Notes under the pieces: generated by a model
What the model was told of the DNA's origin: nothing
The model's database searches: none
Seen by the model: the letters and a program-made list of their open reading frames with translations, nothing else
Translations under genes and position numbers: made by a program
Source: Tribonema minus
Taxonomy: Eukaryota > Sar > Xanthophyceae > Tribonematales > Tribonemataceae
Reading direction: 5' to 3'
Length of the DNA stretch: 64,000 bases
Assembly: GCA_017506865.1 (NCBI GenBank)
Contig: JAFCMP010000153.1
Span: forward strand, 62,001-126,000
Shown here: positions 1 to 64,000 of the stretch, piece after piece
Numbering within the stretch: the first letter of the stretch is position 1
How the letters are laid out: each line of letters starts with the position of its first letter

Positions 1-3000
1 TTCATCGCGGAGCTCGACGGATACTCGGGCACCCTGGACTGCGTGCGCCAGGTGCGCCTTGTTGGCAACGGTTCTGTACATTCTGAATGTAAACTTAATT
101 CCTTCTTGTTGTGATGCTTGTTGTTATAAATAACTATTGGTTGGTTGCGGAGGTTGACGGGTACTCGGGGCACCCTGGACTGCGTGCGCCAGGTGCAGTA
201 CATACCTACCCTGTTCGTACACACCTGCCCTGTTGGTGACATGCGTATAGTGATTGGTAAACTCACTGGCTTCTTGATGTGGCGTTGCGGTTATGGTGGT
301 TGATTGCGAAGCTCGACGGATGCTCCGGCACCTGAATTGCGTGCGCCAGGTGCAGCTACATACCTACCCGTCGGTGGCATATGCACTATTTTATTTCATG
401 TTCTAAGTTTGGTGAACTCAGTTGCCTTGTTGTTCTGGCGTCGCCGTTGTGGTGGTTAGCTGCGGGGCTCGACAAGTGCTCCACACCTTACACTGCGTGT
501 GGCAGGTGCAGTACATACCTACCTACCCTGTTGGTGACATGTTCATGTTTTGAATCAAGTCGACACTTGCATTTGAGTAGTCGCTACTCTTGCTGCAGTG
601 CCCCCCTCAAGTCAAGGTGTCAACTTTTTGCTGACGACATTGTGTCCGTCATGCGCTGTTGAAACGTACAAACTGGTAGTTGGAAACCAGTGTAGATTCA
701 AAAATAGTGCTCAGCAAATATTAAAAAAATCCAAAAAAGGTGATCATCATTTATACCATGTTGTGTTTACTGCTCAAGCTTTGTCAAAAAAAATTTGGTA
801 GTAATACCCATCTTAATCGACAACATCTTGAAGTGGTAATCAATGATTATTCGCTCTTGTGCCCTCAGGTCAAGGGGTCGGATCTTGATGATGACATGGT
901 GGCCATTGCGCTGGACGCAGATAACGTTGTCATTGGTGGCGGCACCAAGGGCTCCATACCGCCATTCGGAAACCAGGTACGGGGCTTTGTTCATTTCCAT
1001 TTTTTTCCTAGAGTCCTTCGTTTTCCCCATCATTTTCGAGTCATTTTGTGTAGAATTGTTACCCTCAGAGCATCTGAGATATCGTATGTACCCTAGGTAT
1101 CAGCCGGCAGGAACAATTGCTCAGTCATGACTTAGACCCACGGGCGATTGAGCCAGGGCATTCATAGCGACGCACCACAGGTTACAGTACAGCCCATTTC
1201 GAGATTACTGTACCAGATTTGTTCGCCGGTTTGATATTTTGTAACAACGGCCTGTACAACAAGCGCAAACGTGCTCAATCCTGTGAAGGTCAGGTCTGCA
1301 GAGCTGTGGTGGTAGCGGTGGGCACGAGAGCTTTGACATCGCCAGCAGCACCAAGGGCTCAAACCAGCGGCGTCTGCGGCAACACGTCATCACATGTGTG
1401 GACCGTCATATCATGATACGAAGGCACGTCTACTGCATGCATACGCATGTGTGACTTGCGCTGAACGGCACGCATACACGCAATTAAGAGGTAGGACGCC
1501 AGCCTCTTGTCCGTCAACCGCACCAACGGCGGCTGCGGCAAGCAACCAACCACCGCAACCGCACTTATATTTACAACACAATCACACACTTACTATAATT
1601 CTATGATGATGGCTTTGCATTGTCTCTCATGTATGCTCGCCGCATCAATTGCAATGCTACAGGGCAAGTGGGACGCCATCCTCATGTCCTTCACACGCGC
1701 CAGCGGCGGCTGCGGCGACTACCCCGGCCGCACCTATACTCACGACGCCATCACACACAGCCTGCACTATGATCACGACTTTCATTGGTCTCTCATGTAT
1801 GCTCGACAAAAGTTTCAATGTATGCGCAAACGTTCAACGCACGTGCACCACTGCAGGGCAAGTGGGACGCCATCCTCATGTCGTTTGACCGCACCAGCGG
1901 CGGCTGCGGCGACTACCCCGACCGCGCACATATAATGATTGTTTTCTTTCATGAAGCATACATCTTTCATCTTTCAATCGCGCCATGCTACAGGGCAAGT
2001 GGGATGCCATCCTCATGTCCTTTGACCGCACCAGCGGCGGCTGCGGCGACTACCCCGACCGCGCGTGGCAGGGCGGCTCCGCTGCCGATGACCAGGCGCG
2101 CTCCATCGTCCTGCAGGGCGGTGATACAGTTACATTTGTCGGTTTCACCTACGGGGACCTGGGGGGGGCGCACCTCGGGGGGCCGCTGTCGGGGGACAAC
2201 ATCGTCGCGTCGGCACAGCTCGTGCCTGTGAGTGGAATCACTGTCAAGTTGGTGTTGCTGCTGGTGTTTGCGCTGTGTGTTGTTTGGGGTGTGGTGCCTG
2301 TGAGTGGAATCGCTTTGGCACTACATATTGGTGGTGTTCAATTACATGTGCTGCATTTGTTCGTTGCGTCCGCGCAGCTCATGCCTGTGAAAGGAAATGG
2401 CTGTCAAATTGTTCAAATGTGCTGTCCGCTTAGCTTGTGTTCGTGAGTAGAGTTGCAGTCGCATTGGCATCGCTGCCGGTGTTTGGCCACTTGTGCTGCA
2501 TGTTGTGCACAGCTGGTTGCTCAAACGCGGTGCTTCACATGTGCTGCATGTTGTCGGGGGCGTCGGCTCAACTGGTGCCTGTGAGTGGAGTCGCTTAGGC
2601 ACCGCTGCTTGGCCTTTCTTCGCATGTGCTGCATGTTGCTAGGGGCATGGGATAGGTGTCACCGGGCCTGCACGCCGCAGCCGACCCTGACTCTGACTCT
2701 GACTGTGACTCTCACGTTTGACCGCTGTGGTCGCTGGCCCCCGCCCAGTTGGACAACAGCTTCGCCCTGGCTTTGGGCTGAGCGCTGCTGCCCTTGTTCA
2801 CTCTGATTCTAACTCTGATTACTGGCTCTCTGATGTTCAAAAGCTGTCGATGCAGGAGTCGCTGGCCCCTGGTCAGTCAGACAACAGCTTTGCCCTGGCC
2901 ATTGGACTGAGCGCTGCTGCCCTTGTTCGACTCTTACTTTGACTCTTGTTATCACTCTCATATCTGTTGCAGGAGTCGCTGGCCCCGCTCAGTCGGACAG

Positions 3001-6000
3001 CAGCTTTGCCCTGGCCACTGGACTGAGCGCTGCTGCCCTTGCCGACTCTGATTTTGACCCTGACTGACCCTCGTGACGACCCTCAATCTGATGCAGGAGT
3101 CGCTGGCCCCTGCCCAGTCGGACAACAGCTTTGCCCTGGCCATTGGGCTGAGCGCTGCTGCCCTTGCGCTGGTCCTCATCGGCATCCTGTTCTGCGTGCT
3201 GTGGCGGTGCGAGCACGCGTGCTTCTCCCCCAAGCGCAAGGTGCGTCGCCTGCTGCCGAGGGGTAGGGTTAGGGCTAGGGGAAGGGCTAGGGTTACGGTT
3301 AGGGTTAGGCGCATGCTTCCGGTAGGTTTAGGGCTAGGGTTAGGGCTAGGGGAAGGGCTAGGGTTAGGTTTAGGGTTAGGCGCACATGTCTGTCCCCCAA
3401 GCGTGCGTTGCCTGCTGTTGAGGGTTAGGGTTAGGGAGTGCAAAGCTTTGCGTGTTCATCAATTGCCGGTGGGGTTGCCCCAGCGATCATCTCCGCCGTT
3501 GCGTGACTGTCACTGCCGCCGCCCCTCCCCCTGCGACTTACACATGGTGAGACGCCTCATCCGCATGCATGTCAACGCGTTTGGTCCTCCACCCAAGTTT
3601 GTTGTACACAGTGATTTCAGACACTCGGGTACTTCGACAGCCGCGTCAGCTGCACCTCACTCTCCCATCCTTGCTCACAACCCGACGAACCTCGCTCCAA
3701 CCCTAACCCCCCTCCAAACTCTCTACATCTTACCCTAACCCTAACGCCCCTAACCCTACCTATCGACAGGCGCGTCTGCGCGCGAAGCTCTGCTGCTGCA
3801 TGTCGCCGCTCGCCCCCCCCGTGGTCGAGGATGAGAAGCCCCGTGCCAGCATCAAGGCTGGTTTTGGGGGGCTCAAGCCTCTGCCCCTCGGCCACAAGAA
3901 CGAGAACTCGGAGACGAGCGCGGTGGCCAGCGATGCATCTTCCGGCGTGCCTGCGGACGTGTACTTCAGGTGGGAAGTTAAAGTTGGTATCATTGACTTT
4001 TTACATGTGCGACACTCGTCCTTAGCAGATACTCTCTGTTGGGGTTTGCAGTGGGTACACAGTTGATGCATGTACTCAGTACATGTGTGTACTCGGAGAC
4101 CAGCGCGGTGGCCAGCGATGCGTCCTCCGGCGTGCCTGCGGTCGTCTACTGCAGGTGGCGTTTATTTCTCCATGATATAGACTTGCACTACGTGAAACAC
4201 TGTCAAGAAAGCCAGTGCCGCGGGTCATCACACACTCGCTGCAGTGGTGATGATGCACTTGGTGCACGCATCTAGTGTCTGTACAGTCGCTGCCGCGCAT
4301 GGCGGTGTTCGAGGGTAGGTACAGGTATCGCTGTGAGCGCTGCAGCCCCTACAGCATCCCAATACTTTATCAAATCCTTCACCGCTGCCTGCCGTGGTTC
4401 TGCTTGTGCACCCCTGCTACAAGCGGACACCAAGCATGCATGCCACTTCAACATGCTCACAACACACCGCCTCACAATTATCTTTGAAATGTGTTAGAAA
4501 TGCTTTATGCATTGCGTTGCTGGTGGCATACACAAGGAGCTCAGCCTTGGGTCCACATGGTTATCTTTTTGTCCTGGCTGTGCCAGTCAATACACTTATT
4601 TTCCCTGACGTGTGAAGTGCGAACGCCACCTTGCCACCTTCACTTCTGGTTTACCCTTTGTGCACATCCCCTGGTGTGTGCGGAATGTTGTCTGCCGCAC
4701 AGGATCACAGCCCTCCATTGTTGTACCTCAATTAGCTACTTGAATATGTTCACAACGCGCTTCTCACTTACTGCACTCTTTCGCGCATCTGCACCACGCT
4801 GCTTGTTTTACACAGGGAGCACAGCCTGGGGTCTACCGCGGCCACGGTGCGCGAGGGGGGCCCCTACAGCGCGCGCTTCAGTGGCCACACCAACACCACC
4901 GCCAACTCCTCCGCCACGTCTCGCGCTGACGACTACGACCAGTGAGTTTCTATATTATTTATACAGTACACAATCGTCTATGCATGCGTGTACACATTGT
5001 TGTAGTTTGTACTGCTGATGTACTGTTGGCTGATGAGAGGGGGCCCCCTACAGCACACGCTTCAGCGGCCACACCACCACCACCGCCAACTCCTCCGCAA
5101 CGTCTCGCGCGGACGACTACCACCAGTGAGTTTTTCTCAATGTTTTCTATGATGGACAGTGCTCAATCATGCATGTATGCGCATACACACGTTGTTGTAG
5201 GTTATACTGTTGATGTACTGTTGGCCTCTGGGGGGGGGGGGTACAGCGCGCGCTTCAGCGGTCACGCCAACTCCTCTGCCACGTCCCGCGCTGACGACTA
5301 CGACCAGTGAGTTTCTTTTCTAATGTTCTATATATAGTACACAATGATGTATATATGCGCGTCTATGCTAGCCTACCAGCTATTACTCTGCTGCAGCTAC
5401 GTGCCTACACTTGCTGGACGGTACCCTGGACTCTTTGCAAAAACTACACATTCCAAGGTCTGCTCCCCATGCGCGCACATGTTCTTGTAGTTTGTACTTT
5501 TTAAAAATTCTCGTGTGCGAAAAAGCCCAGATGAATGGCGTCTAACTTGAAGCTTGCTCTACGGCATCTACATGTCGTGTGACAGTCTGAAAGTGTCTCA
5601 ACGACAAGTTTGTACCACTGATGTACTGCTGGCTGATGAGTGGGGGGCGTGCAAAGCGCGCTTCAACGGCCATGCCAACATGTCTCGCACTGCGGAGTTC
5701 AGTCAGTGAGTCTGTCGTCATTAGTACTATTATAGTGTATCATGGAAATGAATTAGAAGATCGTAGAGCTCTAGGCGACAAGGTGTGGTTAGCCGTCATA
5801 TTGGATGCCTTCCACCTATAAACGTGGTTGCCGCTGCTGCGGCAATTGGCCATGAGCCAAACAGTGCCGCCATATCCACATTACTAAAAAGGCTTCCGTG
5901 TGCAACTTATTATATTATATCATGTAGCACGATGCTATACAATGGTACTATTGTAGTCTGACATGTATGCATTGTAGACCAATTTGTCAACCAAGGATGC

Positions 6001-9000
6001 ATTGCTTCGGCTTCAAGGTACTATACTGTTGACGAGTTTATTTGTGCACATGCAACATAGAAGTACATGCATCTATGAACACCGTTGTTTTGTTCTCCGC
6101 TACTCCATCCACTAATGGACAGTAGTCTGACATTGGGGCTTCTCTCTCCGCAACTGCTTTATTTGTGCAGCAGTCTGTAAACAAAAGGCGTAATTGCTTG
6201 ATTTTGGATGTACTTTTATTATGACAACATAAATCAGCATCCCCCTTTCTTTATTGGTGCAGTGGCGGCGCAGACGTCGCCAGCGAGCTTGCCAGGCCCT
6301 CGCGGAGTTTGAGATCCGCACCAGCGACGTGCGCATCACAGGCTCATGGAGCATACATGCATACATACCTCACATCACTCACTATGAACACTGGCGTTTT
6401 TTGCTCCGCTCCTTCATCCACCAGTCGACAGTCAGCTGAAAGTTAAGTTCTAATCTTCACCATTGCTTTATCTGTGCAGCGGCGGCGCGGACATCGACAG
6501 TGAGCTCGCTTGAGCGCTCGCGGAATTCATGAGTGCAGCAGTCTATACACAAAAGCTGTCACTGCTTGAATGTGGATGTACCTCAACACGGCTCTAACAG
6601 CCAGAACCCCTTTGTTTATGCAGTGGCGGCGCGGACGTTGCCAGCGAGCTCGCCCAGGCCCTCGCAGAATTTGAGATCCGCACCAGCGACGTGCGCATCA
6701 CGGGCAAGCTCGGCGAGGGCAACTTTGGCACCGTCTTCAGGGGGCGTTGGCAGGGGCAGCGCGTCGCCGTCAAGCGCCTCAAGCACGCCGCGACGCGCGA
6801 CCTGAGGCACGAGGTCGGAGCACTGCTGCGGCTGCGCCACCCTAACGTGGCCTTCTTCTACGGCGCCACGCCGCCGCCGGACCCGCTGCTCGGTGAATAA
6901 TTGATTTACTTGAAGTATTGTTGAAGTAGACGTGTAAGAGCGCTGCTGTGGCTGCGCCACCCCAGTGCGACGTTCTTCTACGGCGCCACGCCGCCGCCGG
7001 ACCCGCTGCTGGGTGAGCAATTTATACACTGAAGTATCTATGCACTGAAGTATTGTTGAAGTAGAGGTGTCGCTGCGGCTGCGCCACCCCAACGTGGCGT
7101 TCTTCTACGGCACCATGCGTCCGCCGGACCAGCTGCTGAGTGAGCAATACTCATGAAGTATTGTTGAAGTAGAGGCATGAAGTCGCTGCTGCGGCTGCGC
7201 CACCCCAGCGTGGCGTTCTTCTACGGCACCACGCCGCCGCCGGACCTGCTGCTAAGTCAGCAATTCATGTGCTCATATGTGCAACACGTTGTTGAAGAAA
7301 TCGCACGTAGTCGGAGCGTTGCTGCGGCTGCGCCACCCCAACATTGCGGTCTTCCATGGCGCTACGCCGCCGCCAAAGCTGCTGCCGGGTGAGCAAGTGG
7401 CGGTTTTGAGTATCTGTGAGCTGCACCATGACCATGAACAGCAAAATCTGATCCGAGTAAGAATGGACCTAGATAGGCCTGATCAGCTTCACCTGCGGGC
7501 TGTTCGCAGTACATGAGCTACAGGCAAGTGCAGCATGTTCCCGCCATTACGGACATCATGTGTGCTATGCGCACTGCCGACGGCCGCACAATGATTGCTG
7601 CCGCCGTTGCTGACGCCATCTGCGCTCTGCTCTGCAAGCGAATTTACGCAGTGACAGAGCTGCTCCCTTAGCATGATCCTGAGCGTGCAGTGCAGCACAG
7701 CATCAGCTGTGAAATTGAGCGCCAACGTCCATCGCAATCAACACAGGCTGCACGCTGTTCATAAGCTGCTAGCAGTTTGTCCAACCTGACAAACATGCGG
7801 CTCATGGTGTTGCTCATGCGCAGTGACAGAGCTGCTGTGGCGCAGCCTGTACACTGCTATCAGTGATGTCATGTGCGCTTTGCTCACTGCTGCATGCGCT
7901 GCACAAGTCCGACGTCAAGGACGCCCTCTGCGCTGCTGCGGAATGCGCGCATCGACAGAGCAATGGCCATGCGATTACTGGCATCATGCGTGCTCTGCGC
8001 TTTGTTCCTGCTGTCACTGACGCCATCTGTGCTGTGCGTTGTTGCTGCATGTCGCAGTGACGGAGCTGCTCTGGGGCAGTCTGTACACGCTGCTGCACAA
8101 GATGGGGCCGCTAGGCGCGGGGGCGGGGGGCCTCGAGGGCCCCATCGCGCTGCGCGTCGTGCGCGACATCTGCCGCGGCATGGCGTACATCCACAGCAGA
8201 AACGTCCTGCACAGGTGTGTATTTTGTCAAATACTTTCCAAGTATGTACATTTTATTAATTCTCGCTCAGGGCGCGAAAGAGCCCAGATGAATGGCATCT
8301 AGCTTGAAGCTTGCTGTACGGAATCTACATGTCGTGTGACAGTCCGAAAGTGTCTCAACGACAACCACTGTACTTTCTAGTACTCGTTTTTTCAGAAATG
8401 CCATGCAAAACCTCTGCTGCGGCATGGCGTACATCCACAACTTGAATGCGCTGCACAGGTGAGGACTTGCGGCCGCTTGATAGGTACTGGCGCGCAGTGC
8501 CATCAGCAGCGGCTACAGGGTACCTCAAGGCATGTGGTAACCAGTGACTCTGCTTGTTCTAGCAGCGCCGCAGCCATGGCAGCACACCAGGTGGCGTCGC
8601 AATACATGATAGCGCTCATTTTATCAGCCACGCTGCAGCCTCCTGTACATGCAGTCCTGCCCCTGCGCTAGCCTTTCAGAAGGGCCTGTAACGCTGCACC
8701 GCTCAACGCATCACAACGCATCACAATGCGCCGCTCCTCGTCCACCGCACTTTTCACCATCCCCCACAACGCAACTTTAAATGGGGGGCTATCAGCAGCA
8801 GAATGGCTTTCCCGTCCTCTGGGCCTTCTTCCCCCTGACCCCCCCCCCCCCCCCTCCTCGTCACGCAGGGACATCAGCAGCAGCAACGTGCTGCTCACGG
8901 GCGGCGTCGCTGAGCTGACAGCTCTCGTTGCCTCTAACAGTGAGGAACCCGTCGCCAAGCTGTGCGATTTCGGACTCAGCCGCCCTCTCGATGCGGGCCT

Positions 9001-10681
9001 GACAGCAGCCGCCGGCAACCTCTTCTACTGCGCGCCGGAGGTCTACAGGGGCGAGCAGGCCACCGCCAAGGTGCGTCACCATTGAACTTGAAGCTGCCAA
9101 CATTTATCGGAGCTGCGTAGTGCACAGCCTGCAGCTCTGCTGCTAGCAACCTGTTCTATCCACTCTGCGCATGAGGCGTGTAGTGGTTAGCAGGCCACCG
9201 CCGAAGTGCTGCAACTTTAATGGTGAGATCTGTGACGTCAATCATGCTGTTACGGCGAGGGCCTCACTGTAGGTGTCACCGCAGGCCTTTCTGCATTGCG
9301 GGTGGCATACAGCTGTAGGGTTAGGATTAGGTCAGGGTCAGCGTTAGGTTAGGGTTAGGGTTCTGCTGCTGCTGGTGGAGCTCCACCGTGCTGCACCTGT
9401 CTTGCCATTTCAATCACAAAGTCTGCCGTGGGTATATGTAACTCAGTCTTGCACCGTCACTCAATGTTGCGCGTGAACCACGCACACTGGACTGGCACTC
9501 TTCCCTGTACTCACGTGTACTCCCCACCCCTCTCCCTTGAACTGTGCAGTCCGACGTGTACAGCTATGCCCTCGTTGCCTGGGAGGCCTACAGCGGAAAG
9601 GTCCCCTTCAACGACCAGAAGACCCCCCAGCTGGCGGCCTATAGCGCGTGCGCCAAGGGGGTCAGGCCCCCCATCGACGCCTCCATCCCCCCCGGCATCG
9701 CCTTCCTCATGCAGGACTGCTGGAACGCGGATGGTCAGCAGCGCCCCACCGCTGAGGTATGTCACTGTTGAAGTTGCATTAGGGTGATGGAAGAGCCTAC
9801 CAGCGGTGCTAGCAGTACTCATTGAGTTTGCATTGCAGCCGCACTGCTGTTGCGTGACTGTCTTGAACTTGAATAGCGCCGATGATCCCCATCAAGCTCA
9901 AACCCTAATGGTAACCCACCCTATGGTGATCGGCCAACTTCAAGGTGCACTGTGCAGCAGCGCTGGTCGACTTGCGCCATGCAACCCTCCCCGTGTACTC
10001 TCATCTACTGCTTTGACACTCACCCTGAAAGTGCTGATTTCAACGCGTGCAGGTGGTGCTGGCAGCGCTCGACGACATGCACCACGAACAACCCTCCCTG
10101 CGTACTATCCCGCTCAACCTCATGTTACCCCCCGAACAGCCTTCCCTGCGTACTCTACCCGTAACTCTACCGCTCAACCTCATGCTACCCTGGTTACCCC
10201 TCTAAATGTGCAGGTGGTGCTGGCAGCGCTCGACGACATGCACCGCGCGCGCGCCACGCGCGCCGACATCGCCCGCCAGGACAGTGGCGCCAACGACTCC
10301 ACGGGCGCTCCCCCTGACACGAGCGCCAACCCCCTAGACGCCTCTGCGCACTCCGACGCGGGGTCCCCCGTCGGCAGCGACTTCAACTTCCCCTCGTTCC
10401 GCGACGACGGCGGCAGCGCTGAGGATGGGGCGGCGGCGGTTGCGTACCTGAAACCGTCGGCGTACGAGGGGTTCGGGAAGATGGCGCCGAGCGCGTGGAG
10501 CTTTGGGCGTACGGCGTCGGATCTGAGCCGCGGTGATGGCGGCGGCAGCGCTGCTGCTGCCGCTGCTGCTGCTGCTGCCGGCGACGCTGGCGCGGATGCG
10601 CCACCGGCGAAGGTGAGCAGTCAACTTTGCCAGGTTGCCCTTGGCAAGCCTTCGTGTGGCGTGGTGCACAAGAGCTGTTGA
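1..10681 (+). CDS. Receptor-like TKL protein kinase with SBBP-type ectodomain repeats (5' partial)
   Basis: Exons with matching phases: 1-51, 869-976, 1994-2227, 3097-3240, 3770-3969, 4816-4941, 6624-6892, 8058-8214, 8869-9070, 9550-9756, 10214-10612. The first three encode repeats resembling SBBP beta-propeller units (IALDADNVVIGGGTKGS; SIVLQGG...FVGFTYGD). Exon 3097-3240 carries one transmembrane helix followed by basic residues. Exon 3770 begins the cytoplasmic side with a CCC cluster that could be palmitoylated. The kinase domain is complete: Gly loop GKLGEGNFGTVF, VAVK lysine, HRDISSSNVLL catalytic loop, DFG and APE. It should therefore be an active Ser/Thr or dual-specificity kinase signalling from a membrane. 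The C-terminal tail is low-complexity and Ala-rich. The frame after 10612 reads to a stop at 10681, but a GTGAGC donor at 10613 suggests splicing to a further exon. The N-terminus lies outside the window. The ligand is unknown. Confidence 0.85.
143..516 (+). repeat. Three degraded copies of the end of exon 1-51 with its donor
   Basis: Copies at about 143-198, 302-358 and 457-515 repeat the last ~50 bases of the exon and the GTGCAG-like donor, with a period of about 155 bp. Substitutions and small indels break the frame. They lie in the intron after the exon. Confidence 0.9.
1335..1376 (+). repeat. Probable degraded partial copy of exon 869-976
   Basis: The stretch containing caccaagggctc followed by aaaccag matches parts of the end of exon 869-976 with an internal gap. 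It is short, so chance is possible. Confidence 0.4.
1485..1928 (+). repeat. Three degraded copies of the start of exon 1994-2227
   Basis: Copies at about 1485-1545, 1653-1732 and 1851-1928 each contain the acceptor-side sequence (ctacaggg or similar) plus 55-80 bases of exon start. They then fall back into intron sequence. Similarity increases toward the true exon. Confidence 0.9.
2303..2595 (+). repeat. Degraded copies of the end of exon 1994-2227 with its donor
   Basis: The block tgcctgtgagtggaatc, which spans the true exon/donor junction at 2222, recurs at about 2303-2321, 2365-2395 and 2556-2595, with variable lengths of preceding exon sequence. Confidence 0.8.
2690..2720 (+). repeat. 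TGACTC microsatellite in the intron
   Basis: Short run of ctgactctgactctgact. Related ctctgatt tracts recur at each duplicated unit downstream, so it is part of the duplicated segment. Confidence 0.7.
2725..3041 (+). repeat. Three degraded copies of the start of the transmembrane exon
   Basis: Copies at about 2725-2796, 2850-2928 and 2966-3041 carry a ctctgact-rich intron tail, GCAG and the first ~75 bases of exon 3097-3240. All stop at the same point (gcccttg), which gives a period of about 115-130 bp. Confidence 0.92.
3264..3440 (+). repeat. Interstitial telomere-like TTAGGG tract
   Basis: Degenerate gggttaggg units with gggctagggg variants fill the intron just after the transmembrane exon. 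TTAGGG is the telomere repeat reported for many stramenopiles. This is an internal tract, not a chromosome end, because coding exons continue on both sides. Confidence 0.85.
3665..3765 (-). repeat. CCCTAA tract in inverted orientation to the TTAGGG tract
   Basis: Units of ccctaaccctaa sit just before the acceptor of exon 3770. With 3264-3440 they form an inverted pair of telomere-like repeats in one intron, able to fold in RNA or DNA. Confidence 0.7.
4092..4160 (+). repeat. Degraded copy of the end of exon 3770-3969 with its donor
   Basis: Repeats tcggagac.agcgcggtgg through the GCAG/GTGG donor junction, about 85-90% alike by eye. Confidence 0.9.
4527..4560 (+). repeat. Degraded copy of the start of exon 4816-4941
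   Basis: The acacaaggagctcagc block matches the acceptor and first codons of the exon at 4816. Confidence 0.7.
5036..5712 (+). repeat. Three degraded copies of the end of exon 4816-4941 with its donor
   Basis: Copies at about 5036-5142, 5222-5316 and 5628-5712 end with gac.accagtgagttt or close variants. The third is the most degraded and is separated from the others by a LINE 3' fragment. Confidence 0.9.
5494..5607 (-). mobile_element. 5'-truncated LINE copy (3' tail only)
   Basis: The reverse complement matches the 3' untranslated tail of the LINE at 29583-35032. The direct repeat agtttgtac lies at both edges (about 5489-5497 and 5606-5614), consistent with a target-site duplication. It sits inside a kinase intron. 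Confidence 0.85.
5713..6249. other. Intron sequence without recognisable feature
   Basis: AT-richer intron between the copies of exon 4816 and those of exon 6624. I see no open frame or repeat in it. Confidence 0.6.
6250..6532 (+). repeat. Two degraded copies of the start of exon 6624-6892
   Basis: Copies at about 6250-6343 and 6465-6532 carry the acceptor (ggtgcag, ctgtgcag) and the first 60-85 bases of the exon. Confidence 0.9.
6938..7396 (+). repeat. Four degraded copies of the end of exon 6624-6892 with its donor
   Basis: Copies at about 6938-7020, 7068-7147, 7175-7263 and 7309-7396 repeat the LRLRHPNVAFFYGATPPP-coding segment plus a GTGAGCAA-like donor. Spacing is about 110-135 bp. This is the clearest array in the gene. 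Confidence 0.95.
7645..7860 (+). repeat. Two degraded copies of the start of exon 8058-8214
   Basis: Copies at about 7645-7670 and 7815-7860 contain gcagtgacagagctgct and the following exon bases. Confidence 0.85.
8246..8364 (-). mobile_element. 5'-truncated LINE copy (3' tail only)
   Basis: Same LINE 3' tail as 5494-5607, same orientation relative to the kinase gene, again in an intron and again with GTAC at the 3' junction. Confidence 0.85.
8400..8465 (+). repeat. Degraded copy of the end of exon 8058-8214 with its donor
   Basis: Repeats tgcggcatggcgtacatcc through gcacaggtg, the true exon/donor junction at 8214. Confidence 0.85.
8841..8868 (+). promoter_or_regulatory. Poly-C polypyrimidine tract and acceptor
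   Basis: An uninterrupted run of C followed by tcctcgtcacgcag directly precedes the exon that completes the HRD motif. Similar C runs precede the possible exon at 11605 and the BTB gene acceptor near 52435. Confidence 0.7.
9130..9213 (+). repeat. Degraded copy of the end of exon 8869-9070
   Basis: Contains ctagcaacctgttctat and caggccaccgccgaag, matching the activation-loop end of the exon. Confidence 0.8.
9316..9361 (+). repeat. Short TTAGGG-like tract in the intron
   Basis: About six degenerate gggttagg units in the intron between exons 8869 and 9550. Confidence 0.75.
10049..10086 (+). repeat. Copy of the start of exon 10214-10612 with its acceptor
   Basis: gtgcaggtggtgctggcagc and the next ~15 bases are almost identical to the true junction at 10208. 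Confidence 0.9.
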
Positions 10682-12683
10682 TGTGTTGGCTCCTGAGCTC
10701 CCAAGAGCAAAACATGAACTCTCTCAGACAAAGAGTGTGCTGTGCTGTGCTCACAAGCTGATGACGTTTTCGACCTTCCAGCGTTTCTCACACAGCGAGA
10801 AGCACTATCTGAAGACAAAGTTTATGTGGTTTGCAGCACGTACAGCTGTTGATGTTGTTGGCTGGTGAGCAGTATAGAGGCAGGAAACCACGCAGCTGAG
10901 AGCTGCCACCGTATCAAGGAGTGCGCCTTGCTGAGACGCTGACTGCAGGAATTGACTGGTGGCAATGCTTGGTAGCATCGGTCATCTACAGCCGTTCGAG
11001 CACCACACATGCTGTACATGAGAGTTTGTGACAGTCCCATGACCTGCGCGCTGCACAGCAATGCTCACAGTCGCCCACTTGCCACTGCTGCTGCTGCTGC
11101 TGCGTGTCGCTGCAATCTGCACAGGAGGGCGACGCTGACGCCGCCAACACGGTGTAAGAATGCCCACAGCCGAGCTTTGCTGCACGCTGAGCAGTGCCAC
11201 ATGCTGATCGTTGCCACCAGTAGCACATGGCGAGCGGCGCCACACGCAGAAGTGGGCATGCCGAGCGCTGTTGCGTGTTGAGCCGCGCTGCTGTGGATTG
11301 AGCGCTGCTGTGCAGTGTCATGTGCCACTACTGTCATTAGCGAGTGATCCCACCGGTGACCTGTGGCCCCTTTGGCCTGAGACCGGCAGCATTGTGCGGC
11401 TGATGACGGCCTTGCAGAGCGCGCACACTTCCACTTATTGAGGTGAGATGCGCGCAATGCAGTTCGCGGGGGAGGGGGGGGGGGGTGAGGGGGGGTAGTT
11501 GAATGTGGCACAGAAAGTCTCATTTTGTTTGTCTTCCCCCCGATTCCACTCCAGTGCAAGCAAGAGCCCCCCCCCCACCCCCCCCTCCTTCCCTGATCGC
11601 GCAGAGCAACCTGCTCTGCTGCAGCCCAGCCAGCCTGCCCTATTGGTAGAGTTAGGAGGTAACCCTAGAGAGCCTTGCGGCGCCGGCGGCACGACATTGG
11701 TGACACCACGGTGTTGATGTAGCGCGGAGACGGGAGTGCAACTTCAATACTTCTATTCAAATGCAGAGAGGCGCAACAGCCGCGGCTGCCGCTCAGGGGT
11801 ATGTAGGGGTATGTCGTCGGGCGCACGCGTCTGAGCAGCGGGGGACGCCACGCGTCATTGCGCGCCCTGATCTTTTTCTTTCATACTACTACTGTAGTGC
11901 TGTGCGGTTTTGTGTTGCGCGCCCCTTCATCCTGGGGAGGGCCTGTCCCCCTCTTCAGCCATCAGCCAGCCCTCTGTCAAATACCATGTGCCCTGTTCAT
12001 AGGAGATGTTGCATGGGCCGTCTCTGATGTGCAACTGCCACATTGTGTGCTGCGGACACTGGCTGCTGTTTGAACACAACATCTCTTGACTTGGTGCCTG
12101 TGTTGGGCACTGCTGGCGTACTCAGACATTGCCTCACCATGACCATCTACAGTACATCTGCTTGCTTGTAGCAGAAGCAAAATGCAGAGCTGCACCCTCC
12201 ATGCAACTCGCATGGCATTGCCAAGCATGACAAGTCAAGCAAGCACCGCAGAGTTCAAACGTGGGTTGTGTTGGCATACACTGCGAGCATGCATTGACAA
12301 ATCCATTCCTTGCGGGTGCTGACTGATGACTGACTGCCAGTGCTGCCAGAGATGGCCACTCAGCACGTGAGCTGCTTCTTGCGCCACCTGCTGGTGTCTG
12401 AACACACAACTTTTCCCAGCCATGCGCCAACCTGTGCACTGTTCAGCCGTGTACACCCCGGTGTTCACGCCGTGAGCCCGTCGTGAAGGCCCTCCCACTG
12501 TCTCCTTGTATCAGAGCATTGGCGTGCTGACTTGAAGCCTAGGCGTTGCCAACGTCAATCGCCTAAATTTAAACCTCAGCAGCCTGAGCCTGACAGCGCA
12601 CACTTGCTGCAGGATCTGTTGAGGAGTATGAGCATGTTGCCATATGCATACCACCATTGTGCTCTGTGTCTGTTGTCACCGCC
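10682..12683. other. Intergenic / possible terminal intron, no confident gene
   Basis: CTG/GCA-rich low-complexity sequence and G and C homopolymer runs near 11465-11590. Many short overlapping open frames look like composition effects. Apart from the possible exon at 11605 I see no supported gene. Confidence 0.6.
11605..11649 (+). CDS. Possible last exon of the receptor kinase
   Basis: A C-rich tract followed by GCAG precedes a 14-codon frame ending in TAG (SNLLCCSPASLPYW). The phase matches the donor at 10613. The poly-C tract resembles the one before the kinase exon at 8869. No other support; the read-through stop at 10681 is the alternative. Confidence 0.3.
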   Translation, partial: SNLLCCSPASLPYW

Positions 12684-13035
12684 TTACGACCGCAATGACT
12701 TCAGCAGAGCACCCATCTGAAGCTGCGTTGTGTACTCCTGAGAGTCCAGAGTGTTGAAGAACTCCTTGCTGTCTATCATGAGGTTCTCAAGCATGGTGGC
12801 CATGACAGGCACAAGGTGGGCGGGCATTGGTGCTGGCTTCCTGGTGCGTACCCATCCGCAAAAGCCAGGCTTGCGCACTATGGCGCGCAGCCGTATCACG
12901 TTCACCAGCTTGCGGAAGCACTCTTGCTTGTGGTCTTCAAACACGCAGCCCTCGTCATCAAGTTCAACTTCAACATTGCCGCCCCCAGACATCAGAGAAA
13001 CCTTCAGGGATCTGGGGCGCGACTTGGGTGACTTT
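12684..13035 (-). pseudogene. Fragment related to the last exon of the BTB-TLDc gene
   Basis: The minus-strand frame (VEVELDDEGCVFEDHKQEC, then KPAPMPAHLVPVMATMLENL) aligns with the last exon of the BTB-TLDc gene at 52006-52434 over about 90 residues. It diverges at both ends. No BTB or TLDc domain lies upstream; an LTR retrotransposon begins 570 bp away. It is probably a duplicated gene fragment, though it could be the last exon of a paralogue whose remainder was displaced. The open frame extends to 13220 without further resemblance. Confidence 0.7.
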
Positions 13036-13220
13036 GTGGACATCAGGCGCGTCATGCCTGCGTACAAGATAGGTAGGTATTCGATTGCCAAAGCGGTAAG
13101 GTAGGTACGTATTTTATTGACGCACACCCCATGCTCAAATGTAAGGTTAAGGGTTGGGCATCGGTCAGAAGTGGAGCTTACATCTGATGCGTAGGGCACT
13201 GTATTGCATGCTGCAAACAT

Positions 13221-13603
13221 AACACAATGGTTGATGGTGAGCCGACGGCTGACTTACGCAGCGACGCAGAGCACATGGGCCAGGTTGGCAAAGGATGGCA
13301 AGTTTAGATGGCTGGTTGTGAAATGGATCACTTGCGTCGTGCTGAGCGACGATGCAGCCAACATGGATCGTTAGATAGAGGCGATTGAATCAGGTGAACT
13401 TCAATAGGCCTGTGGTAGAAGTACATGCACACAAGGATTATGTGAATGGTGTGGTGGGGGCAGCACACGCTGAGGCTGAACTTACAAGCACAATGTCAAC
13501 TGCGCATTTGACCATGCGCACTGCCGTCGACACACGCGCTGTCACCACCACGGGGCATTATTGCATAAAATTGATATCAAGTGATGTAGAGAGACAAGGT
13601 CTG
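13221..13603. other. Spacer without recognisable feature
   Basis: No supported gene. It ends in the 4-bp target duplication TCTG (13600-13603) next to the LTR. Confidence 0.6.
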
Positions 13604-13960
13604 TGAAAAGGAGTTGGGGTTATATTTGTTATATGTTAAGCCTGTCTTACTTGTGGATGGGGCAGCGTTGGCTTGGGCTGGTGTAGAAGGGTCCATGATG
13701 GTTGATGGTTGTTGGCTTCAGTTGTCTCTATCCTGAAGCCGTGGTATCCTAGCTGACTGACAAGAACTGAGGCCTTGCAAGCACAACCCTTCATCTGGGG
13801 AGACTCAAGAGTCTCACCGGTTAAGGGGTTTTCCTGCAATGTCCCCCTAGTTCAAACCAATTGCCCTGGGCCCTAATAACGGCCGAATATAATAGAGTTG
13901 AAACATCATAAGCCTGAAGGCTACATAAATAGTTTACTTTACATACAGCTGCCCGTGTCA
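13604..13960 (-). repeat. 3' LTR of the Ty3/gypsy-type element
   Basis: 357 bp, starts TG and ends CA on the plus strand, matched by 24183-24535. A small duplication or deletion distinguishes the two. Confidence 0.95.
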
Positions 13961-13974
13961 ACTCCCCCTTCTCA
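13961..13974 (-). other. Polypurine tract next to the 3' LTR
   Basis: On the minus strand gagaagggggagt immediately precedes the 3' LTR, the expected place for plus-strand priming. Confidence 0.75.
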
Positions 13975-14229
13975 TGATTTTTCTGTCCCCAGAGAAACGC
14001 ATAGCACCACAGGGATCAACGTTGCTACAGTTCTACGATAGCGCATGTGTAATTCAATTTACTTCACCTCCACACCCAACCTTTACAGACCCTCGTATAG
14101 AGTATCCACATAGGTACTGTGCAGCGCAATATTCGTTCAAGGCGCCGCTGCACAGCTCCAGGATTGTTTCATGTCACAGCGCCGGCCAGCCACTGAGCAC
14201 ATGCGTGGTGCAGCTACCTCACATCACCA

Positions 14230-17200
14230 TCGCTCAGATCCATGTCATCGCCTCCACTGGATAAATCATAACCTCCCTGACCAGACTCCTGGCCCAAGGG
14301 AACCTCTTCTGCGACCGTGGTCAGCAGTAGGTTCCAACTGGACATAGGGTCTGCCTCAGCCTGCTCGCTAGTAACTGCGGTGCTGTAGTAGTCAGGCCTC
14401 AGCCGCACGGTGGTTAAACGCGTGACTGGGTGCCCGTTGTAATGCACGCGAAATGTGTACTTGCTGGACCGGGGCAAGTATTCCTTGAGCACTGCGCGGC
14501 TCCAACCAGTTGCACTCTTGACTCTCACGGTCTGACCATGGTAAGTCGCACCAAAGTCTGGTGGGATCGCAGCGCACATTTCCTGCACCACCTTGGGGCT
14601 AGAAACCGTGACGCCCAGATCCTTTGCGCGCTGCTGAGTAGCTTCAGCCAACGCAATTGCGCATTGCAACTGCCGCTTTGTGAAGTCCTCCCAGTCACCA
14701 TCCTCATAGCGCACGCGCCAGTACGGTGCGAGGTAACCAGTGATGGTTCCCCATAGGTACTTGACTTGTTGCTTAAGCGCGCCTCGCTCCTCACGCACCA
14801 CCTTGGTACCTCTCGGGAATAGGGCCAGCGCAGCCTCTTTCGTGGCTATGCGCCGGTCCTCCCGTGGTATCCTCATGGCGTAGTCAGGCATGCCATTCAC
14901 ATGCTTCAACTCGTAGAGCGCGTGAAAAGTATCGAGCGTCCAAGGCATGGCAACCTCGAGTGCATCGTCCTCTGTCTTCCATGTGCTCAACGTACCATCT
15001 CTGAGCAGCCAACGGTAGTCCCGCGAACCATTGGGGTTGTACCGGCGGTCTACCAGCCTCTCTAGCCAGCCATCCTTGGGCAGTTGCTTAATGTCTTCCT
15101 CATTAAGCACCGTGTAGGGCTTGTCAAGTTCCATGACACTTGGCCTTGAATGAAAAGGCTTCATGTTGGTCACATGTGCCCGCGTGCGTCGCGCACGGCG
15201 CCCCATCATGCGGCATGAAAATGACAGCCCAGATCCGCCAGTTTCCTCTGCTACCACCCATGGTCCAATGAACTTGGGGTCCAGCTTCCTGGATCGTCCC
15301 TTAGCAGGCTTCTGCTTGATCATTACCAGGTCCCCTACCTTGACCTTCATTGCGCGCTTGACCGCCTCATTCGCCTTGTCAACTCTGCGCGCCTTGATGC
15401 CATATGCCTCATCAATAACCTTTTGTGCCATCTTGAGGTTGACGCGCTTGCGCTCAATCTCAAAATGCAAGTCACCACCATGCACTTCGTCAGGGAAGGT
15501 ATCAAATGGCAGGGACGGCTCGCGGCCATACACACAGTAGAAAGGGCTAAGGCCTGTTTCTTCTCTGGGGGTGGACCGGAGAGCGAACTGCACAGCCTCA
15601 ACGCCCTCATGCCAATTCTGTTGGGTCTTGTCAACCCAGACAGTCAGAATGGCCATGATGCGTTCATTCTGCCGTTCAGCGACCCCATTTGCCTGTGGGT
15701 GGTATGCATTTGTGACAATTGTCATGATTCTGAAAATTGAGCACAAATCGCGCACCACAATGTTCAGAAACTCCTTGCCTTGGTCTGACACTAGCTCTTC
15801 TCACATGGATCCCATCTCCAGGATTACCTTGTACATGAGCCTTGCAACCGTATGCATGTCCTTGTTTTTAATTGGCATGAGCCAGCAAAATCCAGAGCAC
15901 GCCTCAATTACTGTCAGCAGCCCTATGTGCCCCTCTAAAGACACCACCGAGGTCATGGTGATGTCAGTGTGCGCTCGCTAAAACATGCGAGTTGGCAGTG
16001 TTAACATCATCTTGGCCTTGCCAGTCGTAGCCTTCTTGCGCTGTAGGCAAGACATGCAACTAGTGACATCCGTGTGTACATCACTGCTGATGCGAGGCCA
16101 GTAGAAGCGCTCAAACAGGCGGACATACGTGGCGCTTGCGCCTGCGTGACCGGCCGTGGCATCGTCATGCCCCAGCCTCAAAACCAGAGGGCGCAGCGCG
16201 GCGGGTACAAACCATTGGCGCAGCACCATCCCGCGTTTGGGGTGGCTGGTGGCCAGATGTACCAGCAGGCCGTCCTCCTCGTGACAGTACCAGTCACGGT
16301 TCACCATTAAGTGTGCAGCCAGCTCACTATCCTGCGGGTATATATTGTCCCTCAGAGTGCGTGACACTGCCTGACAAAAGGGGTCCCGCTGCTGGAGCTC
16401 AATAAACACTTCCCGGCTTAGCATTGCCGTGGTCCCCTCAACTGGTTCAGGGACCAAGCCATGGCTGGGCTTGCTGAGTGTGCGCTTACGGCGTGGCTCT
16501 GACACCCCCTCTGTTCGCTGCGGGGGGATGGCGCCCCCTGGTAGCGGTACAGCGGTGTTGGCAGCGACCCGGCGGCGCTTGGCAGATATGCTCGCAGTTT
16601 TGCTAGATGCCGGGGAGTCCCAGTCAGACTCTGCCGCCTCATCCATGCATGCATTAGCATACACATGCAAAGTAGCTGGACTGAAAGACATCGACGCAGT
16701 CTCTCCATCCGTCCACGAAGAGTCTTCCTCGTCCAGCTTACATAGCAAAACATCGACCTGTTGGACCGTAAGCGTAGCCAGCCTGGCTGCTATGCTTGAG
16801 TCCTCACTTGCATTCTTCATGGCTAGCTCATTGAGCGAGAAGGGGGTGCCCCACTCATTGCTCACCAGTTTACCCCTGAAGTTGGCAATTTTAATTGCCG
16901 CTGCAGAAACATGTGTCCCATGGTTGGTCGCCTTTTCTTGGTCAGCAAACTCCCCTAAGGGCGCCGCAAACTCTTCCTTAAAATTTGCAAAGTTCACCCC
17001 TGAAGGTGGTGCTGCAAAGCATGGGATAGAGTCTGACCATTGCTCGTCTGCTTGCTCATACTCTCTAGGAGCATCCAACTCTTTTTGCATAGGGAGCCCG
17101 GACAGGCCGTCTGCATTTGAGTTCACCAGGCCTGGTCGGCGTTGTACGGTAATGTCGTACTCCAGCAACCTCATAGCCCACCGCATAAGCTTGACATTGT
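14230..17200 (-). mobile_element. Integrase region with chromo-like and Tudor-like C-terminal segments
   Basis: Contains an HHCC zinc-binding segment near 16.0-16.2 kb and a retroviral-type integrase core at about 15.3-16.0 kb. A chromodomain-like stretch follows near 14.9-15.1 kb, then a Tudor-like stretch (WRVRYEDGDWEDF) near 14.7 kb. Chromodomains at this position are known from chromoviruses, where they steer insertion to marked chromatin; the Tudor resemblance is my inference. Fossil part. Confidence 0.8.
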
Positions 17201-19650
17201 GGTCCTGCAAAGTCAGCAGCCATCGTTAGGCCGCCGCATCTGTAACCACTGTGACTGGGTTGCCCCACACGTAAGGTCGGTAATGGTTGAGTGACAGCAC
17301 GACGGCCAGGCACTCCAACGCGGTAGCGCCAAGTTTGGCGTCTTGTGTGGAATTAATTTAAGAAAAAAAAAAACACTACCACTTCCAATTCCTCCATTTC
17401 CTCCTTCCCATTTACTGTGCGCCTGCGGCCTGCCGCGGGGGCAGCTTCTTTGCCACTAAGTGCCTGCACTGGTTTAAATTGCGTCAAAATGCCACTAGTG
17501 GCAGTTTGAGATGCATCAGTGTACAGCACAAATGGTAGTGAGAAGTCTGGGTGTGAAACCAGTTTTGCCTCACACATTGCCTTTTCAAATGCCTCAAAGG
17601 CATCGCGCCTACGCCAATCCCATACCATTTCTGCATCACTTTTGGTCAGCTCCACAAGTGGGGCTGCCAATGTTGCAAAATCTTGAACATACCGCCGGTA
17701 ATAGTTGAAGCAGCCCAGTACTGTACGTACTAGCCCCTTGTCAGCTCTCCTTTTGGCATTCAATGGTGCGCTCATGTCAGACATTGCCTGAACCTTTTCT
17801 GGGTCTGGATGGTCTGGATGAATGCCCCCCGATCCCACAATGTGACCAAGGAACTTGATCTCAGTTTGGAACCATTGGCATTTGTGCCGCGCCACACTTA
17901 GACTAGCGTCTTTGATGCGTGATAGGACGTCACGGATATGCGCAAGGTGCGTTTCCATGGAGTCATCATATATCAAGACGTTGTCGACGTAAACCATGGC
18001 ATATGCACCTAGGGCAGCGCCCAAAGTGTTGTGCATCAAGCGTGTGAATTGCGCAGGCAAATTCACAAGCCCAAAAGGTGCCACTGTGTACTGCCATAGC
18101 CCTCCATCAGGTGTGCGGAATGCCATTTTAGGCTTGTCACTTTCGCGCAATGGTATCTGATGGTAGCCTGCGGCCATGTCGACTGAGGACACGTACCGTG
18201 CGCCCTTCATTTGATGCACCATATCATCGATGTTGCCTAGACCTCTGCTGTCGCGCTTCGTAACAGCTTTGAGACGGCGGAAGTCCACGCAAAATCGTAT
18301 CTTATCACCTTGCCTTGCTAGTACTGGGTTGCATGCCCATGGACCATTGCTAGGCTCCACTTGCTTGCGCACATGCATGGCCTTGACATGTTCCATGATG
18401 TACTCTGCCTCCTTTTGCGCCCACCTCCTAGCCTTTTCAGCGATGGGCATTGCATCACCAGTGTCAATCTCAAACTCCATGAGGTTTGTCACTGTGGGGT
18501 TTTTGGGGTCCTTTGCAAACACGCTCGCGAATTCGTTGAACACATCCATCAGATGCTCAGCATATGGCCTACCATCGGGGGCTTTCATATCATGAAGGTC
18601 ACCTTTGGTGGGTAGCATCTCGCGTAGCTCTGCCTCAGTGCAGGGTTCCTGTGTGGTACGAGTGCGTTCTGTGCCTGGTGTAGCAGCAGACACATTAGCA
18701 GCACCATAGGTACCAGCAGCCTTCTCCATTGCAATTGCTCGCAGTGCCGCGGTTGCAGCGTAGCTGAACTCGCTGTTCGGGTGGTGAGCTGCAGCCACCT
18801 GCAAGAGCTGTTGCTCAAGCTTGGTCGCAGATGCGTCCTCCAACTCAATGATATCCTCAGGCGAAGCCGGCCGTGCCTCACCAATGAAGGTGTTTCTGGC
18901 CATAAGCACCGGCTGGTCTGAGAAGTTTACCATGCGTGCGCGCACAGGGTTGTGCGCGCCAACAATATCCACCGACATGGCGGCCTTTACGCCCCTTTCT
19001 TGCAACTTCAACATCGTCTGAGACATTGCGGGTTGTATTACTGCCGAGTAGGGGCTCAGCCCTTTCACTGGTGGGTGTAATGCAACTTCAACGTTCACCT
19101 CGGTGTGCGCTGGAATGAGTATGTCATTCACCACGCACACGGCACGATGCGCAGGGGGGGCTGGTACCTTGTGGCTAATTTTCACAGCCCCTGCGGTCTT
19201 AGCGCCTTGCCACACAGTCCCATGCGCTGCCTCGCCGCCCAGCATCTTCAACTTTGGGCCGTCCGATCCTAACGGCTGGTATGTCAAATCCTCATAGTCA
19301 AAGAGGGTTTTGTACATGCCAAAGAAGTCGCTGCCTAGAATGGTGGTGATGGCCAAGTCCACAATGTAGAACTTGTGCCGCACCAGCTTGTTGCCAAACC
19401 GTAAGGTGAGGTGCAAAGCGCCTACAATCTTGACCTGTGTGCGACTCTCTGCCAGTTCTATGACCGAATGGCCCCCCTTCTCAAGAGGGCCTGTCGTCCC
19501 TGGAGATAGCTCATCCGCCGTTGCTTTTGCCATGGTGCCTGCCTCAGCGCCGGGGTCCAGCAATAAGACAAAGTCTCGTTCTTTGAACCCACGTTGGTGC
19601 TGCACGCGTGCCTTCAGCCTGGCAAACCGCTGCTTGCTGGGCTGGCCACT
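17200..19650 (-). mobile_element. Protease, reverse transcriptase and RNase H region
   Basis: An aspartic-protease-like segment lies near 19.4-19.6 kb. The reverse transcriptase core lies at about 17.9-18.4 kb (DMAAGYHQIPL, APFGLVNLPAQF). RNase H follows near 17.2-17.6 kb (LPFVLYTDAS). Typical Ty3/gypsy pol order. Fossil part. Confidence 0.9.
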
Positions 19651-20249
19651 TGGCAACACAACTGTCTCTCCCGGCCTAACCGAGGCGGGATCAACTTCAG
19701 CCGCTTGTTAGCGGATCGCTTCATCGTGTAGCTTGGCAGCCACAGCGCTCACGCGAGGGTTGCCTAGCCCACACCTGCGAGTTGCCTCTTGCACCGTGTC
19801 GTCGAATTGTTGCTCGTCTTCACTGGCGTATGAACCTTGTGAGGAGCCGCTAGGGCGTATGCACCTTGTGAGGAGCCGCTAGAGTGTGACTGCACAAGTT
19901 CATCTTCCTCAACTTCATTAACATCAGAGTCTGAGTCACTGCACGAGTCGTTGAGCGCTGTGCACGACCAAGGACCTGTGTTCAAATCTTCTGCACATAT
20001 CATATCAGGGGTGATTGCATACTGCCAGGCACTGTATCGTGCGGTGACAGCCGCAACCCTAGCCTGCACCTTGCCTTGCTCAGTAGGGGTCTCTGCCACA
20101 TGCATGTAATCTTGAGACCCTGGCAGCATCCATTCAATGGGGGGTGCACTAGGGTCATGGTCCAGGCGGACACCCCGGGGACAAGGGGCGCCTACTTGAA
20201 GATCAAGCATGCCAGATCCCACAAGCCCAACAGCAATGTGAAAAGCCAT

Positions 20250-21150
20250 GCGTGGCATGACTAAGTTTACAAGCCATAACTTCATGTCCTCAATGGTGGC
20301 CTTGCATGGCAAGTCACGTGTAAAGGTGAGCAGGACAGCCGTTTCACGCAATGACAGTACTCTTGCATTTTGCACAGGGCCAGCATCATGTTCATCATTA
20401 GCCACATAGTCAGCCAGATCCACTGGTGGTTTTCCAGGGTTCCGCCTGACCGGGCTGGGCATGCAGTCATCGGCATCATACACACTCTTGGTACCCTTCA
20501 CGCGAGATTTCCAAAAGGAAACAGCGCTCAGGGCAGCGAAGAACACGCCGTACGGACATGGGTAATGATGAACGCTGGATTGCATTAATTAACGCCCCGC
20601 ACCGTGCCATAGCGGTCGTGACACCAACCCCTGCCCGCGCAATCACCACATACACCCGCCGCCGGTGGCACGCTATGCTAAAATCTGACCCCTTCAGCTT
20701 GCTGACATAGAGACAGTAGCCGTGGGCCAGCAGCAAAGCCTGCGCGCGTGCCCACGCCTTGGAGCTGAGCATGGAGACCACATTCTCGATGACACAGCAG
20801 CGCAGCTTCGCCCTCACAATCAGCCGCGCCGCCATGACCGTCACCTCCGCCGCTGCCCCCTCAACGCCACTCCCGTTTGCATAATCTGTGCACGGGGGGG
20901 ACATTGTGGTGAGGTCAGGATCCAGTTCAGCCAGTGCTATGGCTACTGCATCATCGCTCAGGCACGCGTTCAAAACCTTGTGGGTGCCAGGGTGCAGTTC
21001 GTGGTACGCCTCACACACGCGGGGGCACTTGTCAACAGCAAGTTGAGTGTCCACCACAAGGCCTGCCACACTTGCCTGCTTTAACCCCTCGTCCCAGCCA
21101 CCAATGCCGCAGCCTATGGAGGCGTGTGTCACATGCCGCGCTGCACCCGC
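20250..21150 (-). mobile_element. Cytosine-5 DNA methyltransferase domain inside the retrotransposon
   Basis: C5-methyltransferase motifs in order: motif I ASIGCGIGGWDEGLKQA, motif IV TTMSPPCTDYANGSG with the Pro-Cys pair, motif VI CCVIENV, motif VIII HRRRVYVVI, and a motif X-like segment farther on. It lies between gag-like and pol regions in the same orientation and inside the LTRs, so it belongs to the element rather than being a host gene. Capture of cytosine methyltransferases by Ty3/gypsy-type elements has been reported in dinoflagellates and a charophyte alga. Fossil part. Confidence 0.9.
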
Positions 21151-21559
21151 CACTGGCATGCCAGCATCAGGGTCCTGTGTCACAGCGGTAGCACAGACAG
21201 GCGATTCGCTTGCATTAGGTATGGTAACCGTATGCGGCGAACCAGTGTTTGATGGGGGAGTATCGTTTGCACCATCACCTTCAAGTTGCATGTTAGCATC
21301 AGCCGTAGACTGCGACACTTCCGCGAGGGAAGGTACGCTGGGTAACGAAGGATGCAACATAGCCAGCAATACGGCGTCATTGCGCCCCGGCGCGCGCTCA
21401 CGTGGTGAGGTTGCGATGGACGCAGAGACGTACATATCATGTTGACCAAAAACATGTTCAAGTTCAAATGCGGCGCGCGCACCGCTGGTGCCACCCCCTG
21501 AGAGGGGCGCGCGCGCGCGAGCGAGCAAAGTAGACTCACCCTGAGCCCTCTGCCAGGCC

Positions 21560-22870
21560 ACAAAGGCCATCATCTTGTGATACTCGTCCGCCTCCGCCGG
21601 CGTTGGCGCAGCGGCAGCAGCCGCCACTGCCACGACCGGCGCCTGCGGCATAGCAACCGGGGGCGGAAAAGGGGGGCGAGGACCGTACCGCGTGTACTGA
21701 TTCGCCTGATGCGCCGGCGGCACGCCGCGCGGCTCACCGCGCGGCCCGCCGTACGGTGCGGCGCGGGGGCGGCGGGCAGGATCAAACGCCGGGCAGTTGG
21801 GCGTGTTGCGATGCATGTCAACGGAGGTGCCGCGCGGCAGCGTTGTCTGGCAGTCAAAGCATACCCAGTGAGAACGCGTGTTGAACTGCACCATGCCTGA
21901 ATTGCCATGCTCAAGCGCGGGGGGCCCACGCCTGGCGCCGGAGCCGACTTGGCGGCTACAGCAGCAGCTCGCACCTCCAAGGCTTTCTCCTTTTTGGCAA
22001 GGCGCCTCTCCTTGTCCGCCAGCGCCTTCTCCTTGCGCGCAATCTGCGGGGCAGAGGGCGGCTGGCGCGGCGCGTCACTCGCTTGCGACGCGTCGTCGCG
22101 CAAACTCTCAAGGTCAGAACCATCCTGCGACGTGGGTCCGCCCTTGCTCGCGGCATGGGCTTTCCCGTTCCAGGTGCGCTCAATGTGCTCCTGAATGCTC
22201 GCAAGACCAGCGTCCTGCCAGCCCCTCCCCAGTGCAACCCTAGCGGCCGTCCGCTCCTTGGATGAGATGAGGCGTAAGTAGTGAAGCTTTTCAGAAAACT
22301 CACGAGAACTTTCGCTACCACCTGCCTGTACGACCATGTTCCGCACGCGGAGAGCCAACTCCCCAGGGCTCTCGCTCGGGAGACGCCTGGCTTGAAGTAG
22401 AGAGTTGTACACCTTCTCTTGGGCAGCTTCAGAGTTGAAGTGCTCAATTATGGCTGCACAACGTTCTCCATAAGTTAGTTTCTCCCACGCCTCCCGCTTG
22501 CCGCCGACCTCTAGGGACAGTAGGCGCACAGTTGACATCAACGGTTTGTCCCTCGAAGCCTTTATGGCCACACTTAGAGCGTGGACCTTGACGTCCTCTG
22601 CCATGGAGCGCAGCGCAGCGGTGAGTGAGTCAAGCCTGGTGACACAGACACCTACGCGAGAAGAGAGGTCGGCTACGCCGGCAATCCTACCAGCCTTCGC
22701 ATAGACGTCTCCCTTGCCCCTGTTAGCAGCGTCAGCGCCGTCCGCTCGGGACGGTTCACTGCCATCGTCGCTGGGGGTCGTGGTGACCCCAGTGCTCGAC
22801 GACGCAGTATGAGACATCTGAATCGAGGCCGCCACGCCAACGCGGGGCGGGGCAACCTGGACCAAACGCA
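21560..22870 (-). mobile_element. Gag-like region with zinc-binding segment
   Basis: A helical capsid-like stretch at about 22.1-22.6 kb (YGERCAAIIEHFNSEAAQEK) is followed by a charged coiled-coil and a Pro-rich stretch. A Cys/His segment lies near 21.8 kb (CFDCQ...MHRNTPNC). Assignment is by position and composition. Fossil part. Confidence 0.65.
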
Positions 22871-24182
22871 TATCTCGTCGTCGAGCTCCGTCTCTCGCTC
22901 GCTACCGCCAATGGCCGGCGCAGGAGGGGTGGCAGGCTCCTTTGACGACTTGGACTTCTTCACGGGCTTCTCCGGCTTGTCAGCCGGTGCCGCATCAGCC
23001 TTGCCCTTACACCCCCTTTTTCTCGAGGAGGAGTCCGAGTCTGCACGTGGAACAGGATCATGTGTTGAGTCTCTCAAACGTACACCTCACCATCAAACAC
23101 TAAGATATTAATCAGCCTGAGAGAGCAACAATAGTACTCATCAAAAGAGCCTTCTCTTGGAACATGGGATGTCCCTGTGCGTTCGCCCGTGCAATTAGCC
23201 AGCCCGGGACGTGCACAGAACACACCGGCACTCCCATGAGATGCAGGTGGTTGCCAATCATAGCCACGCAAGTCAGTAGAACCACGGGCTCCCGCAACCG
23301 TGTCAACTGCGGCATGCTATGTTTCATGCATTTGGTTCTAGTGCGGCAGCGGCAGAGCAGATTTACTGTTGTTGCTGCGCAAGCACCATATGCACAACTG
23401 TTTATCGTCGTCGTTAACGCTGTTGCCTAGCTGATTGTGGCCTGCACCAATTCAAAACCTCCGGTATGCAACCGTTACCTAGTAAGTTGCTCTGGGTAGC
23501 AACTTCAAGCGAGCGTCGACGCATTCGCAAGACGAACTGTGATCATCAGCTCGATTACACCATCATCAGATGGTGCCGAGAAACAAAGGGTGGGGGGTGA
23601 TGAGTAACCTCGCAAGCCCACTAATGCCCGTGCAAGTCAGTACGGGAGAACCCGTACCGCAGCTTTCGACAGTCAGCCTCATCATCTCAATTACACAGCG
23701 TTAACAGCCGACGTCATGCGAAGCAAATACGGGTGTGTGAGCCGCTGCTAAGCATGATTCCTCCGACACAGGCACTGGAGCTAGGGCGGCTCACGCAGCA
23801 TAAAAGCACTGCTGCTCAGTGTTCACTTGGTAGCGACAGCTGGCACAACCAAGCAAAGGATGCGGCATGCAGGCGCATAATTACAATGTGCATGCACACC
23901 GACCCCTGCGCTAAATTCCTCCTCTTAGCCGCCTCCGGTTAGTACGAGCGGTAACCAACACTCAGCGCGTCCGCCTCGCGAAGGGCCGATACTGAATGAT
24001 TGGACGATTTCCTATTCAGTCAATTGGCCTACGTTAAGGAGCGGAAAAACAACGTTGGCGCTCCAGAGCACGTATTGATGAGGGCAAGCGAGGCTAACGA
24101 TACGATATTTAGTGAGCACGCGTAGCTTGGTTCGTCAGGGCCCGCCAAGCAAGGGGTGGGTAAGGACTGTCTGTAGGTGCCA
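22871..24182 (-). mobile_element. 5' leader of the retrotransposon
   Basis: About 1.3 kb between the 5' LTR and the gag-like region. A Lys/Ser/Pro-rich frame covers about 22.7-23.1 kb; the rest is without clear coding. Directly inside the LTR the minus strand reads TGGCACCTACAGA, beginning with TGG as a tRNA primer site would. Confidence 0.6.
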
Positions 24183-24535
24183 TGAAAAGGAGTTGGGGTT
24201 ATATTTGTTATACTATGCTAAGCCTGTCTTACTTGTGGATGGGGCAGCGTTGGCTTGGGCTGATGTAGAAGGGTCCATGATGGTTGATGGTTGTTGGCTT
24301 CAGTTGTCTCTATACTGAAGCCGTGGTATCCTAGCTGACTGACAAGAACTGAGGCCTTGCAAGCACAACCCTTCATCTGGGGAGAGTCTCACCGGTTAAG
24401 GGGTTTTCCTGCAATGTCCCCCTAGTTCAAACCAATTGCCCTAGGCCCTAATAACGGCCGAATATAATAGAGTTGAAACATCATAAGCCTGAAGGCTACA
24501 TAAATAGTTTACTTTACATACAGCTGCCCGTGTCA
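24183..24535 (-). repeat. 5' LTR of the Ty3/gypsy-type element
   Basis: 353 bp, TG...CA, about 98% identical by eye to 13604-13960. Confidence 0.95.
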
Positions 24536-24547
24536 TCTGTCAACAAT

Positions 24548-24765
24548 TAACGTGTGCGCCCAGGTGGTCAATGCAACGCATTTCGACCTGTACGATTGTC
24601 GTACAGGTCGAAACATTTCGACCTGTACGACAATCGTACAGGTCGAAATGCGTTGCATTGACCACCTGGGATTGTCGTACAGGTCGAAATGCGTTGCATT
24701 GACCACCTGGGCGCACAAACAGGTCGAAATGCGTTGCATTGACCACCTGGGCGCACAAACGCAAT
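24548..24765. repeat. Nested inverted/tandem repeat cluster (fold-back unit)
   Basis: One forward arm (gcgcccaggtggtcaatgca, then acgcatttcgacctgtacg) is followed by a palindromic centre and three reverse-complement arms in tandem. The arm is related to the 51-52-bp terminal motif at 48033-48084 and 49576-49627 (shared gcgttgcat and acctgggcgcacaa). It looks like nested ends of a small element. It begins 12 bp after the LTR retrotransposon. Confidence 0.85.
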
Positions 24766-24769
24766 GGCC

Positions 24770-25499
24770 ATGTGGTGGTGGTGGTTGTAGTTAATCTACA
24801 CTCCAAATTGTTACCAATTGGCTTGAAAGTCCAGGGGCGCTATGTCAGAATTACGCAGTGGCATTGTGAGTGGCATCGCGCCCGTGCATTGCATTACAAG
24901 CGCATTCACGCCGTCCAGAGCTAAGTGCAATGCCTCTTTGTCTGCTTATGCCGGTGCGCTTGGCAGTGGCAGCGCGGACATGCATGACATGGGCCTGAGG
25001 CTTCGTGCATCCCGATTCCTCACGTCTGTCCCGGTTTCGTTTTCTGTTGATATCATAGTGTGGGCATTGGCACCTTGGCGCCAAGGCTCTTTGCTCCTGC
25101 ATCCAACCTGTCACCAAAGTAAATCCGAACATTGCAACCATACATCTTCATCTTTCCCGTGCACAGAAATGAAACCACCCTAAACCTAACCCAACCCTAA
25201 CTAGTTACAGTAGGCTGCTTGGAGCTGCAGTCAGCCTCCCGCTAGCCTGACATATGTTATGATATCAATCAGAGCTCAATTTACAAGGACAAGGTCCTGA
25301 AGTCAAACTCAACTACATGTGACGCGCCACCGATTTGCAGTGTGTGAGTGAGTGGTGTGTGTGTGTTTGTGTGTTTGGGCACCTTCACACATCGCAGCAT
25401 CGTGAAATCAGTGAGCAAAGTGCCCTTCAAGGATGAGTCGGGGGACGACGTGCGCAGCGATCACGACAGAGAATTCTACAGCAGCATGTGCCTGCAATC
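24770..25499. other. Intergenic region upstream of the TPR/F-box gene
   Basis: A short CCCTAA-like run at 25180-25202 and a GT-rich run near 25340-25380. No supported gene. It presumably contains the promoter of the gene at 25500, but no TATA box is evident. Confidence 0.5.
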
Positions 25500-27995
25500 A
25501 TGGCGGATCCGTACCCTACAGCGAGGGATCGGATCTGTCTCTTGCGGCTGGGAAGCCTGGTGACAGATGTGCCTGACGAGGTGTGGAGGGACTGCAGGGC
25601 TGGCGCTAGACTGGCTATCGACACTGTGACGTGCCCGTCATCAGGATTTCCATGTGTGATCATTGAGGCCCTGGAACGCGCTGTTGCATTGACGGACATC
25701 ATGGCAAGCCTTGCTGTGGATGCTCTGCTCCAGGGCTCACTGCACCGGTGCCGTCGCCTGGCCGTGCTAGCTGCTACGCTGGATGTCATCAGCTCACTGG
25801 GGGCTGCACGTCTTCGTGCCATCCTTGCACCGGCAGACACTGGCAGCAGCAGCATGAAGCAGAAGGCAGTCAGCAAGGCCTTCCTCGCGCATCTTGATCT
25901 CTGCGGCGGCGCCCATGTACGCAATGCCCTCCGCATGAATGTTACAAACCTCTGCACGTGCCTGGACCCAGCCCCGTCGGGCGCAGATCTTGCGGAAGAT
26001 GTCCTAGGGCCAGGCTCGCGGTTCGTCTGGCTGAAGGAGGCCGCGGCCCTCAGCTTCTCGGAAGGCAGCCTCGACACAGCGATGAATACATACTGTCTGG
26101 CCCTGAAGGTCATGCTCGTCACGCCAGCTGGGCGCGCCGGGGACCTGCTGCGGGAGCAGAGCCATGCCCGCGTCTTGGAGATCGGCAAGGTGCGCGCGAA
26201 CATGAGCCTCGTCGAGCTGCGCAGGGGGAACGCCATGGCCGCCCTCCAGCGCGCGGCAGACGCCGCCGCGACGGCGCCGTTCTGGTTTAAGGCGCACGCG
26301 CGGCGCGGCGTGGCGTACGCTGCGCTGCGCCACCACGCGGCGGCCAGCGCCGCGTACGCCATCGCCGCCGACCTCGCCCCCACGCCGCGCGACGCCGCCG
26401 AGTTTCCGACGCCAGGAGGAAGCGCAGCTGCTGCTGGCGCACGCTATGGAGGCACTGCGGGGGACTGGTGTGCAACCGCAGCAGCAGCAGCAGCTACAGA
26501 CACTGTCGGGCCAGGCCATGGCTGCCAGCGGCAACGCCTCACCGCGCGCTGCCGCCGCTGCCGCTGCCTCCAGGCTCGCGTCCATTGGGCTTCTGCTTCG
26601 GGCACTGGAGGAAGCCATGCATGACGCTGCCGTGACGCTCGCCGCGTACATTTCCCCGTCAGACCTGGCGCGCCTCGAGCGCACCTGCCAGTTCTTCGGT
26701 GCCAGGCCGCTGCACAGCCGCGTGCGCATCCGCCGCGCGGTGCGCTGCCAGCCCGCGCGCAACCTGTGCCGATCTGCCGCCGCGTCGGCGCTGCCGGCAG
26801 CGGCCGCGACAGCTCCAGCAGCAGCAGCAGAAGCAGCCGCGGGCGCGGAGGTAGCAGTGCGCAAGTACTGCGATGCCGCTGCCGACGAGGACTCGTGTGC
26901 GGCCCGGCAGGCCCTCGCAGCGGCGCTGGCGGTGCTGACGCGCTCGCACGTTGCGCCGGCAGCAGCTGGCGCGATGGCGCGGGCGCTGCAGAGCGTCGCG
27001 TGCGCGGACGCGCCGACGGCGGAGCGCTGCGTGTTCTGGCGCGCGTGCGCGGGCGAGGCGGCGCTGCAGGAGCTGCTGCTGTCGGTCGGCGAAGTGTGCG
27101 CCGCGAAGTTTCTGCTGCGCGAGACGACGGCGGCGCTGGAAGTGCGCACGCGCTGCATGCGCGCCCTACAGCGGAACGTGGCGGAGGCGCAGGCCGCGTT
27201 CGAGGACGCCTGCGAGGCAGGGATGGTGACCGGCACCCGTGCACCCCTGCCGTGGCTTACCTCCAGCAGATCGTGCGCCTCGACATCATCGGAGACGTGG
27301 CAGCGGCGCCGCGGTGGGTGCGCGACGCGCGCCTCACCGTCGACCGGCAAGAGGCCGCGATCGCCGCCGCCGCCGTCTCTGACGTCACCAACGCCGCGCT
27401 GGAGATGCTCGGCGCGCTGCTCGACCTGTACAAACAGCGCCTCAAGCAACGCGACCAGGGCGTCGACATCGCGCGGTACCTGGTCTCCTTCAACCCCCTG
27501 TTCGGGGGGCTGCCGCAGCGCCTGCCCGCGGCGCGCGAGCTCTCGGCCCTCAGTGCGCAGCACTATGCGGACGTCGCCGCGCAGCTGCCGCCGCACGCGC
27601 TGCCCGGCGCGGTGCGCGCGCACTTCGCGTACGCAGCGGATGCCGCGGAGGTGCGCGCGGCGCTGGAGGCGGACCCGCGCATGCTGCGCGTGTGGCGCGT
27701 GGCGCTGCGCCCGATGGGCTTCTGGCTCGCACGGAACCGGTGGGGGTACCTGACGGCGCTGGCGATGCTCGCGATGCTGAGGAAGCACAAGAGCGAGAGC
27801 GACGGCGTCGCCGCGAACGTGTTGACCTTTGCCTTGTATGTGCTGCTGCGCGGCGAGGGCTGGGGCAGCGGAGCGCTGGCGCAGGCGGCGTTCGATCGCG
27901 TCGTGGCCAGCGTGGATGCGCTCGCGGAGTTCTTTGCGGACTTTTACGCGATGGTGCGGAGCTACAGCTTCGTGCTGCCGCTGTTGTTCGGGTGA
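25500..27995 (+). CDS. TPR and F-box protein (two frame discontinuities)
   Basis: Start ATG at 25500 (MADPYPTARDR). A TPR region spans about residues 170-290 (LKEAAALSFSEGSLDTAMNT; AHARRGVAYAALRHHAAAS). An F-box-like motif follows at about 26640-26700 (YISPSDLARLERTCQFFG), then a long helical, Ala-rich C-terminus. F-box proteins usually recruit substrates to SCF ubiquitin ligases and TPRs bind partner proteins; that role is inferred. The frame shifts near 26405 and near 27225. Dropping one base near 26405 would give continuous FRRQEEAQLLLAHAMEAL. The second could be a 41-nt GT-AG intron (27227-27267 region) or another indel. The closing TGA sits in a perfect GTGAGT donor, so another exon may follow. 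The gene is very GC-rich; a 705-codon antisense frame is a shadow. Confidence 0.7.
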
Positions 27996-28015
27996 GTGCA
28001 GCAAGGCGGTTCCTG

Positions 28016-28250
28016 CAGCAACGCTCGGCAGAGGCGCGGTGCGCAGAGAAAAAGTTGTAGTGAAGGGCAGGAGGCAGACGAGCTGCCACCTGCAGACACA
28101 CAAGTACTGGGCGTTATACACGCATCAAGCGGTCTTGTAGAGCAATCCTGGGCAGAGGCGGCAGTGAGCAAAGAACGGTTGAACTGAAGGGCAGAGCGCA
28201 GACTATCCGGCAGCTGCTGACACACACAAGCGCTGGGCGTGACACAGGCG
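28016..28250 (+). repeat. Degraded tandem duplication after the TPR/F-box gene
   Basis: Two ~120-bp copies share ggcagaggcg, gtgaagggcag or similar, and gacacacaagyrctgggcgt. They directly follow the GTGAGT at the gene's apparent end, as the exon-edge copies do in the kinase gene. Confidence 0.7.
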
Positions 28251-29582
28251 TTGTCGCATGCAGTCATTGAGCCTAAAGACACCTGCGATCTGCTGCTGCA
28301 TGAAAGCTTTTCGACGGCATGAAGAAAGACGGAGCGCTCGCTTCTCACGGGCTACCTCAGCAACTGAAACCCCAGCAGCGCAGCAGCGTCCACAACAGCA
28401 GTACATTGCATTGCACAGTCAGTCTGCATCAGATTCTGCATTTCACACTGAACCAGCCACAGAAAGCCAAGAGGAACCGAGTGCAGCATTCATTTGTTGG
28501 GCAGAACAACGCGGAAGCAAAAAGCCAAATGCACTGTCGCACGCGCATTTGTGCTGCTGCTATCGCTCTTCCACTGGACCTTCTGTGCTCCTTCCCTGCT
28601 CAATGTATGCAAATCACGTCTGACATGTACTCATTGACGTGCTTTCAAAATTTAGGCCCCACGGAACCTATGTAGCAACGTGCTGTGTTTTGCGCCCAGA
28701 AGGCTTGGGCACTGCTCAGGCTGCTGCAACACAGCTCAGCATCCGTGCTCTGCGCGTGTACGCCGTGATGCGCTCCGCCAGCTCCTGTGCCAGCAACTGC
28801 GCCACAGCACATGAAGATCCTGAAGCGTGCGCACCATTTGTCAGCTGAGAATCGGGTAAGGTGATGCACTTCTGATGCGAAGCGACAGTTGTGAATGTGG
28901 TGCGCCTGTTGTGGTGCACCTGTTGTAAGGCACTCATGAAGCGGCGCACATTGCATGCACCGAATGAAAAACATATACTACCCTGTTGGAGGCTTCCACA
29001 AGGTTGCCAAGGGCCTGCTGGCCATCTGCAGAGAGCTGCCAGTGGGTGTGAAGTGAACTCAAGTTTAACAATGCAGTGGACGAGATAATGGTCGGAGGCA
29101 AGATCAACGCCTAGCTATCAGGTACAGTGTGAGAAATGATCTTTACTTCCTGGCTGTGACGCTCCTCATGCCTGATGTGTGCACATGTGAATTCTTGCTG
29201 CTGATACTCTTTGGGGGCGCTGTACAAATGTGCTGTTTTCGCAAATCTGGCTGCGCTCGCCTGCCATCCATTTACCGCAAAGGAATCCGTTCACGAGCAC
29301 ATCAGCGGCTGCAGCATTAAGCGCATTGATGCAGTGTCAGATGCACGCATCACGAGAGTGAGCACACATGCCAACAGTTTGCGTCAAGAAATCACGACCT
29401 GCACAGCCATTCCCCAACACTTCAGTGCGCCATGCCGTGCGGGGGACCCGGGGTATGCAAGCACAGGGTATGTACGTATGCAAGTACATTGTTCTGAAGA
29501 ATATGAGTACTTCAGGTAGGCCTCCACGAGATGCGGATAGGTATGTAGCTGTAGCATGTAGCACCATGGCGTAGCAGAGATC
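28251..29582. other. Intergenic region before the LINE
   Basis: Apart from the small frame at 28964, no supported gene. The last part presumably holds the 5' untranslated region of the LINE, whose 5' edge I cannot fix. Confidence 0.5.
28964..29056 (+). CDS. Small open frame, possible last exon of the preceding gene
   Basis: 30 codons beginning MKNIYYPVGGFHKVAKGLLA and ending in VGVK before TGA. The composition looks protein-like in a region otherwise lacking frames. It could be the terminal exon reached from the GTGAGT donor at 27992. No recognisable domain. Confidence 0.25.
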   Translation: MKNIYYPVGGFHKVAKGLLAICRELPVGVK

Positions 29583-32500
29583 ATGAAAAGAATATCATGG
29601 CGGCGGCGGGAGGCCCGTATTGCCAACTCTGAATCAGCGCAGAAATGCAAGGAATCCGATCTAGCGTGCGCACAAGCGCAGGATATTAGCACCAGTGCTG
29701 CAGATGGCAATGGCGCTTGTCAACAGGACGATGGCACGAGTGGCAGCAGCAGAGCAACTGGAGACGGACGCGCAGCGCACAAACGCAAGAGGGTACAGAA
29801 TGACGGTTGGTCAATTTCCGATCAAACAGGCGAAGGGGAGCACACGGGCGGGCAAAGTGCAGTCAAGCGCTCTAGAACAGGTCATAACAGTCTGGAACAG
29901 CAACGTCTGATGCTAGACGACGAAGCTGGAGGTGGAGGCAGTGCGGACCCGGAGTACAAGTGCAACTTATGCGACCTCGTGGTGAAGAAGGGCATGTCGC
30001 TGCTCTCGTTACAGCAGAGGTTAAACGCCCACATCGCGGCGAAGCACCAGCGCAAACACCACAGTGGGACAGCAACAACGTTCCTGGAGCGCTCCGACCT
30101 CAGCACGTCGCACTTGCAAACCATCTACACCGAGTGTGCCTTGTGCAAAAACCTGTTTCATGCCAACAAGACATTCAGAGTGGACAGCAGCGATGCCAGC
30201 GCGGGCAAGCACTGCCGCAAATGCAGGCCTATCACTTCACCCGCTGCAGTGGCGGCAACATTGTCAACAACAGCATCAGCAGCACCGCTAGCACCTGATG
30301 CATCGACGGCAACAGCTACCACGTCGCTGCCACAGCAGCAACCGGCGTGCACACCCATCGGCAACCCCTACGCAAAGGGACCAACGCACGCGCAGCAGGC
30401 ACCTGCTGCTCAGGCTGGTGGCAGCAGCTCCTCCGGCAGCTCAAAGAGGCCGGAACGCGGGGGCAGCAGTGCTACACGAGGGGGTCGGGGTCGCAGTGGA
30501 GGGCGCGGACGTGGCAATGGAGGACGCGTTCGCAGCGGCAGCAATGATGCAGACATCAGCAGTAGCAGAGCGACTAGCGGCAGCAGAACCGGAGGCGGCA
30601 GCAGCAGCGGTGCCGGCGGCGGCAGTGCAGCCGGTACTAAGGACAGCGGCGCTGGCAACGGCCGCAGCAGTGATGCCAGCAGCCGCAGCGGCGGTGCTAG
30701 CAACAGCGGCAGTGGCGCGCGAACTCAAAACGGCCGCGGTGGCCGTGGCAGCGGTCGCAGCAGCGACAGCGGCGGACGAGGCTGTGGTCGTGGCGGCCGC
30801 GGCGGCGGCGGAGGGGGCCCCAGAGCGGCAGGTGCGGCGACAGCAGCGACAGCGCCAGGCCCTGCAGGCGCAGCAGGTGGGGCAGGTGGGCTTTTCACGT
30901 GGACCATCTCAACCCCCGCAGTCGCAGCAGTGCTTGACAGCATCAGCCTCGATGAGCTGTGCAAGCTGCAGTTCGCGACAACTAGAAGCCTTGCTAGACC
31001 ACGCAATCGTCGCTATGTGGGAGCTGCACTGGAGAACGCAGCAACACATCTGTTGGCACACACAATGACGATGTTCGTCAATGCGGCGCGGGAGCCAGAT
31101 TCCGCAGGGCGGGTGCAGCGACTGCAAAGATCCACGATTCTACACCACCTCATGCCATCACTCATCACCTCCACCGATGGCGCACCTGGCATCACTCGCT
31201 CCGACAGAATCAGAATGTTGGCACGCGGTGAGCTTGACCGGTTGGTGCCAGCGCTCCTCGCACACGCGCGTGCGCACCGGCGCTGGCGCGCGCGCCAGCA
31301 AACGGAGGCAGCGATCAACGCCTACGTCCTACAGTGCATGGGCACACGGGGGGGGCTACAGCAGGCAGCGCGTTTCCTTCAGCCCAAAACGGTGGCGATA
31401 CCTGATGATGACTGCTTTGCCGCCATGCAGTCCAAACACCCCCCCGCTGCGCCAGGGGAACAACTCCATGAGCTATCCGGCATGGTTGATCAGCTTGTGG
31501 CGAAAGCAGCCGACATGCCAGCAGAACTCAGCCTGTTACAGGGGGAGGGAATTGAGCCAGAGACGGTTGCCAAGCTCATCCAGCGAGCAAGCCCTTACAG
31601 TGGAGCAGGCCCATCGGGGCTGCGCTACAGCCACCTGCAGGATGCGCTACGCACAAGGGGACGGCATGAGTTTGCTGCTGTCCTCACACGGTGGCTTCAG
31701 ACCGTTATGCGGGAGGCTGCGCGGCTGCCGGATGCCTTCTGGCAGTTGCATGGCGCGGGGCGCCTGACGCCACTTGCAGAACAACAGGAAGATGGTACAG
31801 CTAAGCAGCGGCCCATCGTTTGCGGCGAGGTGCTGCAGCGACTATGCACTTCGGTGTACGTGGCAGACCGCAAAGACTTCCTGGCGGAGCTCCTTGAGCC
31901 AGACGGGCAGTATGGGGTAGCCGTCTCAGCAGGAGCGGAGAAAGCGGCCATGGCCGGTAAACTCGCGTATGAGCTCGGTCACTGGCAGTTCATGCTGGAC
32001 CTCAAGAATGCCTTCAACATGGTGTTCGTCCTGGCGGCAGCGGAATGGGTAGCAGCACAGCTGCCGGACTTCCTCGACTACTTCATCGGCACATACGTTC
32101 GCACTCGGCCACGCCTGCTGTTCCAGCACGTTGACGGCTCCACGCGCATCATCATGTCTCAGCGCGGGTTTAAGCAGGGGGACCCCGCGGCACCGATGCT
32201 CTTCTGCGGCGCCATTGCTCAGTGCTTGAAACGGTTCAATGAGGCGGCGGCTGCGCAGCGCGCGCGGAGGCGGATGGGCGCCTACATGGACGATGCCAAC
32301 GTCCAAACAGGCGCTTGCACGCTGACTCAGGATGACATACAGGCGGTGGCGCAGCTCAAACAACACTTTGCGGAGGTGGGGCTGGAGCTAAACCTCACCA
32401 AGTCACGCGCGCTGCCTGGCAGGGGGCATGTGGTGACAGACCACGAGCGGCAACTGCTGCAGCAGCTGGGCGTTCAGCTAGTGGGGGATACGGATGAAAA

Positions 32501-35032
32501 TCAGAACCGTGGAGCTGTGTTGCTGGGGGTGCCGGTGGGCCACAGCAGCTTTGTGGACGCATGGCTGCGCAGGGAAGCGGGTGCAGGCGGGGCAGGGGCT
32601 CGATTTGCAGAGCGATGCGCGCGCCTGACATCTCCGAGGGCTATGTTCAGGTTACTGCGCTACTGCGTGGTGCCTCGCATGACGTACTGCCTGCGCACCA
32701 TTCCCACTACGCAGACAGCGCCAGCCGCCAAGGAGTGGGATCGGGTCACGCAGTGGGTGCTTGAGCACTCAATGGGCCTGCAGCCACCAGGCCAGACCTG
32801 GCGCCAGTTTGAGCAAAGTGGGGCCCACTTCCATCTGGCAGCGCACGGCCCAGCCTTACAGCAAGCGCGACTCCCAACACGGCATGGCGGCCTTGGCATT
32901 ACCAGCGCCTGCGACATCGCTGATGCTGCGTATGTGGCGGGCACGTTGCAAGCGCTGCAACCAGCACTCTCTGGATGGGCGGGGGTGCTGCAGCAGGCGG
33001 CTCCTCAAGCGGCTGCAGACAACGCTGCTGAGGATGCGGCAACACAAGCGACACCGGCAGCAGCGGCAGCAGCACCAGCACCAGCAGCATCAGCAGCGGC
33101 AACTGTTACAGCGGCAGCGGCGGTTGCCAGTGGAGGCGCGACCGCTCCGGCAGCGGCAACTGCATCAGCGGCTGGCCGCGCTTATGGCGCAGCCATTCCG
33201 GCAACACACGACGCAGCTGCCGCTGGATCAGGGGCCGCGGCGGCAGCACAGGCGGCACCAGCGGCAGCAGCAGCAGCGGCGGCGCACAGCGCAACTACTC
33301 CGGCGGCAGCAGCAGCGGCGGCAGCAGCAGCTGCTCCAGCATCAGAGGCTGCTGCAGCAGCGGCAGCACATGTTGCACCTCAAGTGGCCTCGGCGGCATC
33401 ACTAACTGCAGCATCAACAGCAGCGGCTGCGGGCATAGGCAATACAGCTGCTACAGGCCCTACTAGCCTAAGGGCTGCTGCAGCACCTGCAACAGGAGCA
33501 GCGTCGGCAGGCGGCGCCGCAACCGTGCCGGCTGCGACAGCGGCAATGGCGGTGGCAGCGGCCAATGCGGCAGGTGCTGCACCAACACCTGCGGCAGCAG
33601 CAACACCACTGGCAGCAGCAGCAACGGCAGGCGGCACAGCTGCAGCACCAGCGCACGCAGCAGCGGCAGCCGTCAATGCAGGCGTGCGCGTTCCACACCA
33701 GCAATGCTACAAGGCGCAGCAGCAGCAGAGGTGGCGCGCCTGCCCCTCATGCGGACGATCGCCACAGCTGCCACATCTCTACGTGCAGCAACAGGTGACA
33801 AGCTGGAACATATACTGCCACCAGCGCTAACGCCACTGCAGCAGCAACCACCTACGCAGCAGCCGCCGCTGCGGCCGACAGCAGGTGGTGGCACTGGTGC
33901 GGATGCTGCTTGCGTACTTGACGCGCCAGTGCTCTGCAGTTGCAGTGTAGCCTGAAGCGCCCCAATCAGAGTGCGCTTGCAGATGCCGTCGCTACCGAGC
34001 TTGCAGATAAGGTGGAGGCGGACCTGCAACAGCTGCCGCAGGGCACGCAACGCACGCAAGCACTTGCTCGATTCCGGTCGCAGCGCCACATGCACTCGAT
34101 CGGCATGGCATTCCTCAACGAGCCCATGTACTCCACAACGGCTTCGTTCGATGGCCTATCCTGGCAGCTGGCCGTCAAACGCGCCATCGGAGTAGAGGAG
34201 CAGACGGCAGGCTGCAAGCTGTGCGGGAAATCGCCGGGCGGCACCCTGCATGCACGGCTGTGTCAAGCGCCACGCGTCAAGGCGCACGACACCATTGTCC
34301 ACAATAGCGTCAAGAGGGCCACGCAGCGCCTCCTGCGGCAATACCTCAAAACGGGACTGGTGGACGAGGACTACACGCCGTTTCTGGGGTCCGCCGGGCC
34401 GCCGGGGAGTCGCAGGATGGACATCGTGCTGCCTGCCGACGCCTTCCCGGTGACCGGTTACGACGACCCGACACGCCACCTACCGCTCATGGTGGACGTT
34501 ACCTGCTTCGAGGCACAGGTGGCGTCGCGGGCGGCGAAGACTGCAGCAGACCCCGAGCGATGCTGCCGCGACCAAGAGGCCGCCAAGACTACCCACTATT
34601 CTGGTCATTATGATCAGAATTGCTACAAACTTGCCACATTGGCAATAGGGTCATTTGGCAGCATCGGGGAGCAGGGGCGGAAGCTGCTGGAGGCTGTGGC
34701 GACGGAGTATGCCAGCAGGATGTCAGTGCCCGGAGGAGCGCGCCCTAAAGCTCTCAAGGGCATCGCCCTGGCGCGCTTACGCTCGGCACTGTCGGCAGCG
34801 CTCCACATGGCGTACTCTGGCCGTGTCATGACACACATGGCAGAATCCAGGGGGGGGGGGCACATGGAGGAGGACGTAGGGGAGGACCCCGAGATGCCAT
34901 TTGGCGGCGGCGGCGTTTGAGTGGTTGTCGTTGCGACACTTTCAGACTGTCATACGACATGTAGATTCCTTACAGCTAGATGCCAATCATCTGGGCTTTT
35001 TCGCGCCCTGAGCGAGAATTAATAAAAAGTAC
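29583..35032 (+). mobile_element. LINE retrotransposon with zinc finger, RT and restriction-like endonuclease
   Basis: A 1415-codon frame starts at 29583. It has a C2H2-like zinc finger (YKCNLCDLVV...LNAHIAAKH), a Gly/Ser/Arg-rich linker (30.4-30.85 kb) and a non-LTR reverse transcriptase (LDLKNAF, FKQGDPAAPMLF, YMDD) at about 31.6-32.7 kb. A GCA-repeat poly-Ala segment follows (33.0-33.7 kb). In another frame (33940-34920) come a Cys/His knuckle (CKLCGKSPGGTLHARLC) and a PD-(D/E)XK-type endonuclease (RRMDIVL, LMVDVTCFEAQ). Architecture matches the early-branching, RLE-encoding LINEs (R2/NeSL/CRE-like group). At least two frame changes between 33.7 and 33.96 kb make this copy probably inactive. 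The 3' tail ends AATAAAAAGTAC, shared with three truncated copies. Confidence 0.9.
33040..33690 (+). repeat. GCA/GCG trinucleotide-rich poly-Ala expansion in the LINE
   Basis: About 650 bp of imperfect GCA/GCG/GCT triplets between RT and endonuclease, encoding mostly Ala in the RT frame and Gln/Arg in another. Long shadow frames on both strands arise from it. Confidence 0.9.
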
Positions 35033-36193
35033 ATGAAGCTACTAGTATGCACGGATGGGAACCACTCACTCCTGACCGTCGCAGCACTCTCATCGCTGCA
35101 CCACCACCATAATTGGCATGACGCGCTCCGCAGCATGCCAGGTGGCAATGATCACGCTACAGTGTCACATGGGACAATAAACTGCGAGCACTCTGCCGGC
35201 GCACTTAGCGGCTGCCATGCCTTGAGGTCATGCCTTGAGGTCCTGGGTGTCTCAAACCCCAACACTTGCTGAACACTGAAACATCACCTTGCCGCAACGC
35301 CGGGAACGGTGCACCCTGCCGCAGCTGTGAGCGCTGACACGTCATTGTTGCGGCAGCGCTGTGATTGCTGACGCATCGCCTTGCCGCACTACCGTGACGC
35401 TCCATGCCATTGCGTCAGGCGGAAGAAGGTACATCCGGGTCTTTAGGCAGCAGCTTGGTGTTGCAATGTCATGATGGTGCAAGTTTGTGCTGCTGCTCAT
35501 CCTATTTATCAGAGTTTGGCTGGTACGTTAGGTCCACGCATATGAACTGTTTTGAGTGCAAGATGACATGGGAAAGGCATCTGTACATTGGGCCTTTATA
35601 AAGACAAGTCAATACGTACATTGGCTCAGCAGTGGGCACACATTGAAAAAAGAAAACACTCAGGCACACAATTGAAAAAAAAAGGGTAGCTTTCGAGCAT
35701 CCAGCATAGTTTAAATCTTGCCAATTCAGGCCTTTTTCAGCTTTACAATTGAACCCCCGGGGTCTGGCCAGTATGCAAAGCACTACTTGTTGATGTCGGA
35801 CTGAAGCGCTGCAATGAATGGTTCGTACATATGTTGTGCAAGTGCCCAGACATCCACCAAGATGTATGAACACGGACAAAACGCAATACACATGCATGAT
35901 AATGAAACAGTGAATTCATTTTCAAGTTCAAGCTACTGTCATGTATGCGACAGGTTCACCACAACTGATGACACATGGCATTTTGCAATGTCCCTGTCGA
36001 CACCTCCACCGTGACCGCCTGTGCTTGCAAGTGAAGATCGACAATATATTGCGAAGGTACTCTCAAGTTGTACATGTAGTCTACTCGCTGAGTGACTTCA
36101 AGTTGGAACCATGCCATCATGATTGCCGCAAGCTGCTAGCTGCTGCGAACTGGGCGCCATGATATCTTGCGGTCTGAATGCTGCGGTTGCATT
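35033..36193. other. Intergenic region
   Basis: A minus-strand frame at 35502-35897 lacks any recognisable feature. I see no supported gene. Confidence 0.5.
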
Positions 36194-39100
36194 TCATGCG
36201 GGTGCCAAAGTAGGTGCGAATGAAGGGGCGGCGCTTGGTGCACCCGTGGGCCCCATCGTGCCGGCAGGGGCAGGGCTGGGGCCTTCGGTAGTAGCCTGAG
36301 GGGCGAGGTCTCCGCATTGCAGATTGCCGCCTTCGACCTGCAGCGCGGCGTACCTGCAATGCATGTCAACAAACAGAGTACTGTCAAGAGATATGTAAAC
36401 ATGGATCGGTTTGATCGTCATAAAGTAATGTGAATACGGCCACTTCGCTGTGCAACAGTGCATACGGGTGCAGAAATTTGCATCATGCATATTATGGGGT
36501 ACTACAGTACACTTCGAAGTACAGAATATAGACACTTTACGGCGTACATCTGTAGGCTGTACACGCCGCCATCTATGTTGTCTGCCTGCAGCTCCTCCCC
36601 TCCCCTGTTTCGAGGCTTGTTTCCGCCAAAGTTTCACTGAAGCTACTTATGGCAGGCTGTACGCAAACATTAGAAATTTGCGCGATAGCTGGCTGGAAAG
36701 CTTGCCATTACCACTGCAAGTCGCAAAGAACACAGAGCAGCTGCAAACGGGACAAGAGTTGCTGCGTGCTCAGCTTTAATTAGTTCAGCCATTACTACCT
36801 TGATGTTGAAATTTGGAGTTCAAAGACCAAAAATAGAGTGCCATGATGCCAGCACCTTCACTATACATGAGTATCACATTCAAATGGTACCCACAGTAAC
36901 TTGAAATTTACCCAGGCTCTGTGCTCGTGTAAATCAATTGCGTGCTGCAACGTCAGAGTCAATTCCGGTGTCTGCTCCACGCAAAAAAAACTTGTGGGCG
37001 AGTACATGCAGTGGGTTCACATAGTCATGCTGATGTGCTGGTGCCTGACTGTCCTGCTGTAATGCTGCCTTATAATTTCCTGCAAAGCAAGCAGCTGTGC
37101 ATGCATATGCTGATGCGATGTGCTACAAACTACGCAATGATGCTAGGAGTGATGCCATGCTCAGCATCATGTATGCAGGCATGCATCGCCCTCATGTATG
37201 GACCCTATTAGAAACCATAAAGCTCTACTTAGGTGACAAGGTGTGGTGAGCCGCAAGTGCCTTCCGGAGTCCACCAACAAGCGTGGTCGCCGCTGCTGCA
37301 GTCATTGGCCACGAGTCAAATAATGCCATCAAATCTACAGTAGTCAAAAGTATTCAATGTGCAATTGTTTCCTGATCAAACAATTGCAGAAGGAGCTGGC
37401 CAACACCTCAGGTACCTCGCGCATAATTGCAATTGGCACTCCATTATTTCAAAAAAAAAGTTACGTGATGTTCCATTTCATGTGCGACTGTGCACATCTG
37501 CATGTGCATTTTTTGCAGCAAGTAATATACATAACCATGATGCCTAAGTTGCATCAGTAAAGACCCAAGCGAGACCACTTGCTTTGCTGACGTCTTCCTG
37601 TAACCACATCATGTCTGCTGCGAGTCCACCTACATCACGATCGTCAGACACACCATGCAAACTTGAACTGTGTACAGCCGCTACCATTTTGAATGCAACT
37701 TTGCTGAACGCGCAGGCTCATCTGTCATAGTTCATGAGGCATGGTAAGGTACTCACAGGCAGGTTGTATAGTCGACAAAAGAGGGATCCAAGTTGGTCTC
37801 GTCGCAGCAAAACTTCGGAGATGAGCACTGCACCGGACCCTGGGGAGCGTCTCTATACCCTGGCACATCATCGCGGAACCAGGTCTGGATGCTGTCGCAC
37901 GTCAGCACCTTGGGTGGGGGGCCAGAAGACTTCATCATACCCAGGCACTGTGGGCAATGCGGCGCCTTCACCGACAAGCAGCCTTTGATCTCCGCAGCAC
38001 AGAGGTCTGCACCAGGCGTCGGGAAGAGTTCGCGCTCCTGCACATATGTAGGATCCTGAGGAGGTCAAGTTGTACAACAGATGAAGAGTTGAATGAGCCA
38101 AATGATGACAGGACCCAAATACTCGCGTTGCACAGTGTCAGGACAGCGTTCAATTTGGCTGTTGCAACTATTGTCAGCTATTGAAACAGCGCCCAGTTGC
38201 GCCAGTAGTCAAGGGAATATACGGGCAGCGGGACCACGCACGAAGGGCTGTGAATGAGCTCGCAAATGCACTCAGCACGGTCCTCAGGCGGTCCTCAGGC
38301 GCAGACAAAGCAGATGTATACTTCGAAGTATATAGATATGTTTGCATGTGTACTTTATTTACTTCCGCTGAAGGCAAGAACACTAGTGAAATATGCAACG
38401 CTCAGGCTTGCAGCTCAGATGTCCACGCAAAGAGTGTGCTGAAAGCGCACAAGCAGGCTGATACTACCTGAAAGCAAGCGCTACTTGATAGCACATTCAC
38501 CCAGGCCACATACGGTTGTGCCTTCAGCTCCGGGGTCCTGGAGGACCTCGTCCGCCTTGGCCCCAGCACATACTTAGTCTAATACTTCGGAAGCACAGCC
38601 ACAAGTGGAATATAATAAAAGTACTAGTCTTAGAAGTATGACCTAGGTCAAAGCCCTCGCTACGATAATTATAGTATCCCTACCAGAATGGGGCGCAGCC
38701 AGATACACCACGACCCGCTGCAATAAATTGCAACCCTAAACCTAGCAGCCGCTTTCCCCTTCAGCACCACTTCAGCCGGCCCGAAGTAAGTATACATATT
38801 TACTGCAGAACAGAAGCCCAGGGTTGCCACGAAGTAGGACCTCACTGGCCTGACCACCTTCAAGCATCTGCCACACTGTCAGGAGCTGGCAGGGTGCATC
38901 ATAGCGCACACAAGTGGAGTGTGCAGCTTGTACATCGCACAGTGCCAAGACTACACAATAAAATAGCTGCTGTTGCATGATGTTGCAACGATCGCAGGCA
39001 TACACTCTGTGTCACCTATCGAGATATTTGTTTCATTTATACAAGCACTCTATGATTTGAAGGAGGTCGTTCTGCTCAGCCGCTGGTTGCGTCATTTTGT

Positions 39101-39602
39101 GCAGCACCATGAGCACAGTGGTGGCATCCTCCTGATATCATGATGAAGCAAACACGGGGGAGTTCAATCTGTACTGAATCAATGAATCTCAGAGTGACTG
39201 AGTTTCAGAATCAGTCTGAAGTTGAAGATCAGCTCCGAATCGAAATTTCCAAACAGACTGGCAACAGTCTGCACACGTGTGATGGTCGCCTTGGGGCACC
39301 AGCACGCAGAAGTATGGCAAGAGTGGCTGTGCCAGAAACTTGGGCACTTCACATTGCACGCGTGGAGATTGGCTGCCTCACTACAACGGCCATCTACCAG
39401 AATCTTAAGTACACATGGTGCTTCTTGCACCCCTGATTCTCTTTGCAGGCCGCGTCAGCCAAGATGCTCTAGTGTGGCGTTGTGTGGCGTGCATGATGAG
39501 GGTGCGGGGTGAGTACTGGTCAGGACGGACCTGGTGAGCGAAGTAGGCGCTGACAGGCCCAGCCAAGCAGATGGTAGCGATGGCAGCGACGGCCACGCGC
39601 AT
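36194..39602 (-). CDS. Small secreted Cys-rich protein with Pro/Ala/Ser/Thr tail
   Basis: Three exons with agreeing phases: 39602-39531, 38037-37757, 36353-36194. Exon 1 encodes a signal peptide (MRVAVAAIATICLAGPVSA). Exon 2 encodes a compact Cys-rich segment with about ten Cys (LCAAEIKGC, CPQC, FCCDE). Exon 3 ends with a GPTGAPSAAPSFAPTLAPA tail like the stalks common in stramenopile surface and wall proteins. Total is about 170 residues with no membrane segment, so export to the wall or outside is likely. I do not recognise the Cys-rich fold. A possible extra phase-0 exon around 38546 (PGAEGTTVCGL) is weak. Confidence 0.65.
36600..36779 (+). other. Unrecognised open frame inside the intron of the secreted-protein gene
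   Basis: The plus-strand frame ending at 36779 contains TYGRLYANIRNLRDSWLES and a Gln/Leu-rich end. Protein-like but matching no family I know. It could be an element fragment. Confidence 0.25.
38594..38624 (+). repeat. 31-bp retroelement-like tail, copy 1
   Basis: cacagccacaagtggaatat followed by aataaaagtac, identical to 41253-41283, with unrelated upstream sequence. The AATAAAAGTAC end resembles the LINE tail. Confidence 0.75.
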
Positions 39603-39910
39603 GATGTGTCTGACACCTTCCTATCAGGGCTTTGTGTGGTACTGCATGCACACTCGTTGCATATTTGCCGCCTTCCTTGATTCTGTAGATAGCGATAGAA
39701 GTAGAAGTGCCCCCCAATTCGAAATGTGCGATTGGACTTCAAAGTCGTTCAGGACTTTGCAACTCGCAGGGAACGCCATGGCTCATCTACACGCTTCTTG
39801 ACTTGCGATACTCATACATTAGCGCAAAACGCGAACGTCGCGGCAGACAGCACAGCACCCCAAGCAGGGCTCGTGCAAGGAAGCTCGTGCATCATCTAGG
39901 AGTGCAGCAC

Positions 39911-39926
39911 GCTATAAAAAAAAGGG
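39911..39926 (+). promoter_or_regulatory. Possible TATA box of the LysM gene
   Basis: gctataaaaaaaagg lies about 100 bp upstream of the signal-peptide ATG at 40017. Confidence 0.4.
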
Positions 39927-40016
39927 GCTCGATCACAAGTGTCATCTCCGGTTGAAGCGAGCCTTCGTCGTCGGCTCAGACTGCTGTGTGTCCTCGAGAG
40001 CCACTGCTCCCCCCCC

Positions 40017-43000
40017 ATGATCCTCATGAGCCGCTGGGCGCTAGCACTGGTGCTCGCAGGGCTCTCGTCCCCGGGTGTTGGTCACGTCTGCCCTTGATAC
40101 TATACTATGTAGTACCGAGGTAAGAGCTGTCTGAGCTGCTTCAAGCAGCTGCGTAAAAACAGAAAAACGTGCTGCTGCCCCCCACTCGTACTGCACGTCC
40201 TGCGCCCGCCCGCGCAGCCGTACTCATGCACGTCAGATATATGGGCTTTTTGACATAGCTGCCCTGCCCTACTTCCCTCGCTCGCACAGAGCACCTCGCA
40301 ATTAAATGCCGATGGCATCCCCAATTCGGCTCACTACTTGGATCGGAGCTGGCGATAGCTGCTCCCGGCGGCCAGTGTGGCGCGCAAGTGGGGGGAACAC
40401 CTGCCCCTCACCACAATCTGTTCGCAGTGGGATTGGTGCGGAGTGGATGCCGACCATTGTGGCACAGGCTGTCAATCTGCTTTCGCCTCTGGCGGCCCCG
40501 GTTCGTCCGGCACAGGTGTGTGAACGATTTGATGGCATGTCTGCGCCATCATCATCACTCATTGGCCATCGTGGTTGTTGCTCGGCTAGCCCAGAAGGAA
40601 GGAAAACGGTACAAGATCTTTTTTTGTAAAAAGAAATTCACTTTGAAAAAAAACTGATATTTGCTTTTTTAAAAGAACAAAGGTACAGAAGTGTGGTGGT
40701 GTCTCGGAAGCCCTGGCTGGCGTGCGGAGGAGGGACAGGCAGCGGCTTGGCGTGCTTGGAGAGCAAGCGGAGTCGGCTGCACGCCACGGCACCAACCACA
40801 AGTTACTCGCAGCGGTAAATGGCAATATCTTGTCAGGCTTGCAGCCTGCGGTGAGCCGTGACCTCGCTCATCAAGGAGGCGATGCTTTACTTAGTTATAT
40901 AGCCTTTCTCTCTAGCGTCAGCGCCTGGCGCCCAGTGACTCCCTCTGCTTATCTCTATGATATCGGGGTTCACGAAGATAGCCACAATCTCCAGTTCAGG
41001 GCCCATTATGGTGACCTTGGCCTGCATGAAAACTTTGAGATGGAGTCTGCGTGGAGCTGGGTGGCCCTAAGACGGGTCTGTCTGTGGGGGGAGAGTCTTG
41101 TAGCTTTGTTCAGTATCCCTGCTAGTATGTGGGGGACAGTCGCTTGCGGGTGCTTTGTTGGGGGTGATGTGGGGGGCGGGGTGCGGCGTGCAAGCTTTGC
41201 ATGCTACACCCAAGAGTGAAAACAAGGCGACACACCTACAACATGGCATTTCCACAGCCACAAGTGGAATATAATAAAAGTACAGAAGTGTAAGGAGTCT
41301 CGTGAGGAGCCTCTCGCAGTGCACCAAGCTGATTCAGAACTTTAAAAAAGTCCGAAAATATTACAATGGTAGATTGCGAAGTGCGAGATCATCTTGCCCG
41401 TCGAACTTCTAGAAGATCGTCTCATGGACCAGGTGTTGAGCATAATAATTTGATTCATATTATAATGATTTGTTTTTAGAAGTTTAAACCATTCAACTCT
41501 TACAACGTCGTACTTGTCGTACGTTAGTACTCAGTCTAGTACAGTACCTATTAATAATTACTTCAGTGAAACATGTTAGAGCAGGCTTAGCACTTGGCAA
41601 ATCAGCTTTTTAGCTCAGTTTTATAATTATTGACAACTGCTTACTTAGTCTAGTGGTAGCTCGGCACTCAGTCTGTCGGCAGCGCTCCACATGGCGTTCT
41701 CTGGCCGTGTCATGACACATATGGCAGAATCCACTGGCAGGGGGGGGGGGCACATGGAGGAGGACGTAGGGGAGGATCCCGAGATGCCATTTGGCGGCGG
41801 CGGCGTTTGAGTGATTGTCGTTGAAACTTTTCGGAAACACGAAGTCTTTCAGACTGTCACACGACATGTAGATTCCGTACAGCAACCTTCAAGTTAGATG
41901 CCATTCATCTGGGCTCTTTTGCGCCCTGAGCGAGAATTAGTAATAAAAAGTACTAACACATGATGCTGGTTTTCAAAAAGTACTTTGTAGTACTTCGAAG
42001 TATGATAGAAGTATCTGCAGAGGCATAATGATTGTCAGCTGGTTCACACTGTTGGCAATTTTTTTTTTCAGCCTTCAAAAAGTTTACACAAATATGAAAT
42101 GCTCACTGCCAAGTGCAGCTGAGGCAACAGATGCAGTGCTGTGTTCAATAAGTTGATATAGCACTCAATCTCGCGTGAAATAACCTGTTTGAGTCTTCAT
42201 ATAGTATTACATTGTTGGCGACTGCGTAAAGGTTTTTTTAATCCATTGTAAATAAATTCAAAGTTTTAGTGCTTATGTTATAATTTTCAGTGACTACAGC
42301 AACTGCTACTTCGCAAACTTTCTGGCTTATTGAATTAAACGATGATTTGGATGAAACACGCTTATTCCAACGAAGCCCGAGGTCACCGTGGGTCTGATGG
42401 TGCAAATGTCACGGTGTTCAACAAGATCATGATGACGCGTGTAGAAGTATAAAGTATGATGCTTTAGGCCACTGGCATGCATCCATCTAATAGTATTGAC
42501 ATATGTCTAGAAAGCTGCGACAGTTACATGTAGTAACCATCAATGATTGTGACAGTGACGCTCAGGCTGGGTGTTACTAATTAATACTGTGACATAAATT
42601 AGTCTGTTACAGTAGTATAATGTGCTTGTAAATAAAATCATGAAATACTTGATGTCATGTACACTATGCTGCAACAGGTGCCAGTGCTCTAGCCCTGGTC
42701 CTGTGGTCTTCAAGTTGTACGAGAGCTACTGTAGCAGCTCAATGACATGTAACTGAAATGTTAGAGTCACTTACTGTCACATCAACTTGTATAAAAAAAA
42801 TGTCACACGGTGGTGCGAATATTTAGTCGAAGCTGAGCTTTACCCTCGTTGCACCGCCTGCTGCTTTGCCACAGGGAGCTACAATGTCTGCAGCAACTAC
42901 ATAGTGAAGTCGGGCGACACTGTCTTTGCGCATATATTGCCGCGCAAGTTGGGCAGACCCCATCAAGCATCATATCACTGAATCAGCTTGCCAACGGCGG

Positions 43001-43697
43001 CAATCTGATCTACCCCGGTCAGATCCTGCTCATACCTCCGTGCGTGCTCACAACACCCATCAGCGGCCGCCGCCGGCAGCTTGATACTAGAGCGTGTGCC
43101 GAGTACGTGGCCGGCATTGCGCTGGCCGGGGCCTCGTTCCTCGAGGGATTGTTCACTGCGAACATCTTGGAGGCTGCATCAGCGGGCCTGACTTTTGATC
43201 AGCAGTTTCAGAACAATCAGTGCTCTCCGCAGGGCGTTACCGATGCCACCATGGCTCCCATCAATGCCGACGACGTTCTGAGCCTCATTGACAAAGAGGC
43301 CTTGGGACAGATCACGGCAGCGGCAGAAGATGCAGTCACTCAAATCATGCCAGGCGGCGGTTACCACCGATGGAAAACCAACCAGGTCAAAATCGGTATG
43401 AGTGTCATGAATGACGGCCGAGCTATGTACATGAACATGCTGTTGGATATGGAGACCAGCCTCCGTCAAAAGCTGAATGCGTGGTTCGATACGCGCCCTG
43501 CGTATCCCTATCACAGCAGCACGTATGATTTGGAACTTGCCATGTACCCATCTGCATACAGGCCAGCTGTCAAAGCACTCTACTTTGCTCTTGCACAGTT
43601 GCTGGCGATTCAGGCGGAGTTGCTCTCGATAACCAACTGTGGGTCTGTGCGAGAGAGGTACGGGGCAGCCGTCGACAAGTACGGGCCCTGGGGTTAA
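40017..43697 (+). CDS. Secreted LysM-domain protein (frame discontinuity)
   Basis: Exon 40017-40074 encodes a signal peptide (MILMSRWALALVLAGLSSP) and ends in phase 1. The exon beginning at 42875 joins it in phase and starts directly with a LysM domain (NVCSNYIVKSGDTVFA, then IAAQVGQTPSSIISLNQL, NLIYPGQILLIP). LysM domains bind N-acetylglucosamine-containing glycans, so a wall or defence role is plausible. About 210 residues of unrecognised, mainly helical sequence follow to a stop at 43697. The frame changes within the LysM domain near 42924. Cys-rich stretches beyond 43697 in other frames (CCPNCHDG; SCEPCC; LYDRALNWLADMDYGM) look like a lost extension. This is either a decaying gene or indels in the sequence. 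The 2.8-kb intron holds mobile-element fragments. Confidence 0.6.
40306..41219 (+). other. Unrecognised open frames in the LysM intron, possible retroelement body
   Basis: Two consecutive plus-strand frames (40306-40629 and 40722-41219) read as protein-like but match no family I know. They are followed at 41253-41283 by the 31-bp tail also seen at 38594, so they may be the end of a second, decayed retroelement family. Confidence 0.3.
41253..41283 (+). repeat. 31-bp retroelement-like tail, copy 2
   Basis: Identical to 38594-38624 and likewise ends in AATAAAAGTAC. Confidence 0.75.
41659..41953 (+). mobile_element. 5'-truncated LINE copy
   Basis: Matches the last ~150 coding bases and the 3' tail of the LINE at 29583-35032, with small indels, ending AATAAAAAGTAC. 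It carries a few tail bases missing from the longer copy but present in the intronic copies, so it derives from a sister element. Confidence 0.92.
41954..42786. other. AT-rich intron sequence
   Basis: Part of the LysM intron. Contains tacttcgaagta-type palindromes near 41985-42010. No gene seen. Confidence 0.5.
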
Positions 43698-45312
43698 CAA
43701 TTGCTGCCCTAATTGCCACGACGGAGCCATAGCAGCCCTCGTCCAGCAGGAAACTGGGGCCCAAAAGACCTCTTGTGAACCTTGCTGTGCTCCTACGTTG
43801 TGGTACCAGTGCTGGCTGATTACGGGTGCACCATGGTGATGACAGACAGATGTTCGTGACACTATATGACCGCGCTCTAAATTGGCTGGCAGATATGGAT
43901 TACGGCATGTGGTCCGCAGTCTGTTAGAAAGTCGGCACGTGCGGGCAGCTCGTGCAACACTCCAAAAGCATTGTGACCATGGTAGTTGTCAATGGCATGG
44001 CAGCAGGGAGAGCAACTACCACTATAGAGTTAACGGCGCGATGAAGCATGCTAGCAACAGTAACAGAATGTTAGACCCCTTCTCATTGAGCTAGCCTCGA
44101 GCTGTTGGACCTCATCTTTGTGATGGCTGATGCTTGTTGCTTTTCGGTCTACAACTACATCAAGATGCCTGTTGTTCCAAGTCGCTGCGTTTTGCTCAAC
44201 AACCACATCAACAGATGCTACACACCTGTTGCATGCCTGTGGCACTGTGCTTTGTGGTCCGACAATGATTGCACTCCTGTTACTTCTTTGCCGTACTATG
44301 CTGAGGCGCAGTGCTGCAACTTCAAGTTGATTGAGTATGACCCCGTGGGCAACCATTCGCAGGACTTAGTGCTGTGGCATGAGCGTGAAAAATAGCAGCA
44401 ACAAATTAGAAAGTTTCAGGGCAAAATGCTAGCAACCATCTTGTAGACACTGCAGGCAATTATGATGCTGTGACTACTAGTAGAACTAGAAGTAGCAGAC
44501 TACTGTAACACCACATCTGGACCATGCGCATGCACATGCTACGGTAATTGTATAACAACTCTTGACAATGTGTCGGCAGTCATATTGTGTACATAATGCA
44601 GTACATTGCATGGCAGCTTGCGAGCATTGGAGGCGAACAAACAATGCAGGGACATCAAATCAGCTGCTGTCATGGCGGGAAGTCCAAGCCTTGAAGCTCC
44701 TAGGGCGCAGTCACGGTGCAGACTAGGCTGCTGCGTTGACGCAAACCTTTCGATTGCATAGGCAACCCGGCCTCCCTTGGGCTTTTATAAATACAAATTC
44801 ACAAGTACCAAAGCTCTTGGTGACCGGACGTGCAGCTAAATATGCGTGGGGCGCTGCAATAGAGAATGCGAAGCGCCGGCGGCATCACTGGCAGTTAGCA
44901 GTCAAATTTTCATTCCCTGCAACAGACTAGCGGGATGGATTGAGGGGGCATGTGCTTTGTCATGTGTGGCCTAAGCAGCGCGGCAAGCGCGCTGTAAACA
45001 CTTTGCCATACTGGTCAAGCCAAAAGTCATGTGCGCTGTTGGCAAAGTGCAGTGCTTGTCTGCGGCCGTACTACGGCGTAGGTATTCGAATCAAATATTT
45101 CATTGCATGGCTCATCCTAATAGTTACTGAGTGATTTAACCATATTCTTGAGGCACACATCTGGCTTGCTCAAGCTGCCAGCGCCGTCTGTCAGTGCACC
45201 ATCTGCATGGGGTACCGTGGAGCGGGGGAATGGGCAAAGCATTGGGGGGGAGGGGCAGGGGAGGCGGTGTGTGCACTAAGCTTACGGTTGCGAATCTGTG
45301 ACCTCATCAGGT
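43698..45312. other. Region downstream of the LysM gene
   Basis: Holds possible decayed Cys-rich continuation of the LysM gene (to about 43925). A plus-strand frame at 44105-44395 (97 codons, Cys-rich, ending GNHSQDLVLWHEREK) has no recognised family. The rest is featureless. Confidence 0.4.
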
Positions 45313-45992
45313 TGTTGTGAGGCGACCCTAGGGTTAGAGGGGGCTATTTAGTCATATTCTGCCACACTGGCTTTATGCCGTATTCTGCCATTGCAGATGC
45401 TTCATGCTCATCACTTCGACACCTGTAAAACCATGCTATAAGCCTTAGCGCCTTGCTCTGCTTGTACTTGCCAACCATGGTGGCCTACCTGGGTTATTAT
45501 GGGAGTTAGGGGGCACACCCTTTCTCACGGCACACGGGTCATTGCTGGGTCGAGGTAGGAGCGGGTGAGGTAGTCAACAGCGGCTGGTAGTAGCTACACA
45601 CACGACACACACATACAGGAGACTGGCGCACCCCAGTTCCCACATTGGCACCCGAAGCAGGACAGGTGCTAGAGCCTGTTCCAGCTTCCGCCTGTACGAG
45701 CAGTGGCGGAGGAGCGTCCGAGGTTTTCGGCTTATCTTGGAAAGCAGATTCCGCTTTGCCACAGCTCGCTAGATGAGGACCTTGTGCTCGTAAAGCGCAG
45801 TTGCCTCGCTCATCGAGCTTCCATAGTCGGCCTGGAGCTCTCCTGGTTGGCTCAGCTTCTCGTGGAGCTTCGCATTTTCAAAACAAGGGGCGTGCTTCTT
45901 CAAGTTCCCTTGCTCACAGCAGCACGAAGGAGTTCGGCTTCCCTCTGGCGGTCGCTGCTTTTCATTAGGAGTGGAGCCTTGCCGCTCGTCTC

Positions 45993-47861
45993 TTGTTAGC
46001 AGCAGCTCGTCCTGCTCTCTACGTTACCTACAGCAGCAGCACAACAGCAACAGCACTGCTAACTCAGTGGCAGCATGGACGCCACCACCCTCAAGCTGCG
46101 CTCGAGAATGGAGGCGGGGGGAAGAGTCTACCCTACCACTGTCACCTCCACGGCATGTTTCAACACAAGCGGCACGAGCATGTCGCTAAGCGTGCTCTGA
46201 TCGAGTCACAACTTTGGGCGTGGGGAGAGCCGATGCTCGACGTACTGGATCTGGCCGGCTGCAGTGGCGTTTCTGTTACGGAGGTGCTGGGCATGCACGA
46301 CTTCGAGCTGCACAGCAAGTTGCGCGAGGCAGCCACAGCTTTCAGGGAGACAAAGTATAGAGCATTACGGCTCGAGGCAGCTCTGGAAGCAGCATATAGC
46401 AAAAAGAAGCTGCTTCAGGCGCGGATTGCAGAGTTGGAGAGCAAGCTTCAGCAGGTTCAGCAGCTGCCGCAGCGGGAGTTGGCGACGGTTTCAACGCAGG
46501 TTGAGCTGGCTCCGGTGTGCTCAGCGTCCACGCAGGTCGAGCTTGCGCCGGTTTGCTCGGTGTCGACGCAGGTACAGCTGCATGAGGCGCTCACCGCAGC
46601 ACCAGCGGCGGCGCCTTCATCTACGCGCGCTGGCGACAAGGGCGCGCGCGGCGGCGGCGACATGTCAGCTGCACTCCCAGCGCCAGAAGCAGCGGCGCAT
46701 CCATCTATGTGCGCTTGCGACAGGCGCGCGCACGGCAGCGGCGACATGTCAGCCGCGGTTTCAGCGCCAACAGCAGCGGCGTTTCCATCTGTGCGCGTTT
46801 GCGACATGCGCGCACACGGCAGCAGCGGCAGCTCAGCCGCGCTTTCAACGCCAGCAGCAGCAGCGCTTTCATCTACGTGCGCTGGCGACGGGCGCACGCA
46901 GGACAGCACCAGCACTGCAGCTGCGCTCTCGGCACCAGCAGCGGCGGCAGTTTCAGCAGTGCGCGTGCGCGATGGGGGCGCGCACGACAGCCGTCGCACT
47001 TCAGCTGTGCGCACCACGCGCGCTTGCAGGAAGGACGCGCACGGCAACGGCGGCATGTCAGCAGCTGCGCTTTCGGCGGCAGAAGCAGCGGCACCTTCAT
47101 CTGCGCGCGCTTGCGGCAGGGGCGCGCATAGCGGTGACATGCCAGCGCATTCAGCTACAAGCGCTTGCGGCAAGGGCGTGCATGACAGCGGTGACGTGTC
47201 AGCTGCGCTTTCAGCGCCAGCAGCAGCGGCACTTCCATCTGTGCGCGCTTGCAACAGGGGCGCGCACGACAGCAGCGGCGATTCAGCCGCATGTTCAGCG
47301 CCAGCAGCGGCGGCGCTTCCATTCAGGCGCGCGCGCGATGGAGGCGCGCACACCCGTTTCACTTCGGCTGCGCGCACTGCGCGGTCTACAGCGCTTACCT
47401 CAGCACGCAGCGGCAGTAGCGACGCATGCTACAAGGGCGGCGGCGCTGGTGCGGCGAGCTCGGCGACTGCGGCGGCAGCGGCGCCTGCGCGACCGCGCGC
47501 CGGCATTAGCGCTGCACGGCGCAGCATGCGCGCCGCAGGCCGCAGCTTTGGGCGGCCGCTCTCGCGGCGGCAGCAGAAGAGGCGGGAGTACTGGGCGGCG
47601 CACACGCCCGAGGAGCAGCAGCGCCTCCGCGACTGGCAGGCGCGGCATAAGGCGCTGCACAGGCGGCGCTCAAGCAAGGAGAGGCGTGGCGATGGTGCGC
47701 AGCCGCCGGACGCAGCGGAGATGCGCGGCGGTGCTTACGCTAGCACAGCACTGTCTCCCACCAGCAATCAGGCTGTGCTTAGCGCATATTGCGCTGACAT
47801 TTGTGAGACACAGACGGCAGCAGCTCTCTTATGCGCCATGTGTCTCACCAGCGCAGCTTGA
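45993..47861 (+). CDS. Coiled-coil and tandem-repeat protein, unknown function
   Basis: A 622-codon frame; the true start is uncertain (it begins with a non-ATG codon in the open frame). Residues ~100-160 form a coiled coil (REAATAFRETKYRALRLEAA; AYSKKKLLQARIAELESKLQ). Three copies of a ~14-residue STQVELAPVCS repeat follow. Then come about eleven degenerate units of ~22-29 residues (ALSAPAAAALPSVRAC, RGAHDSSGDMSA), and finally a basic C-terminus (SRRQQKRREYWAAHTPEEQQ). The unit Cys is strikingly conserved. No family recognised. The start shared with 48409-49575 lacks the repeat block. Overlapping frames of 533 and 306 codons are shadows of the minisatellite. Confidence 0.5.
   Translation: MLAAARPALYVTYSSSTTATALLTQWQHGRHHPQAALENGGGGKSLPYHCHLHGMFQHKRHEHVAKRALIESQLWAWGEPMLDVLDLAGCSGVSVTEVLGMHDFELHSKLREAATAFRETKYRALRLEAALEAAYSKKKLLQARIAELESKLQQVQQLPQRELATVSTQVELAPVCSASTQVELAPVCSVSTQVQLHEALTAAPAAAPSSTRAGDKGARGGGDMSAALPAPEAAAHPSMCACDRRAHGSGDMSAAVSAPTAAAFPSVRVCDMRAHGSSGSSAALSTPAAAALSSTCAGDGRTQDSTSTAAALSAPAAAAVSAVRVRDGGAHDSRRTSAVRTTRACRKDAHGNGGMSAAALSAAEAAAPSSARACGRGAHSGDMPAHSATSACGKGVHDSGDVSAALSAPAAAALPSVRACNRGAHDSSGDSAACSAPAAAALPFRRARDGGAHTRFTSAARTARSTALTSARSGSSDACYKGGGAGAASSATAAAAAPARPRAGISAARRSMRAAGRSFGRPLSRRQQKRREYWAAHTPEEQQRLRDWQARHKALHRRRSSKERRGDGAQPPDAAEMRGGAYASTALSPTSNQAVLSAYCADICETQTAAALLCAMCLTSAA
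46600..47400 (+). repeat. Coding minisatellite, about eleven units of ~66-90 bp
   Basis: Units contain gcgccagcagcagcgg, ccatctgtgcgcgcttgc and gcgcgcacgacagc. The unit length is a multiple of three, so the frame is kept. Confidence 0.85.
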
Positions 47862-48084
47862 GTAGCTTCGCTCATGGGGGCGCTTTCAGCTGTGTCTATT
47901 GCACATGGCAGCGCTCAGCCCATTGTTGTATTGGGCTGTGCACAGTAGCGTGTTTGCAGGTTCATTGTTGGGCCTGTACGCTTTAGACACCACACTGCTT
48001 GGATAGCATCAGCAGTGTAGTGTCTGGGGGCGAATGTCGTACAGGTACCGAGATGCGTTGCATCGACAACACCTGGGCGCACAA

Positions 48085-48408
48085 ACCCACCCGCCCACCC
48101 TATTGCTTTGTTAGCACAATGTCATGCGCAATTTTTCAGCACGTGTGACACAAGCGCTGGGGGGGGAGACAAATTGCGCAGTGCCATCATGTCGGGGGCG
48201 CATCCAACGGAGATGCTGCGCAGCACCATGATGTTGGGGGCGCATACATATGTACTGTAGCGGTAGCTGCATAGCGCCATCATGTCGGGTGTGCAGCCAG
48301 CACGTATTCAAGTTCTTTGCAGCCACAGTGTAGCTGATAGATGCCAGGGCGCCTGAAACTTGTACATGGCGTACCACTTGTGCGTGGATGCGCCATGCAG
48401 GGGGCGTG
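48085..48408. repeat. Spacer with three short repeats
   Basis: Three copies of a gc.ccatcatgtcgggggcgca-like block at about 48180, 48225 and 48268. No gene. Confidence 0.6.
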
Positions 48409-49627
48409 TGTTGTGAGGCGATCCTAGGGTTAGAGGGGGCTATTTAGTCATATTCTGCCACACTGGCTTTATGCCGTATTCTGCCATTGCAGATGCTTCA
48501 TGCTCATCACTTCGACACCTGTAAAACCATGCTATAAGCCTTAGCGCCTTGCTCTGCTTGTACTTGCCAACCATGGTGGCCTACCTGGGTTATTATGGGA
48601 GTTAGGGGGCACACCCTTTCTCACGGCACACGGGTCATTGCTGGGTCGAGGTAGGAGCGGGTGAGGTAGTCAACAGCGGCTGGTAGTAGCTACACACACG
48701 ACACACACATACAGGAGACTGGCGCACCCCAGTTCCCACATTGGCACCCGAAGCAGGACAGGTGCTAGAGCCTGTTCCAGCTTCCGCCTGTACGAGCAGT
48801 GGCGGAGGAGCGTCCGAGGTTTTCGGCTTATCTTGGAAAGCAGATTCCGCTTTGCCACAGCTCGCTAGATGAGGACCTTGTGCTCGTAAAGCGCAGTTGC
48901 CTCGCTCATCGAGCTTCCATAGTCGGCCTGGAGCTCTCCTGGTTGGCTCAGCTTCTCGTGGAGCTTCGCATTTTCAAAACAAGGGGCGTGCTTCTTCAAG
49001 TTCCCTTGCTCACAGCAGCACGAAGGAGTTCGGCTTCCCTCTGGCGGTCGCTGCTTTTCATTAGGAGTGGAGCCTTGCCGCTCGTCTCTTGTTAGCAGCA
49101 GCTCGTCCTGCTCTCTACGTTACCTACAGCAGCAGCACAACAGCAACAGCACTGCTAACTCAGTGGCAGCATGGACGCCACCACCCTCAAGCTGCGCTCG
49201 AGAATGGAGGCGGGGGGAAGAGTCTACCCTACCACTGTCACCTCCACGGCATGTTTCAACACAAGCGGCACGAGCATGTCGCTAAGCGTGCTCTGATCGA
49301 GTCACAACTTTGGGCGTGGGGAGAGCCGATGCTCGACGTACTGGATCTGGCCGGCTGCAGTGGCGTTTCTGTTACGGAGGTGCTGGGCATGCACGACTTC
49401 GAGCTGCACAGCAAGTTGCGCGAGGCAGCCACAGCTTTCAGGGAGACAAAGTATAGAGCATTACGGCTCGAGGCAGCTCTGGAAGCAGCATATAGCAAAA
49501 AAAAGCTGCTTCAGGCGCGGATTGCAGAGTTGGAGAGCAAGCTTCAGCAGGTTCGCCAGCTGCCGCAGCGGGAGTAATGTCGTACAGGTACCGAGACGCG
49601 TTGCATCGACAACACCTGGGCGCACAA
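48409..49627 (+). mobile_element. Internally deleted copy of the 2.8-kb element
   Basis: More than 99% identical by eye to 45313-46479 joined to 48033-48084; the 1553-bp repeat-protein segment is missing. Only a 162-codon coiled-coil frame remains (49089-49577), stopping at the junction. Confidence 0.85.
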
Positions 49628-49822
49628 GGTTGAAGAGGCAAGAATTACTGCAGCAGCAGCAATGAACATGTTGCACGCCGCAAGTTTGCATGAACAACTT
49701 CACACGCACACGCACTTGATCACAATGCTGCAATGCTATCACTTGTGCTCCGCCGCCCTGCTTGTGTGCTCACTCAATATACATGACCTTCCACTGCTAC
49801 AGTAGTACAGCCTGAGCTTTGA

Positions 49823-49883
49823 TCTGCTGCAGCAGCTGCTTTCAATATTGCTGCAGCAGCTGCTTTCAATATTGCTGCAGCAG
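49823..49883. repeat. 24-bp tandem repeat
   Basis: About 2.5 copies of gctgcagcagctgctttcaa with tatt. Confidence 0.85.
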
Positions 49884-52005
49884 AGTACACACACCAGTGT
49901 TGGTTTAGCCCTTGTCGTGACGTATTATAGCCAGACATGTGTGCTGCCTCAACATCACATGCATGCATGACCCCCTCGCACAAGCCTCAACGTCAGCGCG
50001 TCTCTGCTCACACAATGTGTACAACACCCTGCATCTCTGCATCGCTGCCCACACAATATATTTGACGCTTCTGCTGCTATGGGTTCAATCTGCTGCTGCT
50101 TTGGTGCAAAGTGTGCGCAGGCATCGTGCACCAGCGTTTGACTAGCCGTTCTCGCACACATGGGGGCTGCTTTACTAAGTAGTACATCACATATGCATGC
50201 ATGATGCACTGTTGGCACAAGCCTCAATGCCATCAGTGACTGTGTGTCCGCTCAGGCTGACAGCGCTTGTGGCGTGCAATGTACCAGTCACTGGCAGTGT
50301 TGCCGCTAACATGAGCATATATGAGCTCCAGCCATAAGCTCCGACCATGTACGTGATACAGACACGTGACCTGTTATAGCAAGGCTTGAAGCGCTGATGC
50401 AGACAATTTTCAAGTTTTGGCAGGGTCGGCGCCAAATTTAAAAGCCAGCTATAGCGATGTAACATTTGTGCCATAGCATTGCTTTGAGTTCATTCTTGTT
50501 GTCATGCCGGTGCTGCATTGGCCACTGCCAGAGTATGAGTGATACACACATGTGACTGGACGTGCCCAATGTGCACCATGGTGCACCATGTCTATGCCAG
50601 GCAGCGCAATGACGCCATTTACCTCTTGATGCCGTTGCTGCCTCAGGCGTGTTTTAAATCATGCCAGTGGCGATTGTTGACTCAGTTGCACTGACTGAAT
50701 GAGCACATAATTATGCATAATCACTATAGTACTAGTTTATGCACAAGTTGAAATTCAATTTCCTTGTTGATGTTTCACATTATTGAAGCCTAGGCTGAAA
50801 AGGCCTGATGCACTGCTTTCACAGAAGCACAGCGCTTGCACCCTAGCAATGACCATTGCCATTGCTTTGTATTCTACTCTATGCGGTATTGTAATGCTCT
50901 GCCATGCATGGTCACGCGTCATTGGTAACACCCGTCAGCATGCTACCATAATGTAAGTGGGGCTCAAGGAGCACAATTTTCAAGTTACTCTTCTGAACTG
51001 CCACTCTGAACTGCCAGTGTGCATCGAATGTGCACCGTGTTCAGCCTCGGCTGCTTCAGCACACAGTGTTCAGCGGGAATGTTCACGTACTCCATGCCGT
51101 GCTGCCTGGGCTCTCTTGCAATTCAAAGCAACTTTAGGATTTCATTGCATCTGCTCTTTGCATACTGCGGAACGTGCATGAAAGCCCATGGGCACAGCAT
51201 CTCAGCCCAGTGGCCAAGAGATGGAGGGATAAAATCTAGCAGCACTGCTCAGGCTGATGCACTTCCCTGCTGCACGTTTTGCGCTGTGTTGCTGTTTGCC
51301 TGCTGCCCGCCCGCTGCTGGGAAGTGCTTCAAGCAACACGTCGTGGCATAGCATATATTGCAATGACATCAAATCGAAGCAAAAACAACATTCTGATAAC
51401 TTCAAAACAGCAAGAAGGTCGGTTTCCTAATGAAAAGTGCCTCCCCAACTGACGCACGAAGGCGCACACAACATTGATGAAGCTGATATTGTGGCAGTCA
51501 CAATGGCTACAAAACGACGCGGCAAGCAGGCTCTGCATGGCTCAGGAGTCGGCTACCGCAGTCAATGATTGTGAGCAAATGTAGAAGCACAATATGGTAG
51601 CATATGGCATCGCGGCTGCACACTGCAAGCGCGTGTCAACGATCATTGTGAACGTGGTAATTTGCCAAATGAGTGCACCATGGTGACCTTTGCATAATCT
51701 GTTCATTTCATGCAAAAAGTACTCTAAAGAAGTCAGAAGCTACTAGTAGGTTAAATTGCATGCATGGCCTGCGGGGTCCAGAAGCTTTCTCAGAGGCTCG
51801 CGGCGCATGGTTGGACCTCACCTCAGGCTGCAGCGTGCCAGTACGCTTGACGGTGAGAGTCATTCATTATAAAAGTGTACACATTGCCTCGAACTCTGCG
51901 CTCTGTGGCTGAGAGCTGTGTTAGTGTGACATGGGCCATCTGCCAGTGCTTGCCCCAGATTGTGGCTGCTGGCACTGTGAAATCTGTCTGCTGTACTGAG
52001 AGGGC
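49884..52005. other. Intergenic region
   Basis: No supported gene or repeat. Scattered short frames only. Confidence 0.5.
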
Positions 52006-55000
52006 TCAGTTCTCCACTGGTGAGTTTAGGGAGCTGAAGAACTGCTCGCTGTCAATCATGAGGTACTCCAACATGTTTGTCATTGTAGCAGTTAGGTGGG
52101 CGGGCATGGGTGCTGGCTTGCTGCTGCCTATCGTGCCACTGAAATCAGGCCTGCGCACTATGGAGCGAAGCCGCATCACATTCGCCAGCTTGTGGAAGCA
52201 CTCCTGGTTGTGATCCTCAAACACGCAGCCCTCCTCATCAAGTTCAACTTCAACGATGCCGCCCCACACGTCAGAGGCATACTTGTTGGCCAGCGGAGTC
52301 GCGCCAAACTGCGTGAAGGTCTCGCGCATGGTGCAAAGCTGGCCAGTGCCCCTGCAGGCAATGTAGACGATGCCGTTGTGGATGCCCTTGAGGCGGGTGG
52401 GGGGTGCAGGGGGGTCGCTCTCACTGGCTCGCATCTGAGGGGGGAAACCACAAACACGATAGCGCAAACACAAAGGATATTCAGTGTGTTGTGACAGCAA
52501 CGGCTTCGACCAGCACTGCTGCACACAGGTGTGTGGTCTTCATCTCGCTCAACTGTATGATGCTGCAGTGGTAACAGAAGCGGCGGAAATGAGGCTTGGG
52601 TCTTCTCTACATAAACTAGCAGCTGCGACAAAATGGAGGTATTTGCTTTTCCTATTATTTGTAAATATTAATGAGTCGTTATGGCACTGCATCGCAGTGG
52701 TGAGTAGTATGCTGTGTAGCAGATTACAGTTTTGAAAAGGAAGTAAACATAGGCATAGCTACCCTTGACCCTGACCTTCACCCTCATTAAGTAAACCACA
52801 TTGTGCGATACACCTACATGCACATGCAGGCTGCAACAAAGCTGTCAGAACCATGACGATATCAACGCACATGATCATACGCATGGCAGTTTGTATACAC
52901 ACCTTCTCAAGCCAGGCTCTCTTGCGGCCATCGAGATCCTCCGGCGACAGCGTTGCGTTGACCTGCTGCATGAACGCCATCTCCGACGTGAACAGCTTGG
53001 CTCGTCGGTCGACAGCCCGCAGCTCGCTGTCACATGCGTCCAGCTGCTCCTTGAGCCAGAGTCCAAAGTGGAAGCTCAGCGTAGTGGCAGGGTCGGTCAA
53101 GCTCGACATGTCCGCACGGAGTGCTACTGGTGATGTGATGTAGCTGAGGCTGGGCGCAGGCTGACAAGAGACTGCGGCGTCAGCGTTGGGTGTGAGAGAG
53201 GGTGGAGCACTGTCGCCGGTCTGTGGCACTTGCCACACAAACAGGTAAACCACTTTGCCACCGCTCGTGCCATTGATGGGCATAGGTTGGTAAGTTCTGG
53301 TGGCACTGCAGTAGGCAATGGCCCCCTCGCTACTGAAGGCGAACTGCAAGTCATTGCCGACCCCAAATATGGGGCCATGGCTGCTTTTGTGGAGGACGGC
53401 ATGCTGAGGGCTGGTTCCAGTCTGGCAGTAGCGCTGCATCGCAGTGGAATTGCTCCCCTTGCAGAAGAGGAACGCAGCAGGGTCCGGCTGCCAGCTGCCA
53501 GGTGACGACGTCCGGGCTACCGTTGTGAAACCGCCAAATACATTGCCCTTGTCGTCGGTGGCAAGACATATGGTGTTGGGCTTGTGGGCGCACAGCCGGT
53601 GAAACTCCTGTGGCGTTGCACCATGAGCAGAAGACTGGTACAGCAGCTGCCATGGAGCTGACCAGCCTATCTTGAGTTTGGTCTCCTCTCCGAGGCGAGC
53701 AACTGATGCGATGTGCTGAGTCACGTTGGCAAGCGCTTGCCGCGCAAGAAAAAGCCGCGGATCCAGTTCCCGTGCAAGGATAGGACAGAGCCCAAACATC
53801 TCCGCACATGCTTGCACGCCCAACTTGTCATCATCGCTCAGCTGTGTGAGCGGCAGGTGAACATCGTCTGCTGCTGCGCCGCGGCTCAGCTCGCTGAGGT
53901 ACTCTGTGATCGGGCTGAACCACTTGACATCGAGATCAAGGAATATGCGGCCAGAGTGGTCCCGTGGCAGAACATGGTCCCACCGACCGCTGAACATCCA
54001 TGCGAGCTTGCTGTCGTCGAAGAGCGTCAGGGCGCTGCGCTTGACGAGCAGCTTGGCGCCGCCGACGTTGAGAGTGAGGAGCGAGGGGGGCTTGTAGTCC
54101 TGCAGAACAGCACCATTTGCAGTACATTGTGTTGTCATGAGAGATCTAGTGTTTCTGGCACAGTATGTGAGGGCGCACACATAAGCGGCATGCATGGGTG
54201 CCTATGCGCCAGGCTGTAGCACGCGTAGTACTTCTACATTGCTTTTGTCCAGCAGTCATGGTCGCAGAAATCTACACAGGGGATGCCATGTAGCTCAATT
54301 GTAGCTCAGGTAAGTGTCCATGTGCTTCACTGGTGATGGCTGAAACGTGGTATACTTTTGTAATGGCACAATGCCTTGGTGGCTCTCATCACCAACTAAC
54401 ACATTGCCTCACTGTCCTGAAGGGCAAGTTGCAGCTTGTTTGCCAAAGTGGTGCACCAGGCGCTCACAAACTGTGTTTGTTCCAGCTGCACTGTTTTCTT
54501 TCAAGCATGCCTGCTGGCTGGTTGCACTACTCGCAAGATCCCTTCAAAGGTTTGAAGAGCATGCTCAAATCTGTGTGAACCAGTCATGTGCCGGCCCGCG
54601 TTAAGTTACATAATGAGGTAGCAGTCTTCATACTTCTGAAGTACAATGTAAAGTGTGATGGTGCAGCTTCACCACAGATAAGGGTGGTCTATTGTGAACC
54701 GACTGTTTAGAGGTAACTTTGCCCTTGTGGGCAAGTGCCTGCGAGAGTTAATAACCGATTCTAGGGTTTGACAGGGTGCACAGGTGCCAGCCAGATGACA
54801 GCACCGCAAGCGACTGTCAATATAACAGCAGCACTGTCTTTCAGCATGGATGCTGCTGCCTATGTAACATATGTCATCTGTGATCAGAGGCACTGCGTTG
54901 GCGGGCATATGGATGTCTCTGCATCATGATACTGGGCACGGGGCATATGCACCATGGTGGTATCTGCACCGTATAGCATGTGCACTGCTGGGTCATTGTC

Positions 55001-56444
55001 AGACAACTTTCCTGCTCATGACTGCAGTTAAATGTCCAGTTTGACGGTTTGTGTATGAGCACTGTACTCGCAGACAGCATCTGCGCGTGCCATCACGTAC
55101 CTTCTCAGCGAGACACGTCTTTTCCATTTCTGTCTGCAAAGCCGCAGCGCGCGTCTGCAGCTCTTCGCGCTTCTGAGCTATGACCTAAAGCATTGGCAGC
55201 ACATTGTCAAGTAAGAGCACGTGTGTCTGTGAGAATACATATTGCAAGTTGACACATCGGAAGCGCCAGTCATGGTTGAGTGCTCAAGCAGCCTTGCGGG
55301 ACAGGCATAGGGTGACATTTGCACAACTTCATGAACCTGATGTAACATGAGCGTTGACAACACTCTCCAAGCTGTATGCATCCAGACACGAGACATGACA
55401 GCTGTAGTTGTCTCCCAACTCACAAAGACGGCACCATTTGCAAAAATTAGTAAACTGCTGTGCTCTTGGCCATAGCCAAACACCTGCAAGTTTGACATGA
55501 GGGTGCGCTGCAGTACTACTGAGTACTACACCATTACAGCGCAAGAGTAGCTCCTATACATATACACTGCATGTATACTATATAAATAGACAGAGGTACC
55601 TATAGGTTTCACGCAAGGTGCACATCTTATCCATTCTCGTTTGAGATACTGTGCAGTAATGCCACATGTTGGACATCGAGCTTGCTACCCATGCCTGTAT
55701 TGTACGTGTAAGGCAGAGTGTCCTAACGCTCATTGAGGATACTATTTAGTGACTTCAAAAGGCATACGCTTGTGAAGTACATTGAATCGTGTAATTTTTT
55801 TTGTCAATTCTTGCTGACATGCAGCAAAGCCTACATGGTTGCAATCATGATGTCAAGCTTAGTAGTACCCTCAGGCTGGTAGTAGGTATGCATACACTGC
55901 ATGGCATGTACATGTTGTTAAAAAGAAAGGCAAGCCCAACGGGCTTAGCATAGAGGCATACACATCCAGGTAATTTCCATGGTGCAGTGAAGTGCTGCCA
56001 CATAACTGGAGGTGACTAGTCGATAACCTTGGGCTCATGTCTCCAGTACAGCCCATGCGGGCTGTGGCATACGCGTAGCATTCTGTGCTATGCTACTCTC
56101 TTTCTTTTTTGTGCCTCAACTTTTTTTGTGTGCCTTAGATAAGCCATCATTCTCCACGCTGCAACTCTTTTCTGCGTCGAACAGCATGGCGGGCAACCTG
56201 AAGTGCACATACAAACGGAGCACATGCCAGTGGGCATGAAATGTGTGTGCCTGGCCGCACATGTGCACATGTGGTGTTGACAATCGTCACCTCGAAGTTG
56301 TGATGCTCGGAGCAATTTGAAAACTGGATGCTCACAGTCTGGGGAGATTACCTGCAAGATGGTCCTGACAGCGCCTGTCAACTCAACCTCCTTTTCTTGT
56401 AGATCCTGTGGTAACACTGCTGTGGCGCCATTTTCTGTTGCCAT
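52006..56444 (-). CDS. BTB (T1/KCTD-type) and TLDc domain protein
   Basis: Exons, all phase 0: 56444-56352, possibly 55483-55424, then 55184-55101, 54099-52903 and 52434-52006. The N-terminus is a predicted coiled coil (LQEKEVELTGAVRTILQ; KREELQTRAAALQTEMEK). A T1-type BTB domain follows (LLTLNVGGAKLLVKRSALT; FSGRWDHVLPRDHSGRIFLD). Then comes a TLDc domain (TICLATDDKGNVFGGFTTVA; SHGPIFGVGNDLQFAF). The last exon holds a conserved acidic/aliphatic segment also found in the fragment at 12684. BTB domains of this type often oligomerise or bind cullin-3, and TLDc domains occur in V-ATPase or oxidative-stress regulators; the actual role is unknown. The 20-codon exon at 55483 is the least certain. 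The 5' end could extend further upstream. Confidence 0.8.
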
Positions 56445-58030
56445 GATGATTCTGTTCTCAAACTGTTGAAACGACAAGCAAGGTCAATATGTGGAAAATT
56501 CAGAGAGAATAGAGTCGATGACCGCACTTGACAACAATCACTTCTGCATGTGTCAAAGTCTCTGCTGAGGCAGGTCCGACCGGGAATGCACGGTGCCAGT
56601 CACCACAGTGCTTCTTACACACAGCCCTTGAATATTCGGGCAAGCGCCATGAGGCACAGCAGTGGCCTACTGGCCTACTCTCACTACCGCGGTACGCAAC
56701 GCGCCGTCGGGAGCTCCTCGCCTCACCTTTCTTCTTAGCCTCGATCCACCTTCTCTCAACACGGTGCACGCTCGTAGTAGCTACCCAGTGCCTTGGCCTT
56801 CCAGCACGGATCACTGAAATGTCAGAGAAGTCAACAAGAGCTCAAAGCCTAGCAGCGGTTCCCCGCAATAGCCTGAATAGCCTGGGAGAGCCAGCATGTA
56901 ATTTTCGAAAGAGCCGGAAAACGTTTCAGACGTTTCGTGTGAACAAAGCACTCCTGCTGAGCTGCTTCTTTGGACGAATCCTTGCCACCAGAGTCTTACG
57001 AATGATCTACTACGTCGGGCGTCATATCATGAAACCTTAATCCAAGCAGGGCAAGCTATGGTGAATGCGGCGATGGTGTTGGGCATGTAGGTCAGTAGGT
57101 CATAACCTACGGCCAATCAAGCAGGAATTGTTGCAGGTCATGCATCACCAGCGCCAAATCAGCAGGCATGCAACACCCAGCTCCTAGGACGTTGCAGTCA
57201 AGCACAGGCAGTGCAGCGTTGTGGTTTGTTGTGAAGGGTACGGCAATTTGAGAGCGTAGGGCACAGCATGCTGCAGTGCGCACGGCGCGCGCTCGCTTGC
57301 GCTCGCTCGCGACCGTTGACGCCCGCTGATAAATAGAAGTACGTAAAAAAAAATTGTAGAGAGCTTGAGAGCAATATGCGCGCCAGATGCTGCAGGTGAT
57401 ACTCTTACATCTGCATTCTCACATGCAAATGTAGCCACTATCATTATCAAAAATACCAATTGACAATGTAGAGTGCGCGAGGGTAACATGCGTGCCAGAT
57501 GCTGTTGCAATTATAGCGGTACGCTCACATGCAGATCTAGACACCATTTTAACAAGTGGAGCTCAAGAACAGCTGATGAGGACAGCAAGACACACACTTG
57601 CATTTCCATGAGCAAGGAATCGGCTGTGTGTCATTTGCAATATGATCGATCCGTGAGCTGGGATGGCCTCCAGCCAGGGAAATTTCCCGGTGAATGCGCC
57701 CCCCAGGCCGCATTTTCCTCAGAAAAAGGGCGCCCCGGCTCTCGGTTCAACGGGTTCTTGAAACGGAAGTTCGCGCACCTGTAGGTCTGGAAAACAAAAC
57801 CCTTACTTCAACTCGTCGCCTCTTGCTTTATATGCTTATCAACTCATCTCTATTTACGCCGACTAACACGGTCATCATTCACCCTCACCCTAACCACCCT
57901 CACCCCCCCCCCCCCCCCCCCCTCTTCACACAACTTGCAAGCCCGGGAGCACAGAACACTAGTTGTGGCAACTTGTTGCGGAGTGGACCCCCCCCCCCCC
58001 TCCCTACCCCCCAAATCCCCCCCCTTCCCT
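56445..58030. other. Intergenic region with two unrecognised frames
   Basis: A CpG-rich stretch at 56500-56814 has a minus-strand frame (RHWVATTSVHRVERRWIEAK) followed by a GTGAGG donor; it might be an upstream exon of the BTB gene. A plus-strand frame ending at 57784 (LQPGKFPGECAPQAAFSS) is protein-like but unrecognised. Long C runs lie at 57905-57922 and 57989-58024. Confidence 0.35.
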
Positions 58031-61000
58031 TTATTCGCCCTTCAATTTCCGGGCCTGGATCAGCTCTAGCACCTTGGGACCTTGTGCTGTAAGGCAGGCT
58101 GCCAAGATGAAGACTGCGCCGATGGCGGCCTGAGGCCCTAGGGTTTCGCCCAGAAGGACACTGGCAAAACCGGTTGCCCACAGCGGCTCCGTTGCAAAGA
58201 TCACGCTCATCTGTGGGGCGTGAGGCAGTAGAGCAGGCGTAATGCATGCATGTCAGACTTCACAGTTTGTACTGCCGAGTATCTGGTGCCATATAAAGCA
58301 GTGGACTCTCCATGCAATGACCTCCATGACAACAGCTACCGCCAAGCTGATCAGACATACATACCCCGTGTCCACCGCAATGCTGGGCGGTACACAACGC
58401 GATGCCCGTCAGTTACAGCGATGCTGTAGATAAGATTGTCAAGTGTTGCGAGCCTCAGCCGCAGGCACACACTCTGCCGCGCGATATTTCGTCTCTGCTT
58501 AAAGTGTGAGATCAGCTAGTGTGTCCCAAGGATATGCTGATTGCACGCGTGAAGCTACTTGCCAGTCGCAGCTGCACCACTGAAAAGACGTTTGAAGGCG
58601 AATGCATCGCACCTCAGCTTTGCTACTGACAAGGCAGTTACAAACGCATCATACCTCAGCGGCAGACACCCTCTGCAGCGCGATGGTCTCCAGATACACC
58701 GCCAGCGCCGTGGTGATCAGGCCTGTGTACCCCAGGGCCAGCGCGATGCTGGGCGTTCCGAAAAAGCTCAGGTCCGGCAGCACGCCGCCAGAGTCCACAA
58801 CTGCCCAGCCCAGCGAAACTGTTGCAACCGCCAGCAGCTGCGACGCCGCCAGCGACAGCGCCTGCCCCGGGAACTTCTCCATGTAGTGCTCTGAGTGGAA
58901 AAGAAACAGGACGATTCCGCACGTCTTAGTTCAACAGCAACTTCAATTCCATCACTCGATGTACACTCGAGGCGAGTAAACCTGAAGACGTTGTCATCAA
59001 AGCCAACAGTTGAAGCATGCGAAGCAATGGCGCATGCCCCATGGCAATTGCCTGGACCTGCAGAAACAGCAAACACCACACTCGCCCGCTATGAGTGCAG
59101 TCTGTAAAGGTCGCCAGCAATTGCGATAGCTTCAGTTTTCGTTCTAAAGATGCAAGAGACGCTACACCAACCCCCTCGAAAGAGCAGTACGCTGCACTGC
59201 GTTCAAATGCATTTGGATGCAAATCACCTGCATATGACACAACGCCCAACCCCCATTGTTTTAATGGCACTCCGCAACTTCACAATACTCATAAATGTTC
59301 AGGAAGTTGCAGATCGCCGATGCCCTGATGGTAGTGGCGAAAGCTCAACAGACCACAAAAAGAGCATGCTCCTATGGTACCACCATGTGCGCACGCACCT
59401 ATTCTGGTAAATGCAATGCCGAAGCCAAACGCCTGCCCCAGCGACCACAGGTCTCCCATGGTGGGCACGGAGGAGTCACCTAGCTCCAAAACTCCGGTGC
59501 CAAGCAGAGCCAGTAGGGCTGCGATGCCGTTATTCCACTGTGAGACAACGGGACGGAACCAGTAACATTTAAAGCAGTGAGGTAAATAAGCGCCAGAGGG
59601 CTGCTCTGTGAAATGACAAGACGAAACCAGTAACATCGGGGGCAGTGAGGTAAGCAGAGCGCCAGAGGGCATGTGGAGCAATGCTATCTGTCTGCAAGTG
59701 TTCTGGTTGGATAATGATACAGAAAGAAAGGCGGCGGTGAGCTGAGCGCTGATGAAATGCCACAGGCGTACGTAGGTATACGGGCACATGGTATGCCATT
59801 GGTGAGCTGCCAATGGTGTCACGCGTGGTTGCGGCACTGATGAGTTCATGGCCTGCAGTGTGCTGTTGATCAGCAGCAGCGGTGTCATTTTTACAGACTT
59901 CAGATGACTATATATATGTCCTTCGCAACACTAAGATGTACACTGATATGGGCGTTGATTGGCAGGTGCACTGGCGAGTGGCAGACTTCAATCTAGGTGA
60001 TGGTGAATTGACAAGGGCCAGTGCTGATAACCATTGGCACAGCGTAAATGGCATTGCTCAATTGCATCAACTCAACTCAAGGCTGCTGACCACACTGGAA
60101 GGGGGGAGGGAGTAGTGCTGTAAGCCTGCGAAGAGCCGCATACAGCAGATATACAGGGGGGAAACAAGGCGATGCAAAAAGCATCTTACACCATGACAAC
60201 GGGTAGCATGTTTTAAAACAAACCATACCTGTATGCCCTTGCCCCTGAGCCAGTTGATAAGTGGCACTATCACCACAGTGAGACTGCAGATGAAGGCAGA
60301 CTTGTTGGCGTCCGTACTTTGCAGCCCAATTGCCTGTGGCAGCACCAAAAGAAGCATTGCTCAGCAAGTCAGGCGGAGATGGTGGTGCAGGCTTCAAGTG
60401 GAATATTAAGCACCGCTGCAGAGCTTTCATCATGCTCAGCAAACCAGGCCGGCGGTGCAGGCTTCAAGTGAACATGCGTAGGACTGCTGCTGCACTCGCT
60501 GTATTGAGATGGCCAAGAAAGGGGAGTGTAGCACTTGTAACACGAAGCCATGCAACGGCTGCGACAACGCTGCGGCTGGATCGGGCATAGGCACAAATTG
60601 CTGACACCATCAGCTGTGGCAGCTGGGCGTACGCCATCACATTGACAACAGCCAAGCAATTTCAAGAATGCCATGCCTTTTGTCCAGTGGCTGTGTTAAT
60701 GCGCAGCGGGACGCGAACTGCATACGTACTGCTGCTTGCCTGACTTCAAGAGCTTGCTGTGTGCGACTGTGGCTGACATTCTTTCCCCAAATGCCCTGTC
60801 GAACATCATCATATTGGGCCATACTTCAGCACCTCATTCCGACTGTCGCAAGTGCTGGGTTTCAACGGGCCTTTCCATGCAATTACATCTGTCTCGATCC
60901 ACCACCACCTTTTGCGTACAGCAGGCAGAGACCGCAACCAACAGACGGAACAAAAAGGAAAAAACAGTTGCAGCGCACGCGCGCTGCAACTCTAGGAGGG

Positions 61001-63146
61001 GACTACTGCGGTTGAGCGTTGCGCACCTGTGTGATGTACCCCAGCGCAATCCACAGGCCGCACTCGAAACCAGCCTTAAACACCGCCTTGTCCCCCTTGA
61101 ACAAAAAGGGTGACATGGCAACCGCCGCTATGCCAAATCGGGACACTGCGGCAGCGAGCGAGCGAAGGCAAGGTGGAACAGAGGTGTCAGAGTGAAGAAG
61201 CATAAACAGAGCAGAGTCTATCAACATTGCCGTGTGCGTTAGCTGAACCAGAGAGCATCAAGGGCACCAGGACACCAAAATATGCAGAGCAAGGTGATAA
61301 AGATAGAAACGTTCCAGCACAGGTAAGGCACCACAGGCGATGCCTACCTATTCTCATTAGTGTCCCGCGGCCCGAGAGAGGCGTTGTTCAAGCGCAATGG
61401 ACAGCCAGTGACATGAGCAAAGCGGGGAAATAAAGGAATGGCGTTGTTCGCGCTGTAGCCGCTGTAGCTAACCTGAAGTCAGAGTGTGAGACCATCAACA
61501 TCAAGTTAAGAGGAAAATGCGAGTGAGTGTAACACGCGACGCAAGCAGCAGGCGCCGCCGCTCATGTCAAGCTGTTCACATACACATGAAAAGATCTGAA
61601 TTAACTATTTTACATCTATTGTGACGCAAGCAGCAGGCGCCGCCGCTCATGTCAAGCTGTTCACATACACATGAAAAGATCTGAATTAACTATTTTACAT
61701 CTGTTGTGGGACACTGCGGCAGCGAGCGAGCGAAGGCAAGGTGGAACAGAGGTGTCAGAGTGAAGAAGCATAAACAGAGCAGAGTCTATCAACATTGCCG
61801 TGTGCGTTAGCTGAACCAGAGAGCATCAAGGGCACCAGGACACCAAAATATGCAGAGCAAGGTGATAAAGATAGAAACGTTCCAGCACAGGTAAGGCACC
61901 ACAGGCGATGCCTACCTATTTTCATTAGTGTCCCGCGGCCCGAGAGAGGCGTTGTTCAAGCGCAATGGACAGCCAGTGACATGAGCAAAGCGGGGAAATA
62001 AAGGAATGGCGTTGTTCGCGCTGTAGCCGCTGTAGCTAACCTGAAGTCAGAGTGTGAGACCATCAACATCAAGTTAAGAGGAAAATGCGAGTGAGTGTAA
62101 CACGCGACGCAAGCAGCAGGCGCCGCCGCTCATGTCAAGCTGTTCACATACACATGAAAAGATCTGAATTAACTATTTTACATCTATTGTGAGCATGGCT
62201 GCTATTGCCAATTAAGACTTCGACAGAATCAAAATATCGAAAGCATGGATAGTGGGTAAGTCCTGAATTACCAACATTTGGCAGACTCACGGAACGAGCG
62301 CACTGCCAACAGCGCGTCAACTGTTGATCAGGTATAATCTTGACCATGAGCATAACTGTTCAGAGTGCTAGAGCCAAGTGTCGATGATTCGACGTCCTTC
62401 AACTTGAAGCAAGTGTTCGATTTGCAGCATGTTCGAAATGCTGCAGCCTGCCTTGTAACATCATGTGTTCGGTGCTAATAATCGTAACAGAGGCGTGTGG
62501 TCATCACGATCATTCACTTCGCATGTCCTACACGCGGAAGCAGGCGTTCTTACACGATGGTAATGTACTCGACACAACCAACAGCAATTTGATGAATCGA
62601 CGTCAACAGCGCATCAGCCAGCCAGCAGCAGACGCAGCTGCGTGCAAGCTGTAAAGTGCAACGCGGCAGCGTCGAAAGTTCAATCTGAAACATAGCAGCC
62701 ATGTACTCACGTGCAGCCACGCTAGCCGAAATATCAGCATTTTGCACGAACTTGACGGTGCCGAAATTGGTCCCCCAGAGCACCGCCACCAGCGCCAGCA
62801 GCCCTCTGTAGGCCCAATAGTTCCCGTCCTCGTCCTTTGCAGGCGCCACAGCATCCACCGCTTCGCCAGAGTGCGTGAGCTCGCTCAATTTAACGATTGA
62901 CATGTGTTCCTCGTCTTCGTCCAATTCTGCAAGGGCTTCCTTCTGGATGTCGAGCATGACCACGCGCAGCGGCTTGCATGGCGGCGCCAGGTACCTGCTG
63001 CCGCTGTAGCGCTCGATATGACTTGCGGCTGGCTGCAACAATGGCGACGCTGTGTGGTGTCGCGCTCTTGCTGTGGGCACTACCTGAAATGCGCACGTGC
63101 GTACCGCGCAGGCGCACGCGGCCAGCGCGAGTGCTTGCTGCTTCAT
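58031..63146 (-). CDS. EamA / drug-metabolite-transporter family protein, probably plastid-targeted
   Basis: Six exons with agreeing phases: 63146-62711, 61145-61027, 60333-60229, 59537-59399, 58890-58655, 58210-58031 (about 404 residues). After a ~110-residue N-terminal extension there are two EamA halves: ALVAVLWGTNFGTVKF opens the first; LGYTGLITTALAVYLETIAL and ATEPLWATGFASVLLGETLG close the second. This gives about ten helices. The extension begins with a hydrophobic signal (MKQQALALAACACAVRTC) followed by AFQ, like the ASAFAP-type cleavage motif of bipartite plastid signals in algae with secondary plastids. Function as a small-metabolite exporter or importer in plastid membranes is inferred; the substrate is unknown. 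It is divergent from the JmjC gene, 335 bp away. Confidence 0.88.
58327..58495 (-). repeat. Degraded copies of parts of EamA exon 58890-58655
   Basis: The plus-strand text at 58335-58402 (taccgccaagctgatcagac, later cgcaatgctgggcgg) matches the middle of the exon at 58690-58760. The text at 58450-58495 (gcctcagccgcaggcaca) matches the exon end with its donor. Both lie in the intron next to the exon. Confidence 0.75.
59545..59680. repeat. Intronic tandem duplication (~85-bp period)
   Basis: Two copies share accagtaacat and gcagtgaggtaa with cgccagagggc. Located in the EamA intron just upstream of exon 59537. Confidence 0.75.
60350..60480. repeat. Intronic tandem duplication
   Basis: Two copies of gctcagcaa...ggtgcaggcttcaagtg, about 75 bp apart, in the EamA intron next to exon 60333. 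Confidence 0.8.
61140..62191. repeat. 568-bp tandem duplication spanning a splice acceptor, with nested 85-bp repeat
   Basis: 61140-61623 is repeated almost exactly at 61708-62191. The last ~85 bp of the first unit are repeated again at 61623-61707. On the minus strand the distal copy includes the acceptor and first six bases of EamA exon 61145-61027, creating a decoy acceptor within the intron. Confidence 0.95.
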
Positions 63147-63481
63147 GCCGCCTCGATGTGGCCGGAGCTCTGGTGCAGCGCTGGTGCAGTTGACTCGAGG
63201 CAGGCGTTAAACCAGCGCTTGCATGTGTGTCCTCAAGCCAGTAGAAACCTGAATCAGCTCGATGGAGGCCAACTCTAGGGTTTGCTAGGTCTTGAAGGTT
63301 AATCGCCTAGTGGGAGCACACCTGACGCTCTTGCTGAGTTTGTTGCGTGCTGCTCATCAGATGCAACTAGAGTAGCTGCCCAGCAGCTGGAGGCGACGGC
63401 GAAGCCGAGGGTCGCAGAGGCATACACACACACGAAAAATAAATTACAGTTGGGTTGAACAAAGGTTAAATCCGAGGTGTA
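63147..63481. promoter_or_regulatory. Divergent promoter region between EamA and JmjC genes
   Basis: 335 bp between two start codons pointing away from each other. No clear TATA box. Shared regulation is possible but not shown by the sequence. Confidence 0.5.
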
Positions 63482-64000
63482 ATGACGACGCCGGCAGGCA
63501 GAGCGAGGAGGCGGTGTGTCCGCGACGTGCAGTACTCCGACATCAAGGCTCATGCCGAGAATTTCGGTCTGACCTCCACGATGGACCGGAACAAGTTTCA
63601 ACACCTGCTGGAGAGCAAGCGGTTTACACCACTGGAGGTGCAGCAGCTGCGAGGGGAGGAGCTTACGGCGGAGTGGGCGTACAAAACAGGTCTCAGAGAG
63701 CCTGTCATGGTTCGAGACAAGACCGGTCTTGGGCTCCAGGTGCCGGATGCCAGCACCTTTACAGTGCGGGACGTCGCCGATATTGTCGGTGAGGACTTTC
63801 CCGTCAGCGTCATCGAAGTGTGCTCTCAGAGCGAGCTGCCCGGCTGGCGCCTGGGCGACTGGGCCGAGTACTACGAGACGCGGAAGGCGGAGCAGCCCCC
63901 TTTGAATGTGATCAGCTTGGAGTTCAGCCAGACGCCGCTGAGGAAGTTCGTCACGAGCCCCAAGGTGAAGTGCCACAGCAGTGTGTGCCGGTTGCCACGC
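63482..64000 (+). CDS. JmjC-domain histone demethylase, KDM2/KDM7 type (3' partial)
   Basis: An ATG at 63482 follows an in-frame TAA at 63467-63469. The frame is open to about 63963, where AAG meets GTGAAG, a likely donor; the frame also continues to the window end. The protein matches the region just before and into the JmjC domain of KDM2/PHF8-like demethylases (SVIEVCSQSELPGWRLGDWA; EYYETRKAEQPPLNVISLEF; SQTPLRKFVTSPK). The family is Fe(II)/2-oxoglutarate dependent and removes methyl groups from histone lysines in the nucleus. The metal-binding HxD lies beyond the window. No PHD finger is seen upstream, although in PHF8-like proteins one precedes this region. About 160 residues are visible. 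Confidence 0.85.
   Translation, partial: MTTPAGRARRRCVRDVQYSDIKAHAENFGLTSTMDRNKFQHLLESKRFTPLEVQQLRGEELTAEWAYKTGLREPVMVRDKTGLGLQVPDASTFTVRDVADIVGEDFPVSVIEVCSQSELPGWRLGDWAEYYETRKAEQPPLNVISLEFSQTPLRKFVTSPKVKCHSSVCRLPR

Follow-up and report, generated by a model that had tools for sequence, protein, structure and literature searches.

Ty3/Gypsy-type retrotransposons of the xanthophyte Tribonema minus carry a C5-cytosine DNA methyltransferase domain in their polyprotein

The element and its coding parts

The window, a stretch of 64,000 nucleotides from Tribonema minus (contig JAFCMP010000153.1, positions 62,001 to 126,000), contains a Ty3/Gypsy-type element of 10.9 kb on the minus strand, with exact boundaries at 13604-24535 (Table 1). 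Its two long terminal repeats (LTRs) match at 346 of 350 aligned positions (98.9%), in agreement with the approximately 98% given in a preliminary description of this DNA, and the target duplication named there is present on both flanks, being 4 bp long and reading TCTG on the plus strand and CAGA on the element strand. The 5′ LTR is directly followed by TGG, in the position of a primer-binding site. The Pfam domains show the Gypsy-type order RVT_1, RT_RNaseH, Integrase_H2C2, and rve, the last of which is matched in the intact relative L029 and unmatched in the broken frames of the window copy; the Ty3/Gypsy assignment is composed of the LTRs, the target duplication, and this domain order, with reverse transcriptases (RTs) compared among lineages A, B, and C only. 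A scan of the window against Rfam at gathering thresholds gave no match.

Table 1. Features of the element in the window.
Feature	Position	Strand	Basis or remark
Target-site duplication TCTG	24536..24539	.	flanks 5′ LTR side
5′ LTR	24183..24535	-	353 nt, TG...CA ends
Gag-like region	21790..23086	-	position and alignment to L029
C5-cytosine DNA methyltransferase domain	20200..21147	-	motifs I to X; one frame change near 20500-20560
Aspartic protease region	19300..19590	-	LLDPGAE...ILGSDFF, read from sequence
Reverse transcriptase (RVT_1)	17836..18303	-	Pfam match
RNase H region	17226..17622	-	frame change ~17370-17404 and two stop codons
Integrase	15708..16208	-	H2C2 zinc-binding domain 16032-16208 and core; two stops
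Possible Tudor-like reader	14664..14762	-	near C-terminus; PTM_DIR17_Tudor 21.4 bits, below cut-off 27.2
3′ LTR	13604..13960	-	357 nt, TG...CA ends; purine-rich tract AGAAGGGGGAG immediately 5′ of LTR
Target-site duplication TCTG	13600..13603	.	flanks 3′ LTR side

The open reading frame 20476-21894(-) matches the C5-methyltransferase family PF00145 with 43.4 bits (E 3.8e-11, residues 259-422; cut-off 22 bits), and the DNA methyltransferase (DNMT) of L029 reaches 45.3 bits; the frame change near 20.5 kb puts the last third of the domain in the window into a second frame (ORF 19764-20585). The methyltransferase that had been described from its motifs, between the gag-like part and the protease and in element orientation, is thus borne out by a profile match over the cut-off at that place, with RVT_1, RNase H, and the zinc-binding domain of the integrase farther downstream in the same orientation. 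Pfam gave no gag match in the window element or in L029 and no protease match in the window, the relative L027 giving a protease match below the cut-off. The gag-like region has a CX2C...H...C zinc-finger-like segment at its 3′ end (~21790-21867, read from the sequence) and, in the alignment to L029, lacks about 470 nt near 22868 that intact copies possess. The RT of the window copy reads YVDN, compared with YVDD in intact copies. With five frame changes (one at the gag deletion) and four in-frame stops, the window copy is a relic, a degraded member of a recently active Ty3/Gypsy-type family of Tribonema minus.

Copies, lineages, and state of the methyltransferase

DNMTs of the window type occur at 36 places in the genome at ≥94% identity, eight of them in open 3104-aa frames, and DNMT domains as a whole at at least 366 places. 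Among the best 150 of 1416 RT candidates, 137 have a DNMT domain upstream on the same strand and 13 have none detected, some of these near contig ends; DNMT-free Gypsy lineages may occur elsewhere in the genome. In intact copies, DNMT and RT lie in one uninterrupted frame, a single polyprotein with the order gag, DNMT, protease, RT, RNase H, and integrase. The domain is borne by at least three RT lineages (A, B, and C) at two positions. The element therefore carries its own methyltransferase, as the preliminary description had held, and not as a one-off; architecture and copies also agree with its view of a further case, in an ochrophyte LTR retrotransposon, with the DNMT between gag and protease. 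Two high-scoring RT groups without a PF00145 match, C15 and C214, were considered as DNMT-free control lineages and rejected; on reading, one has a weak DNMT domain and the other a DNMT domain with its catalytic loop deleted, and this control is therefore lost. P0001 reached 65% at best against the loci with which it was compared.

The catalytic Cys, ENV, and both arginines are kept in seven of the seven sampled subfamilies of lineage A, at a whole-domain identity down to 34%, and lineage B keeps PPC, ENV, and RxR in 3/3. Lineage C is more varied, with a complete motif set in C1, an altered motif IV in C2 (STRC instead of PPC), and the loss of the motif IV loop together with its Cys in C4. Of the 29 long matches of C4 at ≥96%, 27 run across this deletion at 98-100% identity, and four loop-deleted copies lie in frames of 3452-3455 aa; since copies so alike lack the catalytic loop, methylation is dispensable for amplification in the C4 lineage. 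The predicted DNMT fold includes the target-recognition half. The dN/dS of the DNMT is 0.16-0.31 across subfamilies, where dS is large, 0.17 in a close A1 pair, 0.16 between C2 and C4, and approximately 0.93 between two degraded A6 copies; judged by these ratios, the element DNMT is under purifying selection, and in divergent pairs the RT is more constrained than the DNMT.

Possible reader domains are found at the other end of the polyprotein. The Tudor-like match of the window is weaker in L029 (18.3 bits) and L034 (16.0 bits), both below the cut-off. A chromodomain is present in lineage B only, C-terminal and after the integrase, with 28.9 and 29.2 bits (cut-off 25.1); in L033 it scored 24.0 by hmmscan, just below the cut-off, and 31.3 in the genome search, and in the 2936-aa frames of lineage B it exceeded the cut-off in 6/6. 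Lineage B thus appears, from its domain matches, to encode within one open frame both a writer of chromatin marks and a protein part that reads them.

The CpG observed/expected ratio is 0.68-0.99 in the elements, 0.77 in the window element, and 0.81 in the rest of the window. CpG depletion gave no clear footprint of methylation, as the elements do not fall distinctly below the rest of the window, and the base composition therefore bears no record of heavy self-methylation. The window copy, taken as the derived one, has an excess of transitions at CpG, suggesting that it may have been methylated in the past, by whatever enzyme; the excess is smaller when set against A->G/T->C changes (75/4093; odds ratio 1.7, p 0.009).

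Relatives of the enzyme and of the elements

The best matches of the lineage A profile are DNMT2 chains (48.8 bits, against 38.3 for M.HhaI), and for the lineage B profile DNMT2 (47.0) and DNMT1 (46.7) are about equal. No DNMT3 chain is found among the listed matches to E 10 of A (53) and B (50), in a search without a DNMT3 positive control, nor among 50 listed entries of 1000 chains. In a tree that held DNMT1, DNMT2, and M.HhaI as pieces of 163-184 aa and no Dnmt3, host DNMT5, or DNMT4-like sequences, a 99/99 branch, with which a quick tree agrees, parts the element DNMTs from mammalian-type DNMT1 and DNMT2 and from the Tribonema minus ORFs L001/L002, which were rejected as nearest relatives for lying on the wrong side of it. 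The bacterial L095, L097, L113, L121, and L099 fall on the side of the element DNMTs, and the bacterial L104 and L108 on the opposite side with M.HhaI. On this phylogenetic evidence, the element DNMT appears to group with bacterial-type DNMTs; the DNMTs of A, B, and C form one group with weak support (84/38), an open fork in the quick tree. The five bacterial records on the side of the element DNMTs are single-domain C5-methyltransferases from Paenochrobactrum, Aureimonas, Roseibium, Nitrospirota, and Latescibacterota; they are 26-29% identical to the query from lineage B and are free-standing, whereas the Tribonema minus enzyme is fused into gag-pol. A viral origin was considered and not adopted: sixty loci on viral contigs match lineage B at 22-36%, similar to the bacterial loci, in a scan that covered lineage B, the lineage A profile being too little conserved over any stretch to serve as a query.

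DNMT-bearing retrotransposons have been published for Symbiodinium and Klebsormidium (PMC5890265). The preliminary description had given them as Ty3/gypsy elements of dinoflagellates and a charophyte, which holds for the Gypsy of Klebsormidium, while those published from the dinoflagellate are LINE and DIRS elements (PMC5890265). KnitGypsy-Dnmt3 of Klebsormidium nitens is likewise a Gypsy-type LTR element with a C5-methyltransferase inside its polyprotein, catalytic residues, and purifying selection; however, it carries an enzyme of the Dnmt3 class, and its repeats have the DIRS arrangement (PMC5890265). The Tribonema minus enzyme, in contrast, groups with bacterial DNMTs, with no DNMT3 structure among the listed sequence matches; the element is bounded by ordinary LTRs and a duplication of 4 bp, the host is a xanthophyte, and the domain occurs in three RT lineages and at two positions. 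SymbioDIRS-Dnmt3 and SymbioLINE-Dnmt of Symbiodinium also amount to hundreds of retroelement DNMTs per genome, and the SymbioLINE DNMTs are, like those described here, of an orphan class; SymbioDIRS has a tyrosine recombinase and SymbioLINE is a LINE (PMC5890265), unlike the Gypsy-type elements of Tribonema minus with their rve-type integrase. Gypsy-10_Ec32 of Ectocarpus, a Gypsy with a C-terminal Tudor domain for which its authors found a homolog in T. minus, is described without mention of a DNMT in the available part of its account (PMC12477816). Lineage A, with its weak, sub-threshold Tudor matches, resembles it by description only. Ectocarpus has negligible 5mC. T. minus has DNMT5 and DNMT4-like genes and, in the available part of the source, is the sole SAR species in which HELLS and DNMT5 were accompanied by a putative CDCA7 (PMC10538959).

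Possible roles of the methyltransferase

The anatomy and origin set out above are close to certain. The explanation as a whole, in which a gag-pol element with a selected bacterial-type DNMT methylates its own cDNA or insertion, is considered probable, with methylation of its own DNA, taken by itself as the function of the enzyme, an evenly balanced proposition. Because the DNMT is part of a single gag-pol polyprotein, it would be packaged, enclosed with the element in the virus-like particle. There it could methylate freshly synthesized element cDNA, or else the inserted copy, ahead of integration or in the course of it, so that copies would arrive pre-marked and the DNMT5/HELLS/CDCA7 machinery of the host would maintain the marks. 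Marked copies might be taken for DNA of the host or might integrate without harm, and in lineage B the chromodomain might steer insertion into matching chromatin. A wider reading, in which Gypsy elements are major de novo writers of the cytosine methylome of T. minus, is unlikely. In it, bacterial-type DNMTs acquired by these elements, and coupled in lineage B to a chromatin reader within the polyprotein, would deposit 5mC for the host DNMT5/HELLS/CDCA7 to maintain; the silencing mark would come from the parasite, and the dead-DNMT C4 would free-ride or interfere.

An action on the packaged element RNA (m5C), in the manner of DNMT2 and protecting or labelling the genome RNA, is also improbable, although the DNMT2 scores of the A and B profiles would suit it, as would the zinc-finger-like segment read just upstream of the DNMT in lineage A; a SymbioLINE DNMT expressed no methylating activity on DNA when tried in yeast, which led to the proposal of an RNA substrate (PMC5890265). 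It is equally doubtful that the DNMT now serves chiefly as a structural part, or as a gag/pol accessory that binds nucleic acid or SAM, with dispensable catalysis. The near-identical loop-deleted C4 copies in long frames, the STRC of C2, and the low dN/dS between C2 and C4 speak for such a role, and the catalytic residues kept throughout the sampled A and B subfamilies speak against it. A benefit to the host, with the DNMT dampening the element or countering DNA viruses and the families hence tolerated, has been proposed for accessory methylases of retrotransposons (PMC6338049, in its available part; PMC5890265), but is highly improbable here, as many copies are young and near-identical and the elements are therefore not strongly restrained. 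A host gene inserted into one element, or a chance match, is ruled out by the copy number, by the three RT lineages, and by the uninterrupted frame that the domain shares with the RT.

Methylation by the element of its own DNA remains the preferred reading. No earlier ochrophyte with C5-methyltransferase-carrying retrotransposons is known to us, and Tribonema minus would represent a third eukaryote group with such elements, adding another host group, a putative bacterial-type enzyme, a candidate writer joined to a reader, and several lineages. A natural experiment is offered by the lineage that keeps intact frames but has lost its catalytic loop, and the Tribonema minus families make the purpose of retroelement DNMTs directly testable in an alga. 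A genomic parasite may here write the very chemical mark by which hosts ordinarily silence it.

The window element and its family

The window element is a structurally complete LTR retrotransposon, and the paired near-identical LTRs and TCTG duplication of the preliminary description were found again: the LTRs, 353 and 357 nt long with TG...CA termini, are the same at 346 of 350 aligned positions, in agreement with a separate repeat search, and the target duplication is 4 bp, TCTG on the + strand. A purine-rich tract precedes the 3′ LTR. Six-frame ORFs and Pfam give the order gag-like region, DNA_methylase, RVT_1, RNase H, and integrase zinc-binding domain; the gag-like region had no match in the Pfam scan. 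The C5-methyltransferase (DNMT) motifs first noticed by eye are borne out by the profile search (DNA_methylase, 43.4 bits; cut-off 22), and SPPC, ENV, and HRRRVY are present in the ORF translation. The window copy shares 95–97% DNA identity with its intact relatives but is a dead element, having five frame changes relative to them (one where ~470 nt of gag are missing), four in-frame stop codons within the RNase H–integrase part, and YVDN in place of YVDD in the reverse transcriptase (RT). Immediately next to the 5′ LTR lie a perfect inverted repeat with 55-nt arms and a related unit present in three direct copies of 40 nt.

Locations of the elements, loci, and domains
Feature	Location	Remark
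Window element	window 13604–24535 (-)	LTR retrotransposon
Repeat tract adjoining 5′ LTR	window 24553–24758	inverted repeat and three 40-nt direct copies
55-nt inverted repeat arms	window 24559–24613, 24616–24670	perfect
L029 polyprotein, DNMT	aa 817–981	
L029 polyprotein, RT	aa 1746–1902	
L014, lineage-B element	L014:922–9729, aa 1200–1560	very long Ala-rich repetitive linker, DNMT to RT
L013, two lineage-B elements	G000:C101:632500–642450	head to head; near-identical DNMTs ~2.4 kb apart
A4-like DNMT	G000:C311:3904	inside a 6208-aa open frame
L001, solitary DNMT ORF	G000:C223:936374–939871	opposite-strand ORF, read from sequence, resembles a nucleotide kinase

A one-off insertion of a host gene, named in the preliminary description as the reading that would count against it, is contradicted by the genome search with the 307-aa DNMT of the intact relative L029. 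In this search, 129 of 438 candidates were scored, so the counts are lower bounds: at least 36 places carry a DNMT at least 94% identical, the window copy included, at least 31 are stop-free over the full 307 residues, and at least eight lie within 3104-aa open frames. L029 and L030 share one polyprotein, unbroken across the 3078 aa covered; in L029 it also shows RNase H and integrase domains and, below threshold, a Tudor match. The DNMT-bearing element is thus a family and not an accident.

In the whole genome, the PF00145 search scored 123 of 378 candidates, all over the cut-off. Seven pooled searches gave at least 366 separate DNMT-domain places, counting fragments and without a place-by-place check of retroelement context (L001–L004 show none). 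Among the best 150 RVT_1 rows of 1416 candidates, 137 are preceded, within 7 kb and in the same orientation, by a DNMT place, the chance expectation being ~0.8% per RT, and 13 have none detected within that distance; this sample represents part of the RT content, is weighted to lineages A and C, and includes two rows that are pieces of one RT. Lineage B RTs score lower.

Lineages and relatives of the enzyme

At least three RT lineages carry the enzyme, with RT identity to the lineage's query of at least 55% within and 26–38% between lineages. Lineage A was sampled in seven subfamilies (L029, L034, L027, L031, L010, L024, and L032), whose identity to L029 is 34–64% in the DNMT and 55–78% in the RT; subfamily A1 (L027-like, at least 86%) occupies at least 52 places. 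The 6208-aa frame with an A4-like DNMT, double the usual length, is either a tandem pair of elements or an assembly effect. In lineage B (L014, L033, and L011/L009), the protease is followed by the DNMT, and full-length frames carry a C-terminal chromodomain, which is also over the cut-off in all six 2936-aa frames among the matches listed. In lineage C (L016, L018, L019, L175, and L176), the DNMT lies upstream of the RT and, judging by a protease motif that precedes it in the L018 and L019 sequences, follows the protease.

The window DNMT matched seven proteins among 2669 candidates at 72–81% identity, three of them named Tribonema minus (Xanthophyceae), the presumed host; the T. minus NCBI proteins P0004, P0006, P0007, and P0021 are labelled only hypothetical or uncharacterized. 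Profile searches reach single-domain enzymes at 25–29% identity (P0010 and P0011 from A; P0019 and P0020 from B). In a thorough tree search (50 rows, 306 columns), a 99/99 branch sets the 16 element DNMTs and nine further rows (five named bacterial, one from a viral contig, and P0010, P0011, and P0020) apart from DNMT1, DNMT2, and M.HhaI (entered as 163–184-aa pieces), further bacterial and archaeal rows, and L001/L002. Each lineage forms one group (A 99/96, B 100/99, C 98/89); C is the sister group of A (97/94), and support for all three as one group is weak (84/38). A reduced quick tree of 43 rows kept the main branch (100) and A + C (97), with B at an open fork. The elements may have taken up the DNMT once or more than once, and it lies on either side of the protease. 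Any class assignment is provisional, the named eukaryotic enzymes in the tree being DNMT1 and DNMT2; PDB sequence matches to E 10 for the A or B queries, run without a positive control, held no DNMT3 chains. The solitary intronless ORFs L001, L002, and L003, possibly of viral origin, have the best PF00145 scores among the matches listed (128.8, 115.3, and 113.2 bits). A motif X-like GNSVVP stands before the last third of the solitary ORF, as though rearranged.

Retrotransposon DNMTs are described in Symbiodinium (LINE and DIRS) and Klebsormidium (Gypsy, Dnmt3) (PMC5890265), the only lineages mentioned in the relevant passages of a 2025 survey (PMC12344493). A Tudor-bearing Gypsy of Ectocarpus has a T. 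minus homolog, described there with no mention of a DNMT in the pertinent text (PMC12477816), and the corresponding text on SAR DNMT diversity holds neither such elements nor a Tribonema match (PMC9998398). Retrotransposons with adenine and cytosine methylases were revealed in groups including stramenopiles, the kind per group being unstated, and this one sentence may be prior notice (PMC6338049). The open-licence PMC literature searched held no report of such DNMT-bearing elements for T. minus or another xanthophyte.

Possible methylation footprint and proposed role of the enzyme

With two intact copies taken as ancestral and the window copy as derived, C→T or G→A changes occurred at 38 of 1216 CpG positions, compared with 49 of 4119 C or G positions outside CpG (odds ratio 2.7, p 1.4e-5). 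Because A→G or T→C changes (75 of 4093) exceed the non-CpG C/G rate (p 0.02), the excess relative to them is smaller, with an odds ratio of 1.7 (p 0.009). The pattern fits past CpG methylation of the window copy, whichever enzyme was responsible; the element loci have a CpG observed/expected ratio (0.68–0.99) not clearly below that of the rest of the window (0.81).

Within lineage C the enzyme decays. Subfamily C1 (L016 and L019) keeps PPC and ENV, in frames of at most 1204 aa among the matches listed; C2 (L175) has STRC instead of PPC and still scores 33.6 bits; C4 (L176) has, compared with L175, a 25-residue deletion that removes the catalytic Cys, and at 16.5 bits falls under the Pfam cut-off. 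At least 29 places match C4 at 96% or more over at least 185 residues, plus one short piece; the deletion is spanned by 27 of these 29 long matches, and four lie in 3452–3455-aa frames. The loss of the catalytic Cys in C4 suggests a non-catalytic role of the domain in at least one lineage, a live alternative to DNA methylation, as is RNA as the substrate.

As for DNA methylation by the element's own enzyme, the DNMT lies within one gag–pol frame and should therefore enter the particle with the RT and would then act on new double-stranded cDNA or at insertion. De novo CG methylation by DIRS-borne DNMTs is described in Symbiodinium (PMC5890265). The host's maintenance system would then preserve methylation on marked copies. 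For T. minus, DNMT5, HELLS, and a putative CDCA7 are reported, as is a protein of a DNMT4-like clade that might be an independent writer (PMC10538959). The gain for the element, here as in Symbiodinium, may lie in passing as host DNA, in protection of its cDNA, or in a harmless silent insertion.
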